Source of the DNA: Sialis fuliginosa
Taxonomy: Eukaryota; Arthropoda; Insecta; Megaloptera; Sialidae
Direction: 5' to 3'
DNA length: 64,000 nt
NCBI GenBank assembly: GCA_961205875.1
Contig: OY540819.1
Span: 3,164,501-3,228,500, forward strand
Shown here: in pieces, positions 1 through 64,000 of the stretch
Position numbering within the stretch: the stretch's first letter is position 1
Layout of the letters: each line of letters begins with the position of its first letter
Translations under genes and position numbers: made by a program
The notes under the pieces: generated by a model
What the model was told of the DNA's origin: nothing
Database searches by the model: none
What the model saw: the letters and a program-made list of their open reading frames with translations, nothing else

Positions 1-180
1 CATGATTGGGGCTGGTAAAATTGTTTAATATTAAAATATAGGGTTGAGAATTATTATAAAATTATAATTTATTTATAAATTATGAGTACTTATATTTGAA
101 AATAGCTAAAAGTGCCTGATATTACAGTAAAAGTTGGTTCAGTCAGACAGACCAGGCATGACAGTCTAGAATAGTCTAGA
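1..180. other. AT-rich sequence, nothing recognised
   Basis: This is AT-rich sequence with short TAGTCTAGA-type repeats near its right end. I see no coding potential and no recognisable repeat. Confidence 0.4.
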
Positions 181-184
181 CTAG

Positions 185-373
185 GGTCCGCTGAATTTTT
201 GCCGGGAGTCCGTGAAACATGTTTGGCATAAATTAAAATACTTTTACATTTCCATTTACCAATGATTAATTAGTATTTAACAACCTTCTTTGTTTTTCTA
301 TCCGGAGGAGGGGGTCCCTGAAAAAAAATTATTCAAAAGGGGGTCCCTAGACCATATAAGTTTAAGAACCGCT
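185..373 (-). mobile_element. hAT transposon end fragment
   Basis: Read on the minus strand, the segment starts CAGCGGTTCTTAAACT and continues with runs of GGGACCCCC. This is the usual terminus of one hAT group whose ends begin CAGxGGTTCTxAA. The other terminus (around GGGTCCGC) is degraded and I could not assign an 8-bp target duplication, so this is a remnant rather than a complete element. Confidence 0.45.
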
Positions 374-1278
374 GGCTCTAGATCGACAGATAGCTATACA
401 AATTCTAAAAACTATCAAAATGAATAAATATGTTACCTGGATTCAATTTTATTAATTTTTATTAAAAGTTTAAATTGAAATGAATTTTCTTGAAATTAAA
501 GAAACTCTAGACAGTCAGTGGAGCTTTACACATTAGGTATTTTATGCAACTGCCTGGATTAAAAAAATTGCAAATAAAAATATTTTTTTGCTTTTACAAT
601 TGCTTGTAGAGCAAAAAAAGATATTGCCGAATGAAATTTTTTAGAATGTTGGTATACAATTTTCAAATATTTTTATGCAACAAAAAAACGAGGGCTCCAA
701 ATATTTATACCCTCTTACGCCCCCCCAACTTTTATAACGCACAACTGGCCAAAGGATTTACAAATGTTGGTTTTATACTAACATATTGACAATCTCTGTT
801 ATAATTTACGTCAAAACCAAAGCACCCCTGATAATATTTGAAGCCATAATTTATTAATTATAACATACATAAATATTTCACACGCAGTTAAAATTTATGT
901 ATCAGTTCTTATTGTTTTAAATGTAGACAGTTTTAACATAAAATCGACTGCACGTTTTATCTGGGCCGGTCGTAAATATCGCTAATCGTTGTTATAGCGG
1001 AGGTGAAAGACATTTTCAATCTATTTTGTGTTTCATATATATCATTAACGTGAATTATGGGTACCAACGTGAAGGAAATTAATTGTGATACTGTGTAGTG
1101 GCAGTATTGAAAACCGTCGATGTATTTTAATAAAATTTGATGTATGTTTCGAAATATACATATGTTATGGATGGATATTTTTTTTAGAATTGATGGATGC
1201 ATAAGCTATAAGCTAGATCAGTGATTTTGAAACTTTTTTTTGTTTATTTTAAGAAATGCAATTTTTTGTATTAAAAAA
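374..1278. other. Intergenic AT-rich DNA
   Basis: No gene recognised. A minus-strand frame of 81 codons (957-1202) is rich in I, N, Y and S and looks like a chance opening. A CAGTGATTTTGAAAC motif near 1220 resembles a decayed hAT terminus, but no partner end was found. Confidence 0.4.
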
Positions 1279-1370
1279 CTAACGATCCGCTCGCGGCTTC
1301 GACTGTGTTTTGGAAATATTAGAATTTTTTTACCTATCATCTAACAAGGGATCTTTACGAAGTGTATCTC
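1279..1370 (-). repeat. Retroposon tail fragment
   Basis: On the minus strand this contains CGAAGCCGCGAGCGGATCG. It is a diverged version of the tail motif CGAAGCCGCGGGCA seen near 8709, 28590 and 30405 in this window and common at the ends of insect retroposons. Only the tail is left. Confidence 0.4.
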
Positions 1371-1380
1371 GCCAATTTTA

Positions 1381-1965
1381 AACTCATAGTTCAATCGAAT
1401 TTAAATGCACTTTTAAATTTATAGATGCCATTAAAAAACACCCTTAAAATTTAATTTAAATAATAAATTAATAGTTTTATAATTCACGGTACCTACCTTA
1501 GTAACAAATGCAATTAAATTCAAATTGCCAGACTTACCAATACTAGTCCGTATATGAAACTGTTACCAAAATTATACGGCGGCCATTTTTTCTTCAATGT
1601 CATAATCGTCATTTCCATGAATATTATCCCAGAGGCGTCAATTGAAAATTTATAGTAAATATGCTTTAAATTACAATTGAATTTAGTATGTATGAGAGAT
1701 GATAGTTCCAAATAGACGTTTCTCTGTTAATCAATTATCACTGAAATACTTTTAAAGACAATATAAAACATTTATTATTAATTAATTTTATAATTTAAAA
1801 CAATTGATATTTATTTTATAATCTGAATGATACGCCAATGACTCGTGGAGCGATATGGTAACAATTTTGTATTATGTTATTGAGGATACTTATTACAAAA
1901 CTAATATGAAAAATATTTTAAATATAGGAAAAATATCATAGAACATGGAAGTCATGTATGGTTAT
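1381..1965 (-). repeat. Interspersed repeat (family M), copy 1, split by MITE L
   Basis: Three blocks match 13482-13870 in inverted order: about 1381-1440, about 1504-1530 and about 1938-1965. The last contains GAACATGGAAGTCATG. Between the second and third blocks sits MITE L (1541-1865), which has no counterpart in the 13-kb copy, so L is probably a later insertion. Confidence 0.45.
1541..1865 (+). mobile_element. MITE family L, copy 1
   Basis: About 325 bp matching 49972-50302 in opposite orientation along its length, including GCGGCCATTTT and the block around GAGGCGTCAATTGAAAA. Both copies have GTTACCA near one side and TGGTAAC near the other, so short inverted termini are likely. Exact ends and target duplication are not resolved. 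No coding sequence is visible. Confidence 0.55.
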
Positions 1966-1985
1966 TTTTAGCAAGAATTACAATC

Positions 1986-2613
1986 AATCAGAAATCGATT
2001 CGGGCTGTCAGAACTCTAGTATGAGTATTTCTAACCAGTGTTATTTATTTTGACCGGACTATTATTTCTTCACTACGTTAAATTCAAACATCCTACATAG
2101 CAGCATTAAAGCGTACACAATTATATAACACACAAAGTTAATTTGAACAATAAACATCGCAGAAAACGACGATTTAAATCAGACTTACAAATTATAATCA
2201 CATTTTATAGCGCAGATAGAGTGGATGGGCCATTAGTGGGGATTATCAATATTTCAAGATTATTATTTTCAACGCAGTGTATTCATTAGGTGTACCTAAC
2301 TCCATGCAATGTAGATAATGGACGGAATAATTCACGGATAATCCTACATTACCAGTCACCAAATCAATGTTTATTATCACTGTTACGATTGTGAAGGGGT
2401 AACCAAGACATTAAGTTTTAATTAAAGGTGTGCGTTCTGATAAATATTTAATTTTGGTGTACTCTGTTTTTTAACTAAATGTTTTCGACGCTGTGTGAGG
2501 ATTTTTTGTTGCGGTAATTATTTTTATTTCGTTTAGCTTTTTTGTATGTACATAAAAAGATATTTATTTTTTTAATGTATGTATGTATTCTAGGAAAATA
2601 TAAGTAATTTAAA
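1986..2613. other. Intergenic segment with homeodomain-like motifs
   Basis: Apparently unique sequence. The part at about 2210-2400 is less biased than its surroundings. It holds GGGGATTATC (near 2240) and GGATAATCC (2336-2344), both close to K50-class homeodomain sites, plus several TAAT cores. These are motif matches only; function is not demonstrated. Confidence 0.3.
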
Positions 2614-2614
2614 A

Positions 2615-3330
2615 CAGTGGTTCTTAAACTGTGAAGATTCTGAAATGGAATAAAAAATGGGGTTATATCAGGACTGGGGATTTTTTTATAAATTCTTCAG
2701 GAGGGTTTGCAACATTAGGAAAACCATAAAAGTGAGTAGTCTGAAAGTTTTGCTGGGGAAAAATTAAAAGGTAATTTTAAAAGATAAATCCAAACATTTT
2801 AAACGGCGTTTTACTTTACATATAAAAATGTAAGTATTGTTTAATAACCAAAAAAAAATTATTTATTTACTTTAAAAAATGTCAATTTTTTGCAGTTAAA
2901 AAAGTAGATACACATAACTTATTGCTATTCTGATTCATCGAACAATAATATTAATTTTGCTCAATATGTAGTCCAAATTTGAAGTCAATCGGTTCTGTAG
3001 TTTCTTAAATAGCATAAAAAGTTTCAACATACTATATCATCAATATCGTTTCAGGGTTCATAATTTCAGCAGGAATGCTAAAAAAATCAGAAAAAAATCA
3101 TAAACGTTAAGAATTAGGTGTAGATTAAGCCAAAATTATAAATTGTTTATTTTCTTATAACTGCTGAACTATTGGTTTTAAAGAAAAAGTTTTTCGACAA
3201 AAAATATTTCTCACGATGTGAGAAACAAATTTTGTCCTTACACGTTTTTCAAAATTTTCAATAATTTAAGTGGAGGGTGGGTGGGTGATGGTACGGGGCA
3301 CGAATTGTGCAAGTACAGCTTGCACTTGTC
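2615..3330 (+). repeat. Degraded hAT left end and flanking AT-rich repeat
   Basis: CAGTGGTTCTTAAACTG at 2615 is a typical hAT terminus, but no matching right end was found. Around 2970-3010 there is a stretch reading 'gaagtcaatcggttctgtag', a type often seen beside tetranucleotide microsatellites in insect repeats. No gene is visible. Confidence 0.35.
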
Positions 3331-4155
3331 TTTTTGCTTCCTCGCAATATCGAAGATACGAGAAGCTATGTGATCGTTTCAGATTGAGACAAAAAAAAAG
3401 TTCTCCAATTTCAAAATTTTAAATTGATTTATCCGTTTCACGTCAAGACAAACACTTTTCGTTCCGTGTCTGTCTGTCTGTCCGTGTGTCTGTCCGTCCG
3501 TCCGTCCGTCTGTCCCCTGAATCCTTGTCACACGCATAACTCATGAACCACTGAACCGATATTATTGAAACTTGGTCGGATGGTTGGGTTTGGTTTGAGT
3601 ACGGTCCCATTTCAAAATCATCAAAATCGTGTGTAAGGGGGAGGGGTGACAACCCAAAATATTTCTTTTTTCAAGATATCTCAACAACGACACATGTTAC
3701 GAGAAAATTTTATAGAATATTTTTTGTAGAGCATTAAATTTCCTATAATATGGGTCTACTACGTTTGTTGTAAAATATTCCCTTACAAGAGATTTATCTC
3801 AATTTATTTTAAAAATTCGTGTTTTGTTTTTGTAAGTTGATATTTGATTGGATATATTAAATGTCATTTTGACATTTTAAATGTCATTTTGGCGTTTTAA
3901 ATGTCACTTTGATGTTTTAAATGTCATTTTGACATTTGCATAAATTTAGATTTAGATTGAAATTGTCAAAAAATTAAAAATATATGAAAAAATATTCAGG
4001 TGCGTTTTAAGAAAAATTTCGAACTAAGATTTTTTAGTAAAATTTGTATAAAAATTAAATGATTAACCAATGCCAGGCAATTTATCTGAACACTATTGGT
4101 TTTAGTGAATTTAGCACGAGGAAGCACTGTGCATTTACTTGGCAGATGTTTTTTT
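3331..4155 (+). repeat. Interspersed repeat family A, copy 1
   Basis: One of four copies in the window (others at 17843, 36228 and 38310). It begins TTTTGCTTCCTCGCAATATC and ends CTTGGCAGATGTTTTTTT. In order it carries a TCTG/TCCG microsatellite (about 3463-3512), a block conserved in all copies (about 3513-3660), about four tandem units of AAATGTCATTTTGACATTT type (about 3858-3940) and an AT-rich right part. The motif GCTTCCTCG at the left recurs inverted near the right end, but true terminal inverted repeats are not evident. A 60-70-codon minus-strand frame opens here only because the DNA is repeated, so I do not call a protein. The superfamily is unassigned; a non-autonomous DNA element is likely. 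Confidence 0.75.
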
Positions 4156-4980
4156 ATTTTAATAAAATACAGTTTTTCTGTCAGAACTTTCATAATATCG
4201 CGCAATATTCAATACATACATAAATTATGTATTTTAACAATTTACACCCTACATTAAACTCCTACATATCATTACCGTCGATACTCAAACCCCCCTAACC
4301 ACACTACTGCCACTATTTATCACATCTGGCTATGAGTGGCTGCACCAGTTAGTAGCACCATCACCCCCTTGAATACGTAGTAAATCTATGAGAGCTACAT
4401 TGCATACAATATATGAGCTATGTTCATGCAGACGACACAACCGTATTTGCAATATGTTTAACATACATTAGCCACTTATAAACATTCAATGGTCATCGTG
4501 TTCGCCGCCAGGGGTCTCTACTAGTACTGTTCTGTTGTACTACATACAAGTATCACGAAAAAAGCGTTGTTAATTTATGTTGTTGTTTGTTTTTTTGTGT
4601 GTGTGTGTGGTGGAGTTGTTGTTAACAACAGTGCTTGCTGCTGTTGTTGTGATGTTTTTATTATTTATTTGAATGTAGAAAATGGCGGGTAAGGTGTAAG
4701 TGGGTAATTTAATTTATTTATCTAGAGTTTAGGTTGTTCATAAGTTTTTTCTTGTATTTAGTGAGTATTTTACCATATATTAAACACACTAATATGTCCC
4801 ATGAGCAGTTTCAAATCAGACACGGGTTCATTTTTTAAATGTGTTTAACATTGAATACGTCTCAAAACACTAGATGGCGTTATATATGTTTACATGTTTT
4901 AGGGAGGAGCATAGACTTAGAGCTCTATGTCTCACAGGAGGGGAAGTGTATTTTGAGGTATCGTGGTGGTATATGCCTTT
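4156..4980. other. Apparently unique intergenic DNA
   Basis: Mixed-composition sequence with a short GT run (about 4597-4609) and a TGCTGCTGTTGTTGT stretch near 4635. Around 4910-4940 there is CATAGACTTAGAG followed directly by CTCTATGTCT, which resembles two family D termini fused together. No gene is recognised. Confidence 0.35.
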
Positions 4981-5340
4981 ACGTCAATAAAATAAAAGAT
5001 AGAATAAAATGAATGGGGCATAAACTATAGATTATATTATTTTCTACAATATGTATTAAATGAATTTTTTTTAAAGTTACAATTTAATACATTTATGATT
5101 TAGTCAAAGATTAAAAAAAAACACTGTTCATTCTTAGTATTACGTATAAGAAAGTCCCATGGTATCTATGGTAAACACGCACACTGCTCAATCACTGTAA
5201 TACATATAAGAAAGTCCCATGACACTCATTCCAGATATTTCTTCTGTTTTTCAACAATTTGTTTTTTCTAAAAAATAAATAGAATAGAACATAAATTATA
5301 GATAATAATATTACCTACAATTTAACTTGGCCATTTTTCT
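4980..5340 (+). repeat. Repeat with tandem ATAAGAAAGTCCCATG motif
   Basis: The motif ATAAGAAAGTCCCATG occurs twice, 60 bp apart (near 5146 and 5206). It recurs near 41005, in decayed form near 24032, and inverted near 31375. Flanks such as 'aacataaattatagataat' are shared with repeats at 15020 and 31250, so these are parts of one dispersed family with internal tandem structure. No coding capacity. Confidence 0.5.
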
Positions 5341-6085
5341 CTAATTCGCACTGTTTCAAAGTAATTCGAAAAATTAAAAAATCGAGCTTGAGGCTTGCTT
5401 CCACTCTTTCAATGAGTGTTATAATTACAAATATATTATGCATGGAAAATAAAAAAAATGTTTATAAAAATGAGGATCATCAAAACTATTTTCTTCTAAT
5501 TCATTTTGTTACGATTTTAATTTCTCTACTAGATAATTATTTATTTATTTAAATAATAAAAAAGCACCTACAAAATAAAAATCAATTATTCATGGTTATG
5601 TCCAATAATGTATGTATTTTTTGTCAAGAATATGGGTTTCTAGTCGGGCTTTGAAAGTGTTTTTAAAAGTCTGGTGTGCAAACATCTTGATGTAATATAA
5701 TGAATAAACCTTTCTAGTCTTGTTGCATTGTATTTTTCCTAGAAAGTCTAAAAATGCATTTTGAAGTTTAAAGTTTTAAACTGCTTGATTTCTCCTCTAT
5801 CCCTTTTTTCACCGCCCCCGCACTTGACCAACACTTAGCGACAATCTTCTCGCACAATGACATTTTTTGAGTCCCTACCATTTTTACTGTAAGGTATGAC
5901 AAAATTCGTTATAAAAATAGATAAAATCGACGTCTACTGTTATTTTAAAAAATGGTTTGTATATTAGCTAAATACCAAATTTGGTGCTAGTGTTGCCATC
6001 TATAGGGATGCGGAAAAAAGTTATAATATGCAGAATGGGTTATATTAGTATGTTTAATATATGATTTTACTGTAGTGTATTCAAT
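5341..6085. other. AT-rich intergenic DNA
   Basis: No repeat or gene that I can name. A CGCCCCCGC stretch near 5812 is the only GC-rich patch. Confidence 0.35.
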
Positions 6086-6086
6086 C

Positions 6087-6560
6087 AGGGCCGGCAAAAC
6101 GGGTGTGAAGGGTGGTGCACTGCACGTGATCGGCGAGTAGACCGACCTCGTACTGTCGTTATTTTTTATCTATATTTTATCATATAATAACATGTCCTGA
6201 CTGATTCATCATCGCCGAGCCGAAACCTCTGGACCTAGAAACGTGAAATGTCAAGAGTGTCTTCCTTTTATGATGTAAACACGAAATTCAACCTCTAAGA
6301 GGGTAAAAAGGGGTGTAAAAGTTTGTGTGGGGAAACATATTTTTTGGTACTTTACTTAAAATTTAAAATAAATACTCTACAATACGAATAATATACACGT
6401 ATTTCAGCATTTTCCAAATTCCCATTTGTAAAGGGGTGGAAATGTTTGTATGAAGAATTTTGTTTGTTTGTATTCACTCGAATGAAACTTGGCACAAATA
6501 CTCTACAAGACAAAATGCATTTTCGAAAATTCAATCTCTATGCAATGTGAGTTTTTTTTT
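6087..6560 (+). repeat. hAT-type terminus plus insect retroposon remnant
   Basis: CAGGGCCGGCAAAACGG at 6087 resembles a hAT terminus. From about 6195 the sequence reads 'ctgactgattcatcatcgcc', then 'gagccgaaacctctggac', then AATTCAACCTCTAAGAGGG and AAGGGGTG. This order is typical of a retroposon 3' region that is extremely common in insects. It is diverged and incomplete, with no reverse transcriptase coding left. Confidence 0.45.
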
Positions 6561-6654
6561 ATTAACCCCGTATAAGCCATTGAGCAACTAAAGAAAATTG
6601 TATGTATATAGTATTTTATGTACATATGTACCTAGTTATTGTTCACATTCCATG

Positions 6655-6840
6655 TCAGTGGCGTACCGTAGATTTTCTGCCGCCCGGGGCAGATGGCAAT
6701 ATGAAAATCGAAGACTTTTTTTCTCGTTACTCCTACAAATTTCCCGCCCCCAATTTAATTTTATATTTATATATATTTAATTTTTTTCTAAAGTCGGCCC
6801 TAGAAAAGTGCCGTCCGGAGCAAGCCTTCCTCTCCCTTTC
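6655..6840 (+). mobile_element. hAT remnant with CAGTGGCGTA end
   Basis: Starts CAGTGGCGTACCGTAG and continues GCCGCCCGGGGCAG, the same terminus type as the intact elements at 37502 and 49033. No CGCCACTG right terminus is present, so the right side is lost or decayed. The frames that open here are chance products. Confidence 0.5.
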
Positions 6841-7231
6841 GATACACTACTGTTCCATGTACATTGTACATACATACATAAAAATATTCTAATAGTTGTC
6901 ACACAGTCAGTATTATTACCACATTCCATCTTTCATACTTCCCAGAAGAAAACGGAAAAATAATAATACCTATCCTCCTGAAATACATCGCAAACACACA
7001 CACAGACAAGATTTATATACGCGGAATTCAATTAAGTTCACTTTATTCAAACGCAATATGCATTTTAAAAATTCTATTTGAATATATTTCCCACCCTCCG
7101 GTTTTTCATTGCACGGTAAATCCTCACACATTTTTGTTTTCTTTCCACTTTTGCGATGATCGCCTGTTTAGGAGTCAGCACCACGTTCCGCTATAAGAAA
7201 TTGTGTAAACAAATTATCTGCCAGCGCTCTG
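6841..7231. other. Intergenic DNA
   Basis: Mixed sequence with ACAC and TACATA runs. No gene or named repeat is recognised. Confidence 0.35.
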
Positions 7232-7670
7232 TGTGTGTGATAGTAGCGGCCCACAGGCGGTTGTAGCGCGGACGTTCCAAACAGGACTGGAATAGGCTGG
7301 GCGTATATTTTAATGGGGCCTTTATGTAAAATGTATTTAGTGTGATAGTATAGTTGCTATAATCGATAAGTGACTCAGACTGTATTTAATGTGATAGTAG
7401 TGGCCCACAGGCGGTTGTAGCGCGGAGGTTCCAAACAGGACTGGAATAGGCTGGGCGTATATTTTAATGGGGCCTTTATGTAAAATGTATTAAGTGTGAT
7501 AGTATAGTTGCTATAAGCGATAAGTGTCTCAAGCTCTATTTAATGTGATAGTCGTGGCCCAAAAGTGATTGTGGCGCGGAAGTTTCGAACAAGACTGGAA
7601 TAGGCTAGACGTATATTTTAATGGGGCTTTTTATGAAAAATGTATTTAGTGTGGTAGTTGTAGCTATAGG
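7232..7670 (+). repeat. 154-bp tandem repeat, about 2.8 copies
   Basis: The anchor TAGTAGCGGCCCACAGG and its variants start at 7241, 7395 and 7549, giving an exact period of 154 bp. Each unit contains the GGCGGTTGTAGCGCGG-type block, AACAGGACTGGAATAGGCT and ATTTTAATGGGGCC. Units 1 and 2 are nearly identical; unit 3 is clearly more diverged. Non-coding, minisatellite-like. Confidence 0.8.
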
Positions 7671-8708
7671 TTTGAAATCAAGGGGACTGTAAGAAAAAAT
7701 GATTTGAATAAATGTTATTGGTTTTCAAGGGAGAAATAAGATGGTGATATTTTTAACATTGATTTACAAATAGAAAAATGTTTTTATTTCGGAATCTTAT
7801 TCTGTTGGAAAAAATCTATTGAAGAACATATTTTTTTCTGAGACATCTATTTTTTATGATATTTAACAAAATAATTACCGATTTTAGAAAATTTTACTTA
7901 TTTAAGTAATAAATTAATTAAATAATTAAATTACAAGATGATGTATCAAAAAACAAAAAAAACATGTTTGATTTTTCAAATAAAATAATATTCTGAAATA
8001 AAAAATATAGGTTTCTGTTAAAAAAAGTAATATTCATCTTCAAAAATACAGTTCTGATGGTGATTTCCACCAATGTTTCGGCTCACAATGCAATCACTGT
8101 ATTTAGAGCTTTAAAACTTGGTAAACCAAATAAAATTATAAAGACTACCTTACAGAAATATGAACAGATAAGGTAAAATAATTGTTTACCAAATTATTAA
8201 TAAAATAAATTGTAAATACAGTCCCGTATTTCGCAGATTTTCTTAAACTGGCTTCGACCCTGTACTATAGACTATAGTAGTGCTAAAAAGAGAGAAGGGG
8301 TAGAGGGGGTGACAAGGTCGAGCCACAACCCCTAGACGCTATCTACTGTTCGCATGTGTTCGCCGTTTCGACTGCTCGTTATCACACGATTACAACTCTC
8401 TTTGGCGTTCAAAGTATTAACTTTACACACACGCCCCCTCCCTCCTAGTTAACGGGAAGCTGTTTTAGATTTCCATACAGTAGTGGTACCGGTTATTGAT
8501 TATTTTATCTCGTATGCAAGCGCGCGATTTTGTTGGACAGATAAATTGATATGTGTGTGCGATTGGTATGCCGTTAAATTTTCATGCTGCTGCTGATGCT
8601 TGAAAAATTTATTTTATGTGTATATGAAATGCTCGTAAAAAGGGGAACCGATTTTTTTTTGATACTGTTGTAATTTTGCTATGTATTTTGCTTTCTTATT
8701 ATTTATAT
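7671..8708. other. Intergenic DNA with one richer patch
   Basis: AT-rich to about 8240. At 8250-8500 there is a more balanced, apparently unique stretch (around GACAAGGTCGAGCC and TGTTCGCCGTTTCGAC). No frame, splice pattern or known repeat supports a gene. Confidence 0.35.
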
Positions 8709-8847
8709 ACTAGCGGACTTGCCCGCGGCTTCGCCCGCGTTGTGTAATTTTTTTATGTTGGCAGTACTAATAATATTTTCAGACAGGGGATGTAATATAA
8801 ATTTTTATTTTTTTGTTTTTTATTCATCATACAGTGTAACCTTAATA

Positions 8848-11320
8848 CACTGCTTGTCACAATTAGTGGGACACTTTTTCAATGTAACACAGTTTTGGTA
8901 AAAATTGTCATATTAATATGAAAATTCATAAAAATCATTAGTGTGGTGTTGTATCAAAGCCCAAAGAGTAAAAACTTTGTGCGTGCATCGATAGCGGGTG
9001 TACAACCCTTGGAGGGGTGAAAAATGGAAAGTGACAATTTCAAGTATTGAAAAAAAAGTTTAAAAACTGTTTATTTCAAGATAATGATAAAATTCACATT
9101 AATTTTTATACGTAGAACTTATTTGAACCCTAAAGGTATAAACTATATTTTTAAATCAATATTTAATTCTATTTATCACCTGTTATCATCCCCTAAATTT
9201 AGGTTATTAGAAATATAGGAAAATATGAAAGAAATTTTAAAAATCTTCAAGGGTTGTTAGAAATAATCATAATAAATATAAATTTACAATTTCAATAAAA
9301 TCCAGTAATTTTCAACCACTTTTCTACCCTTTAATATTCAACCCCCTGTGTATTACAATTAATTCGAACAACGTAGGTAAAGATAAATTTTTGAAATTTA
9401 CAAAATAGGTAGTAAACAGTATACACAACGGTACTGTATGTTAAAAAACACAAATAAATTATAAGGGTAGGCATCAACCCTTAAATACTAAACCGCCCCA
9501 AATAATAGGGTAGAATATTAAATTTCAGTGTGATTTTATAAGAAATCAATTAATGCTCTTATTTGAAGATTTTTGTGAAAATTTTGTGCACCACAATTCA
9601 CCCCTACGGATGTAGCTACCCTAAATTTAAAAAATATACACTTTTTTTAAAACATCGTATCTAAAAATTCAGTGGAATTTTTTTATCATCCTTTCTTAAT
9701 ATAAAAGGTCGATATTTGATCTTTCTACACCGGTAAAATTAAAACAATACACTATCAGGAACTACCCTTAAATTATTATTTCTTAAAAATAAAATAAATT
9801 TTATTTCAATTAATATTGAAAATTTAGGTATCTATGGAAATTAATGGACAATTTACGAGTTTTTCATAAGTTTGACTCAAATTAATTCAATCGTTCTGAG
9901 ACGTTGAAATTTACTGAATGTGTTATAAAGTGTGTATACAACAGAATTGTATGTTAAAAAACACAAATAAATTTTAAGGGTAGTCATCAACCCTTAAAAA
10001 CTAAATCACCCCCGATAATAGGATTGTAAATTAAATTCAATTGCGATTTTATGAAATATCAATTAAAGCTGTTATTTGACAATTTTTTTGAAAATTTTGT
10101 GCACCACAATTCACCCCTACGGATATAGGTACCCTCAATTTAAAAAAATATACACATTTTTTTAAATATGGTATCTAGACAGTCCGTGGTATTTTTGTTT
10201 CATCCTTTCGTAATATAAAAGGCTGACATTTGTTCTTTCGTTACCGGTAAAATTAAAACAATACATTATCAGAAACGTGTCAAAACGATTGGATTAATTT
10301 GAGCCAAACTCGTAAATTGTCCATTAATTTCCATAGATACCTAAATTTTCAATATTAATTGAAATAAAATTTATTTTATTTTTAAGAAATAATAATTTAA
10401 GGGTAGTTCCTGATAGTGTATTGTTTTAATTTTACCGGTGTAGAAAGATCAAATATCGACCTTTTATATTAAGAAAGGATGATAAAAAAATTCCACTGAA
10501 TTTTTAGATACGATGTTTTAAAAAAAGTGTATATTTTTTAAATTTAGGGTAGCTACATCCGTAGGGGTGAATTGTGGTGCACAAAATTTTCACAAAAATC
10601 TTCAAATAAGAGCATTAATTGATTTCTTATAAAATCACACTGAAATTTAATATTCTACCCTATTATTTGGGGCGGTTTAGTATTTAAGGGTTGATGCCTA
10701 CCCTTATAATTTATTTGTGTTTTTTAACATACAGTACCGTTGTGTATACTGTTTACTACCTATTTTGTAAATTTCAAAAATTTATCTTTACCTACGTTGT
10801 TCGAATTAATTGTAATACACAGGGGGTTGAATATTAAAGGGTAGAAAAGTGGTTGAAAATTACTGGATTTTATTGAAATTGTAAATTTATATTTATTATG
10901 ATTATTTCTAACAACCCTTGAAGATTTTTAAAATTTCTTTCATATTTTCCTATATTTCTAATAACCTAAATTTAGGGGATGATAACAGGTGATAAATAGA
11001 ATTAAATATTGATTTAAAAATATAGTTTATACCTTTAGGGTTCAAATAAGTTCTACGTATAAAAATTAATCTGAATTTTATCATTATCTTGAAATAAACA
11101 GTTTTTAAACTTTTTTTTCAATACTTGAAATTGTCACTTTCCATTTTTCACCCCTCCAAGGGTTGTACACCCGCTATCGATGCACGCACAAAGTTTTTAC
11201 TCTTTGGGCTTTGAAACAACACCATACTAATGATTTTTATGAATTTTCATATTAATATGACAATTTTTACCAAAACTGTGTTACATTGAAAAAGTGTCCC
11301 ACTAATTGTGACAAGCAGTG
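8848..11320. mobile_element. 2,473-bp Tc1/mariner-type fold-back palindrome
   Basis: Termini are CACTGCTTGTCACAATTAGT and its reverse complement, flanked by TA at 8846-8847 and 11321-11322. The left arm (8848-9862) and right arm (10306-11320) are both exactly 1,015 bp with no length difference. By eye they differ at only a few bases. The 443-bp spacer (9863-10305) holds a diverged direct copy of the inner arm module (about 9412-9790 versus about 9922-10283). No transposase frame exists. TA duplication and the CACTG start fit Tc1/mariner; family identity is otherwise unknown. It sits inside the left end of the pogo-like element, so it is younger than that element. Confidence 0.9.
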
Positions 11321-11534
11321 TATAACGAGCCTCAATATAACGATTTCCTCGATTTAACAAATTCGAAATCCCCTACTAAGAGCTAATGCAAAATATACCT
11401 TTATATTACGAATACATTTGTCAACAACCTCTTTATAACGAATTTTTCGATAGGTTCAGACACGTTAAATTTTTCGTAAGACAATCATAATTGTTTTTTT
11501 GCTGTTTGTCACTGTTGCTAGTTTTAAAGTTGCA

Positions 11535-11609
11535 ATGGTTGAAAAACAAAAAAGGTATTCCTTAACCGTTGCAAAGAAACGAGAAATCATTAAGTATGTA
11601 TATAGATGA
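11535..11609 (+). pseudogene. Pogo-like transposase N-terminal stub
   Basis: An ATG frame of 24 codons begins MVEKQKRYSLTVAKKREIIK and ends at a TGA. The pattern of basic residues followed by 'L T x x x K R E I I K' matches the start of the N-terminal helix-turn-helix DNA-binding domain of pogo/Tigger/CENP-B-type transposases. A complete protein of this family is several hundred residues long, so all but the first helix region is deleted. Its position inside an element with pogo-type inverted ends and TA duplication supports the call. It is not a functional gene. Confidence 0.65.
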
Positions 11610-12110
11610 GAATCCTACAACGAAAAAAAATAGACATCGCTACATTCTTACCTTGTTATAACGAATTGTAGACCAACCTAACCTTTATATAACAAACCTC
11701 ACTGTAACAAATTACTTGGTATAACGAATATTTTCTACTTCCCTCCAGTTTTGTTATATCGAGGTTGCAGTGTATATACAAAATCGTAAATATCTCAGAT
11801 CTTAGTTAAAAATTGCAAGAACCCATCCCCTGTCTACCTCCGCCATGTAGGGTTGAATATTATTTTGTCCAGATTTACCCTAATATTATAAACAGGTATG
11901 TAGATAAATATATCAAAATTAAAAAAAAATTAACACCTGCTTGCAATCCCTTAGGGGTTGAATTTTGGGAAATTCTGAAATAGACCTTTTCCACAAAATC
12001 TTCGACATTCAGTTGGGTAATAAAATATGCAAAAATATAAGTAACTAATTTTTAAGAACAGAAATTAATTTCAAATCATCTTAATGTTTTTAGGCTCCTT
12101 TCAATAAATC

Positions 12111-12721
12111 TCGTCTTGACCGTTGTATTTTTAACGTCACAAATTTTTAAAATTTAAATGCTATAACTTTGCGAATAAATTATAATAAATATCAATAAAA
12201 TCTAGTAAGTAACGTGTAATGTGACCGTGTGTAACATACCAAGCTCACGTTTGAGCTATTTTTCGCGTTTCATCGTCATAGCAAGACCCTGTTTTATTAA
12301 ACCCATAAAACGCTATACGAATAATTCTTTGTATAGTTCCTACGGGAACATATATATCAGAAGCACACACATACGCACATAAAAACTCATATACGTGTAG
12401 TACCTACGTCATGGTATATCGCCGGTATATTAAAATAAGGCTATTAAGTTAGTTCCCCATATGAATAAAAAATTATAGATGCCATGCTGTTGAAATATTA
12501 TGTATTAGTTTAGAATTTATATAGGTAATTGTTTTGGAAAATCATTTTAATTATGATACATAAAATTAAAAAACAAGGAGGGGTGTAAGTTAAGGCCTTA
12601 TTGGGAAAATAAGTTATGGATTTAGATATTGCTAATATCTCATTTTTATAAACTTTTATCATACTAATTTTATGAAAAATATTTTTTTTTATTTCGTACA
12701 CTTTTTACTTTTTTTATACAT
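12111..12721. other. AT-rich intergenic DNA
   Basis: Contains a short run of dinucleotides (CACACATACGCACAT near 12365). The minus-strand 63-codon frame at 12510-12701 is rich in K, I, N and Y and is not supported as a gene. Confidence 0.35.
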
Positions 12722-13095
12722 GTACTGTATAATAAAGTATAGTGATCATGAAAAAATTCGAACTCGAGATTTCAACGGAATTACACGTATTGAGAGTCCC
12801 TGAATCACGTACGACCATTATCTCAATGACGTCTGTTTGTGTGTCTGTGAACGCTCTACAACCAAAACGGCGAGACTTACAGACATGAAATTTTAAACTT
12901 AAGGTTCTTGTATACTCTAGCTGTGCACCTCCTACTTTTGAAAACCATCACTAATAAAAATTGAAATCAAATCAGAGAATAGAATTAAAATATATCTCAA
13001 ACATTAACAAATGTAATATAAGAAAGTGTTAACTTATTGAATTTCTTTTGTATGATGATGTATAAAAAAGTCTTGTGCCGACCAGGGTAGATTTT
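12722..13095 (+). repeat. Microsatellite-linked repeat family R, copy 1
   Basis: It contains AACTCGAGATTTCAACGG, a short GTCTGTTTGTGTGTCTG tract near 12831, then TTAAGGTTCTTGTATACTC and TGTGCACCTCC. It ends near TCTTGTGCCGACCAGGGTAG. The same order recurs at 14850-15222 and in part at 30918-31570. Non-coding. Confidence 0.6.
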
Positions 13096-13481
13096 TATGA
13101 CAAATAATGTAGTATCATACTATGATTCTGGGTTTATTTTAAATATTTTAGGTAAATTTGTATATAAAATCCATATTATTTAAATAAAGTTCCTAAATAT
13201 TTTCAAAAATACATACATCAGTGTAATGGTATTCTATCATCGATAAATAATTCACTGGAGCACGTCCCCTAGCGTCAACCCTGCTGCGAGGGACATAACG
13301 TATTCAGGGTGTTATCAGAATCTAATATATCATATTTGACGTGAGACGAGACTATTAGAACTTTTATAATCCGTTGCGTTGTTTTTTTGTTTTTCACCCA
13401 CACCTTGAATTCTAAGAGATTTTTTATTTATAAAAAGTTTTCTTATATTTTCATATTTGCAAACATAAATATCGGTATGGA
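13096..13481. other. AT-rich intergenic DNA
   Basis: A small balanced patch at 13250-13320 (around CGTCCCCTAGCGTCAACC) stands out. No gene or repeat is recognised. Confidence 0.35.
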
Positions 13482-14250
13482 GAACCATACATGACTTCCA
13501 TGTTCTATCTATCTTTTTAAATAATTTTTAAATATATATTTTTTAATTTTAAATATTTTATTTATATAACCTACTACTATGAATATACATATCGTAAAAC
13601 ATTAAAAAACATATATACTTACAACGGTTACAGCTTTTTTTGCCATTTGTATATAAATATTAGTTTTCTAATGTCAAAAACATAATTCACATTCGTAGAA
13701 AAACTAATTTGACAATTTGAATTTAGTTGCATTTGTTTCCAAGGCAACATGAATTAATGACATATTAGTATTTAAAATTCAAATTTTAAGTGTGTTTTTC
13801 ATCCCTTTAATGGCTGTTTAGGCACGTACAAATAATAAATGTCCCTTAGATTCAATTGAACTGCAAATGTACCAAATCTTATCAAAATTAGTGAGATAAT
13901 ACTCGCAATATTCATTTTTTTGACGAAAAAAGTTACAAAATTTCGAATATTTCCAAAACCCCTTATCCGATTAGCACCAAAATCAATAGGTCTGGAGTAC
14001 TCACTGAGACAAATATTTTCCCCAAAAATAATTCAGATCGGTGCATTTTTACAGTAGTTATCGTGAACGAAAAAAAAATCTACATCCTGACAGACAGACA
14101 CACAGACACACGCACAGCCGCCATGCGGAAATTAACTTTTCTTTACGTTTTGAAGTTAGTACAATCAGAATTTGTCATTTTCTCGGACACGATTTTTCGA
14201 TGGTATTACAATACTTCCATTTCCTTCGGAACATGGAAGTAAAAATAAAT
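13482..14250 (+). repeat. Repeat family M, copy 2, with GACA-type microsatellite
   Basis: The left part to about 13870 matches 1381-1965 inverted. From about 13900 it continues through a 'gattagcaccaaaatcaata' type stretch, a GACAGACAGACACACAGAC tract (14089-14115) and TTCCTTCGGAACATGGAAGT (about 14220-14239). Such prose-like sequence next to a tetranucleotide tract is typical of insect microsatellite-bearing repeats. The plus-strand frame at 14041-14301 crosses the tract and is not a gene. Confidence 0.5.
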
Positions 14251-14849
14251 AGTTTTAATTGTATTTCTAATCGCATAAAATACAATCCTGTTTTTAATTA
14301 GTGCTAACAACAATTTACGAAATATATTTCAATATATCAACATCATATAGTACCCCCCCCCCTCCCCCTCCCTCAATATACACACGAAATGCGTACACCT
14401 TTGTATGTTCCTTTTATATTGTCGTCGTGTAACCGGACCTGAATTTATATTAAGATAAGGAGTTACCGTGTCATCAGTTTCAGCGGTGTTTGCCACAGAT
14501 ATAATAGGGCAGATAGCGACTGTTTTAAAATGTAACTTGTAATAGGTTTACCCTACACAGATAGGATAAAAATGTATGGCCAAGTCGTAACTTCTCCGCG
14601 CTTAAACAACCGTTTCTAATTTTAAAATACAGTATTTAACACATAAAGAGTAATTTAAAGTGTCGCGATAACGCTCGAGTAGAGGTAATATTCACGTTGT
14701 ATATATCTCCCTGTGCAGGAGCGGATTTAAGAAAAACTCGTTGTTTTAGTTTTAATTAGGTGTAGAATTATTCCTTTGGATATTATATACAGTGTATTCT
14801 AAATTGATTAAGACATAGTAAATTTAACATGGGGACAGTTAGTAAGTGC
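14251..14849. other. Richer intergenic DNA with GATA-type motifs
   Basis: A C/T-rich run (14348-14373) is followed by apparently unique sequence. Between about 14450 and 14570 there are AAGATAAGG, CAGATATAA, CAGATAGCG and ACAGATAGGATAAAA, a small cluster of GATA-factor-like cores. A regulatory role is only a possibility. Confidence 0.3.
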
Positions 14850-15222
14850 AGACATGGAATTTCAAACTTAAGGTTCTTGTATATTCTAGATGTGCACCTC
14901 CTATTTTTGAAAATCATCACTAAACCGGAAACGGATGTTTACTGATGTCAATTTTTGGATTTTTCGAATTATTTTTGAAACGGTGCGCAGTAGAAAAAAT
15001 ATTTTAGGTTAAAGTTATAGAAAATGCTCTTATCTATAATTTATGTTCTGTTCATTTTTCCCCCCAAATTTTTTTTTAGAAAATAATCGATTTTCTTGAA
15101 TTTTTGAATTTTTTGCATTATTTTTTAAACGGTACGTATTAGATAAAAAAAGTGTTAACTTATGTAATTTCTTCTGTATCATGAAGTATAAAAAAGTCTC
15201 GTGCCGACCAGGGTAGTTTATT
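14850..15222 (+). repeat. Repeat family R, copy 2
   Basis: Same order as 12722-13095: TTAAGGTTCTTGTATATTC, TGTGCACCTCC, GTGTTAACTTATGTAATTTC and TCTCGTGCCGACCAGGGTAG. It keeps a middle part with CGGAAACGGATGTTTACTG that copy 1 lacks and the 31-kb copy shares, so copy 1 is internally deleted. Confidence 0.6.
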
Positions 15223-16367
15223 TTATAGAAAAATAATCCCTCATATTTTTTTGACGAGTGTAATAAAATGGCAATTTTAGTATGCTTCATGTTGGGTATT
15301 ATAAAGAATTTGCTCAAGAGCAAAAGCAAAGATTTTAAATGCTATACATTTTATGATGTACACCTATCACCACTATTTTAAGATCTCACTTGATCATTGA
15401 TTACAGCTGTCAGTGGGCTGTCAATTGATATTTAATACAACACAGATAGAGTAAGCTTAACTTTTTTTCTAAAGCAAATTTTTTATAAAAAAATTGAATC
15501 GATTTTAGATCAGATGTTTGGTTTATGCTACATAACCTAAGGAGTAATAATATAAAAAAATTAATTAAATTAGAAATCTACCTGTTAAAAAATTGAGGGA
15601 TAAACTGCTTAAAGTGCAAGAATTTATTGAAAATTTATTTATTATAACTGTGTTGACTTTTTCTATGTATTCTTTTATGTACTTTATGAATAAAAAATTA
15701 TCTTATCTTAGCAATGATTATAATGAAAATTTGATATAAAAAACCGAATATGCCTAATTTAAATTATCACAGAATGAAACAATTAGAATTCGGAAAGAAA
15801 TGGATTACAACAAAATCATCATATTAAATCCAGCACTGTTTTTTTTCGACCTGAGCCCACACCTCCCATCTACCCTTAACTGTGTTGGTTATGATACACG
15901 TAGGGGCACGGGAAGCCACGAGTGGGTGGGTGTGATTATTAACGGTTTTCTGCACAGAAATGTGTTTTTCGAGGATACGTGAGTTTTTCGGGAACACGAT
16001 TGCTCATCCCGATTAGATCCAGGTATGGTTTTGTTAGCATAATGAGATAATGATTTAACAGGAATATTTTATGTGTGGGTATAGTTTTTTTTTTGCTTGT
16101 GCAAGTGGTGATTATTTATGATGAAATACATATATAGATTAAGATTGGGGCGAATTATGTCCGGTGTTATAAAGATATTTCTCCCAAAAATATGTAGGGT
16201 AAATTATAGAAAAATTGGCACATTTTGTAAAAAGTATAAATGTTAAATTTTACATTCGAGGTGTGAAAGGGCTAATTTACTAGTTGAATGTTAATATTGC
16301 AAAAAGTGTGACTTTCCATATTTTTCAATTATTTAAACATTTTTGCAATTCATTAAAAATGTTGGTA
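15223..16367. other. Intergenic DNA
   Basis: AT-rich apart from a balanced patch at 15845-16030 around TAGGGGCACGGGAAGCCACG. No gene, known repeat or long inverted repeat was found. A lone TATGTCCGGTGTTATAAAG near 16157 resembles the end of MITE family H but has no partner. Confidence 0.35.
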
Positions 16368-16953
16368 TATGGGCAAATCCACAGAACGTGGCCGCATTAG
16401 CTTTAAATTAAAATACTCAAATGCTTCTTCAAAATGGAGCATTGAACGCACATTCTTCTATGTCGTCTCAAAATCTTCGTAATAAAGAGAAGAATAATTG
16501 GTCTCAATTTCAGGAGTGTGCTTCGGATGTTCCAAAAGTTACAGCAAATAAACCAAATAAAAAACGCTGAAATTGCCGTTCGCTGGATAAAACAATCGCG
16601 CATATGAAATGTAAGAGGTGTGCGCCTTTGAAACTCCGGGAAAAGGTTCATTGTACCAAAAAACATGTCCAGTAAAAATTTCAGATTCATTGGTTTGAAT
16701 CTGAGAAAATTGCGGTGGTATGAATTTTTCTTTTTTTAGAAGTTCCATTCTGAAAACGTAAAAATAACCGATTTTTCAATGCAAATTGTGCTGCAGTTTT
16801 TATATGAATCAAGCAATCGACTTGTAACTCCATGTTTACATCCACAATAAAGTATACTTTGAGTTCGTGTACTTATGGGTGGGTAATATACATTCCCACA
16901 CGCGCACTATTGCCGTTCCCCCAAAGCGGCCACGATCTGTGGATTTGCCCATA
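16368..16953. mobile_element. 586-bp element with 28-bp inverted termini and TA duplication
   Basis: The left end TATGGGCAAATCCACAGA plus ACGTGGCCGC and the right end reverse complement match over 28 bp with a single A/T difference. TA flanks both sides (16366-16367 and 16954-16955). The interior is non-repetitive and holds two overlapping minus-strand frames of 95 and 69 codons that I do not recognise. The frames may be chance or a decayed transposase. The TA duplication suggests the Tc1/mariner group, but the terminus is not one I can name. Confidence 0.75.
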
Positions 16954-16989
16954 TAAAAAATGATTTACATATTTAAAAAAATTAAAGCC

Positions 16990-17110
16990 TGTATTACATT
17001 TGTCAATTTTTCGGGATATAAATCAATGCTTCTTCAGGATGTAAGCTATCTCCCTGCCAAATTTCATCAAGATCGGTTCAGCAGTTTAGTGGTGAAAACA
17101 TACCTTTTTA
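16990..17110 (+). repeat. Retroposon 3'-region fragment
   Basis: The sequence runs through GTAAGCTATCTCCCTGCC, AAATTTCATCAAGATCGG and TTCAGCAGTTTAGTGG. It follows a common tail pattern of insect non-LTR elements and their derivatives. No coding is left. Confidence 0.45.
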
Positions 17111-17842
17111 TTAAAGTATTAAACTCCTGTTTTAAAACTAAAGTAAATGTCAGTTGGCGACATATTATTCAAAGATTAAAAAAAATACCATTGATTATTT
17201 TAAGAAGCACTGCTTCTAAATATGTAACTAATTCAAACTATTACAATTTTTTTCCTATAACTCCAAATAAATCTACTTTTCCATACACTCCATTAATTAC
17301 ATACATACAACCGACCTGAAAAGGCCAAAGAGTTGTTAATATATCGGACACGATTGGCTATTTGTCTGTAGCAGCCGCAACCCCCTTGGAAAGGGAGTAG
17401 ATTTGTCATCCGTCCACCGGTTTCCGGAACAGCCGGAAGTCTTGAGATGGCCGGAACGTGCGCCGCGCAAACTTTGCGATATCTCGATGTGACAAATGTC
17501 TGCGAAGATAACGGAGTTTGCGGCAGATACTAATGCCTTTTAATTGCTCCAGGGGCTGCCTAAAAATATCATCAGGGATTTAAATTATGGCAGTATACAG
17601 GACATATTAGTTCCATTAAGTTTACCCAATCAGAAAAACTATTGTAATTATTTCTTAGTAATATACATAAAATAAACATTATTTCTATTATATTTTTATA
17701 TTTATAGAAAAAATATCAAAAAATCTCTTATGGAAACATATTTATCTTTTTTATTTCAACACTTTGAATTCCTGGTAAAAGACTTTTGTATTAAAATAAA
17801 AATACATATTACGTATTCCGATTTTCAATCCAAATATGTGTA
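17111..17842. other. Intergenic DNA with a GC-richer island
   Basis: The part at 17335-17570 is much richer (CCGGTTTCCGGAACAGCCGG, GCGCCGCGCAAACTTTGCG). It contains short inverted repeats and matches no other place in the window. It could be a conserved regulatory island or a decayed exon; no frame supports coding. Confidence 0.35.
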
Positions 17843-18483
17843 GAAAACATCTGCCAAGTAAATGCACAGTGCTTCCTCGTGCAAAATTCACCATAGGTAG
17901 ATTTGAACAAATTAAATAAAAATTGATAAATTGCCTGGCATTTGTATCCAGTTAACCATTTAATTTTTATACAATTTTACTAAAAAAATGTTTGTTCGAC
18001 ATTTTTCATTTCAATCTAAATCTAAATTTATGCAAACGTCAAAAAAAAAACACAGTTTTTTTAAGCAAATTGATATAAATCTTTGTAAGGGAATATTTTA
18101 CAACAAACGTTGTAGACCTATATTATAAGAAATTGAATGCTCTACAAAAAAGATCATATCAAATTTCCACGTAACATGTGTCGTTCTTGAGATATTTTGA
18201 AAAAATAAATATTTTGGGATGTCACCCCTCCCCCTTACACACGATTTGGATGATTTTGAAATGGTACCGTCCTCAAGCCAGACCCAACCATCCAACCATG
18301 ACTTATGCGTGTGACAAGGATTCAGAGGACATACACATACACAGACAGACATACACGGAACGAAAAGTGTTTATCTTGACCTGAAACGGAAAGATCAATT
18401 TAAAATTTTGAAATCGGAGAACACTTTTTTTCTCATTCTAAAACGATCACAAAGCTTCTCGTATCTTCGATATAGCGAGTAAG
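17843..18483 (-). repeat. Repeat family A, copy 2
   Basis: Inverted relative to copy 1. It starts AAAACATCTGCCAAGTAAAT and ends near TCTCGTATCTTCGATATAGC. At about 640 bp it is the shortest copy. The tandem AAATGTCATTTTGACATTT-type units are lost and the microsatellite has decayed to CACATACACAGACAGACAT. Confidence 0.75.
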
Positions 18484-18533
18484 GCTGATAAATTTTAAAT
18501 TAATCAACAGTATTTTGTTTTCAACTTTAGTAA

Positions 18534-19124
18534 GGCGGCTATTACACTATCAAATAAATATATCAAAGATCTTTGACAAAGATTTGATCATATTTCTTTG
18601 ATAAAATACGAGATTTTGTTTTATTACACTATATAAAATATTTGATAATATTTTCTCAATATTATCTAGGGATATTTTCTTCTTTTTTGGTATCTTTTGA
18701 ATATCAGTAAGTGGATGTTCGTCAATTGACGCGATCGAGGTTTGAATTTAGTGTGATAACTTGGTAGTCACCATTTTGTTTTTGACGTCAAAAAACTTTG
18801 ATCAAATATAAGAGACTGTCATTAACTATGATAAATATTATGAAGGTAAATTTTTACAGTGGAGTCAATAAATAAACAACTATAATTGTATTTACTAGTT
18901 TAATAGTTTCAATATATTACAACCGTATAAAAATACGTTTTACAATTTTCTTATTTTGTTTACTACTACTCTGCTGTTTTTATATCCCAGCAACCTCAAT
19001 TCAGAACAACTGTGATTGTGGTTTTATCCACTACATAAATATTATAAAAGTTGACTTATTACATTGTCATATTTCTTTGATCAAAGAAATTTTATCATAT
19101 TTCTTTGATAGTGTAATAGCCGCC
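18534..19124. mobile_element. 591-bp PIF/Harbinger-type MITE
   Basis: Terminal inverted repeats GGCGGCTATTACACTATCAA are identical at both ends for 21-22 bp. The target duplication TAA is exact at 18531-18533 and 19125-19127, which fits the TWA preference of PIF/Harbinger transposases. Inside, TTTGATCAAA/TCTTTGA-type palindromic motifs recur near both ends. No transposase is encoded. Confidence 0.85.
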
Positions 19125-19127
19125 TAA

Positions 19128-19756
19128 GCAATTATTAAGGACTATGTTACTAGATTTTATATAAAACATTTTTATGTGTTTATTTTTAAATGAGTAAATA
19201 TTGAATGTTTCTAAATAGATTTAATTTAATTTATTTTATTTTATAAAAGTTTGAGAAACACTGGTCAGATTTATTTTTTACACATATAATGTAACCTGAT
19301 ATTTCAATAATTTGTCGTCGATTCGTAGAAACACTGTGTTTATCAGATATCTCAGGTGGAGTAATGAATTCGATATACATGTCGTTGTAACGTTACACCA
19401 CCTTTCGCCAATTGCTTTTATTTGTTGTGTTGTTGGTATCATTGGTGTCCATCGACGTGAACTTGTAAGAAATAACATCGATGACAGATGGACTGGTTTA
19501 AAGATTACATTCAAATAAAACAAGTGCATGTAATATTGTGGTTAAAAATTGATCTTTGGAGTAGTTATAAAAGGAATAACATAATATGTGCATATATCGT
19601 ATATGAAGTATTTTCATGATTTCTTTTTTGTTGGTAAAAGATTATAGCATTTCTTTTACTTGTTTTATGGTTTCTTAATTATGTTTTTGCGGTATTCTGC
19701 AAAATGAACTTTAATTTTATATATTTTAAAATTATTTATTAACTGAAATGATTTTT
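19128..19756. other. Intergenic DNA
   Basis: A GTTTGAGAAACACTGG near 19250 resembles a hAT right end without a partner. The 19300-19520 stretch has balanced composition and opens 83 codons on the minus strand and 68 on the plus strand. Neither gives a family I recognise and neither has clear splice context, so no gene is called. Confidence 0.35.
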
Positions 19757-20065
19757 AGGGTTCCGAAGAAACCCTATTAATCTCACTTTGTCGTCCGTCC
19801 GTCCGTCCGTCCTTTTCACTCAAAGCCAAATAGCTCGTAAACTATATAAGCTAGAAACTTGAATTTTTTATTAAACATGTAAAATGACACCCTCTAGTAA
19901 AAGATGTACAAATTTATTGAATAAATAATTTTTCAAGGGGGGCAATAAGGAGCTAAAGCTAGGTAAAAAAAAATAATTTTTTTTATACCAAGGCACGTAC
20001 TTCGGAACCCTTATGGCATACACTCGTGTATGTCTTGCCCGAATTATTTTTAAATCTATTCTGTT
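19757..20065 (+). repeat. GGTTCCG/TCCG microsatellite-linked repeat
   Basis: It begins AGGGTTCCGAAGAAACCCT, followed by CTCACTTTG and a pure (TCCG) tract at about 19790-19812. It ends around CTTCGGAACCCTTATGG and GTCTTGCCCGAATTATTTT. The last motif recurs near 52169. This layout is widespread in lepidopteran genomes. Non-coding. Confidence 0.6.
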
Positions 20066-20553
20066 CAAGAAGAAAATATAAAATAATTTTTGGTAAGGTT
20101 TAATATAGATTGCATTATTTAAAAAATCGTATCAATCCATCATCAGAGTATTTTAATATTATAACAAGTTGTCTCAAAATATAAAATGACAGACAAATAA
20201 TTGAACGAGACATAAAAACACTAAGCAAAACTGTCACCTATCACAATTAATTATATCCTAAATTAAAAACATAATCCTGTATATTCTAGACAGTATTTTG
20301 CAGTGTACGCTCTCGTTTTACTTCTCCCCTAAATAATCATTCTGAAGGGTGATAAATAGTAATAATTAAAACAATAACTAACATTAATTTATATTGTTAT
20401 GTGTTTGTTCCATATATTTAGACTATTTTGTCCAAATCTAAAAAAATCGTTTTGATGTCACTTTTTTTTTGAAAATTTTGGTTATAAAAATATTCTATAG
20501 GATCGGTTCTGCTTCATAAAGAGTCAAACTGTTTTATTTGTTTCATGAATAAT
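20066..20553. other. AT-rich intergenic DNA
   Basis: No gene or recognisable repeat is seen. Confidence 0.35.
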
Positions 20554-21087
20554 TAAGGTACTGTCATCAGTCTTGGATATGACCCCAGTAATGGCTTTTT
20601 TAAAATTAAATATACTGAATTAGAAATATTTGTTGATATTTGATTACTACCATTTCTGAATATTAATCAATATACATTTAATTGTCTTACAGCGTGATTT
20701 GATGACAATCGGTCAATAGGTGTCAAAATGGTGGACATTTAAAATAATTATTAGTATAAATTATTAATTAATTATTATATTATCATAGCAACTGCATTAC
20801 ATCGTTTAAAATTTGACGATTCTTTCTTTTATACCTTTTGTGTCGTAGTACTTATTATTTTTTAATCAAGTGTCCATCAATGCATGCTCATTACTGGTTT
20901 TACTTTATCCGTTACTGGAGAAAAAACATAAACAAAATTGCGGACTTTGGTAATTAAATTGATTAAATAAAGAGTTACTTGTTTTATTAGTAACATAAGT
21001 TCATGAAAATTACAAAACAGAAGCCCGTCAATCACAAAAACAGTAAACCCTGCTCTAATAGCGGCCATAATTGGTGCCAGTACCTTA
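20554..21087 (+). mobile_element. MITE family C, copy 1
   Basis: About 534 bp bounded by TAAGGTACTGTCATCAGTCT and ...TGGTGCCAGTACCTTA, i.e. inverted termini based on AAGGTACTGGCACCA. The interior has TGACAATCGGTCAATAGGTG, CAAAATGGTGGACATTTAA, ACCAGTAATGAGCA-type sequence and GCGGCCATAA, shared with the copies at 31577, 32298, 42337 and 46944. Nothing is encoded. The superfamily is not assigned because the target duplication is ambiguous in this AT-rich context. Confidence 0.75.
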
Positions 21088-21555
21088 TATACATACAAAC
21101 AATATTTTTACTACCACATTTAATTAATTAAATTTTCATTATCAATTAATTTTTACTGATAATCTAAAAACTGGAGGTCTGCTATATTATATTACATAAC
21201 ATATTATAAATGCTGAACGTACATGCAAGTTGACATATAGTTGCATATTTTATGAACTTCCATGAGTTATTTACAAGCGAGTATAATGCGTTAAATAACA
21301 TCAAAACGGACGTTTTATAAGCTGCGTGAATTTTTATTGGAGTAGACTACAATAACTAATGATGGTTGTTTGTTACAGATGTCTGCCTGTATAAAACCAG
21401 TGGTGTCTAAAATGTGCTACATTAAAATAAACTGTTTTTTATTTTATAGTTTAAAAAAAATTAAATATAAAGGATATAGAACAAAAAATACGCGTTGAAT
21501 CTACTTCAGATCGATGTATGAAACTTGTATGTACCTATGTATGACATTAACAAAA
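21088..21555. other. AT-rich intergenic DNA
   Basis: Nothing recognised. A GTGCTACATT-type stretch near 21411 is the only less biased part. Confidence 0.35.
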
Positions 21556-22446
21556 ACAGCCAAGTGCGTGTTGGGCATGCACATGACAGGATTCCGTAAC
21601 CGTTCTCGCTAGCATTCTCTTCAGCTTACAGTATCTACTTGATAATACGTATCACGTGCTTTTTTGTTGGCGAAAGATGTAAGCTCCATGAAAGTGTACG
21701 TGTTCTTGAAAAAAGTTATTTCAAAATCTTTTGTAAACTATTTTTGCTACTATGTTCGTTATAATTTCCATTGAAAGTATTAATTAAAACCTACATCCTG
21801 GAATTTTTAAAGATTTTTGCATCAATAGTATAGAAATTAGAGGGATGGTGACGCTATGATAACCACTTTTAAAAGCAAATAAATGTGACTGAAGAGTTAA
21901 AATTCAAAAGATCATATAACATTTTTTATTACATTTTAGGAGATTTACCTAAAAACATTCCACTAAATGGGGTAAGTGTACAAAAAATTGAATTCACTTT
22001 TCAGTCTATGTGAAGGGTGTCCAAAAAAATTCTACATTGTTGGTTATAATTTTCATTGAAAGTACTAATTAAAAGCTACATTCTGATTTTTTTTCAGATT
22101 TTATAGTTCAGAAAATAGAGAGGGGAAGGGGGGGCTCTGGCAACTACTTTGAACGCAAACATATCGTTATTGAAGGGTTAAAATCAAAAGGTTCTGGAAC
22201 ATTTTCTGTTGCAAGAGACCTATCTAAAAATGGGATAAGTGAAAAAAATATGAGTATACTTTTCATGAGAGGAGGGTCCAAAAAATTATTTTTTCAAAAA
22301 TCTCATTATTTTTTTTTTTTGGGCTATCAATCTACGTCCATATACCAAATTTCATCTTAATAAGTATAAAGTTTATATAAACAGACAGACGAACGGACAG
22401 AGCGAAACTAAAAGGGTTCCTAGTTTTCTATATGGAACCCTAAAAA
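21556..22446 (+). repeat. Repeat family E, copy 1 (long form)
   Basis: Starts ACAGCCAAGTGCGTGTTGGG (here GGGCATGCAC) and ends with the hairpin GGGTTCC...GGAACCC at 22414-22440. The internal module (ACATTTT, AGGAGACCTATCTAAA, GGGGTAAGTG, CTTTTCAGTCTATG, GGGTCCAAAAA) is present twice. The GACAGACGAACGGACAGAG tract lies just before the right hairpin. It is non-autonomous with no protein, and resembles repeats common in Lepidoptera. Confidence 0.7.
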
Positions 22447-22627
22447 TGTGTTGGAAGATAAAAATGAGTTTCTTCATACATTTTTTTTGGCATTAATTTA
22501 CATATGCAGCCAATTAATGCTTCAAAAAACTCGCCACCTGACGTGGATCACCGAGGGGAATAGGATTTACCCTGGAGTGATCAGGGCAGGTGACAATTAC
22601 GAAACCCGGGAAACATAGGGATTTTGA
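22447..22627. other. Intergenic DNA
   Basis: Left flank of the LINE insertion. Nothing else is recognised. Confidence 0.35.
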
Positions 22628-22722
22628 AACTATACCTCCTCATAGGCACGCTGTAACCACTGCATCTGCCAGATCAGTATCTTCATGCGTTCATAATTAC
22701 TATACTTCCTTATGGTGTAGTC
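22628..22722 (+). repeat. Left direct repeat flanking the LINE (95 bp)
   Basis: AACTATACCTCCTCATAGGC ... TTATGGTGTAGTC is repeated at 23946-24031 with one 9-bp length difference (around TGCCAGATC) and few substitutions. It ends exactly where LINE sequence begins, so it behaves as a very long target-site duplication. Confidence 0.75.
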
Positions 22723-23056
22723 AAACTATGCTAAATGAACCATCCAGAAAACTAACAGATGAAATACTACAACTAAGTAGACAACAAATTAGGCTAGTGA
22801 CAGGAATGATAACTATAGTCACTGTAACCTACGGAAACACATGCAAACAATGGGAATCTATGATGAAGAACCCATCTGCAGACTGTGTAATGAAGAGGAC
22901 GAAACAGCCTCCCATATAATATTCGAATGTGAAGCTCTTGCTCGATGGAGAAATGCACTCCTAGCAGGAGCCAACTATCGAGAAGCTCTAATAAGAGAAA
23001 ACTTGGTGAAAAGGCTACTAAACCTGATAAGAACCGTAAACCTTTTTACTGAATGA
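22723..23056 (+). pseudogene. LINE ORF2 C-terminal remnant (I/R1/Jockey-type)
   Basis: The upstream part reads LTDEILQLSRQQIRLVTG in one frame. A frameshift near 22818 moves to the frame reading HCNLRKHMQTMGIYDEEP and then ICRLCNEEDETASHIIFEC. The 'TGHCNLRKHxxxMGI' block followed by a C-x2-C-x8-H-x4-C cysteine/histidine cluster is the usual C-terminal region of ORF2 in I, R1, LOA and Jockey-type LINEs, downstream of reverse transcriptase and RNase H. After it come ALARWRNALLAGANYREALI and a stop. The endonuclease and reverse transcriptase domains are missing, so this is a dead fragment. The exact clade needs a search. Confidence 0.75.
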
Positions 23057-23088
23057 GTAAATTGATGAAGAATACAATAAGCCAAAGG

Positions 23089-23874
23089 CAGGGCCGCGCC
23101 GACCCCCCACAGCGCCTGTGTGCGAAACCTATGAAGCGCCTCTTTTTTTCACGAATCTTAATGTTTCAACTTATTTTTATTTCTTATTTGTTAATTTTGA
23201 CCGAAATAAATGTTCTCTAGTTTTATATAATTAGATAATATTTTCCTAAATAGGTAAAACCAGTTCGTTTTCGCTTGCCAATTACTGCGAAAAATAAAAC
23301 GTAAATTAAATTTTTACATACTTTATTTATGATGTTCTATCTAATCGTATACTTATTAGCCCAATCAAATTGTATATTTGTTCTGCATTGTTCTACAGAG
23401 TCATCTTTTTATTTTAAATTGTTGGGGGGTGTGTTCTGAGTATTACATTAAGTTGGCGCGGTCTATGGCCTTGAGCATTGTCCGCTATAAGCGCGAAAAC
23501 TTTAAACGTAATTATCTCGTAAATCGTTCATCCCACGATAAAATTTATGACCACCTTTTTTGTTCAACAGACTTGAATCTACAAATTTGTTCACAGGTCT
23601 AACTGTCTACCATTAATTGGTAACGAGATATAATGCAAGGAAGTTAACAAAAAACATTTTTTTGCATTTATTTCGTAATAAACGTGAATATTATCTTGGG
23701 ACACTTGTACAATAAGCGCAATATTATGTTTTGTTGTTTACGAGGCATTTGTTGCGCCTATTATACCTACTTACTTATCGATACTCCACTACAAAGAAAT
23801 AAGTTGTTGTGTAAGTGTAAGAAAAATAATTTCGATAGCGGCGCCCCTTCGCACACAAGGGCGGCGCGGCCCTG
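23089..23874. mobile_element. 786-bp hAT element with GC-rich ends
   Basis: Termini CAGGGCCGCGCCG and CGGCGCGGCCCTG are inverted repeats. The 8-bp target duplication GCCAAAGG is exact at 23081-23088 and 23875-23882. Subterminal GCACACA motifs occur at both ends (GTGTGCGAA left, TTCGCACAC right). Frames inside (23378-23602 and 23684-23938) are short and do not resemble a hAT transposase, so it is non-autonomous. It lies within the LINE 3' region and is younger than the LINE. Confidence 0.9.
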
Positions 23875-23945
23875 GCCAAAGGCTGCAGTGTTAGAGGTAT
23901 CAAACCCTTCTCATCAATCACAATCTCATCTAATCTAATCTATGG

Positions 23946-24031
23946 AACTATACCTCCTCATAGGCACGCTATAACCACTGCATCAGTATCTTGATGCGTT
24001 CATAATTACTATACTTCCTTATGGTGTAGTC
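23946..24031 (+). repeat. Right direct repeat flanking the LINE (86 bp)
   Basis: Counterpart of 22628-22722, lacking 9 bp. It starts directly after the LINE tail and ends GTGTAGTC. Confidence 0.75.
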
Positions 24032-24647
24032 GTATAAGAAAGTAAAAAGTCCCACGAGTTGTTCCGGTATTAGCATATTCACAGACACAGATCGACGGTG
24101 CCGCCATTTACTGCGTTCCCTACCACCGAAAGACAATGAATTACATTAATGGGCGAGCAATAACGTCCCCCTTGACTCCTCGGCGCATTAAGCGAGCGCG
24201 AATGGGACAAGATACAAAATACGAGCCAGTTAAGAGAATATAAAGAAGAGGCAACGAGGAAATATAGTTCTCGCTTTATGGCCCCCAATGACAGGTATTA
24301 AGTCTCGGCTTGCTGCGATGTTATGATGTAATAAAAAAGCCGATCGCTTTATCTGTTAATTAATTTTGTTTATTATTACCGCGGAGATGTAATGGTGGCG
24401 TTTATATACCCGTATTGTTGTTTTTATTTTGGGGTGAGGGGTTGGGATGTTTCAAAAGTTTGTTGATTTTTCAGTGATAATTTTTAAAGTTTTACATTTG
24501 CATGTAATATTGAAAATACCAGAAAATAAACATATTTTAATAAATTAAAAATAAAAAAAATTGGCAAAAATTGATTAAATTAGAAAAAGAAACTCAAAAA
24601 TTGACACGATTTGATATGAAGATGAATATAAAAATATTAGAAAAATA
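24032..24647. other. Intergenic DNA with a richer island
   Basis: 24060-24300 has balanced composition (GATCGACGGTGCCGCC, GGCGCATTAAGCGAGCG). It opens a 69-codon minus-strand frame with no recognisable domain and contains a homeodomain-like GAATTACATTAATGG. The rest is AT-rich. It is possibly a conserved non-coding element; no repeat match was seen. Confidence 0.35.
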
Positions 24648-25115
24648 AAACAACTAAGTGCGTGTTGGGCACACACATGATAAGGTTCCGTAGTCATTCT
24701 CATTACGATTTATAAAAAAGAGTTATTTCAAAAAAGCTACATTTTTTCAGAATTTGATTCAATAGTTTAGAAAATAGAGGGGGGGGGGGGGGCGCTCTGA
24801 TAACGACACTTTGAACACAAAATATATCGTGACTGAACGGTTAATCTCAAAAGGTCCTAATACATTTTTTGTTGCATTTTAGGAGACCTATCTAAAGACA
24901 CCCACCCACTCAATAGGATAAGTGAAAATTTTTTTTTGAATATAATTTTCAGTCTATGAAAAGGGAGTCCAAAAACTGTTTTTTTTTCTTTTCAAAAATC
25001 TCATCATTTCTGTTTTGGGTCATCAATCCTCGTCCGTATACCAAATTTAATTTTAACTGGTATAAAATTTATATAGACAGACGGATAGGCGAACAGAGTG
25101 AATCTATAAGCACAG
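24648..25115 (+). repeat. Repeat family E, copy 2 (short form)
   Basis: Starts AACAACTAAGTGCGTGTTGG. It has one internal module (GGAGACCTATCTAAAGACAC, AGTCTATGAAAAGGG) and a poly-G tract at about 24780-24793. It ends in CAGACGGATAGGCGAACAGA followed by a decayed right hairpin. Confidence 0.65.
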
Positions 25116-26852
25116 AAGGTTTAAACAGATGTCGTTAACATTTTAATATTTTTACAAACTGCTGAAACTTCTAGAACATCCTCATGTAAACGATATCACA
25201 TTCATGCAGTTCAACACGGACTGCAGTGTTATGTTTAGAGATTTTCTTAACCGTCGTAATCTTTCTCCTGCATCTAGGAATGAATACATTTAACTGTGAA
25301 AATATTAAATAGTAAGTAGGATTTGTAACCGCGTGGTTATGCGATATTTGCATATTTATGCTCTAGATATATTATGTGCTTTGAAATGAGGATAAAATGC
25401 AACGTGTTGTTATTATTACTGGCTTAACCTTTTGTGGATTGAGGTTCTTTTAAAGAAATATTTCTTTATTGAAGTATTCGGGATGAAGTTAGTTAGTCGT
25501 CTTATTACTTTTAATCAAGAAAATGATTGGGTTTGGACGAAAAATCACCTTTCTTAAAATTTAAAATTTTGGCCAAAAATCGACGTTTTGAATTTTTTCG
25601 ATTTTTCGCGAATTTTTTTTTTCGACTTTTAAGGTATTATACATGTCTTTATATAGATTTTGACACGTTGATTCCAAATCCGTCAACTAAATTCAATTCC
25701 GACCACACGTTCAAAAGGGCCATTTTTCTTCAAAATTTTGAAAAAACTGAAACTTTGAGAGACTATATTTCGAGAACGGTTTGAGATACAGACCTGCGGT
25801 TTGAAAATTTCAACTTTTCACGTCATTTTCTATACAATAAATATACTTATAAAGAAATCAAATTTTTTTTAGTGAAATTTCCTGCAGTGAGCTTCAACTC
25901 GTCATTGACTAAAATACAAGAAAATAAGACGTAGAGGTATTATAGTTTTATAATTGAGAGTGTAAATTAATATTAAATGCTATTTTTGATTTGTGGTTAA
26001 AATGTTTGAACTGCGCATAAAGATGAATATTCTAATAATATTTTTAAATTATTTATTAATTGAAAATTTGTATTAATTCACCCATAAAGTAAGGGAAGCA
26101 CTGCTTTCCCAGCTTCCATGAACGCTTCGCCACTGGCTATAAGTAACATATAAAAAATTCAGACCATTTCGCTGAAACCCAATTTCCATAATATTAGTGC
26201 GGGATCCTTTTAAGCTTATTGTAATTAATAATAGGCGTTTCAGTAAAAATCTTCAGTGTTATTAAAAAATCCATAAGCTTAGCTGGTATGTATTTTACGC
26301 TTACAAAAATACATCCTGCATAAAATCGATAATAATCCCATTTGCATCGGCCCTCATCCATCCTCTATATACAGTGCATCATCGAGAGCACTAATCCTAC
26401 AAAAACACACTCTGCATCCCTTCCCCACCCCTATCTCCGCCCCTAACACATATACAACGAGTGGAGTATATTTAATATTTTAACGAAGTGGTCTCGTCGA
26501 CTGTCATCATCGGTAATACATCGTCGGTATGACAGATCCCTGTAACTAGGAAATCCCGACCCGCGATGCTGAGTCACGCGTTTGGGATCTGTGCTGCCAC
26601 CTCGTGTCTGTCAAATGCACTGCCGGCCGTGTGGTTCTGTCTCTGTCGGGACAGTGTGAATGGAGATATGTCTGGCTTACTCACGATTGCACGAAGGAAG
26701 ACATTGTCGTTTGGTTGAAATTATTTTGGGGTTTGAGGATAAAAAAAAAGTTTTTGAAGATTACCAAACTTTTGTGTATAAAAATATTGATAATTTAAAA
26801 TAAATTGGCGCTAAACTAGCTGTTGAGCTACACAACTTATAATAATTTGAGA
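25116..26852. other. Intergenic DNA, partly GC-richer
   Basis: 25520-25800 is a 'prose-like' stretch with an 85-codon frame rich in F and R, likely chance or a repeat. 26090-26134 reads AAGGGAAGCACTGCTTTCCC and CGCTTCGCCACTGG, a hAT right end of the CAGTGGCGAAGCG type without a clear left end. 26330-26720 is balanced and apparently unique (GATCCCTGTAACTAGGAAAT, GCACTGCCGGCCGTGTGG), possibly regulatory. No gene is supported. Confidence 0.35.
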
Positions 26853-26860
26853 ATATATAC

Positions 26861-27226
26861 CAGGGCTTCGAACCGTTATTTTTTTCGTTTCGGTTTTCGT
26901 TCCGGTTCGAGTAAAAAAATATATTTCGGTTCGGTTCCGGTTTTCGTTCCGCAAAAAATAACTCACAGCTCCGAGTGATTAATTAAAACAAAAAAATTAT
27001 TTGAATTAAAAAAAAATGTTCTGCCATAATTTAGAATATTTTATGGTACTTGTATGATAGTCCGAACGACAATTGAAGTGGGAAAAAAGATCATGTTAAC
27101 GCGTGTATTTTAACATGTACTGAACCGTAAAAACCGATATTTTTATTGCGGTTCTGTTCCGGTTTTCGTTCTGGCAAAAAATAACGGTTTTTCCGGTTTT
27201 CTGTTCAGTTCCGGTTTGAAGCCCTG
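26861..27226. mobile_element. 366-bp hAT MITE rich in CGGTTTTCGTTCCGG
   Basis: Termini CAGGGCTTCGAACCG and CGGTTTGAAGCCCTG. The exact 8-bp target duplication is ATATATAC at 26853-26860 and 27227-27234. Both halves contain CGGTTTTCGTTCCGG-type and AAAAAATAAC motifs in a quasi-palindromic layout. Nothing is encoded. Confidence 0.9.
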
Positions 27227-27241
27227 ATATATACTAAAGTG

Positions 27242-27361
27242 CAGGGCTTTTTTTTAAATAAAAAGTTGCCGGAACTCACTTTATGTCAAGCTTTTTACTA
27301 AAGAAACGTGCCGGAACGCCCGCGCCGTTCCAACGCGTTACATTATAAAAAAAAAGCCCTG
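27242..27361. mobile_element. 120-bp hAT MITE
   Basis: Termini CAGGGCTTTTTTTTA and TAAAAAAAAAGCCCTG. The exact 8-bp duplication is CTAAAGTG at 27234-27241 and 27362-27369. The left duplication shares its first base (27234) with the last base of the preceding hAT element's duplication. The interior is GC-richer (TGCCGGAACGCCCGCGCCG). Confidence 0.9.
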
Positions 27362-27369
27362 CTAAAGTG

Positions 27370-28491
27370 GGATTTATAAAAAATTGTCTTCAATCAAACT
27401 ACATACCTAAAAATGATTTCTTTGGACTGTCTTTAAAAATTTTATTTCGAAGTTAAAATACGTTTGAAAGCATACGATATCGTTTTTTTCGTGAAGCATA
27501 TTATTATATTGTTTATATTCTATTTATTAACCTAATCGTGCCCAGCGTTGCAAATACATACCTATGTAACAGTGCAGTGCGCTTTTGTTAAGATTTTGCG
27601 TTGCTGTAAGATTGTTTTAATTCGAATGGGTTTGAAATCATACTTATTTTCGAGTATTGGACTGAATACATCAACAACGAAATTACCAACGTTCTGGAGT
27701 TATAGTATACTTAGATAAGTATGAATTGATGACAGATAAATCAGAAATATCGGTAACAAAAAAAAACCTCGGTCATGATTATAAATAAAGCGTTCTTTTT
27801 GAAAGTCCAATTTTGAAACAGTCTTTTTTTTAGGCGAATTTTTTACAAAATTATTTTTAGCGTGTGATGTTATATTTTTTACCTAAAAAAATGTCAACAC
27901 ATTTCAATTTCTCCACGAATTAGTTAATAATAATTTCACTGTTAAAATTGGATAAATAGATTTTCATTAGATAAAATAAAAAAAAAAAACTTTTCAAATG
28001 AAATTCTTATCCATATAGATACCCATATTTCCCTCATTTCACCCCGGTGTTGTGACGCCTGTGGCGACGTCGACGTTGCGTGACAGTCCTCAAACAATTA
28101 CTCACGACCGCGTGTCAGGGTCGGAGTGATTTACGAGGGAAATGTGTTGGTGATTATTTGAGGAACAAATGAGAGTTAGTGCAAACGTTTCTCGAGAGGG
28201 GTCACCGCTGTTGTTGTTATAGATACATTTAGATACGTATTTATCAAAAATACTCCCTCTCAGATGATTTATGAATCTAATAATGGTTCGTGTGTGTCGA
28301 AGGAAGAGGGGGTAAAGATGATAGTGTTTAGTCAGTGGAAAATTGAAGAAAATGTTACTCTGTTTTGAATAAACGTCTTTCTTCAGTATTTTTATTCGAT
28401 TTATATCCAGTATTATAAATTAGTTTTGTTCTGTTATATTGTCTATGGATTGAACTAGTAATAATTGCTATTAGTAAAGTCGATATGAATA
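27370..28491. other. Intergenic DNA with a richer patch
   Basis: 28050-28220 has balanced unique sequence (TGTGGCGACGTCGACG, GTGTCAGGGTCGGAGTG). The rest is AT-rich. No gene or repeat is recognised. Confidence 0.35.
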
Positions 28492-28493
28492 TA

Positions 28494-28569
28494 CAGTCGA
28501 CTCTCGATAATTTGACATTCGATAATTTGAACTTTTTCTCTGGTCCCTTGAGTTTCAAATTATCGACTG
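28494..28569. mobile_element. 76-bp pogo-like microelement
   Basis: Left end CAGTCGACTCTCGATAATTT and right end ...TTTCAAATTATCGACTG, with TA at 28492-28493 and 28570-28571. CGATAATTTGA occurs twice in the left half. Such termini are typical of pogo/Tigger-derived MITEs. It is among the shortest complete-ended elements in the window. Confidence 0.8.
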
Positions 28570-28571
28570 TA

Positions 28572-29215
28572 ATTCCGTAGTCCACGCGAGCGAAGCCGCG
28601 GGCACATCCAGTACCGGTTTTAGGGGGGGGGGGACGAATCAGGGCGACCGCCCGGGGCGCCAGGCCAGGTGGGGCAGCGCACAATGGAGTATAAGTCACT
28701 TTTTTGGTTCAAATCAGTGTACAGGCTGTAATTTTTGAGTAAACTTTTTTTTTATCTTTACATTTTTTGCCGATCAGTTAAACCCGATTAAGCAAAAAAT
28801 ATAGCTAAATACGAGTATAAACAATGTTAATTTGTAAAAAAATCGATTATTTGATAGCTGCTAACTAACAAATACTTATTCAGCAACTCAGAAAACCTTT
28901 AATAAGGTATTAGCTGAGATACTAACTAATCAACTTATTTATTGATTTATCAACTTGAATTTGTTTATAATAGGGGAAGGAGGATAGTCTTAAAGTTAAT
29001 GATGTAAGCTATATTTTAAAAAAAAGTTTGAGTCTGTAGGATCGCGTCAAGCTGAGATATGAATTTTTCAACTTATTTGTTAATTTATCAATTTTAGTTG
29101 ACATTTTCGGTGATTTTTTTAGGGGGAGAGAGAGCAGAAAAATAAATCTCGCCCAGGGCGCCAGATTTGCTAAGGCCGGCACTGGGCACATCTATAATTA
29201 CTGTACATTTTATAA
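28572..29215 (+). repeat. Retroposon tail split by a hAT element
   Basis: AATTCCGTAGTCCACGCGAG and CGAAGCCGCGGGCACATC (28572-28608) form a tail that resumes after the hAT insertion as GGCACATCTATAATTA. The same AATTCCGTAGTC...GAAGCCGCG order occurs at 30397-30440. Confidence 0.55.
28609..29184. mobile_element. 576-bp hAT element
   Basis: Termini CAGTACCGGTTTTAG and ...CTAAGGCCGGCACTG. The exact 8-bp duplication is GGCACATC at 28601-28608 and 29185-29192. Subterminal GGGGCGCCAGG and GGGCGCCAGA occur near the ends. The minus-strand frames inside are short and not transposase-like. It is inserted into the retroposon tail. Confidence 0.9.
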
Positions 29216-30396
29216 AATGCATTTTTCTGGAATACGGTTCTGCATTTTCGAAGCGTCTGTTTCCATCAGACACAGTTGACATGTTGATCCTCTTTCCGGA
29301 AGAAAAATAATTGACCCGTTACTTATTTCCACATCTCGCTTCTAGGCACGTTCATCAAATATTCAATATATATGTTTATTATAATACAGAGACGTGTGTC
29401 GCTGCTTGAATATTAATTTCCGTTCATGTTATTTTATACATCGGATATATTCTCATTTACGCTTGTTGATTCAGTTTCTTGACAGCTTATCATATATAGA
29501 AAGATGCTGCTGCCATGTAATACAATTTTCATTTAGATTAGAATGTAATTTTTTTTCTATAGGTACGTTATCATGCTGTGCTTGTGTAATTTTGTTTTTG
29601 TTATTGTTATATTGGTTTACCTGCACGACTGGTATTTGTAAATGATTATGGTATAATGTTTAATATTGTTTGTTATTACTTTTAGATTTATTTAATAAAA
29701 ATAACAATCTTATATCTCAGTAAATAATGATTATTCACGATTATTAATATTTTTCCGTAATTGCTGGATATCTTCAAGTAACATAAGGAATAAGCAGTGA
29801 TGATAATAGTAAATCAAGTCGGAAAAAAGTTTGCCGTCAGCGCGCTCTTTTGCAATACGTTGCCTAAACCGTTATATATTGAACAAAATAATGTAGTAAA
29901 GAACTGTGTAGAATCAAAAGATCTAAAATAAAGTCCGCAATACCATATATCTACCTTTTATATTTAAGCCACAATGACTGCTTTTAGGTTACAAAGAAAA
30001 TTAAAAATGTTTGGGTTTTGTTTACGTGGATTCATGACCTGCAAAACATTAAGCCTTATCGAAATAAATGATGTACTTAATATAGATATAATTTACCCTT
30101 TACAGCATCCAATTTGGTCTTTTAGTTTAGGAAATAACTTAAAATAAGTTTTATACGGTAAAATACTATTAATAACGCGCGAACTAAAAAGAAGTCCCGC
30201 GTTGCAGCAGGGCAGAGGGAAAGATTCGTTTGCGCTCGGCCGGCATTTGTTTATTTTGTTTTCAATAATTATCTTTTTTTTTTCAATAATTAACTTTTAA
30301 ATTTAAACAGAAAAAAAATTATTTGTAATTTTCGTTCTGATTCGTTTTTGTAAGTTAATTCAACTATGTATATTTTTCAAAAATCCTTAATAATAA
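29216..30396. other. Intergenic DNA
   Basis: The plus-strand frame 29394-29645 (83 codons, rich in C, F and L) is not recognised. 30180-30240 is a small richer patch (GAAGTCCCGCGTTGCAGC). No gene is called. Confidence 0.35.
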
Positions 30397-30440
30397 TTCC
30401 GTAGTCTGAGTGAGAGAAGCCGCGTGGGCACAGCTAGTAA
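30397..30440 (+). repeat. Retroposon tail fragment
   Basis: AATTCCGTAGTCTGAGTGAG, then GAAGCCGCGTGGGCACAGCT and AGTA; the same tail type as 28572-28608. Confidence 0.5.
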
Positions 30441-30917
30441 AATATAATTGAATATTATAGCGCTAGAAGTAAATTGCTTTATGGTAGAAGTATAATCACA
30501 ATTTCAATGCCAGCAATAGCATATTCTGTACGCCAATTCTTATAATATAATTAGCATTAAGCAGTGAGTGAAATAATTCCTACGTCTCTTTACAGCTGCG
30601 TGTGTTGACAGGGCGTTAATACGATCAAGTCACCGTCTTCGTGATATCTGTCACAGTGAATTAGCTTCGCCGACGGTCAACCAGGGTCACTTGAGCAGTC
30701 TAGTTTGTTTTTCTCCAAACAAAAGTTATCGTACGAGATGTCATTTGTTGAAATCAATTATGGTTTAATAATCATATGATGATTTTAGTTTTTACTTTGG
30801 TTTTTGTGGTCGAATGAAAAATGTTAAACTCTTTTCAATTACAAAATCTATCGATAGACTACATCTTTTTACTTTCTTATACCTTTTATATGAAATATAC
30901 ATATAATATAAGTAAGT
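30441..30917. other. Intergenic DNA with a richer patch
   Basis: 30590-30710 is balanced and apparently unique (GACAGGGCGTTAATACGATC, CGCCGACGGTCAACCAGGG). No gene is supported. Confidence 0.35.
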
Positions 30918-31576
30918 ATAGTGAAGCCGATTTTTTTCGAACCTCGGATTTTGATGGAATTATCCATTTTGACCTTCCGTTAATCCATTCTGACTATTTT
31001 CGCCATGATGTCTGTGTGTCCGTCTGTCGGTCTGTCTGTCTGTCTGTAAGCGCTGTAAGTCAAATACGACAAATTGTAGAAGGATGAAATTTTATATTTA
31101 TGATTAATTTTTGTCTGGGAAGAAAACGTCCTATTTTTGAAAACAATCTTTCAACCAGATACGGATGTTTACCTACGTCGATTTTTGAATTTTTCGAATT
31201 ACTCTGAAACAGTGCGAAACAGAGAAACATGGTCAAGTTAAAAAATGTAGGTAATATCTATATCTATTATTTATGTTCTATTAATTTTTTCGTAAAAACG
31301 AATTTAAAAAAAATAATTTTTTATTATAATTCAAATGGTTCATAACAGAGGAGAAATATCTGCCATGAGTGTCATGGGACTTTATTATACGTAATACTGA
31401 GAGTGAAGAGTGTAGGTGAATCTAAATAATTACATACAAAAATTCTTCAAATCCAAAAATTTACAGGAGTAAACATCCGTTTTCAGTTATTACGTTAAAA
31501 AAAATCACTTGTTATATAATGGAGAGAATAATATTACCTATATTATTCATTTTGTTCTATCTTGTCATAATATCAC
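30918..31576 (+). repeat. Repeat family R, copy 3, with GTCT/GTCC microsatellite
   Basis: Starts AGTGAAGCCGATTTTTTTCG and carries GTCCGTCTGTCGGTCTGTC (about 31018-31048). It then has CAGATACGGATGTTTACC, shared with 14850-15222, and the inverted CATGGGACTTTATTATACGT motif near 31373. The 88-codon frame at 30821-31087 spans the tract and is a chance opening. Confidence 0.55.
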
Positions 31577-32041
31577 AAATGTTTTTGCGGTTTTTGGTAA
31601 TTAAATTGATTTAATAATAGTCCGAGAGGTGAGCGCGTCAGCAGTGCGTTAAACTCGTTAAGTTAAACACACTGCTGACGCGCCCGGCTGCAAGATTTTG
31701 AAGGTTGATTATGATAAAAGGGGTTCTTACTTAGTATACTGCTTACAAATAAATGTTCAGATGCAACATTTTTACAAATTTAAAGCCGACCCTGCGCCAA
31801 ACGCTAACGAAACTAGCTGACTGACGGCAGGCTGTATCTCTACACCACAAATGTGACGTAATATAAAAAAATCAGCCTTTATAAAGTAGTTGCAACTTTT
31901 GTCGCTCACCTCTCGGACTATAAAGAGGTTGTTGTTTTATTAGTAACATGAGTTCATGAGAATTACAAAAAAGTAGCCCAACAATCCCAAAAAACAATAT
32001 ACTTTGCTTTTAAAGCGTCCGAGACTGGTGCCAGTACCTTA
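31577..32041 (+). mobile_element. MITE family C, copy 2 (right half), interrupted
   Basis: Matches only the right half of copy 1, from GGTAATTAAATTGATT to the end GACTGGTGCCAGTACCTTA. It is split by the element at 31618-31920. Confidence 0.7.
31618..31920. mobile_element. 303-bp MITE with terminal hairpin block
   Basis: Inverted termini TAGTCCGAGAGGTGAGCG and CGCTCACCTCTCGGACTA are perfect over 17-18 bp. Target duplication TAA is at 31615-31617 and 31921-31923; comparison with other C copies (AAATAAAGAG) confirms the empty site. Directly inside the left terminus GCGCGTCAGCAGTG and CACTGCTGACGCGC form a further 14-bp perfect stem. The 3-bp duplication fits PIF/Harbinger, but the terminus is not one I recognise. 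Confidence 0.85.
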
Positions 32042-32297
32042 CTCGATTATAAAATATACCGTCCTGTTATGCACTCCGGTTACAAATGTCTGGTTAGCCG
32101 TCACACGATGATCAATTATCCGTCATCGGGCGGGAGAGACGCCCGTCCTCCGGTGTGATGGATGTCATTGTTCTGTGAACGAAATATTATCTGTCACATC
32201 TCTCTCACACATGGAGGGTTGTGTCACTATCCTTATGGAGCGTCAACAAGTGTTTGATCTCTCTTTGTTGTTTTTATGCAGTTTACAAATATTGTTA
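32042..32297. other. Richer unique island
   Basis: Balanced sequence between two C copies. It includes the short hairpin CGGGCGGGAGAGACGCCCG (stem CGGGCG/CGCCCG, about 32128-32146). No gene is recognised. Confidence 0.35.
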
Positions 32298-32801
32298 TAA
32301 GGTACTGGCACCAGTCTTAAATATGATCCCAGTAATGGATGTTTTTTAATTAAATGTACTGAATTAGAAATATTTGTAGATATTTGATTACTACCATTTC
32401 TGAATATTAATCTATATACATTATTATCTGTCTTACAGCGTGATTTGATGACAATCGGCCAATATGTGTCAAAATGGTGGACATTTAAACTAATTATTAG
32501 TATAATTTATTTATTAATTATTATATTATCATATAGCAACTGCTTTATATTGTTTCAAATTTGATGATTCTTTCTTTTATATCTTTTGTGTCGTAGTACT
32601 TATCATTAGCAAGTGTCCATCACTTCGTGCTCATTACTGGTTTATAATGTAAAAAATAAACTATATTTGCAGACTTTTTTGTAATTAAATTGATTAAATA
32701 AAGAGTTACTTGTTTTATAATAATTACAAAAAAGAAGCCCGTCAATCACAAAAATAGTAAACCTTGATCTTATAGCGGCCATAACTGGTGCCACCACCTT
32801 A
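32298..32801 (+). mobile_element. MITE family C, copy 3
   Basis: About 504 bp bounded by TAAGGTACTGGCACCAGTCT and ...ACTGGTGCCACCACCTTA. Both termini are present. It matches copy 1 over its length. Confidence 0.8.
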
Positions 32802-33175
32802 TGTACTTTAAGTGAACTGTAAGTAAGTGTGTAAAAAAGTGAAGTATTATGAATCTTTTTTATTTGTTGGCAATTGTAATATAGTTGTGTTATTGGAGTT
32901 GCCTATGTTGAAAGTTTTGAGTTATGTTATTTCAAGTATTTGTTAGGATTTTGATGTTGAATGCTAGTTTTTCATAAAAATCTGAAGGAATAATGGCTCA
33001 AAATTTTGATCCCCGGAAGGGGCTGCGAGTTACTTTCTTGAAATGTTTTAGAATAGTCACCCTGGGGCAAAGATTCTTGATTTTTAGATAATGTTTTTTG
33101 GTATTTATGGACCTACTCAGGTTTTGTCTCGTGCAACATTTTAGGTTATGTTGAACAAAAAAAAAAAAAAAAACG
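32802..33175. other. Intergenic DNA ending in poly-A
   Basis: A pure A run lies at about 33156-33173, just left of the family D duplication. No gene is recognised. Confidence 0.35.
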
Positions 33176-33183
33176 CTATCAAT

Positions 33184-34007
33184 CATAGACATAGAGAATG
33201 GACCAGGCATCTGACCCGAGAGCAGAGTCGTGTCAAAAGAAAAAGATGGACACAGGTTTGGAATATACTTGTCCTTTTTTTAAACAGGAGTGTAACTATT
33301 TCATTCTTAGTCCCGAACATTAAAAATATTCATAGATATTATCATAATATATTAATCTACTGTTGATTAATATATGATATTATTATACTATATGTATATA
33401 AAGAGGTTAAAATAATTAACGTTATAAAAAAATTTATTTAAAAAAAGTAACAATTATTGATTTCTAAATAATATAAGTTTCGAATTTTTTTAACCAATTT
33501 TAATGTCTTGTTCTAATACAAAAAAAAATATTTAAAATTTTGTTAAGTAAATCTTGTATGTGCTGTTTGTAATTGTAATCCATCTCATAATTTTGTAGCA
33601 ACCACATGGGAATTGATTTAAAACTATTTTTTATTAATATATATTAAATATTTTTGGTAGCAAAAATGTTATTTTCCCGGAATATCCGTTCATAATTTTG
33701 CAAATTTCTATCAGATCAATTGATTTTTTTTTAAATTTCCTTGATGAATTATGAACCATTATAGTATGTTTATTGTTTATATTATTTACTTTTCTAATAA
33801 AAAACTTATTGCACAAAAATCACAAGATAGATATACAAAAATATATCTGACAGAAATACTACCCTGAACTATAGTAAGCTACCAATCAGATTCTTAGAAA
33901 AAGAGGTAGATATATTCCAAACTACACTGCATCTCTCTCTCCCTTTTTGAACAGATGTTACACCATTGAGTTAATACAGAATGCACTGTCCATTCTCTAT
34001 GTCTATG
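33184..34007 (+). mobile_element. Family D DNA transposon, copy 1 (824 bp)
   Basis: Inverted termini CATAGACATAGAGAATGGAC are identical at both ends over 20 bp. The exact 8-bp duplication is CTATCAAT at 33176-33183 and 34008-34015. It contains a central quasi-palindrome around TTAATCTACTGTTGATTAAT. Copy 2 (47704-48529) is inverted and in the mid-90s percent identical by eye. No frame resembles a transposase, so both are non-autonomous. An 8-bp duplication with a CA... start is compatible with P-like or hAT elements; superfamily not decided. Confidence 0.9.
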
Positions 34008-34019
34008 CTATCAATATAT

Positions 34020-34430
34020 TATCGTCTCGTTTCGCGTGTAAACCTACTTAAAAAGCTATTTAGTTAGTTAGACAACTCAAATTTTGATACAGAGTTGAAA
34101 CTCTTACAGTAAGAATCTTCGACTCAAATAAATAACTATTAATAACAAGAAGTGTATATAACACATATATACGTCGATGAATAAGTGTGAGTGTGACAAC
34201 GTCTTTGGCTTTAGACAAGCAGTCGCGCTAAGAAGCGGTGAATTATGTCTCCTCGTTGGCACCGCAGTAACTACTTCCGCAAGCAATGAATACACAGAGC
34301 GCGGCGCGACTTATTCGGAAGTAGTTGATGGTTTCCGAGACAGTCTGCGCCATCTTGAGAAATAATGTCACTTTGTCAGTACTTCGGACTCATTACGACC
34401 AGACAGTGGTGGTCCATACGAAGATAATAA
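34020..34430 (+). mobile_element. Possible LTR-end remnant
   Basis: 34100-34415 is richer in G+C than its surroundings and ends '...ACGACCAGACA' followed by GTGGTGGTCCATACGAAG, which resembles an LTR 3' end plus primer-binding region of a BEL/Pao- or Gypsy-like element. No internal coding region follows, so at most a solo end survives. It is broken and old. A 62-codon frame here matches no domain that I know. Confidence 0.3.
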
Positions 34431-34687
34431 AACAAATTCTCATTTTATAAGAACGCATCGCATCAATAATTAATGTTTTGATTATAATTTTAACTTGAAT
34501 TTTCAAAAATATTCAACTTATAATATTTGAGGTTAAAAATAACTATTGTAATTTGGGGACTCTTAAATCAATGTATAAGTACAGTGAAATGCAGAAGTGG
34601 TCGTCCAGTTTTCATTGAAATTCGCTTATCACAAACTTAGTAGGCTTCTCCCCACACAGGTTGCCTCAGTAGTTTTTGACCAATCAA
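34431..34687. other. AT-rich intergenic DNA
   Basis: No gene or repeat is recognised. Confidence 0.35.
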
Positions 34688-34870
34688 CTTGGGCACCCCA
34701 GAAGACGTATTTTCCCCTTCTCACTCCGAGTTACAAGGCTGTATTTGTTACGATTGGGTACATCATTCCCCCTATCAATATTTGGGCACCCCAGATGACG
34801 TATTTCCCTTTATTGCGCCGAGTTACTGAGGCTACTTTGTATTTTACATACCTTGGCTTCTCCCATTTCA
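34688..34870 (+). repeat. Imperfect tandem repeat of about 100 bp
   Basis: GGGCACCCCAGAAGACGTAT (34690s) and GGGCACCCCAGATGACGTAT (34780s) are each followed by a CCGAGTTAC block. The two units are diverged. Their origin is unknown; they could be part of a decayed retroelement. Confidence 0.55.
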
Positions 34871-36227
34871 TTATTATAATATTTAAATCATTTTTTCTAT
34901 GTACCAAACAAAGACAGAAATTTTGAAACTCATTTGCTAGCTAAAGAAGTACTCTTCGTTTATAGTACTCGTATATTATGCAATCTATTGAAAATTGTAT
35001 AATAGTCCAGTAAAGGAAGAATTTTGACAGGAAATTAAGAAGGCAAGCAATTTTATGATTGATTCTTATAGATTTTGAACCGGAGAATTCGAAAAAAGTA
35101 ACCCGGACTAGCAAAAAGTGGTGCAACACCCTTAAAAATGAGGTTTAAGGGTGAAAATCCCATTTCCAACCGTTTTTTCAATTTATCACAAAATCTAAAG
35201 CGATGATGGTATATTTTTATGGTTGATATATGTTCAGGACACTCAGATGAATCGATTGTGACCACATATACTAAATTTGGCCAAAAATGACCTCTTCCAA
35301 AGGGCTTAAAAGACTTAAAAATGCATCTTTTGGGGAAAATAGTTTAAAAATTAATAACTTTTGTTAAAATCATCCAAATGACTCGTAACTAGGCTCAAAT
35401 TGTTCCTGAAGTTCCAAAAAATAATAATGAACTATAATTTAAAAAAATATTAATAGTTTAACCAATAAAAATCGCTAATGTTTAAGAGTAAGTAACGTAA
35501 TATTTTCGAATCTGTTGTAAGCGATTCTGACGTTTAAGGTGGCAGACGACTTCTGAAGCCCATAGTACATACTGAAAAGTTTTTGGATTTAAATATATAT
35601 CTCTATCCCCGACTAGCCACCACTGGACGGCTTCTCCAGAAAGCGGAGCATGATTTGCAACCCCCCGAGACGGTAATTACAGTGACAAACTTGTGAATGG
35701 ATGGATTTTGTTCTGAGCGCCGACACATTTCTTTGTAAGTCGTTGTAGATCACTGCTAATGTGTGGTGTTTGCACGACCCGAAGCCAAATGAATTGTGTA
35801 TGTCTTATTGTTAATGCTGTTAGTTATTAATATAGCGTATTGCTTGGCTAAGACATAACAATGGCATGAATTATTATGACTTTAACAAACAACAATGAAA
35901 CTTCCTTAAACAAACAATATTTAATATCACCATACATGTTTTTTTTTAAATATAATTTTTTCACAAAAAAAAACTTTCATATTTATTTATTTCTAAACAG
36001 TTTGATACATTATAAAAAATTGTAACATTGTCACGCATTAGAAATTTACAAAAATATTATAAAAGTAATTAAAATGCAAAGATACAGAATTCAAATAGTC
36101 ATAAACTGGAAAAATTCATCTACAGAAAATAAGTAGTTTTCGAGTAAAAGATATTTAATAGACCTTTGGAATTTCTTATTAGGTAATGCTTTGATATGTA
36201 AAGGAATGCAATTGCAATAAGTGAGCG
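34871..36227. other. Intergenic DNA
   Basis: Mostly AT-rich. 35560-35800 is balanced and unique (GGACGGCTTCTCCAGAAAGC). No gene is supported. Confidence 0.35.
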
Positions 36228-36942
36228 TTTTGCTTCCTTGCAATATCGAAGATACAAGAAGCTATGTGATCGTTTCAGATTGAGACAAAAAAAATGTTCT
36301 CCGATTTCAAAATTTTAAATTGATTTATCCGTTTCACGTCAACGCAAACACTTTTCGTTCCGTGTCTGTCTGTCTGTCCGTCCGTGTGTTCGTCTGTCCC
36401 CTGAATCCTTGTCACACGCATAACTCATGAACCTCTGAACCGATATTATTGATATTTGGTCGGATGGTTGGGTCTGGCTTGAGGACGGTCCCATTTCAAA
36501 ATCATCAAAATCTTGTGTAAGGGGGAGGGGTGACACCCCAAAATATTTATTTTTCAAGATATCTCAAGAACGACACATGTTACGTGAAAATTTTATAGAA
36601 TATTTGTTGTAAAATATTCCCTTACAAAGATTTATCTCAATTTATTTTAAAAATTCGTGTTTTGTTTTTCTAAATTGATATTACTTGGATATATTAAATG
36701 TCATTTTGACATTTGCATAAATTTAGATTTAGATTGAAATTTTCAAAAAATTAAAAATATATGAACAAATATTCAGGTGTGTTTTAAGAAAAATTTCGAA
36801 CTAATATTTTTAGTAAAATTGTATAAAAATTAAATGGTTAAACCAATTCCAGGCAATTTATTTAAATTGTTGAATAATTAACTACCTTTGGTGAATTTAG
36901 TACGAGGAAGCACTGTGCATTTACTTGGCAGATGTTTTTTTA
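36228..36942 (+). repeat. Repeat family A, copy 3
   Basis: Starts TTTTGCTTCCTTGCAATATC and ends CTTGGCAGATGTTTTTT. It has the GTCTGTCTGTCCGTCCGTG microsatellite (about 36364-36400) and only one AAATGTCATTTTGACATTT unit (about 36697). Confidence 0.75.
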
Positions 36943-37493
36943 TACATATACTGTAATGACTGCGCTTTCAAAATAATTTGACGATTTTTTTTAAAGACAT
37001 TAAATTTATTTATTGATATTGAGTAGATAGGTATATCGTAGTATGATTATATTATTGAAAAATATACAATTATTTTGATTATTTACCAAATGTCAAAACT
37101 TATACCGTATGTGTTGTATTTTTATAAAAACTATCAATATAATTTATTGATGGTATTATACAGAATGAGTAAAAAATATGGAATTTTGCTTATTTTTTCT
37201 AAAATTAATTATTAAAAAAAAATGTTTTTTTAACAGAAAATTTTTCAAAAAAACTTTGTGCTATCAGTTACATTACTATGGCATCTAATTCTATTTTTTT
37301 AAATAACAACATATCTTTTTTATTGATTATATGAATACATCTTATTTTTTTGCATACAACCCTGTAAAATTTTAATGAGATTGCAATCGAAAATTTTTTA
37401 CTACTTAACTACTTTTTTTCTTTTCTTTCAATTGATTGTTTATTATAAAATAAGAAGTTTTTATGTTCTTAATGGGCTCAAATACCGATTGAA
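36943..37493. other. AT-rich intergenic DNA
   Basis: Nothing recognised. Confidence 0.35.
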
Positions 37494-37501
37494 CTAATTG
37501 G

Positions 37502-37877
37502 CAGTGGCGTAGTAAGCATAATTGGCGCCCGGGGCACGATATCTTTTCGGCGCCCTCAAAAATAATTTTTAAAAAATAATAATAATTTTTTTCATAATTA
37601 ATTTGAATTAAAATTGACGTGACTAAAAAAAAAAAAAAAAAAGGTAATTGAGTATTTAATTTCTCTCAAATCTTATTTATTAAATACATTCTACATTTTC
37701 ACGACTTAAAAAAAAAAAAAAAGGTGTTCAGTTGCATTTTCTAAAAAAATTAAGTTTATGCGGTTCAAAACGTTTCAGAGCCTTTTGGCGCCCCTTTATA
37801 AGTAGCGCCCGGGGCATGATAACCCCCCTTGCCCCCCCCCCTTGCCCCCCCCTTGCCACCCCCTCGCTACGCCACTG
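37502..37877. mobile_element. 376-bp hAT MITE (CAGTGGCGTAG type)
   Basis: Termini CAGTGGCGTAGTAAGC and ...GCTACGCCACTG. The exact 8-bp duplication is CTAATTGG at 37494-37501 and 37878-37885. GCGCCCGGGGCA occurs near both ends. The interior holds A runs at 37625-37643 and 37708-37723 and C-rich tracts near 37825. No coding. Confidence 0.9.
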
Positions 37878-37885
37878 CTAATTGG

Positions 37886-38309
37886 TCAATCTAGTATATG
37901 TTTTCTACTTATTAAAATATCATATGGCTCATTTACAATTTAATACAATCGGTTAGAAAAACCATTATTGTTTTTCACATGTGAAGAACATATAGTATTA
38001 ATGTTAATAATTAAAATGATTATACTGTTTATTAGATCTACGGTAAGATTAAATTAATCTTAATTTAAAGCTATCGTTTTATTGCTGTTTATTATACGTC
38101 TCAGGTTTATGGCTTTGGAAGGGAAATTTAACTGTTAATTAAAATCATTATAATAAATTATTTTTTATGTTTATATTTATATTAATACATATAGGCGTTA
38201 TGATTGCATATAGTGTGTTATTATTATATATATTTATCTTACAATAGAACTTATAGAATACGAACGAAATTCAAGAAAACATATTTTGCTAAGTGGAGTC
38301 ATATTAATG
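37886..38309. other. AT-rich intergenic DNA
   Basis: It includes TAAGATTAAATTAATCTTAA (about 38044-38063), a palindromic homeodomain-like patch. Nothing else is seen. Confidence 0.35.
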
Positions 38310-39145
38310 AAAAAAACATCTGCCAAGTAAATGCACAGTGCTTCCTCGTGCTAAATTCACTAAAACCGATAGTGTTCAGATAAATTGCCTGGCATTGGTT
38401 AACCATTTAATTTTTATACAAATTTTACTAAAAAATCTTAGTTCAAATTTTTTCTTAAAACGCACCTGAATATTTTTTCTTATATTTTTAATTTTTTGAC
38501 AATTTCAATCTAAATCTAAATTTATGCAAATGTCAAAATGACATTTAAAACGTCAAAGTGACATTTAAAACGCCAAAGTGACATTTAAAACGTCAAAATG
38601 ACACTTAATATATCCAATCAAATATCAATTTAGAAAAACAAAACACGAATTTTTAAAATTAATTTAGATAAATCTTTGTAAGGGAATATTTTACAACAAA
38701 CGTAGTAGACCCATATTATAGGAAATTTAATTCTCTACAAAAAATATTCTATAAAATTTTCTCGTAACATGTGTCGTTCTTGAGATATCTTGAAAAAATA
38801 AATATTTTGGGGTGTCACCCCTCCCCCTTACACACGATTTTGATGATTTTGAAATGGGACCGTCCTCAAACCAAACCCAACCATCCGACCAAGTTTCAAT
38901 AATATCGGTTCAGTGGTTCATGAGTTATGCGTGTGACAAGGATTCAGGGGACAGACGGACGGATACACGGACACACGGACACACGGACACACGGACAGAC
39001 AGACAGACACGGAAGGAAAAGTGTTTGTCTTGACGTGAAACGGATAAATAAATTTAAAATTTTGAAATTGGAGAACTTTTTTTTTGTCTCAATCTGAAAC
39101 GATCACATAGCTTCTCGTATCTTCGATATTGCGAGGAAGCAAAAT
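38310..39145 (-). repeat. Repeat family A, copy 4
   Basis: Inverted relative to copy 3, only about 1.4 kb away. Full length, with about four AAATGTCATTTTGACATTT-type units (38527-38605). Its microsatellite has expanded to (GGACACAC) and (GACA) units at 38951-39008. Confidence 0.75.
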
Positions 39146-40860
39146 CGTAATAAGGAACTGAAAGAAAGGAGTATTTTTTTAAATTAATTTGTTCGATAGT
39201 ATAGTAATTGTAGCTTGTTTCTACGGTTCTAGAAATGTAAAAGCTAATTTGTGTAGTTAAAAAATTGCAAGTAGAAAGAAAAATTTAAAAAAGTGTAATT
39301 GTAGAGTAAAAAAAAGTAACTATAATTTGTAAAAGAAAAATATATAAAGTGTAGAGCAAAAAAAAGGTATTTGCAATTGAACATTTTTCTAAAAATAACC
39401 CCTGGGAATCACAGGGAGTACGTAACTGAAGTCTTTATATTGAGCAATTTCTGGATTACATTTTTTTTTGACCTTTTTGAAAAAAAACTTTTTACAGTTT
39501 CGTTTGTACGTTTTTTAAAATATATATCCGGTTTTATTGGTCGGATTGCAAAAACAAAAAATTCATTTTCTTTGTTATAAATTTCTCTATAAAACTGAAT
39601 AGTTATAAATTCCATTAAGTTTTTGCATAACCTAAAAAAAATAAATAAAAATATGTATATTTTAAAAAATTTCTTGTATAACATGGTCAATTATTAATGG
39701 ATTTTAATGAAATATTGGGAAAATATATTCCTTATGATCATTTTTTTAAATTTGTCTAAAATAAAACGATAAGCAGTCATCATTTTTTTTTATAATAAAA
39801 AAAAGTATTTTTTAATAAGCATATCTACTCGTACTGTACAATAAATATATTTCTGTAAGGTCAGCATTGCAGACATGATTACTGTAGATAATAATAATAT
39901 TTAATATACACACACACAGATATATTTATAATCCGTGCATTTGATGCACGGGGTGGTAAGTTTTATCGACGTGTGTAGCGTTGCACACATGCAACTAATA
40001 AAACATATATGATTTACGGGCAATCATGTCGCCCGGCTCTAATCGAATTGCAAATGGTTACATTCACTGGTTCGGAAACACGGTGGTGTTGCTACTGTGC
40101 ACACCACTGTACAGAACCGAACCTAGGAGAACATTTTCTTGACTAATATAGTCCAAGTAAATTAGATTTTTTAGAAAAAAAAATCATAAAGTTTTGATAC
40201 TTTGTCCACGAACTCTTTATAAGGTTTGGAATAAGATCCCGAAAGTCGAGGATGGAACATCACCTTTCACGTAAAAAACAACCCCTTTATTCCAGTTTTT
40301 CTCATTTTTCAGCCGAACGGAGAAAAAAAATTACAAGAATTAAAGATTCTACATAAAATTCTACGTAAAAAATTTCATGTGCACTATTCGGTTAATCCCC
40401 AGCCTACTTTCGCATTCGATGCTCGAAGTGAGGAGTAGTTTTGGGAATGCAGCGAAAAATCGGCGTAACATGATTTTTCACCGTAAGTATTTCCAAAACG
40501 ACTGATTTATTATAATTGTATATTAAAGATTCGCGCCCGGTTTATCAAGTTTAACAAAATGCTGCTTAAACAAATTTAACCTTTGTTTGACACACTGGGG
40601 TACAATCAACTCCACGTTTTTTCTATGTTAATTTAAAGTAACCAAATCTAATCTAATCTTCCAATTTTTTTAACATACTTTCTTTTAATATTTTACTATA
40701 TAACTTATACAGTCTTCAAAAGAAACTTTTCAAAAGCCTGTAAAAAAATTCTCAAGTAGAAATATTTAATATTTTATTTTTTATGATGATTTTTGTCGAT
40801 AGGGTACAAAAACCCCAATGTGTCAAGTATGCTATTCTAGAGAAGTGTGTCAAACAAAGG
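39146..40860. other. Intergenic DNA with small hairpins
   Basis: Mostly AT-rich. It holds CCGTGCATTTGATGCACGG (perfect 8-bp stem, about 39932-39950) and a longer imperfect stem at 40075-40125 (GGTTCGG...CCGAACC with GGTGGTGT/ACACCAC inside). No gene is recognised. Confidence 0.35.
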
Positions 40861-41047
40861 TTAATTATAATTCAAATGGTTCATAACACAGAATAACTCT
40901 ATAGTTTATGTCACATTCATTTTATTCTATCTTTTATTAGTTTGTCAGAAATATGTTTTAATAATATAAGAATCACGTACACTGTTCACTGTCAGGATTA
41001 CGTATAAGAAAGTCCCATGGCTCCCATGGCAGATATTTTGTTTATGT
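40861..41047 (+). repeat. Repeat with ATAAGAAAGTCCCATG motif, copy
   Basis: TTCAAATGGTTCATAACA, CTATAGTTTATGTCACATTC and TACGTATAAGAAAGTCCCAT match parts of the 4980-5340 and 31320-31570 repeats. Confidence 0.5.
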
Positions 41048-41360
41048 TATACATATTTTCAACCTTTTAGTATTTGCGACCCAATTTTCAATCACAATTC
41101 TCATACAATAATTTTATTAAACCTTCTTTCGAAGAACTTTGCTCTGCAAGACAGGCCAAATTAAATATATTGTGCAGTACTGATACAATCCTATTTATAA
41201 GCGTATTATGTCAGTGTAAATGTAAACGTGTATTTTATTGTTTTTTTTCAGTAAATTAAATATATTTTTTAATAATATTTTTTCTCGATATGCTCGCGCC
41301 CCCCATTTAATTTAATCACGCCTCCCTAGGTAGGCGCGCATCATAGGTTGAGAATCGCTG
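41048..41360. mobile_element. Degraded hAT element
   Basis: The left part ATTTTCAACCTTTTAGTATT and TTGCGACCC, and the right part ATAGGTTGAGAATCGCTG, are the opposite ends of the 'CAGTGTTTCTCAACCT' hAT type. The leftmost bases and the target duplication have decayed. The 61-codon frame inside is not transposase-like. Confidence 0.5.
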
Positions 41361-42336
41361 TATTATGTGCATCTTTACAATATAAATATGTTGTAGAAAG
41401 CAGTGAAAAGGGTAATAATTATTTTTATTATTATAATTATTTAAAATAAAGTGCAGGATAACTGACCTCATTCAGAAAAATAATAATACATATATACAAG
41501 AATAATTTTGTTCGTTAATATAATTATATACCTTCCACATACACACATTTACATAATTATTATAGAAAAAATTAGCTTCTATACTAAATATTTATGCGTT
41601 GTTATAAAACAAAATATAACTTAATTTACAGTAGAAATAAATACTAAAATATAATAACATATTACCATTATTCTGAGGCAGTAAAAAACTAAAGCATTTA
41701 AAATTACTTATTCATATAATCTTGAGTCATAAAAAAACTGCTCTATAAATATAAAAATTTATAGTAGTTGCATATAAACGTAAAATATGACCAAAAATCT
41801 CGCACTCAAAAGTTTTGTCTTGAAATTTATAATGGCATTAAAATTTTTAATTAGTCGTGTACTTGGATGTCGTAAATTTCATTAAACTGCCGCTGGATTT
41901 ACATAACCACATAGTTAAAAATGTATATTTAACTTATGAGTGATTAAGAAATTCTGACAAATTTCTAATTAAGCTATAAGGGCTAGAAAAGGCGCTCCAT
42001 CAAAATACAACAATGACATTGTCGTGTTGTTTGTCAGTAAAACTGCGGTCTGTTACCGGAAATGGCTCAAGACATGCGACCACAGGGTATGGGGTTGTAC
42101 AACACTGCTCAAAAGTTTTACAACATAGAAAAAAATATTCAATATATTATGCAACTCATTGCAATATCGGGTTCTACTAAATATATATTTTTTATCGTTT
42201 TTGTGAAAATATAATTACTTAATTAATTTATTACTTAAATATATAAAAATAAAATTACTTAATAATTATTACTTAAATATAATTACATTATTTGTTATAT
42301 TCTAAAATTAAAATTGGTATAAAGTAATGGCTTTTC
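41361..42336. other. AT-rich intergenic DNA
   Basis: A small richer patch lies at about 42045-42105 (TGTTACCGGAAATGGCTC). No gene is recognised. Confidence 0.35.
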
Positions 42337-42837
42337 TTTTTTGTAATTCTCATGAACTCATGATACGTACTAATAAAACAAGTAACTCTTTATTTAATCG
42401 ATTTAATTACCAAAGTCCCCAAATATAGTTTGTTTTTTTAATTATAGCCTTTTATTTTGTTTATATTTTTTCTCCAGTAATGGATAAAGTAAAACCAGTA
42501 ATGAGCACGCAGTGATGGGCACTTGTTAATGATTAAAAAATGATAAGTACTACTGCACAAAAGATACAAAAGAAATAATTGTTGAAACAATGCAAAGCAG
42601 TTAATATGATAATATAAATATTAATAAATAAATTATACTAATAATTAGTTTAAATGTCCACCATTTTGAAACATATTGGCCGATTATCATCAAATCACGC
42701 TGTATAGATGATGTAGTTAAATAGATTAATATTCAGAATTGGTAGTAATCAAATATCAACAGATATTTCTAATTGAGTACATTTATTTAAAAATAGCCAT
42801 TACTGAAGTCATATCCAAGACTGGTGCCAGTACCTTA
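42337..42837 (-). mobile_element. MITE family C, copy 4
   Basis: Inverted relative to copy 1, with the terminus GACTGGTGCCAGTACCTTA at 42837. The other terminus, including the GCGGCCATAA block, is missing, so it is truncated by about 80 bp. Confidence 0.7.
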
Positions 42838-43553
42838 TATAAACCTTGCTCTCATTTTTTTGGAGAGTGGAGAGGGGATGGGTGTAATGTAAGATGTTCT
42901 CTATAATTTTTATTTTCATTATTTTAGTGTCGGTAAGTGACAGTTGACAGTTAAAAAAAATTTTTTTTCAGTCAGCTAATTTTCAAAAAAATATAATAGC
43001 GAGAAAAATCTGACAAAATAGGAATATGTATAATGTCTGAAAGACACACAAACAATCATAAATCATAGTAAAAATAGATTCACAAAATTTTCATTTGAAA
43101 AAGAAGTGGTATTGAAATTTTCATGACGTTTTATTATAAACTGTCACAACCCGCTTTTCACCGGTGCTGTACCAACTTAAAGCATTAACAATATACATGC
43201 GTGCCAACTGCAAAGCCATCGTTCAAACGTTGACGTTCCGAAGTGCGTGTAATGTCACTGGCTCGTATAAAGCGCTCGTGTAAAGTGTGAATTTTTAATA
43301 GTTTCTAAACAAGATTTTATTTTCGTACCTATGCGCTCGTATTAAGATTTGTGTGCAAGTCCTTTTAATTTCGTGTAACTCGTAATTGTTTTTTATTTTT
43401 TTTGAGATATGTGTCCATATATGCGCTAATGATGATTGTTATCTTTAGGTTTGAATTAATTTCAAGCAAGGGTGATTTTGCAACTTTGTGTGGTTTTTAA
43501 ACTGTAGGGGTCGCGCAAAGATTATGGGTAGTCTGTAAAAAACAGAATGTAAG
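42838..43553. other. Intergenic DNA with a richer patch
   Basis: 43145-43300 is balanced (ACCGGTGCTGTACCAAC, TTGACGTTCCGAAGTGCG) and includes CTCGTATAAAGCGCTCGTG, superficially a TATA-type sequence. No exon is recognisable around it. Confidence 0.3.
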
Positions 43554-43561
43554 CTCAGGAG

Positions 43562-44360
43562 CAGGACCGTAACTACCACCGGGGCCCCCGAGTATAGGGG
43601 GCCCCCGAACAAGGAATGTACTTTTTTTTACGAAATCGAATTAAAAAAAGTTTTGAGTTAAACTCATTTTGATTCAACACGGACAAATTTTTTCAAAAAC
43701 AAATACCCAAAAAAAACTATTTTCAATACATTTACATATAGAATTATTTTCAGCGCCATCGCATAGTACATAAAAATCTACAAAAAAAGAATGTCCCTCT
43801 AGCATTTGTTGCCCACAAGATATTTTTTATTTTTTAATGGGTTTTTTAGCCGTTTTGATTTGGAACTTGTCACAATTACCTATAAGGAATATCTTTTCTC
43901 AAAATTTTATTAAAATCGCTTTACTATTGGTCATTGTAAAACAAAGTACTTTACGTTCGTAATAAAATTATGAGATTTTTAAAAATTTAGTTTTATAGGG
44001 AAATTCATAACAAATTTTAAAATGATTTTTTTATTTTTGCAATCCGGTCAATAGAATTTATTTAAAAAAAACGTGCACAAAAAACCGCGTAAAAATTGTA
44101 GTTTTTTCAAAAAGGTACAAACAATTTCGCTAATATGACTCCACTATAAATCGAATTTTATGCAGCTCGATATGAGAAATTATTGTTTGTTTTTTTCAGA
44201 AAAATTATTTACTAGCTGGTTTAATTGTCATTGTTTACAAAAAATATTAATAAATAAAATTTGAAAGCAATCACATTTTTATTGAAAAACTTATTTTTTT
44301 CGAAAATAGTAACATACTTCAAAAGCGTTTAAAAAAATTTATAAGGGGGTTACTGCCCTG
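43562..44360. mobile_element. 799-bp hAT element
   Basis: Termini CAGGACCGTAACTACC and ...GGGTTACTGCCCTG. The exact 8-bp duplication is CTCAGGAG at 43554-43561 and 44361-44368. The left subterminal region has GGGGCCCCCGAG and GGGGGCCCCCGAA. No transposase frame is visible. Confidence 0.85.
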
Positions 44361-44368
44361 CTCAGGAG

Positions 44369-44934
44369 AATATATTTTGAGTATGAATATTTACTTTAAG
44401 TATAAACTCTGATTGGTATGAATAAAAATACTTGACTATATTTACTCAAACTTTGAGTATATATTTCCTTACATTTAATTTAATCCAATTTCGTGTACAT
44501 ACTTTATACACAATAGGTACATATTTACATTATCCAATATACAGGATGTCAAAAATATTCCAAATATTTCGAAAATGGTACATGCAGCATCGAAAAACAA
44601 AAAAATACTTGTTCAATATTTTTGAAAAAGCTATTCAACTACACAAAACTCAACCCCACAGAGCAACTTTGATATCTTAAATAGAAACCCCCATTTTTCA
44701 TTGCAGATTCGGATTTTGCGTAAAAAAATACGTAACTTTTGTCTGAAACATTTTTTTGTATTCGGGGTAAATGGCGCTGTAATGACTGTCCGAAAATAAA
44801 AATTTTGTAAGAGAAATTATCAATGAAATATTAATAAAGACGAGGCTTTGAATAGAAAAGCATAATTGTTCATAAAGTTGCACCGAAAGTTTAACATAAA
44901 TCGTCACCGGAAAATAAGTTATGATAAATAATAC
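44369..44934. other. AT-rich DNA with a composite-repeat look
   Basis: Around 44540-44720 the sequence (ACAGGATGTCAAAAATATTC, AGCAACTTTGATATCTTAAA) resembles dispersed insect repeats that I cannot name. Frames of 82 and 92 codons are rich in I, F and Y and unsupported. Confidence 0.35.
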
Positions 44935-44936
44935 TA

Positions 44937-46221
44937 CACTCACGGAAATAATTAAAGGACCACTTTTATTTTTCAAAAAAATTGCTCATTTTCAAAGTAA
45001 TGCCGATAGGTCAAATATGATCCATTTTTTACTTATAGGATATGAAAATTGAAGGAAATTTTATCATCTTTTCGAATTTAGAGGTATATTTGTTTTATTA
45101 AACTTATTATTGTGACCAAATCGCGGTTTAATAAAAAATAAAAAAAATGTTTTTTTTTGCAATTTTGAAAGATACCCACGGGTATGTTAAATTTTTTTTC
45201 TAAAATTTCAAGATAACCATTTTGTAGGAAATTTGTTCAGCTTTAAAACGCTTTTTCAAATTTGTTTTATCATTTTTTGGTGTTACGATATTCGAGTTTG
45301 AATGAAAAAAGTACCAAAAAGTTTTAAACGACCATAAAGGGCCTAATGTTAGTCGCACAGAAAAGAAAAAAAAAAGAATATTAAAGCTTAAATAATCACC
45401 TATTGTTTAGTAGCATTTATAAAATGTTTAATTTTAACTTAACCCTTCAAATACGAAAAACAAAACAGTGTTCGAATTTAAATAATCCTGTAAAAATAAC
45501 CTTTTTTTAATCATAGATCTAATGTTTAAAATGTATCCAGAAATTAAGTTCTATCAAAGAATATGAAAATTAGACTTATTACCTTCTATGTGAACAAAGG
45601 TTCCAGTAAAAATCTTTTAATTTGGCTGAGAAATTGCATCTTGAATTTTTTGTATACGTTTAGGATTTGACCGTACTTTTTATAACAAGTTTTTCTTTGG
45701 GATTTTTTTTCGAAAAACAATCAATTTTTGCGAAAAATTGTAAGAAGGAAAAAGTTTTTCTTTCTTGTTAAAGAATATTAATAAATTTTTTCATATGTTT
45801 TATATCAATATTATGGGATTAAATTTATTTTTAATAGGGTACTTTTTTCATTCAAACTTGAATATCTTGGCATCAAAAAATGTGACAATCATTTTTTAAA
45901 AAGCATTTTGAAGCTGAGAAAATTTACTAAATGATGAATATCATGGAATTTTGAAAAAAAATAATCATACATCCCCGTGGGTATCTTTCAAAATTGCAAA
46001 AAAAAAAACAATTTTTTTATTTTTTATTAAACCGCGATTTGGTCACAATAATAAGTTTAATAAAACAAATATACCCCTAAATTCGAAAAGATGATAAAAT
46101 TTCCTTCAATTTTCATATCCTATAAGTAAAAAATGGATCATATTTGACCTATCGGCATTACTTTGAAAATGAGCAATTTTTTCAAAAAATAAAAGTGGTC
46201 CTTTAATTTTTTCCGTGAGTG
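44937..46221. mobile_element. 1,285-bp Tc1/mariner-type fold-back element
   Basis: Termini CACTCACGGAAATAATTAAA and ...TTTCCGTGAGTG, with TA at 44935-44936 and 46222-46223. The outer approximately 220-240 bp of the two arms are near-identical by eye. The inner approximately 140 bp (to the block GAATGAAAAAAGTACC) are still clearly complementary but much more diverged. A spacer of about 500 bp follows. No transposase is encoded. CACTCACGG with TA is a familiar Tc1-like start. Confidence 0.88.
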
Positions 46222-46223
46222 TA

Positions 46224-46595
46224 TTTGTACAGTAATAAAAAAAAATATTGGAAATGACTCTTCTGAAAGTAATAAAATGAAAATTATCAGTATAAGGCTG
46301 TCTCAAAGACTTTTCAAGTTGCACTCAATTGACAATAATGCTTTTCTGGATGGAGTTAATCTGAGTTAAACTGAATAAACTTGTAGATAATAAAATGATA
46401 TTTAATTTACTAATAAAGTAAATACGATTATTATTATTACATGTAGGTAATAAAAATATACATTTATTATCTTTATATCTTCACTCTTCACCCATGCATT
46501 CTACCGATTTTATCTTACGGTATATTTTGAACCATCCTTAACATTGAAATACAAAAAAAATAATTACATGACAAACTGCAACCATTAACCCTAAC
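46224..46595. other. AT-rich intergenic DNA
   Basis: Nothing recognised. Confidence 0.35.
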
Positions 46596-46715
46596 AGTAC
46601 GTGTGTTTTTTTGTGGGAGCGTTATCAGACAAGCTGATAGAATGACTGACAAATAAACTAGTGTATTTACACAACAGTTGGTGCCCCCACGTGACCTCGT
46701 TTACTCAACAAAATA
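46596..46715 (+). mobile_element. Possible LTR-end remnant
   Basis: TATTTACACAACA followed by GTTGGTGCCCCCACGTGACC looks like an LTR 3' end followed by a primer-binding region, as in BEL/Pao- or Gypsy-like elements. No gag or pol region follows. It is a broken fossil at best. Confidence 0.3.
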
Positions 46716-46943
46716 ATAAATCAAAATTACAGCTGAAAGGTACGGATGATGGATGGAGGTCATGATATAATTAATTTTTGTTGGATATTTAATATAATTC
46801 TCTCTATCCACAGTGAATCGATCATACGACTTCAACTTTTTTTTAGGTTATAAAAAGTACTAAGGTACTGAGTTTTGTTGTATTGAAAATAATTAGGATT
46901 TTTTAGTATGAATGGCATAAATCATTGGATACTTTTTTATGAA
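46716..46943. other. AT-rich intergenic DNA
   Basis: Nothing recognised. Confidence 0.3.
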
Positions 46944-47499
46944 GTATACCAGTTATGGTCGCTATAAGAGCAGGTTTACTGTTTTTGTGATTGACGGGCT
47001 TTTTTTTGTTATTCTCATGAACTCATCTTACTAATAAAACAAGTAACTTTTTATTTAATCAATTTAATTACCAAAGTCCGCAAATATAGTTTGTTTTTTA
47101 AATTATAGCCTTTTATTTTGTTTATGTTTTTTCTCCAGTAATAGATAAAGTAAAACCAGTAATGAACACGCAGTGATGGACACTTGCTAATGATTACAAA
47201 ATGATAAGTACTACAACACAAAAGATATAAAAGAAAGAATCATCAAATTTGAAACAATGTAAAGTAGTTGCTATGACAATATAATAATTAATAATATACT
47301 AATAATTAGTTTAAATGTCCACCATTTTGACAATTATTGGCCGATTGTCGTCAAATTACACTGCAAGACAATTAAATGTATATAGATGAATATTCAGAAA
47401 TGGTAGTAATTAAATATCAATAAATATTTCTAATTCAGTACATTTAATTATAAAATAGCAATTATTGGGGTCATATCTAAGACTGGTGCCAGTACCTTA
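46944..47499 (-). mobile_element. MITE family C, copy 5
   Basis: Inverted relative to copy 1. It has a complete terminus GACTGGTGCCAGTACCTTA at 47499 and a partly decayed opposite end beginning ATACCAGTTATGGTCGC. Confidence 0.75.
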
Positions 47500-47703
47500 T
47501 ATTATTTTTACTCTAAAAGTTTATTCTTTAGGAGATATATGTACAATAAACACAAACTATTTTGGTTTATCTTGAAGTGGAAATCATGGGGTTTCGTAGG
47601 TTGCGCCCTTTACAACTTTAGATAAGTACACTTTGAACTAACATTTCTTTAAGTTACAAAAAAATTTAACCAAAAATCAAATCTTATTCATTTTGTGTAG
47701 GAT

Positions 47704-48529
47704 CATAGACATAGAGAATGGACAGTGCATTCTGTATTTACACAATGGTGTAACATCTGTTCAAAAAGTGAGAGAGATGCAGTGTCGTTTGGAATATATC
47801 TATATCTTTTTCTAAGATCCTGATTGGTAGCTTACTATAGTTCAGGGTAGTGTTTCTGTCAGATATATTTTTGTATATCTATCTTGTGATTTTTATGCAA
47901 TAAGTTTTTTATTAGAAAAGTAAATAATATAAACAATAAACATACTATAATGGTTCATATTTCATCAAGGAAATTTAAAAAAAAACATCAATAGTTCTGA
48001 TAGAAATTTGCAAAATTATGAACGGATATTCCGGGAAAATAACATTTTTGCTACCAAAAATATTAAATAAATATTTATAAAAAATAGTTTTAAATCAATC
48101 CCCATGTGGTTGCTACAAAATGATGAGGTGGATTGCACTTACAAACAGCACATACAAGATTTACTTAACAAAATTTTAAATATTTTTTTTTTGATATTAG
48201 ATCAAGATATTAAAATTGGTTAAAAAATTTCGAAACTTATATTATTTAGAAATCAATAATTGTTTCTTTTTTTAAATCAAATTTTTTATAACGTTAATTA
48301 TTTTAACCTCTTTATATACATATAGTATAATAATATCATATATTAATCAACAGTAGATTAATATATTATGATAATATCTATGAATATTTTTAATGTTCGG
48401 GACTAAGAATGAAATAGTTACACTCCTGTTTAAAAAAAGGACAAGTATATTCCAAACCTGTTTCTATCTTTTTCTTTTGACACGGCTCTATGTTCGAGTC
48501 AGATGCGTGGCCCATTCTCTATGTCTATG
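47704..48529 (-). mobile_element. Family D DNA transposon, copy 2 (826 bp)
   Basis: Termini CATAGACATAGAGAATGG(A/G)C. The exact 8-bp duplication is TGTAGGAT at 47696-47703 and 48530-48537. It is inverted relative to copy 1 and colinear with it throughout. Differences are scattered substitutions and short length changes in A/T runs. No coding frame survives in both copies. Confidence 0.9.
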
Positions 48530-48537
48530 TGTAGGAT

Positions 48538-49024
48538 CCTTTTTCAAGAAAAAGTAACACCAACTATTCAAAAAATAAACAGAAAATAAATTAAACTAAA
48601 TGTAATTAAATCTATACATAAATAATCATATCCGACTTAATAAATATCATACATTCTTTTCCTTACCTGCAATCGCGTCATAAGTCTCTGTGTGCCTCAC
48701 GCTGGGTCTCACGTCAAGCGGGCCGCATGGTGCCGCGAGTTACATGTTAATAAGGAGGTTGTTTCCATTAATAAAGTCACCCCTGCTGCTAAAATACAAG
48801 CCGAATTACAGAATAATAGTTCTTAATCATAGATACCTTATCGCCCACCGTGCTTGGCCTAAGAAATAAATTAATTTTTATATCACAATTTTTTTAACAG
48901 AGTGTGCTGTGATCACGATATGTTATTATGATTTATTTGAATATTTTTTTCAAGAATTAAATGTGTCGATAATAGGGTAGTATTATAAGAACTATTTTAT
49001 TTATAGGGAAATTATTAATTGATC
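48538..49024. other. Intergenic DNA with a richer island
   Basis: 48665-48850 is balanced and unique (CACGTCAAGCGGGCCGCATG, TTATCGCCCACCGTGC). No gene is recognised; it is possibly regulatory. Confidence 0.35.
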
Positions 49025-49032
49025 ATTAAATC

Positions 49033-49421
49033 CAGTGGCGTAGTAAGAAAAATTTTCAGGGGGGGGGGGGGTTAAGTTTGGGGCTCCCAAAATATGCGAA
49101 ATTATTATTATAATTTTTAATCAAATGATCTAAAATATTTAATTTCTAATCTTATGACTGAACACCTTTTTTTTTAAGTCATATATAACTAAGTGCAGTT
49201 AACTATGTATGTACATATATGATCAAAAAAAAAGTCATTCAATTCAAAATTATTATAATTATTTCGCATATTTTAAGAACACTGAATATTTCGGGGGGGG
49301 TTATAATCACAAAAAAGGTCATTCCTTTCAAAATTGTAATGATAATTTCATATATTTTAAGAACATTGAATATTTTTGGAGGGGTTCCGACCCCAAAACC
49401 CCCTCCGTTCCTACGCCACTG
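49033..49421. mobile_element. 389-bp hAT MITE (CAGTGGCGTAG type), second copy
   Basis: Termini CAGTGGCGTAGTAAG and ...CCTACGCCACTG. The 8-bp duplication is ATTAAATC/ATTAAATT (7 of 8) at 49025-49032 and 49422-49429. It contains two diverged units (AAAAAGTCATTCAATTCAAA and AAAAGGTCATTCCTTTCAAA) and a poly-G run at 49061-49072. Two overlapping plus-strand frames follow the duplicated unit and are not genes. Confidence 0.85.
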
Positions 49422-49429
49422 ATTAAATT

Positions 49430-49971
49430 ATTGTAATAGTGGGTTGCAAAAATAAAAAAAGAATCAAGTTTAATTAACTTTACGTTAATTTATTAAATTT
49501 TTAGTTCTAAAGTTAACTACGGTTAGTAAACGGACGATTAACTAATTACCATTATTTTGATTTATGCAACTCATTGTCAACAAAAGAATTAAGAATTTGA
49601 CAGAATTAATATTAAAATTTTAGAGTTGTTTAATACGAACACATTTTAATGAGAAATGTATTTTCAAGTAGAGTAGACCTATTCCTGCAATGTTTAGTGA
49701 TATTTTCAGATATTTTGTATAATAACTTTGACAATTTGAATGTTATATTTAGTCACTATGTTAATGATAACCTACTATCAAATGATGCAAGATTTTTTTT
49801 AGGTTTTTTTAATCTATTTATAAAAAAAAATTTTTTTTCACCATAATTATGGGTTATATAGAAACAATTTTTTCTGATGTTAAGGATTCGTGTTTAACTA
49901 AGAAAAATATTTGAATGTTTTAAGCTTATAGACAAGGAAAGATAAAGGACAAATAATACATTATCTAGCGT
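49430..49971. other. AT-rich intergenic DNA
   Basis: Nothing recognised. Confidence 0.35.
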
Positions 49972-50302
49972 TGTTACCATATCGCTCCACGAGTCATTGG
50001 CGTATCATTCAGATTTTAAAATAAATACCAATTGTTTTGAATTATAAAATTTATTAATAATAAATATTTTATATTGTCTTTAACAGTATTTAAGTGATAA
50101 TTTATTAACAGAGAAATGTTTATTTGGAACTATCATCTCTCATACATACTAAATTAAATTGTAATTTAAAGCATATTTGCATATTATAAATTTTCAACTG
50201 ACGCCTCTGGGATAATATGGATGGAAATGACGATTGTGACATTTAAGAAAAGATGGCCGCCGTAAAATTTTGGTAACAGTTTCATATACGGACTAGCATT
50301 GG
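49972..50302 (-). mobile_element. MITE family L, copy 2
   Basis: Matches 1541-1865 inverted, from TTGTTACCATATCGCTCCAC to CATATACGGACTAGCATTGG. Diverged by scattered substitutions and small gaps. Confidence 0.6.
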
Positions 50303-53015
50303 TTGTTGTGTATTCATATTCTTTCCTAATCTAAGGTTTTAAGGCTTCCGCCATGATAAGATTAATGATTAATATTATAAAAAAATCTCGTCTGTGTGTA
50401 ACATCACTAATTTCCTTAAGAAATGATTGATTATTTTGTTATGAAAATTAGAGATCCGATCTAAATTAACAAAAAACTAAAAATCGTTAGAAAAATTATA
50501 TGTACACTGTAGATACTACTTTTTTGTAGAGATAGTGTTAAATTAATATTATGTACATAATTATATATGATTTATGTGTTATAATAATTTATTTTGATTT
50601 ATTATCAAACAAAACAAATTAAGTATTAACAAGATAATTTTCTAAAACATAAACATAAATAATATTTTTTAACTTTATTATTTATTATGGCAGAGTCAGA
50701 GTTGCAACATATTTGTGAAGTTTAAGTAAAAATTATGTGTACTTACTATGTATGTTGCATATATAAACAATAAACATGTAAACATACAGTGGCAGCTCCA
50801 ATATAAATATAAAAAGGAGACACCATAAAATTAATATTCGTTACATAAACGTACCTACCCCCATCCCATGTTAATATGCAGGCTCGGTTTATGTAGTTTT
50901 TTTCTTGATTTAAAAAAAACTTATTGGAGCGTTTATTAAAATTTAGATACCTAAAAATCTACGCCACTGTACTGTCAAGTTTTTTTTACATAGCAAAAAA
51001 AAATAGAAAAATATCATTAGCTAGAGGCTAGAAGGGTACCAAAAGCTGATGAAGGTTGAAAACTATTGACTTAAATCATTGTTAATAATAAAAGGATTGA
51101 AAATCTATTTTATTTATTCTTTTCCTGAAATAAAATATTATTGGTTTGTTTTATAAAAAAATAAATTACTTGATTAAGTAACTCTGTTATTTTTTATTTT
51201 TATAAGCAGTCTCATATTATGTCAATATATAGACCATATACAGGGTGGAGATTCTAACTAAATTATATAAGATTATTTAAGATTATAATTTCCTCAATGC
51301 TTTGAATTGTTTTACAATTCTTTTATAAATATTGTAAAAAACAATAAAATTGTAAATAATCCTGTATTTTTAGTAACTAATTATACGTTTATGGTATTTA
51401 TAAATAATTGTTATCAGATAAAAATAAATAACTCAAATAGCAACTAATTTATAGACCGTAATAACAGTTTTGTTTTTAATAAAACAAATAATAAATATAA
51501 AATATGGCTTTTTATCTTGGTTCATGTAATAGTGGAAAATAAAACTATAAAGTGACTTTTTATGTAAAGAAATAAAATTAATTCTGTAGACATGCACATA
51601 AATAAATAAGTAGGTATTGTGAAAATAATATAATTGTTTGTATAGAGCCAGGTTTATATGTGTAAGCATATAATATACTGAAATATAAACTGATAATGCC
51701 AGTTATTTATTATAGGTTTAAGAATTTCGAGTTGATTTTGAAGTTTTAAATTTTAATAATTTTTTCGCTAAACAATACTTATAAAATAGTTGTTATTTGA
51801 ATATTAATTAATTTTTCGAACGAACTCATATTATTTTTTTCTAACTCAAAAATGGCGCCTGTAGGGGGCTAAAAGCAGTGTTTTATTTTGTCCCAACCCC
51901 TCTAACTCTGTAACTACCGGCTCAAAAAATCTGAAAAAAATTTGGTAACGAGGCTTTGGTGGGACTACCAACGACAAATACTAAAGTCAACAATATAATT
52001 TTAAATTTTGGAATTATAGGGAGGGGCGTCATAGAATTTTTTATTTTGATATCTAGGCATGTGGTATGTCAAAATATAGATCTCAATTAGTAGAACTTGA
52101 CATTTTTTTATATTTTAACTTTAACTTAAAAATGCACCTGTAAGTGGTTCCAAACATTTCACTTAGTATGTCTTGTCCGAATTATTTTATTTGATTAAGG
52201 TATTATGATAATGTAAATATTATTTATTATGTGTGAAATATTTTTTTCGGTTTTTGTATTTATTTTTTCTTTTGTGACGGAACAATGTATACAAAAATAT
52301 AATTATTATGTGGGGTTATGTCATTTATTTATTTTGTTTTTAAATTAATGTACTTACATAATCACTATAATTACTAAAATTGACAAAGTTGGCAACCTTA
52401 TTAATTAATACATTTTAAAAAGTTTAAGGGGTGTGCATTTTATGGCCAAACCATGCTATTTGTTTTTATTTCTATTAAAGCCATTGAACTGCGTTGTTCT
52501 TTATCTGAACTGTTGAACAACAAAAGACAAATGATTTGTACATTTTGAGATTGATACGCAAATGGACTGGTGTGTGTAATTGGGCTGAATTCAGCTCGCG
52601 GCTTATTTTGATTAAGAACATTGATTAATACGAAGTTAATAGAGTTACATGATTAATTCAATAATTGATTTGAGTGCTGGATAAAATTATACCGGCGGCT
52701 TATTTAATAATTCCTAGTAATAAATATTTTAGATTGAATTTGATGAAATTACACGATAACCCTGTAAAAGGTATAATTATCTTGATTTTTTTTGGTATGT
52801 ATTTATAATATAGTAGAGCATAGAAATTTAACAGCTTTTTGTTTTACATATAACAATAATGGTCGTTAAAATTACAAGATTATATTATTATTTTTATCAA
52901 CAAATAGCAATTTTTAGTTTCGTTTTTTGGATGAGTTAGTATTGTATATAAGGACACGCATTTGGATGTATATTTATGTGAATTTTTTTATAATTTTTAA
53001 TCATAGAAGAAAATA
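50303..53015. other. Long AT-rich interval without genes
   Basis: Simple, A/T-biased sequence. At 51835-52190 there is a repeat-like stretch (AAAATGGCGCCTGTAGGGGG, then GTCTTGTCCGAATTATTTTA, the latter shared with 20030). 52570-52700 has several GATTAAT cores in a row. A minus-strand 78-codon frame (51433-51669) is compositionally chance-like. Confidence 0.4.
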
Positions 53016-53507
53016 AAACAGCCAAGTGCGTGTTGGGCACGCACATGATAGGTTTCCGTAGTCATTACGATTTATAAACAATATTTTTTTTATCAACTAT
53101 TCTAGCTACAGTGTTTGTTATAATTTTCATTGAAGATTGAGATTTTTTGCATCGATAGTTTTAAAAGTAGAAGATGGGAGAGGACGCTTTGATAACGACA
53201 TTTAAATGCAAATATATCGTGACTGAAGGGTTAAAATCAAAATGTCATATAACATTTTTTATTGCATTTTAAGAGATCTATCTAATGACCCCCCACTCAA
53301 TGGGGTAAGTGAAAAAAAAATGTGAGTTCACTTTTCAGTCTATGGAAAGGGGGTCCAAAAAAATGTTTTTTTCAAAAATCTTATCATTTCTTTTTTTGTG
53401 TTATCAGTCTTCGTCCGTATACCTAATTTCATCTTAATCGACTTACATTTTTTGAGGGCGGACATGGCGAAACTATAAGGTTTCCTAGTGTTCTACGGAA
53501 ACCTAAA
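53016..53507 (+). repeat. Repeat family E, copy 3 (short form)
   Basis: Starts AACAGCCAAGTGCGTGTTGG, with a left hairpin GTGCGTG/CACGCAC. It has one internal module and ends with the right hairpin AGGTTTCC...GGAAACCT (53478-53504). Confidence 0.7.
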
Positions 53508-54057
53508 AAGGCTTATTTTGTGTAATTTGAAGCATCCGTATTAAGTAAATTTCTTTACTATTGTATTTCTCGTAAATGATTAATGCTATGAACCATTACC
53601 AAAGTACATTTTTGTGTGTTTTATGTCATAATAATCTTATAAAAATGCCAAATTCAGGAAAAAAATTAAGAACAAAAAATACTAGACTAAAAATAAAAGA
53701 GCCCACTGACTCCATGCACTTCTGGCCTAAATAATCATTGATTGATACTGGAAATAGATAACACGTATAGATACTAAAATTATTGTCGGATTTTATTACT
53801 TTATCACAATGAGGTTTCAAGATATTAAATAAAAACTTATTTTAGAAAAAACCTTTGGAGGTATGTACCTCCCACACAAAGAATTTACGAACTATTCATG
53901 TTTTTTTCACCTGATATAATTTAACCTGTATAGTTTTGTCAATTATAGTGACAGAAGAAATCGAGAATCGAATCAAATTAAAAAAAATGAATTATAACTT
54001 CAATAATTGCTGTGAAAATTGTAATTTTTAAATGAAAATATTTATTCATTAGATCGG
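53508..54057. other. AT-rich DNA between inverted E copies
   Basis: Nothing recognised; it acts as the loop between two inverted family E copies. Confidence 0.35.
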
Positions 54058-54756
54058 TTTTTAAGTTTCCGTAGAAAACTAGGAAACCTTATAATTTCGC
54101 CATGTCCGTCCGTCCTCAAAAAATTTAAGCCGATTAAGATGTAATTTGGTATACAGACGAAGACTGATAACCTAAAAACAGAAATGATAATATTTTTGAA
54201 AAAAATTTTTTTTGACCCCCTTTCCATAGACTGAAAAGTATTTTCAAAAAAATATTTTCACTTAATCCATTAAGTGGGGTGTCTTTAGATAGGTCTCCTA
54301 AAATGCAATAAAAAATGCAATATCACATTTTGATTTTAACCCTTCAGTCACGATATATTTGCGTTTCAAGTCGTTATAAAAGCGTCCCCCCCACCCTAAT
54401 TTCTAAACTATCAATTTAAAAAATCTGAAAAAATTCATGAATGTAGCCTTTAATTAATACTTCCACTGAAAAGTATAACGAACACTGTCAAAATTATTTT
54501 GGACCCCCTGCCATAGACTGAAAATTGTACTCAAATTTTTTTCACTTACCCCATTGAGTGGGATATCTTTAGATAGGTCTCCTAAAATGCAACAAAAAAT
54601 GTTATATGACTTTTGATTTTAACCCTTCAGTCACGATATATTTGCATTTAAATGTCGATATCAGAGCGTCCGTTGAAATAACTCTTGTTTATAAAACGTA
54701 ATGACTACGGAAACCTATCATGTGCGTGCCCAACACGCACTTGGCCGTTTTATTTA
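54058..54756 (-). repeat. Repeat family E, copy 4 (long form)
   Basis: Inverted relative to copy 3. It begins with the hairpin around TTTCCGTAGAAAACTAGGAA, then GTCCGTCCGTCC. It has two internal modules in tandem, offset by about 260 bp (CATAGACTGAAAA, GATAGGTCTCCTAAAATGCA, TTTTAACCCTTCAGTCACGA in each). It ends CCAACACGCACTTGGCCGTT. Confidence 0.7.
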
Positions 54757-56872
54757 TGTATACTTATTTCGTTACAAGTAAAAGTGGATTTTAAATTTGT
54801 AGAAATAATTTCGAATCATCTATGTCTTACTGTGGGTTCACCACCATTTATAATTTAGGCCGCCTTATTTATGAAGAATAAATATATACATTTTGCGTTA
54901 AATTATGCAAGAGGTACCTACTTGATCCTACAGGCTATATATTTATTGAACGGTATTTATCAAAGGTGCCTGTTTGCGGATATAATTTTCAGTAATTAAT
55001 AATTTCGAAGAGATCGTTATAAAAATGTAAACAGTAATTTATTCTAAGAACTGGTTGCGATTTTAACTACCTGTTAATATTTTTACATATTTATTTAAGG
55101 TGGTTAAGAGCAATGGGTTGTATATTTTATGTAATTTATAATTATTATCTTGAAAACGGATCAGATGGAAGCAGCAAATGCTAATTTTTGATGTTATGTT
55201 TTAATTTTCAACCCACGTTGTATTTTGTAAGGCATGCTTGATTTTTATGATCTTGGGAATCGATTTAGGCTATTTTGAAAACGTTGGTAGGAAATAAATG
55301 TAATGAAAATTATTTATTTACAGGAAGGTGTTGAAACTAATCAGCTATCATTTTCAAATGAAAAAAAGAAGAACGTTTGCAGTTTTAAATGGGTATGAAT
55401 AAAATTTAATAAATTTTTTTTTACATCAATTTATTTTTTCGTGAAAAATATGCTAAAATTATCGTATTTGTTTTTAACTATTTCAGTGATGTATCAAAAT
55501 TAGCAAAACTTTTAACATTACGAAAAAGTATGATTTTTTTTGTTTATTTTTTAATTTCATTTTTTAAAGGAAATGAATGAAAATCAATACAATAAATACA
55601 GAAAATTGGATTATAAATTCAAAATTTTTTTGAATAATGTTTTCAACTATATCTATGTAAAAAAATCAGAGATCAAAATCTAAAAAGAGTATTTTGAAGC
55701 TGAGATTCCTCGTTTTCGAACTGCATTTATTTTTATACAATCTGCAAAGAGCATAGTAAAAAGTATAGATTTCAGTCTTTAAAATGATTTTTAAGTATTT
55801 TATGTAAGATATATTTTTTAGGGTAATTAATTATAACAAAGTTTTGTATATTATTTTTTATTTTTTTGTTATGTATCTACATTGATAAATACATACATTT
55901 TAACACTTTTTAATATTATAAAAAACAACTACAAAAATCGATTAAAAACCATCTCAATATTTGCATACGTTAAGTAAATTTTTCTATACAACAAAATATG
56001 TTATTATTTTTACAGATATGAATAAATAAACTATTATTATTATAGTCACTTGTTTTAATTGGTAATAACAATCGTGTAACTCATGCATATTAATCAATGT
56101 TCCCAATCACTTTGGGACAGCCCAACAGAACACTTTCATGTAGCAAATAATCTACGAACAAATCACGGCTTGCTAGATAAATCTCTCACATATCAGATAT
56201 TAAATGTAAAAATATGCTCATACCAAAGTGAATTATTTATTGCTCATTGTTTGCGGCCATATTGAACAAATGCCGACAGACTGGACAGAAAAATAATAAA
56301 TGTGTACTGTATGTATGTGCGTATAGGGTAGATCCGTGTCAAATGCCCAACTTTTTAAACAATTTTACAATTTTTGATTCTTTTAATAAATTACGAATCT
56401 ATAGTTGGATCTATCACGAAAAAAAATAGGGCAAAGTAATTTTTAGTAAAAAAAAGACGTAGAAAAAAAAAGATTTTTGGAAAATTATTGGTAGTTTAAA
56501 GGGGTTTTGACGGTACGAATCGTGCATTTTACCGTCAAAAACCACGGCAACCACTGCATGATAACACGACCAAACTGACGCGACTTACACCCAGAAGCCA
56601 AGATACAACACATTTTACTTTTCATATGAATTAATCACAATAATAAATTCACTGTTAAGCGGAATTGTTATAACACAAAATATTAACCCTCCAGTGGTAG
56701 CGCCTTATCTTATGACATTAGAAGTGTTGTTTATTGTAAATCGATGATAGTCTCTATATTTTTTTATCAATTTGTATAAACTAGAATTATATTTGTATAA
56801 TTCTAGAATGTCTTAATGCCATGGAGGCAAAAAAGGCCCACCTTAATTAAAAATGTGGTGTATAGTTAGCTT
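54757..56872. other. AT-rich intergenic DNA
   Basis: No gene is seen. TTTTGACGGTA and TACCGTCAAAA (56505-56515 and 56530-56540) form a perfect 11-bp stem with a 14-base loop. Two 60-codon plus-strand frames (56083-56265 and 56247-56429) are not recognised. Confidence 0.35.
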
Positions 56873-57571
56873 CCCGGGAAAAAATTTCAGATCTGAAGTG
56901 ATCTCGGTTGATCTTCATTTTGGAACAAATCAGATCTTTATAAATAAATAAACTTTTGTCTACCTTAAATAACAAATACACATATACTACCTATATAGAA
57001 ACCTTGTTTATAATTGAATCAATTAAAAAAAAATTGTACAGAAACGTATTGAATGATATTTGAGGCCCGTGTATTAAATTAATAAATAAATTCACAACTC
57101 ACCCCCTGTCACAGATTAAGGGTTGTAATTGGTCTCATTCGATCCAGCGGGAAAAATACTTCGGGATATTAGGGGTGTAGGGGGCAAAACAACCCTCTAT
57201 ATAGCACAGGAGTCGAGATATTTACGATTTTCTATAATGAATACCATAAGTAGCGAAACAGAAATATTCACCTAGTATCCCGAAGTATTTTTCCCGCTAG
57301 ATCGAATGAGACCAATTACAACCCTTCATCTGTGACAGGGGGTGTGTTGTGAATTTATTTATTAATTTAATACACGGGCCTCAAATATCATTCAATACGT
57401 TTCTGTACATTTTTGTTTTAATTGATTAAATTATAAACAAGGTTTATATATAGTATATGTGTATTAATTTGTTATTTAAGGTAGACAAAAGTTTATTTAT
57501 CTACAAAGATCTGATTTGTTCCAAAATGAAGATCAACCGAGATCACTTCAGATCTGAAATTTTTTCCCGGG
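56873..57571. mobile_element. 699-bp fold-back palindrome with CCCGGG ends
   Basis: The left arm begins CCCGGGAAAAAATTTCAGAT and the right arm ends with its complement. Arms of roughly 295-300 bp (56873-57172 and 57277-57571) match throughout, including AGATCTGATTTGTTCCAAAA and TCGAATGAGACCAATTACAA on the right side. The spacer is about 100 bp. No clear target duplication, so the superfamily is unknown. The 77-codon frame at 57457-57690 runs off the right arm and is incidental. Confidence 0.8.
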
Positions 57572-57976
57572 TTTGTATAAGTAACTTCTATGTCTACATA
57601 AAAACCCAGACCGATTCAAATATTGTAATTGACTTTTTTTTAACATGGACCTTATTTTCCGCAGGTACCTTACTTAAATTTATTAAGTGAATAATTTTCA
57701 ACTAAAATCGAATTACACTTTTTTTTACATTTACCTTACACATACACGTATATAATTTTTCCCCTACATGACACTGGTCTTTGTCGATTGAAACATCAAA
57801 GTCGGACATGGAATGTCTGGTTGGCTAGGCGGTGGGTGGGTAGGGGATTTTAAAGAGGGGCGGAGGGGAGTATGAGGAAACAGTCGGTGTATGTGTATGA
57901 ACACGCGATTGTTGAAGAATATCCATTTGTATTTATAAATTTATAATAGCTACTTATTGCAGATAAATAGGTAGGT
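57572..57976. other. Intergenic DNA
   Basis: A G-rich stretch at about 57825-57880 (GGCGGTGGGTGGGTAGGGG) is the main feature. No gene is seen. Confidence 0.35.
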
Positions 57977-57979
57977 TTA

Positions 57980-58305
57980 TGTCCGGTATCATAAAGGACC
58001 TAACAAATTTGTTAGCTAGCAAGCACTTTCAACTGAGATATCAAACTTATATGACAGTTCTTTTGGAGTTCGTTGATGACTTTGACAAGTTTCGCGTTGT
58101 AGGTAAATATAAACGGTATTAAAACAGTGGTGATGTTATGAAAATTATTTTGTACGGTCAAAGATGCCAACTGTGTTACAATTAGTTGAAGTATTACTGC
58201 TCTAAATTCCATAACTAATCCATAGATACTAGTACAGAATTAATACCCCATTTGAATGTAATTGCTAGCTAGCAAATTTTGTTAGGTATTTTATAATACC
58301 GGACA
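57980..58305 (+). mobile_element. MITE family H, copy 1 (326 bp)
   Basis: Inverted termini TGTCCGGTAT(C/T)ATAAA extend, with mismatches, through CTAACAAATTTG and GCTAGCTAGCAA for about 55 bp. The 3-bp duplication TTA is at 57977-57979 and 58306-58308, compatible with PIF/Harbinger. Copy 2 is at 58974 and copy 3 at 63936. Confidence 0.75.
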
Positions 58306-58308
58306 TTA

Positions 58309-58973
58309 GTAGCACAAACATTGGTACCTTTTTGATTGAATTATTATAACATCGATTCTTGTAAAAATGGAGATAATTACCTTAAAACTTTATTTGAAAA
58401 TAAGTAATTTTTCAAGTCACCCTCAGCGAATCCCTTTGTGTAAAAAATTCTGCATCGTATGAAAAATAACCAGGTCATGCGAAAAAACGCGTCAACAAAT
58501 TAAAAATCATGAAAATATTTTATAGATTATACTGAATAGAACCCATTAGTATCGGAATATGGATGATTTTTTTACGAAAATTATTTTTTTTTAAAGAAAC
58601 AATTTTATTGATAATTTCCTTATTCTGTAACACTGGTAATAAAAAATTAATATTTTGTTTGTTGCAAGACTTGAATAGACGATCCTGAAGGTCTTTGATG
58701 TGCTGAAACCGAATCCATTGCTGAAATTTTTTCAATTAGTCCAGATTATTGATATATCGTAACCTGAAAGTGCACTTTTTATCTAAAGTATTCTACTATT
58801 TCCTCCTTTAAAAGAAACGTTTACTTACTTGCAACAAAAATGAAATTGACGTGTAATTTGTAATAGAATTTATTGCAAAAACTGATTTACTCACCTTCCA
58901 AACGCTGCAGAATTTTTGGAGAAAGAAATTTTCTGGAAGAACCTGAAATATTACTTACATTTATGTCCGGTAT
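58309..58973. other. AT-rich intergenic DNA
   Basis: Nothing recognised. The minus-strand 71-codon frame at 58520-58735 is rich in K, I and N and is not supported. Confidence 0.35.
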
Positions 58974-59235
58974 TATAGAGGAGCTAACAAATTTGCAAAC
59001 CTGCAAGCACTTTCAAACGGGGTACTAATTCTGTGATAGTATCTATGGATTAGTTATGAAATTTAGAGCAGTGATACTTCAACTTATTATAATACAGCAG
59101 CCAACTCTGATCCTACAAAATAAGTTTCATAATATCGCCACTGTTTTAATACCGTTGGTGTTTACTTACCATGCGTGCACGTATTATCAAATACTTCATG
59201 AAACTTCAAGGGAACTGTCAGATAGGTTTGTTTTA
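58974..59235 (-). mobile_element. MITE family H, copy 2 (truncated)
   Basis: Begins TGTCCGGTATTATAGAGGAG and follows copy 1 in inverse orientation without length changes over much of the middle. It stops near 59235 before the second terminus. Confidence 0.65.
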
Positions 59236-59867
59236 TTAGCTCGTTTATAATACTATAATGTATCTTAAAAGATTTTTTCTAGGTTGCTAATGTATTGGCA
59301 TCTAACATTACTGGTTTCTAAAGTGTTTATAATATATGTTAAAGTATATTGAAGTATTTTAGGTATTTCCATTTCAACTAGTTTACACAATAACTTCTGT
59401 CTTTTTACTATCACAAATTTATTAGTAACTGCTTTCCATGACACATATACCATACATATATTTGTACATACACATCAAATAAAATTAATATCATAATAAT
59501 ATAATATATCTGCTCGTTTATTTGATATATTAAATGAATTGTCAATACTCGTTGTACAAAAGTGAGTTCTGGCTGACGTATGATTGACGTCTCTGACCGT
59601 GCTCGAGTACGAATAATGATTGTTAATTGATAAATCATTTCATTTATGTATGTACGTTTCAAATACAATTTCATAATAAAGACTGTCAGTAAATGTGGAA
59701 TTGTTTTGTGTAAAACAAGTAAGAAACGTTGTCGTTGTTGTGATGTTTAAAATGCAAATGTACATGTCAGTGGTGTACGTGAGAGAATAATTGTTTCCAA
59801 ATAAAAAAGTATGGTAAATGATTCTTGTACCATATTTAAATTAAAAACAATTAAAAATCGTTACTGT
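59236..59867. other. AT-rich intergenic DNA
   Basis: A minus-strand 87-codon frame (59411-59674) is not recognised. No repeats were found. Confidence 0.35.
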
Positions 59868-60321
59868 TTTTTAAGGTTCCGTAGAAAACTAGGAACCCGT
59901 ATAGTTTCGCTCTGTGTCCGTCCGTCAGTCTATATAAATTTTATACCGATTAAGATGAAATTTGGTACGAGTATACGGACATTAATCGATAATCCAAAAA
60001 CAAAAATGATGAGATTTTTGAAACAAAAAAAGTTTATTCAAAATTTCCTTTCTACTTACTCCATCTTTAGGTAGGTTTCTTAAAATGCAACAAAAAATGT
60101 CATATGACTTTTTGATTTTAACCCTTCAGTCACGATATATTTGCTTTTTTATGTGGTTATCAGAAAAAAAATCTGAGAAAATTAATATATAATTTAATTA
60201 GTACTTTCAATGAAAATTATAGCCAAAATAGTTTATGAAACTTTTTTATATAAATCGTAGTGAGAATGACTACGGAACCCTATCAAGTGCGTACCCAACA
60301 ACACGTACTTTGCCGTTTTAT
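59868..60321 (-). repeat. Repeat family E, copy 5 (short form)
   Basis: Begins TTAAGGTTCCGTAGAAAACT and AGGAACCCG (hairpin), then GTGTCCGTCCGTCAG, with a single internal module. It ends near AAGTGCGTACCCAACAACAC, where the second hairpin has decayed. Confidence 0.65.
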
Positions 60322-61678
60322 TTTATAGAATTTCACAAAAAAGATTGTATACTTTCACATAACACGAGATAAAAAAAATGAAGCAGTTTTGAGATACATA
60401 TTACCCACACTTCCACTCGATTTTGATGATTTTTATATGAGACTAAATACTAGCCAGACCCAACTAACAAACCAAATTTCAATAAAATCCGTACAGTGGT
60501 TCAGAATAAAGATATGGAATGAAAAGTGTTTTTACCTGAATGTTCAAATGAAAATTTTGTAAGCTTTGTACTGTTTTAAAGTTTGTGTAAAAAAATTGGT
60601 GATGTTTTTTTTTTGATATATTTACTGATTCCAAAAAGATTAAAAAATCAAATTTGACCACCCACATAAAAATCTATAATTTTTCTATTAATTGAAAAAT
60701 ATCACCGATTTGTTAAAATTTAAGTTCCAAATATTTGAGATAATGATCTACGATTTTAGATCTAAAAGTTTTATTACTTACTATATCTGACTTAAGTAGC
60801 TTTAAATAATCCTAAAAGATAATCTATGGAATTTAAACACAATTAATAAAAATTCTATACATCCCACATAGTCATTTAAATTAGATATTTTTATATCCAA
60901 TTATTGAAAGATAAGATTATCAATTAATTGACATTAATATTCCCATATCTCACATAACCTTTAAAGTATTTTATAATTAGTTAAATATGTTGACAATATT
61001 TGTTCATTAAATTAAAAATATTTTATTACAGATGTATTATTTTTCTTTATATTTCAACACCTGCTTATTTTTTGTATGAATGTTCCTTTTTTGTGTGTTA
61101 ATATACTAATAATTGACAGACAAGAAAATTAAAAATAAAATATACTGATTAATGAAACCTTCTTGGGTTTTTTTTACAAATCATATAATTTAAATTAAAT
61201 GAAATTATAAGTAATCACAGTGGTGTGGTGTTCTTTATTCAATTTTTTTCAGATTTATCCGTCAATTAGTTTATTTTTTCTAGTCATACATAAATTGAGG
61301 TGCAGTAGAACAAAATTTGATAAACCCACTTAGAACCAAGGTAATTTTTTTTCGATTTGGCATTTTCGACCATCACCAAAGATCAAATATTGCTAAAACC
61401 CCTTTAAAAATGGCCTTGAAAACGTGTGTCGTAACAAAAGCTAACAAATCCAGTATAAACAGACAGACAAAGTTTGTGTGCGATTATTACGTTAAAATTT
61501 CGTTGCCAAAATGTGCCTAATTGATTAAAATGTTTAATTATTGTTGTTTTCTTTCACTTACAACTTTTGCCATTACAGGTTATGAAACATCATAAATGTG
61601 GATAAATCCAACAAAACCAGATATCATTTTTTTTAAAGTTATCCATCTTCCAACTTGTGCAAAGACGCTAGTTCAAAT
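60322..61678. other. AT-rich intergenic DNA
   Basis: 60395-60540 contains a stretch related to the conserved block of family A (TTTTGATGATTTTTATATGA, CCAGACCCAACTAACAAACC), a very decayed relative. A plus-strand 67-codon frame (61317-61520) is not recognised. Confidence 0.35.
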
Positions 61679-62695
61679 GGTTATAGCCGGGTAAGCATGC
61701 AAAACATGCCTTTACATGGATTTGGCTGATTATTTTTTTGGAAGTCACATTCTATTTAACATTCAACCTGACCAAATATTAGCTTCCAAAAATTTATAGT
61801 TTTCGAAAAAAAAATTTTTTTTTATAATCTGTCCGTCGAATTTGATGGTGCTTGAAATATATTATAGAGGTACTTATGACTCATCAGAGGTAATTTTATT
61901 ATGATCCTCTGTACATAGTAAACCAGAAAAAAAATTAATAAAATTTAAAAAATCAAAAAAGACCATGTTGTCTTCGGAAGGCAATCACAATTTTTTTATA
62001 TATTATACCTTGTGTGTACCCAAATAACATATCAAAATCCCAAATTGATACAAAGGGTATAAAAAGCAACCTATGAGAAAAAATTTGTAAAATTGATTCA
62101 ATGGAGCAGTTCCCATATATTCCCGTTTACGGCCTCTATATTTTGTTTTTGTCAGGCTATGGGCCCCGACAAATTTTCGATATGCCTCTGGGCTAGCCCA
62201 GTACTGTTTAGCAACAAATTAGAGATATTTTAAAAGTATTAAGACACTTGCACTCACCCGCGCCACGCTCGCGCCACTCCGATACGACCGCATGCGAATT
62301 TATACGAGTATGTTATACCCTTTGAATCAATTTAGGATTTTGATATGTTGTTTGGGTACATACAAGGTATAATATATAAAAAAATTGTGATTGCTCTTCA
62401 AAGACAACATGGTCTTTTTTGATTTTTTAAATTTTATTAATTTTTTTTCTGGTTTACTATGTACAGAGGATAATAATAAAATTACCTCGGATGAGTCATA
62501 AGTACCTCTATAATATATTTCAAGCACCATCAAATTCGACTGACAGATTATAAAAAAAAATTTTTTTTCGAAAACTATAAATTTTTGGAAGCTAATATTT
62601 GGTCAGGTTAAATGTTACATAGAATGTGACTTCCAAAAAAATAATCAGCCAAGTCCATGTAAAGACATGTTTTGCATGTTCACCCGGCTATAACC
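61679..62695. mobile_element. 1,017-bp fold-back palindrome
   Basis: Termini GGTTATAGCCGGGTAAGCAT and the complement of GGTTATAGCCGGGTGAACAT. Arms of about 390 bp (61679-62073 and 62307-62695) agree at about 95% by eye, including TTGGAAGTCACATTCTAT, TGGTGCTTGAAATATATTAT and GACCATGTTGTC. The 233-bp spacer is GC-richer (CACCCGCGCCACGCTCGCGC) and not palindromic. No clear target duplication; superfamily unknown; nothing encoded. Confidence 0.85.
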
Positions 62696-63511
62696 TTTGG
62701 GTATTAAAAAATTTCCACTGTACCTACCTATAACCATACTAAAATTTTAAAAAAAGTATATTAAAATAGGGTAGTTACATTTTCATCTCTCCTGTTAAAT
62801 TTGAATTTATTCATTTATTCGGTTTTGTTCTGTTGCTCCTCCTAGTATTATCCATAAATGGTAGTTATTTATAGTAAACTAAAACACTTGGTAATTAGCA
62901 GCTATTTTATTTCTCATATTTGTTAATAGTTATTCAACACAGGTTTGCTTGGAAACTAACTAAATATTATACAGTTAGTTATTTATCGCTTGAATATCAG
63001 ATCAAAGGTGTTTAATATTCACTTATTTCGGTTATAACCAATCAAACATATGGTTAATTGACAAAAAATATAACAAGAGAAATCATCAAAAATAATTGCA
63101 ATATAATGATTGTAATACACTCGTCATAATAATTGATTTTTTACAGCGCATTTACAAAATTACACCCTTGGTTATTGAGATTGATATTTTTTATATCGAA
63201 ATCTCCATTATACATAATTCATAATTTGACCATATGCTTTCGATTATAGGGTAATAAATAACGACAAATATGATATAGAGTTGTCATTTTAGCTTGACCG
63301 GTTGGCGGCTGTTGAGGTTAAACAAAAAATAATTGAGGTTTTATTTTTTGTACTTATGGCTTTTGGATGTTTCTTGATCTATGACTTTAAGTTACATATT
63401 TTCTTGATTTGAAATATTTTTTAGTTGTTATTGTATTGTGATCGGTTCCAGAGCAATTTTTTTTATTGCCAGAGAATAATAATTGCAATGGGCTGTTATT
63501 AACAATAATGT
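62696..63511. other. AT-rich intergenic DNA
   Basis: Nothing recognised. Confidence 0.35.
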
Positions 63512-63519
63512 GCGGTATT

Positions 63520-63935
63520 CAGATCCGGATTTAGAAATTTGCCGCCCCTAGGCAGTTGCGAAAATTTCCCCTCCCCCCCTCGAAACTAACAGTTTAAGTC
63601 ATATATGTCAAAATATAAAACTCAGGATCTTTTTTTTTGGTTGCGTCAGTTTCAAATTTTATAAATTTTTATAAAGTTACATTAGGGAACATAAAACTGA
63701 AGACCTTTTTTTTTTAGTCATGCTTGAGTTACATGTATAGAGAAATTATTACTTATGGGTTGAAATTTTTACGTCTATATTTTCGGATGGCAAACTCATC
63801 GATAATGGAATCAAAATCAAATTCAATTCTCACGAATATAACAAGTTTTCAAAGTTTCCACCAAAATTTGCCGCCCCTCAATTCTTGCCTTTCTAGGCAG
63901 CTGCCTACTCTGCCTGCATGGTAAAACCGGGCCTG
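63520..63935. mobile_element. 416-bp hAT element inserted in MITE H
   Basis: Termini CAGATCCGGATTTAG and ...AAAACCGGGCCTG. The 8-bp duplication is GCGGTATT/CCGGTATT (7 of 8) at 63512-63519 and 63936-63943. GCCGCCCCTAGGCAG and TCTAGGCAGCTGCC are subterminal. The 66-codon frame inside is not transposase-like. The duplicated site is the start of an H element. Confidence 0.85.
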
Positions 63936-64000
63936 CCGGTATTATAAAGGAGTTAACAAATTTGCTAGCTAGCAAGCACTCTCAAATGAGGTATCAAACT
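63936..64000 (+). mobile_element. MITE family H, copy 3 (cut by window end)
   Basis: CCGGTATTATAAAGGAGTTA, CAAATTTGCTAGCTAGCAAG and CACTCTCAAATGAGG match the start of copy 1. Its first bases (TGTCC-like) lie left of the hAT insertion at about 63509-63519. Confidence 0.65.

Follow-up and report, generated by a model that had tools for sequence, protein, structure and literature searches.

A non-autonomous fold-back transposon family whose paired arms evolve in concert within full-length copies in the Sialis fuliginosa genome

A fold-back element at positions 8848–11320 of the window, by which we mean the whole 64-kb stretch of Sialis fuliginosa DNA analysed here, raises the question of how two long inverted arms come to be almost identical when they enclose a clearly diverged internal duplication. 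The first-pass annotation had proposed that the inverted part arose or was homogenised recently, through gene conversion or hairpin replication. The left arm, or terminal inverted repeat, occupies 1,015 nt of the forward strand (8848–9862; first bases CACTGCTTGTCACAATTAGTGGGACAC), and the right arm is its inverted counterpart of equal length on the reverse strand (10306–11320). The arms pair without gaps around a 443-nt spacer (9863–10305) and their three mismatches are confined to 8943, 8953, and 9097; the equal, ungapped, and nearly identical arms described from the first reading were thus found exactly where they had been placed. Long inverted arms make up the bulk of the element (2,030 of 2,473 nt), which is the structural mark of fold-back (FB-like) elements.

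Module B is found in the left arm at 9391–9762 (forward strand) and in the right arm at 10406–10777 (reverse strand). As had been claimed, the spacer holds a diverged direct copy of it, B′ (9904–10276, forward strand), which is 84% identical to the left-arm module with one 1-nt gap. Tandem repeats within the arms are an FB-like trait; the internal repeats here are a single diverged B/B′ pair, with B′ in the spacer. Gapless pairing of the arms stops at an 11-nt stretch (9863–9873, forward strand) that is absent across the spacer, although L075 and L078 carry it at both spacer edges among the 37 copies compared. When this indel is skipped, the inverted repeat runs about 37 nt further into the spacer at 89% identity, so that worn remnants of this inverted repeat flank B′ on either side, with C on its left side (9874–9903, forward strand) and C′ on its right (10277–10305, reverse strand).

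We searched the 392-Mb genome (20 contigs) with a 55-nt terminal pattern, allowing up to 3 mismatches, and recovered 386 matches (192 forward, 194 reverse), the equivalent of about 190 copies, compared to 0 for the reversed control pattern. Forty-one elements were then examined, namely the window copy and 40 others, of which 39 came from the best spacer matches and one was chosen separately; given this selection, mainly by spacer similarity, the sample leans towards the nearest relatives of the window copy. Full-length copies with the same layout numbered 37 of the 41, and the other four (L046, L055, L062, and L071), each with one incomplete arm, were left out of the counts. The 36 other full-length elements, together with 386 end matches against none for the control, exclude a chance origin of the inverted layout, and the elements form a new family within the known category of non-autonomous fold-back transposons. 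A 248-nt miniature of the family was also seen (L038:1501–1748), in which two terminal pieces of 120–133 nt stand back to back with no spacer between them.

The copies bear the marks of past mobility expected of the FB-like class, namely many loci, a target duplication, and an empty site. In the window, the element lies between two copies of TA (8846–8847 and 11321–11322), and TA stands on both sides of 36 of the 37 full-length copies (36 of 36 that could be scored, one having a damaged left end; L076 was left out of the duplication count). The target was mostly ATAT: of the 36 copies, 30 have A at −1 and 34 have T at +1. The 37 copies have 37 different left flanks. The window copy splits a Tigger/pogo-like element on the forward strand, with a left remnant at 8832–8845 and the remainder at 11323–11772; the Tigger label is tentative, as it draws on a 24-aa frame whose weak likeness to CENP-B_N (E = 0.042, 13.9 bits) falls under the cut-off of 21.2. 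Joining the two window flanks into a single query gave 334 first-look candidates, 40 of which were scored: 39 other places read across the joint uninterrupted at 93–96% identity, and the fortieth was the right flank of the window copy itself. Roughly 1.2 kb to the left of the fold-back element, a 154-nt unit is repeated in 2.7 tandem copies (7236–7658).

Having 37 full-length copies allowed arms to be compared within and between elements. Mean arm divergence within a copy was 1.29% (range 0.10–3.84%, n = 37), and 0.3% in the window copy, compared to 3.40% between left arms, 3.27% between right arms, and 3.35% between left and right arms of different copies; in 5,000 shuffled left/right pairings the mean never fell below 2.76%. 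The two arms of a copy were exclusive sisters in 20 of 37 cases on a midpoint-rooted tree, and 84 variants private to one element were present in both of its arms, against 241 in one arm. Among 32 elements (five whose arms mismatch at fewer than 6 sites having been left out), the longest mismatch-free run exceeded simulation in 12 at p < 0.05 and in 6 at p < 0.01, compared to 13 and 2, respectively, of 148 control pairs drawn between elements (2 of 150 left out), the count of 13 being itself slightly above chance. In L076, 21 of the 22 arm mismatches cluster at arm positions 60–446. Finally, B′ was more diverged from B than the B modules of the two arms were from each other in all 37 elements, as the first-pass annotation had asked to be checked. 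The arms evolve in concert within each of the 37 full-length copies.

Two explanations would account for similar arms with no homogenisation in the living family. An assembly or polishing artefact could have doubled or equalised one arm, since long inverted repeats are prone to mis-assembly, and some of the variants seen in both arms could stem from polishing with reads. The 37 copies with their distinct left flanks, the TA flanking 36 of them on each side, and an arm divergence that spans 0.1–3.8% instead of being zero throughout make this origin extremely improbable. Alternatively, the inverted duplication might simply be young and its arms too recent to have diverged, which the 0.3% of the window copy would fit; however, arms differ by 3.4% between copies and by 1.3% within them, and the left–left, right–right, and left–right comparisons are alike, which is not what a one-off founder duplication would give. 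We regard a young duplication as very improbable, the more so as the inner repeat speaks against it as well: identity between C and C′, a comparison of only 30 nt that makes the dating rough, is 73–90% (mean 85%) in the 37 copies, close to the 81–85% (mean 83%) between B and B′. Should C/C′ be the inner end of the arms' inverted repeat that escaped homogenisation, the inversion and the B duplication would be of about the same age. The inverted layout is thus probably old, and the earlier proposal divides accordingly: homogenisation of the arms is supported (1.29% against 3.3–3.4%), and a recent origin of the inverted part is not supported, the layout being common to all 37 full-length copies and C/C′ about as worn as B/B′.

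How the arms are matched can be judged from the mismatches that persist. Four groups of related copies have arm mismatches in common, with identical left and right alleles: the window copy and L039 (arm positions 97 and 107); L050, L053, and L057 (182, 188, 230, 904, and 936); L066 and L077 (331, 372, 800, and 859); and L042 and L043 (863, 867, 880, and 883, or four of five sites checked). Both arms therefore travel unchanged in transposition, and homogenisation is occasional and partial, which fits gene conversion and not hairpin replication at birth. Under hairpin (snap-back) replication, one arm would be copied into both whenever a new copy is made, leaving the arms identical at birth. This would account for arms that are closer within a copy than between copies, but it conflicts with the inheritance of identical left and right alleles in these four groups and with the clustering of mismatches inside arms, and we consider it highly unlikely. 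Thus, of the two processes originally put forward, replication through a hairpin at each transposition gives way to gene conversion, for which the inherited mismatches argue in an episodic form.

Individual copies add detail to the case for conversion. The window copy and L039 have identical spacers. Site 850 is the one difference between their left arms and is also among the 11 differences between their right arms, so that one of the two copies has undergone a change in both arms after their divergence. Between 406 and 908, the right arm of L039 has five sites with alleles that other copies also carry and four with private alleles. Either the right arm of the window copy was corrected from its left arm, or that of L039 was overwritten from another copy, and the four private changes favour such an import over correction of the window arm. 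The arms of L047 and L069 differ at 31 and 39 sites, respectively, several with family-common alleles on each arm and many private, and these two copies may be chimeric through exchange between copies. Overall, the evidence for repeated gene conversion from one arm to the other is good.

The element offers little to indicate a transposase of its own. The 64-kb window holds no reading frame of at least 120 aa and no recognised gene, no frame of the element exceeds 55 aa, and a profile scan of six of these frames (41–55 aa) matched no transposase family; no coding remnants were recognised in the element, its sole weak match being to DUF7588 (E = 0.023, under the cut-off of that family). Rfam at gathering thresholds gave no match in window positions 8001–12200, and the 22-nt end had no exact match in viral contigs. 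Among the 100 listed of the 386 ends, three end-to-end pairs spanning 4.1–4.7 kb were considered as an autonomous partner and rejected; they are copies that contain nested foreign inverted-repeat elements, and no frame of at least 90 aa was shown in them. Two of the nested elements are palindromes of about 2.2 and 3.3 kb (L079:1577–3779 and L080:1043–4367) that are 95–97% self-inverse, end in TAGTCC, are about 72–73% alike over about 650 nt, and are flanked by 3-nt duplications (TAA and AAA) judged by eye; a third (L081:1543–3339) has 500-nt inverted arms at 91% identity and edges the spacer of another copy.

We also inspected the flanks of nine DDE_3 elements out of 150 scored (both flanks for three, one flank for six) and found the shared ends in none of them; the best excess in this comparison, that of L092 (21, with shuffles reaching 20), gives no clear similarity. 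The first 30 nt of the fold-back element nevertheless agree with the end of one DDE_3 element of this genome at 17 of the 28 positions scored (p = 2e-5), a p-value that is optimistic because this end was read from a single flank and found by its TACAGT motif. Three other DDE_3 ends matched at 12, 11, and 10 of 28, and the intact right end of the outer Tigger-like element, used as a control, matched at 9 of 28 (p = 0.21). Two of the four DDE_3 ends compared were confirmed as inverted pairs, and the best-matching end was not among these. The TA duplication that marks Tc1/mariner elements is present in 36 of 37 copies, and the TA target, ATAT core, and CA-T start fit a Tc1-like element. Taken together, the family is probably Tc1-like, with no transposase source found among the nine DDE_3 elements inspected. 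The ends start with CACTG, and some animal CACTA elements carry short target duplications, so a CACTA-type rather than Tc1-type identity was also weighed; we consider it improbable given the uniform TA duplication, the ATAT core, and the resemblance to one DDE_3 end. A Mutator-type fold-back was rejected as well, as these duplicate about 9 bp of target and the duplication here is TA. Elsewhere in the genome, DDE_3 transposase fragments stand head to head a few hundred nucleotides apart (for example C1:33318931/33319495, C4:20906011/20906582, and C1:29146618/29147094), which suggests fold-backs built from pieces of transposase genes.

Combining these lines, we place a probability of roughly 80% on a reading of the locus as an approximately 2.47-kb non-autonomous fold-back transposon with a TA target that is mobilised by Tc1-type transposase and whose arms are kept matched by gene conversion. 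A Tc1-type transposase supplied from elsewhere would bind the terminal 30 nt or so and mobilise the element by a cut-and-paste route. Either between such events or while the gap left by excision is being repaired, one arm would serve as template for correction of the other, and conversion would stop short of C/C′ and B′, past the 11-nt heterology. As for origin, an element of the order A-B-D-C-B′ may have switched template onto its own copy behind B′, which would yield A-B-D-C-B′-(C)-(D)-(B)-(A), where B′ forms the loop.

A copy of a second fold-back family lies in the same window (44935–46223), and elsewhere in the genome this family has inverted arms of about 1,067–1,084 nt around about 160 nt. 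Its ends match those of the first family at 17 of 28 positions (p = 5e-5), and the arms of the two families show no homology beyond that of shuffled sequences (207, with shuffles reaching 222). Speculatively, the genome might repeatedly generate fold-backs, with conversion-matched arms of about 1.0–1.1 kb, out of transposons that are unrelated but have Tc1-like ends, and actively maintain the hairpin form; we hold this to be unlikely, but if true, the hairpin would be a maintained state that gives each copy two good ends, not a product of decay. The window holds further inverted-repeat elements at 61676–62698, 56873–57571, 53011–54755, and 58042–59230, whose matching arm pieces measure about 80–390 nt.

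Elements of this type are known, but arm correction is supported here by unusually direct evidence. With the equivalent of about 190 copies, one layout wherever it was checked, and graded arm divergence, the family forms a data set for measuring gene conversion between inverted repeats, together with its tract boundaries and, in the 11-nt indel, a candidate barrier; beyond this, it is an ordinary repeat family in a TE-rich genome. The arms look young and the layout is probably old, and near-identical arms consequently do not date a fold-back.

Among known systems, Tc4 of Caenorhabditis elegans is a short palindromic fold-back of the wider Tc1/mariner kind that consists almost wholly of two inverted arms. 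Its arms are about 0.77 kb and its target duplication differs from the TA seen here, and we know of no B/B′ spacer in it. The initial remark that no described family with this layout was known to its author holds in part: our literature search, in which subscription papers were thinly covered, found no description of this exact family or of its B/B′ order, but fold-backs with near-identical arms are on record for Galileo, a P-superfamily transposon of Drosophila. High within-copy arm identity is already reported there, with arms of one copy 98–100% identical and chimeric copies whose arms come from different subfamilies, in the available portion of one report (PMC3573991). In the accessible part of another, a table gives arm differences of 0.002 and 0.007 for two copies, and copies 4 and 5, whose arms differ by 0.063 and 0.057, match each other's arms (PMC2775673). 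As far as these partial sources extend, Galileo resembles our family in its long inverted arms, near-identical within a copy, and its many transposase-less copies, and L047 and L069 may parallel its chimeras. The two differ in that the arms of Galileo show wide variation in both length and structure whereas the full-length copies here keep one layout. Galileo also duplicates 7–8 bp in D. willistoni, according to the part of PMC4168063 available, and the TA duplication in 36 of 37 copies led us to reject membership of Galileo for the present family.

Two further comparisons likewise draw on portions of the sources. Long terminal inverted repeats also occur in Bari elements; these and the Bari MITEs are Tc1-mariner transposons that share the TA target, and one Bari variant has two identical long inverted repeats (PMC4877112); their arms, however, are about 255 nt and surround a transposase gene, compared to the geneless element with 1,015-nt arms described here. 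Tetris of Drosophila virilis is, like our family, a non-autonomous fold-back whose transposase source was not found, and repeats inside its arms group within the copy in two of three complete copies (PMC4079207). It differs in having only three structurally complete copies, and in that its arm repeats have been amplified into satellite arrays. The same source regards fold-back structure as having evolved independently in separate transposon lineages.
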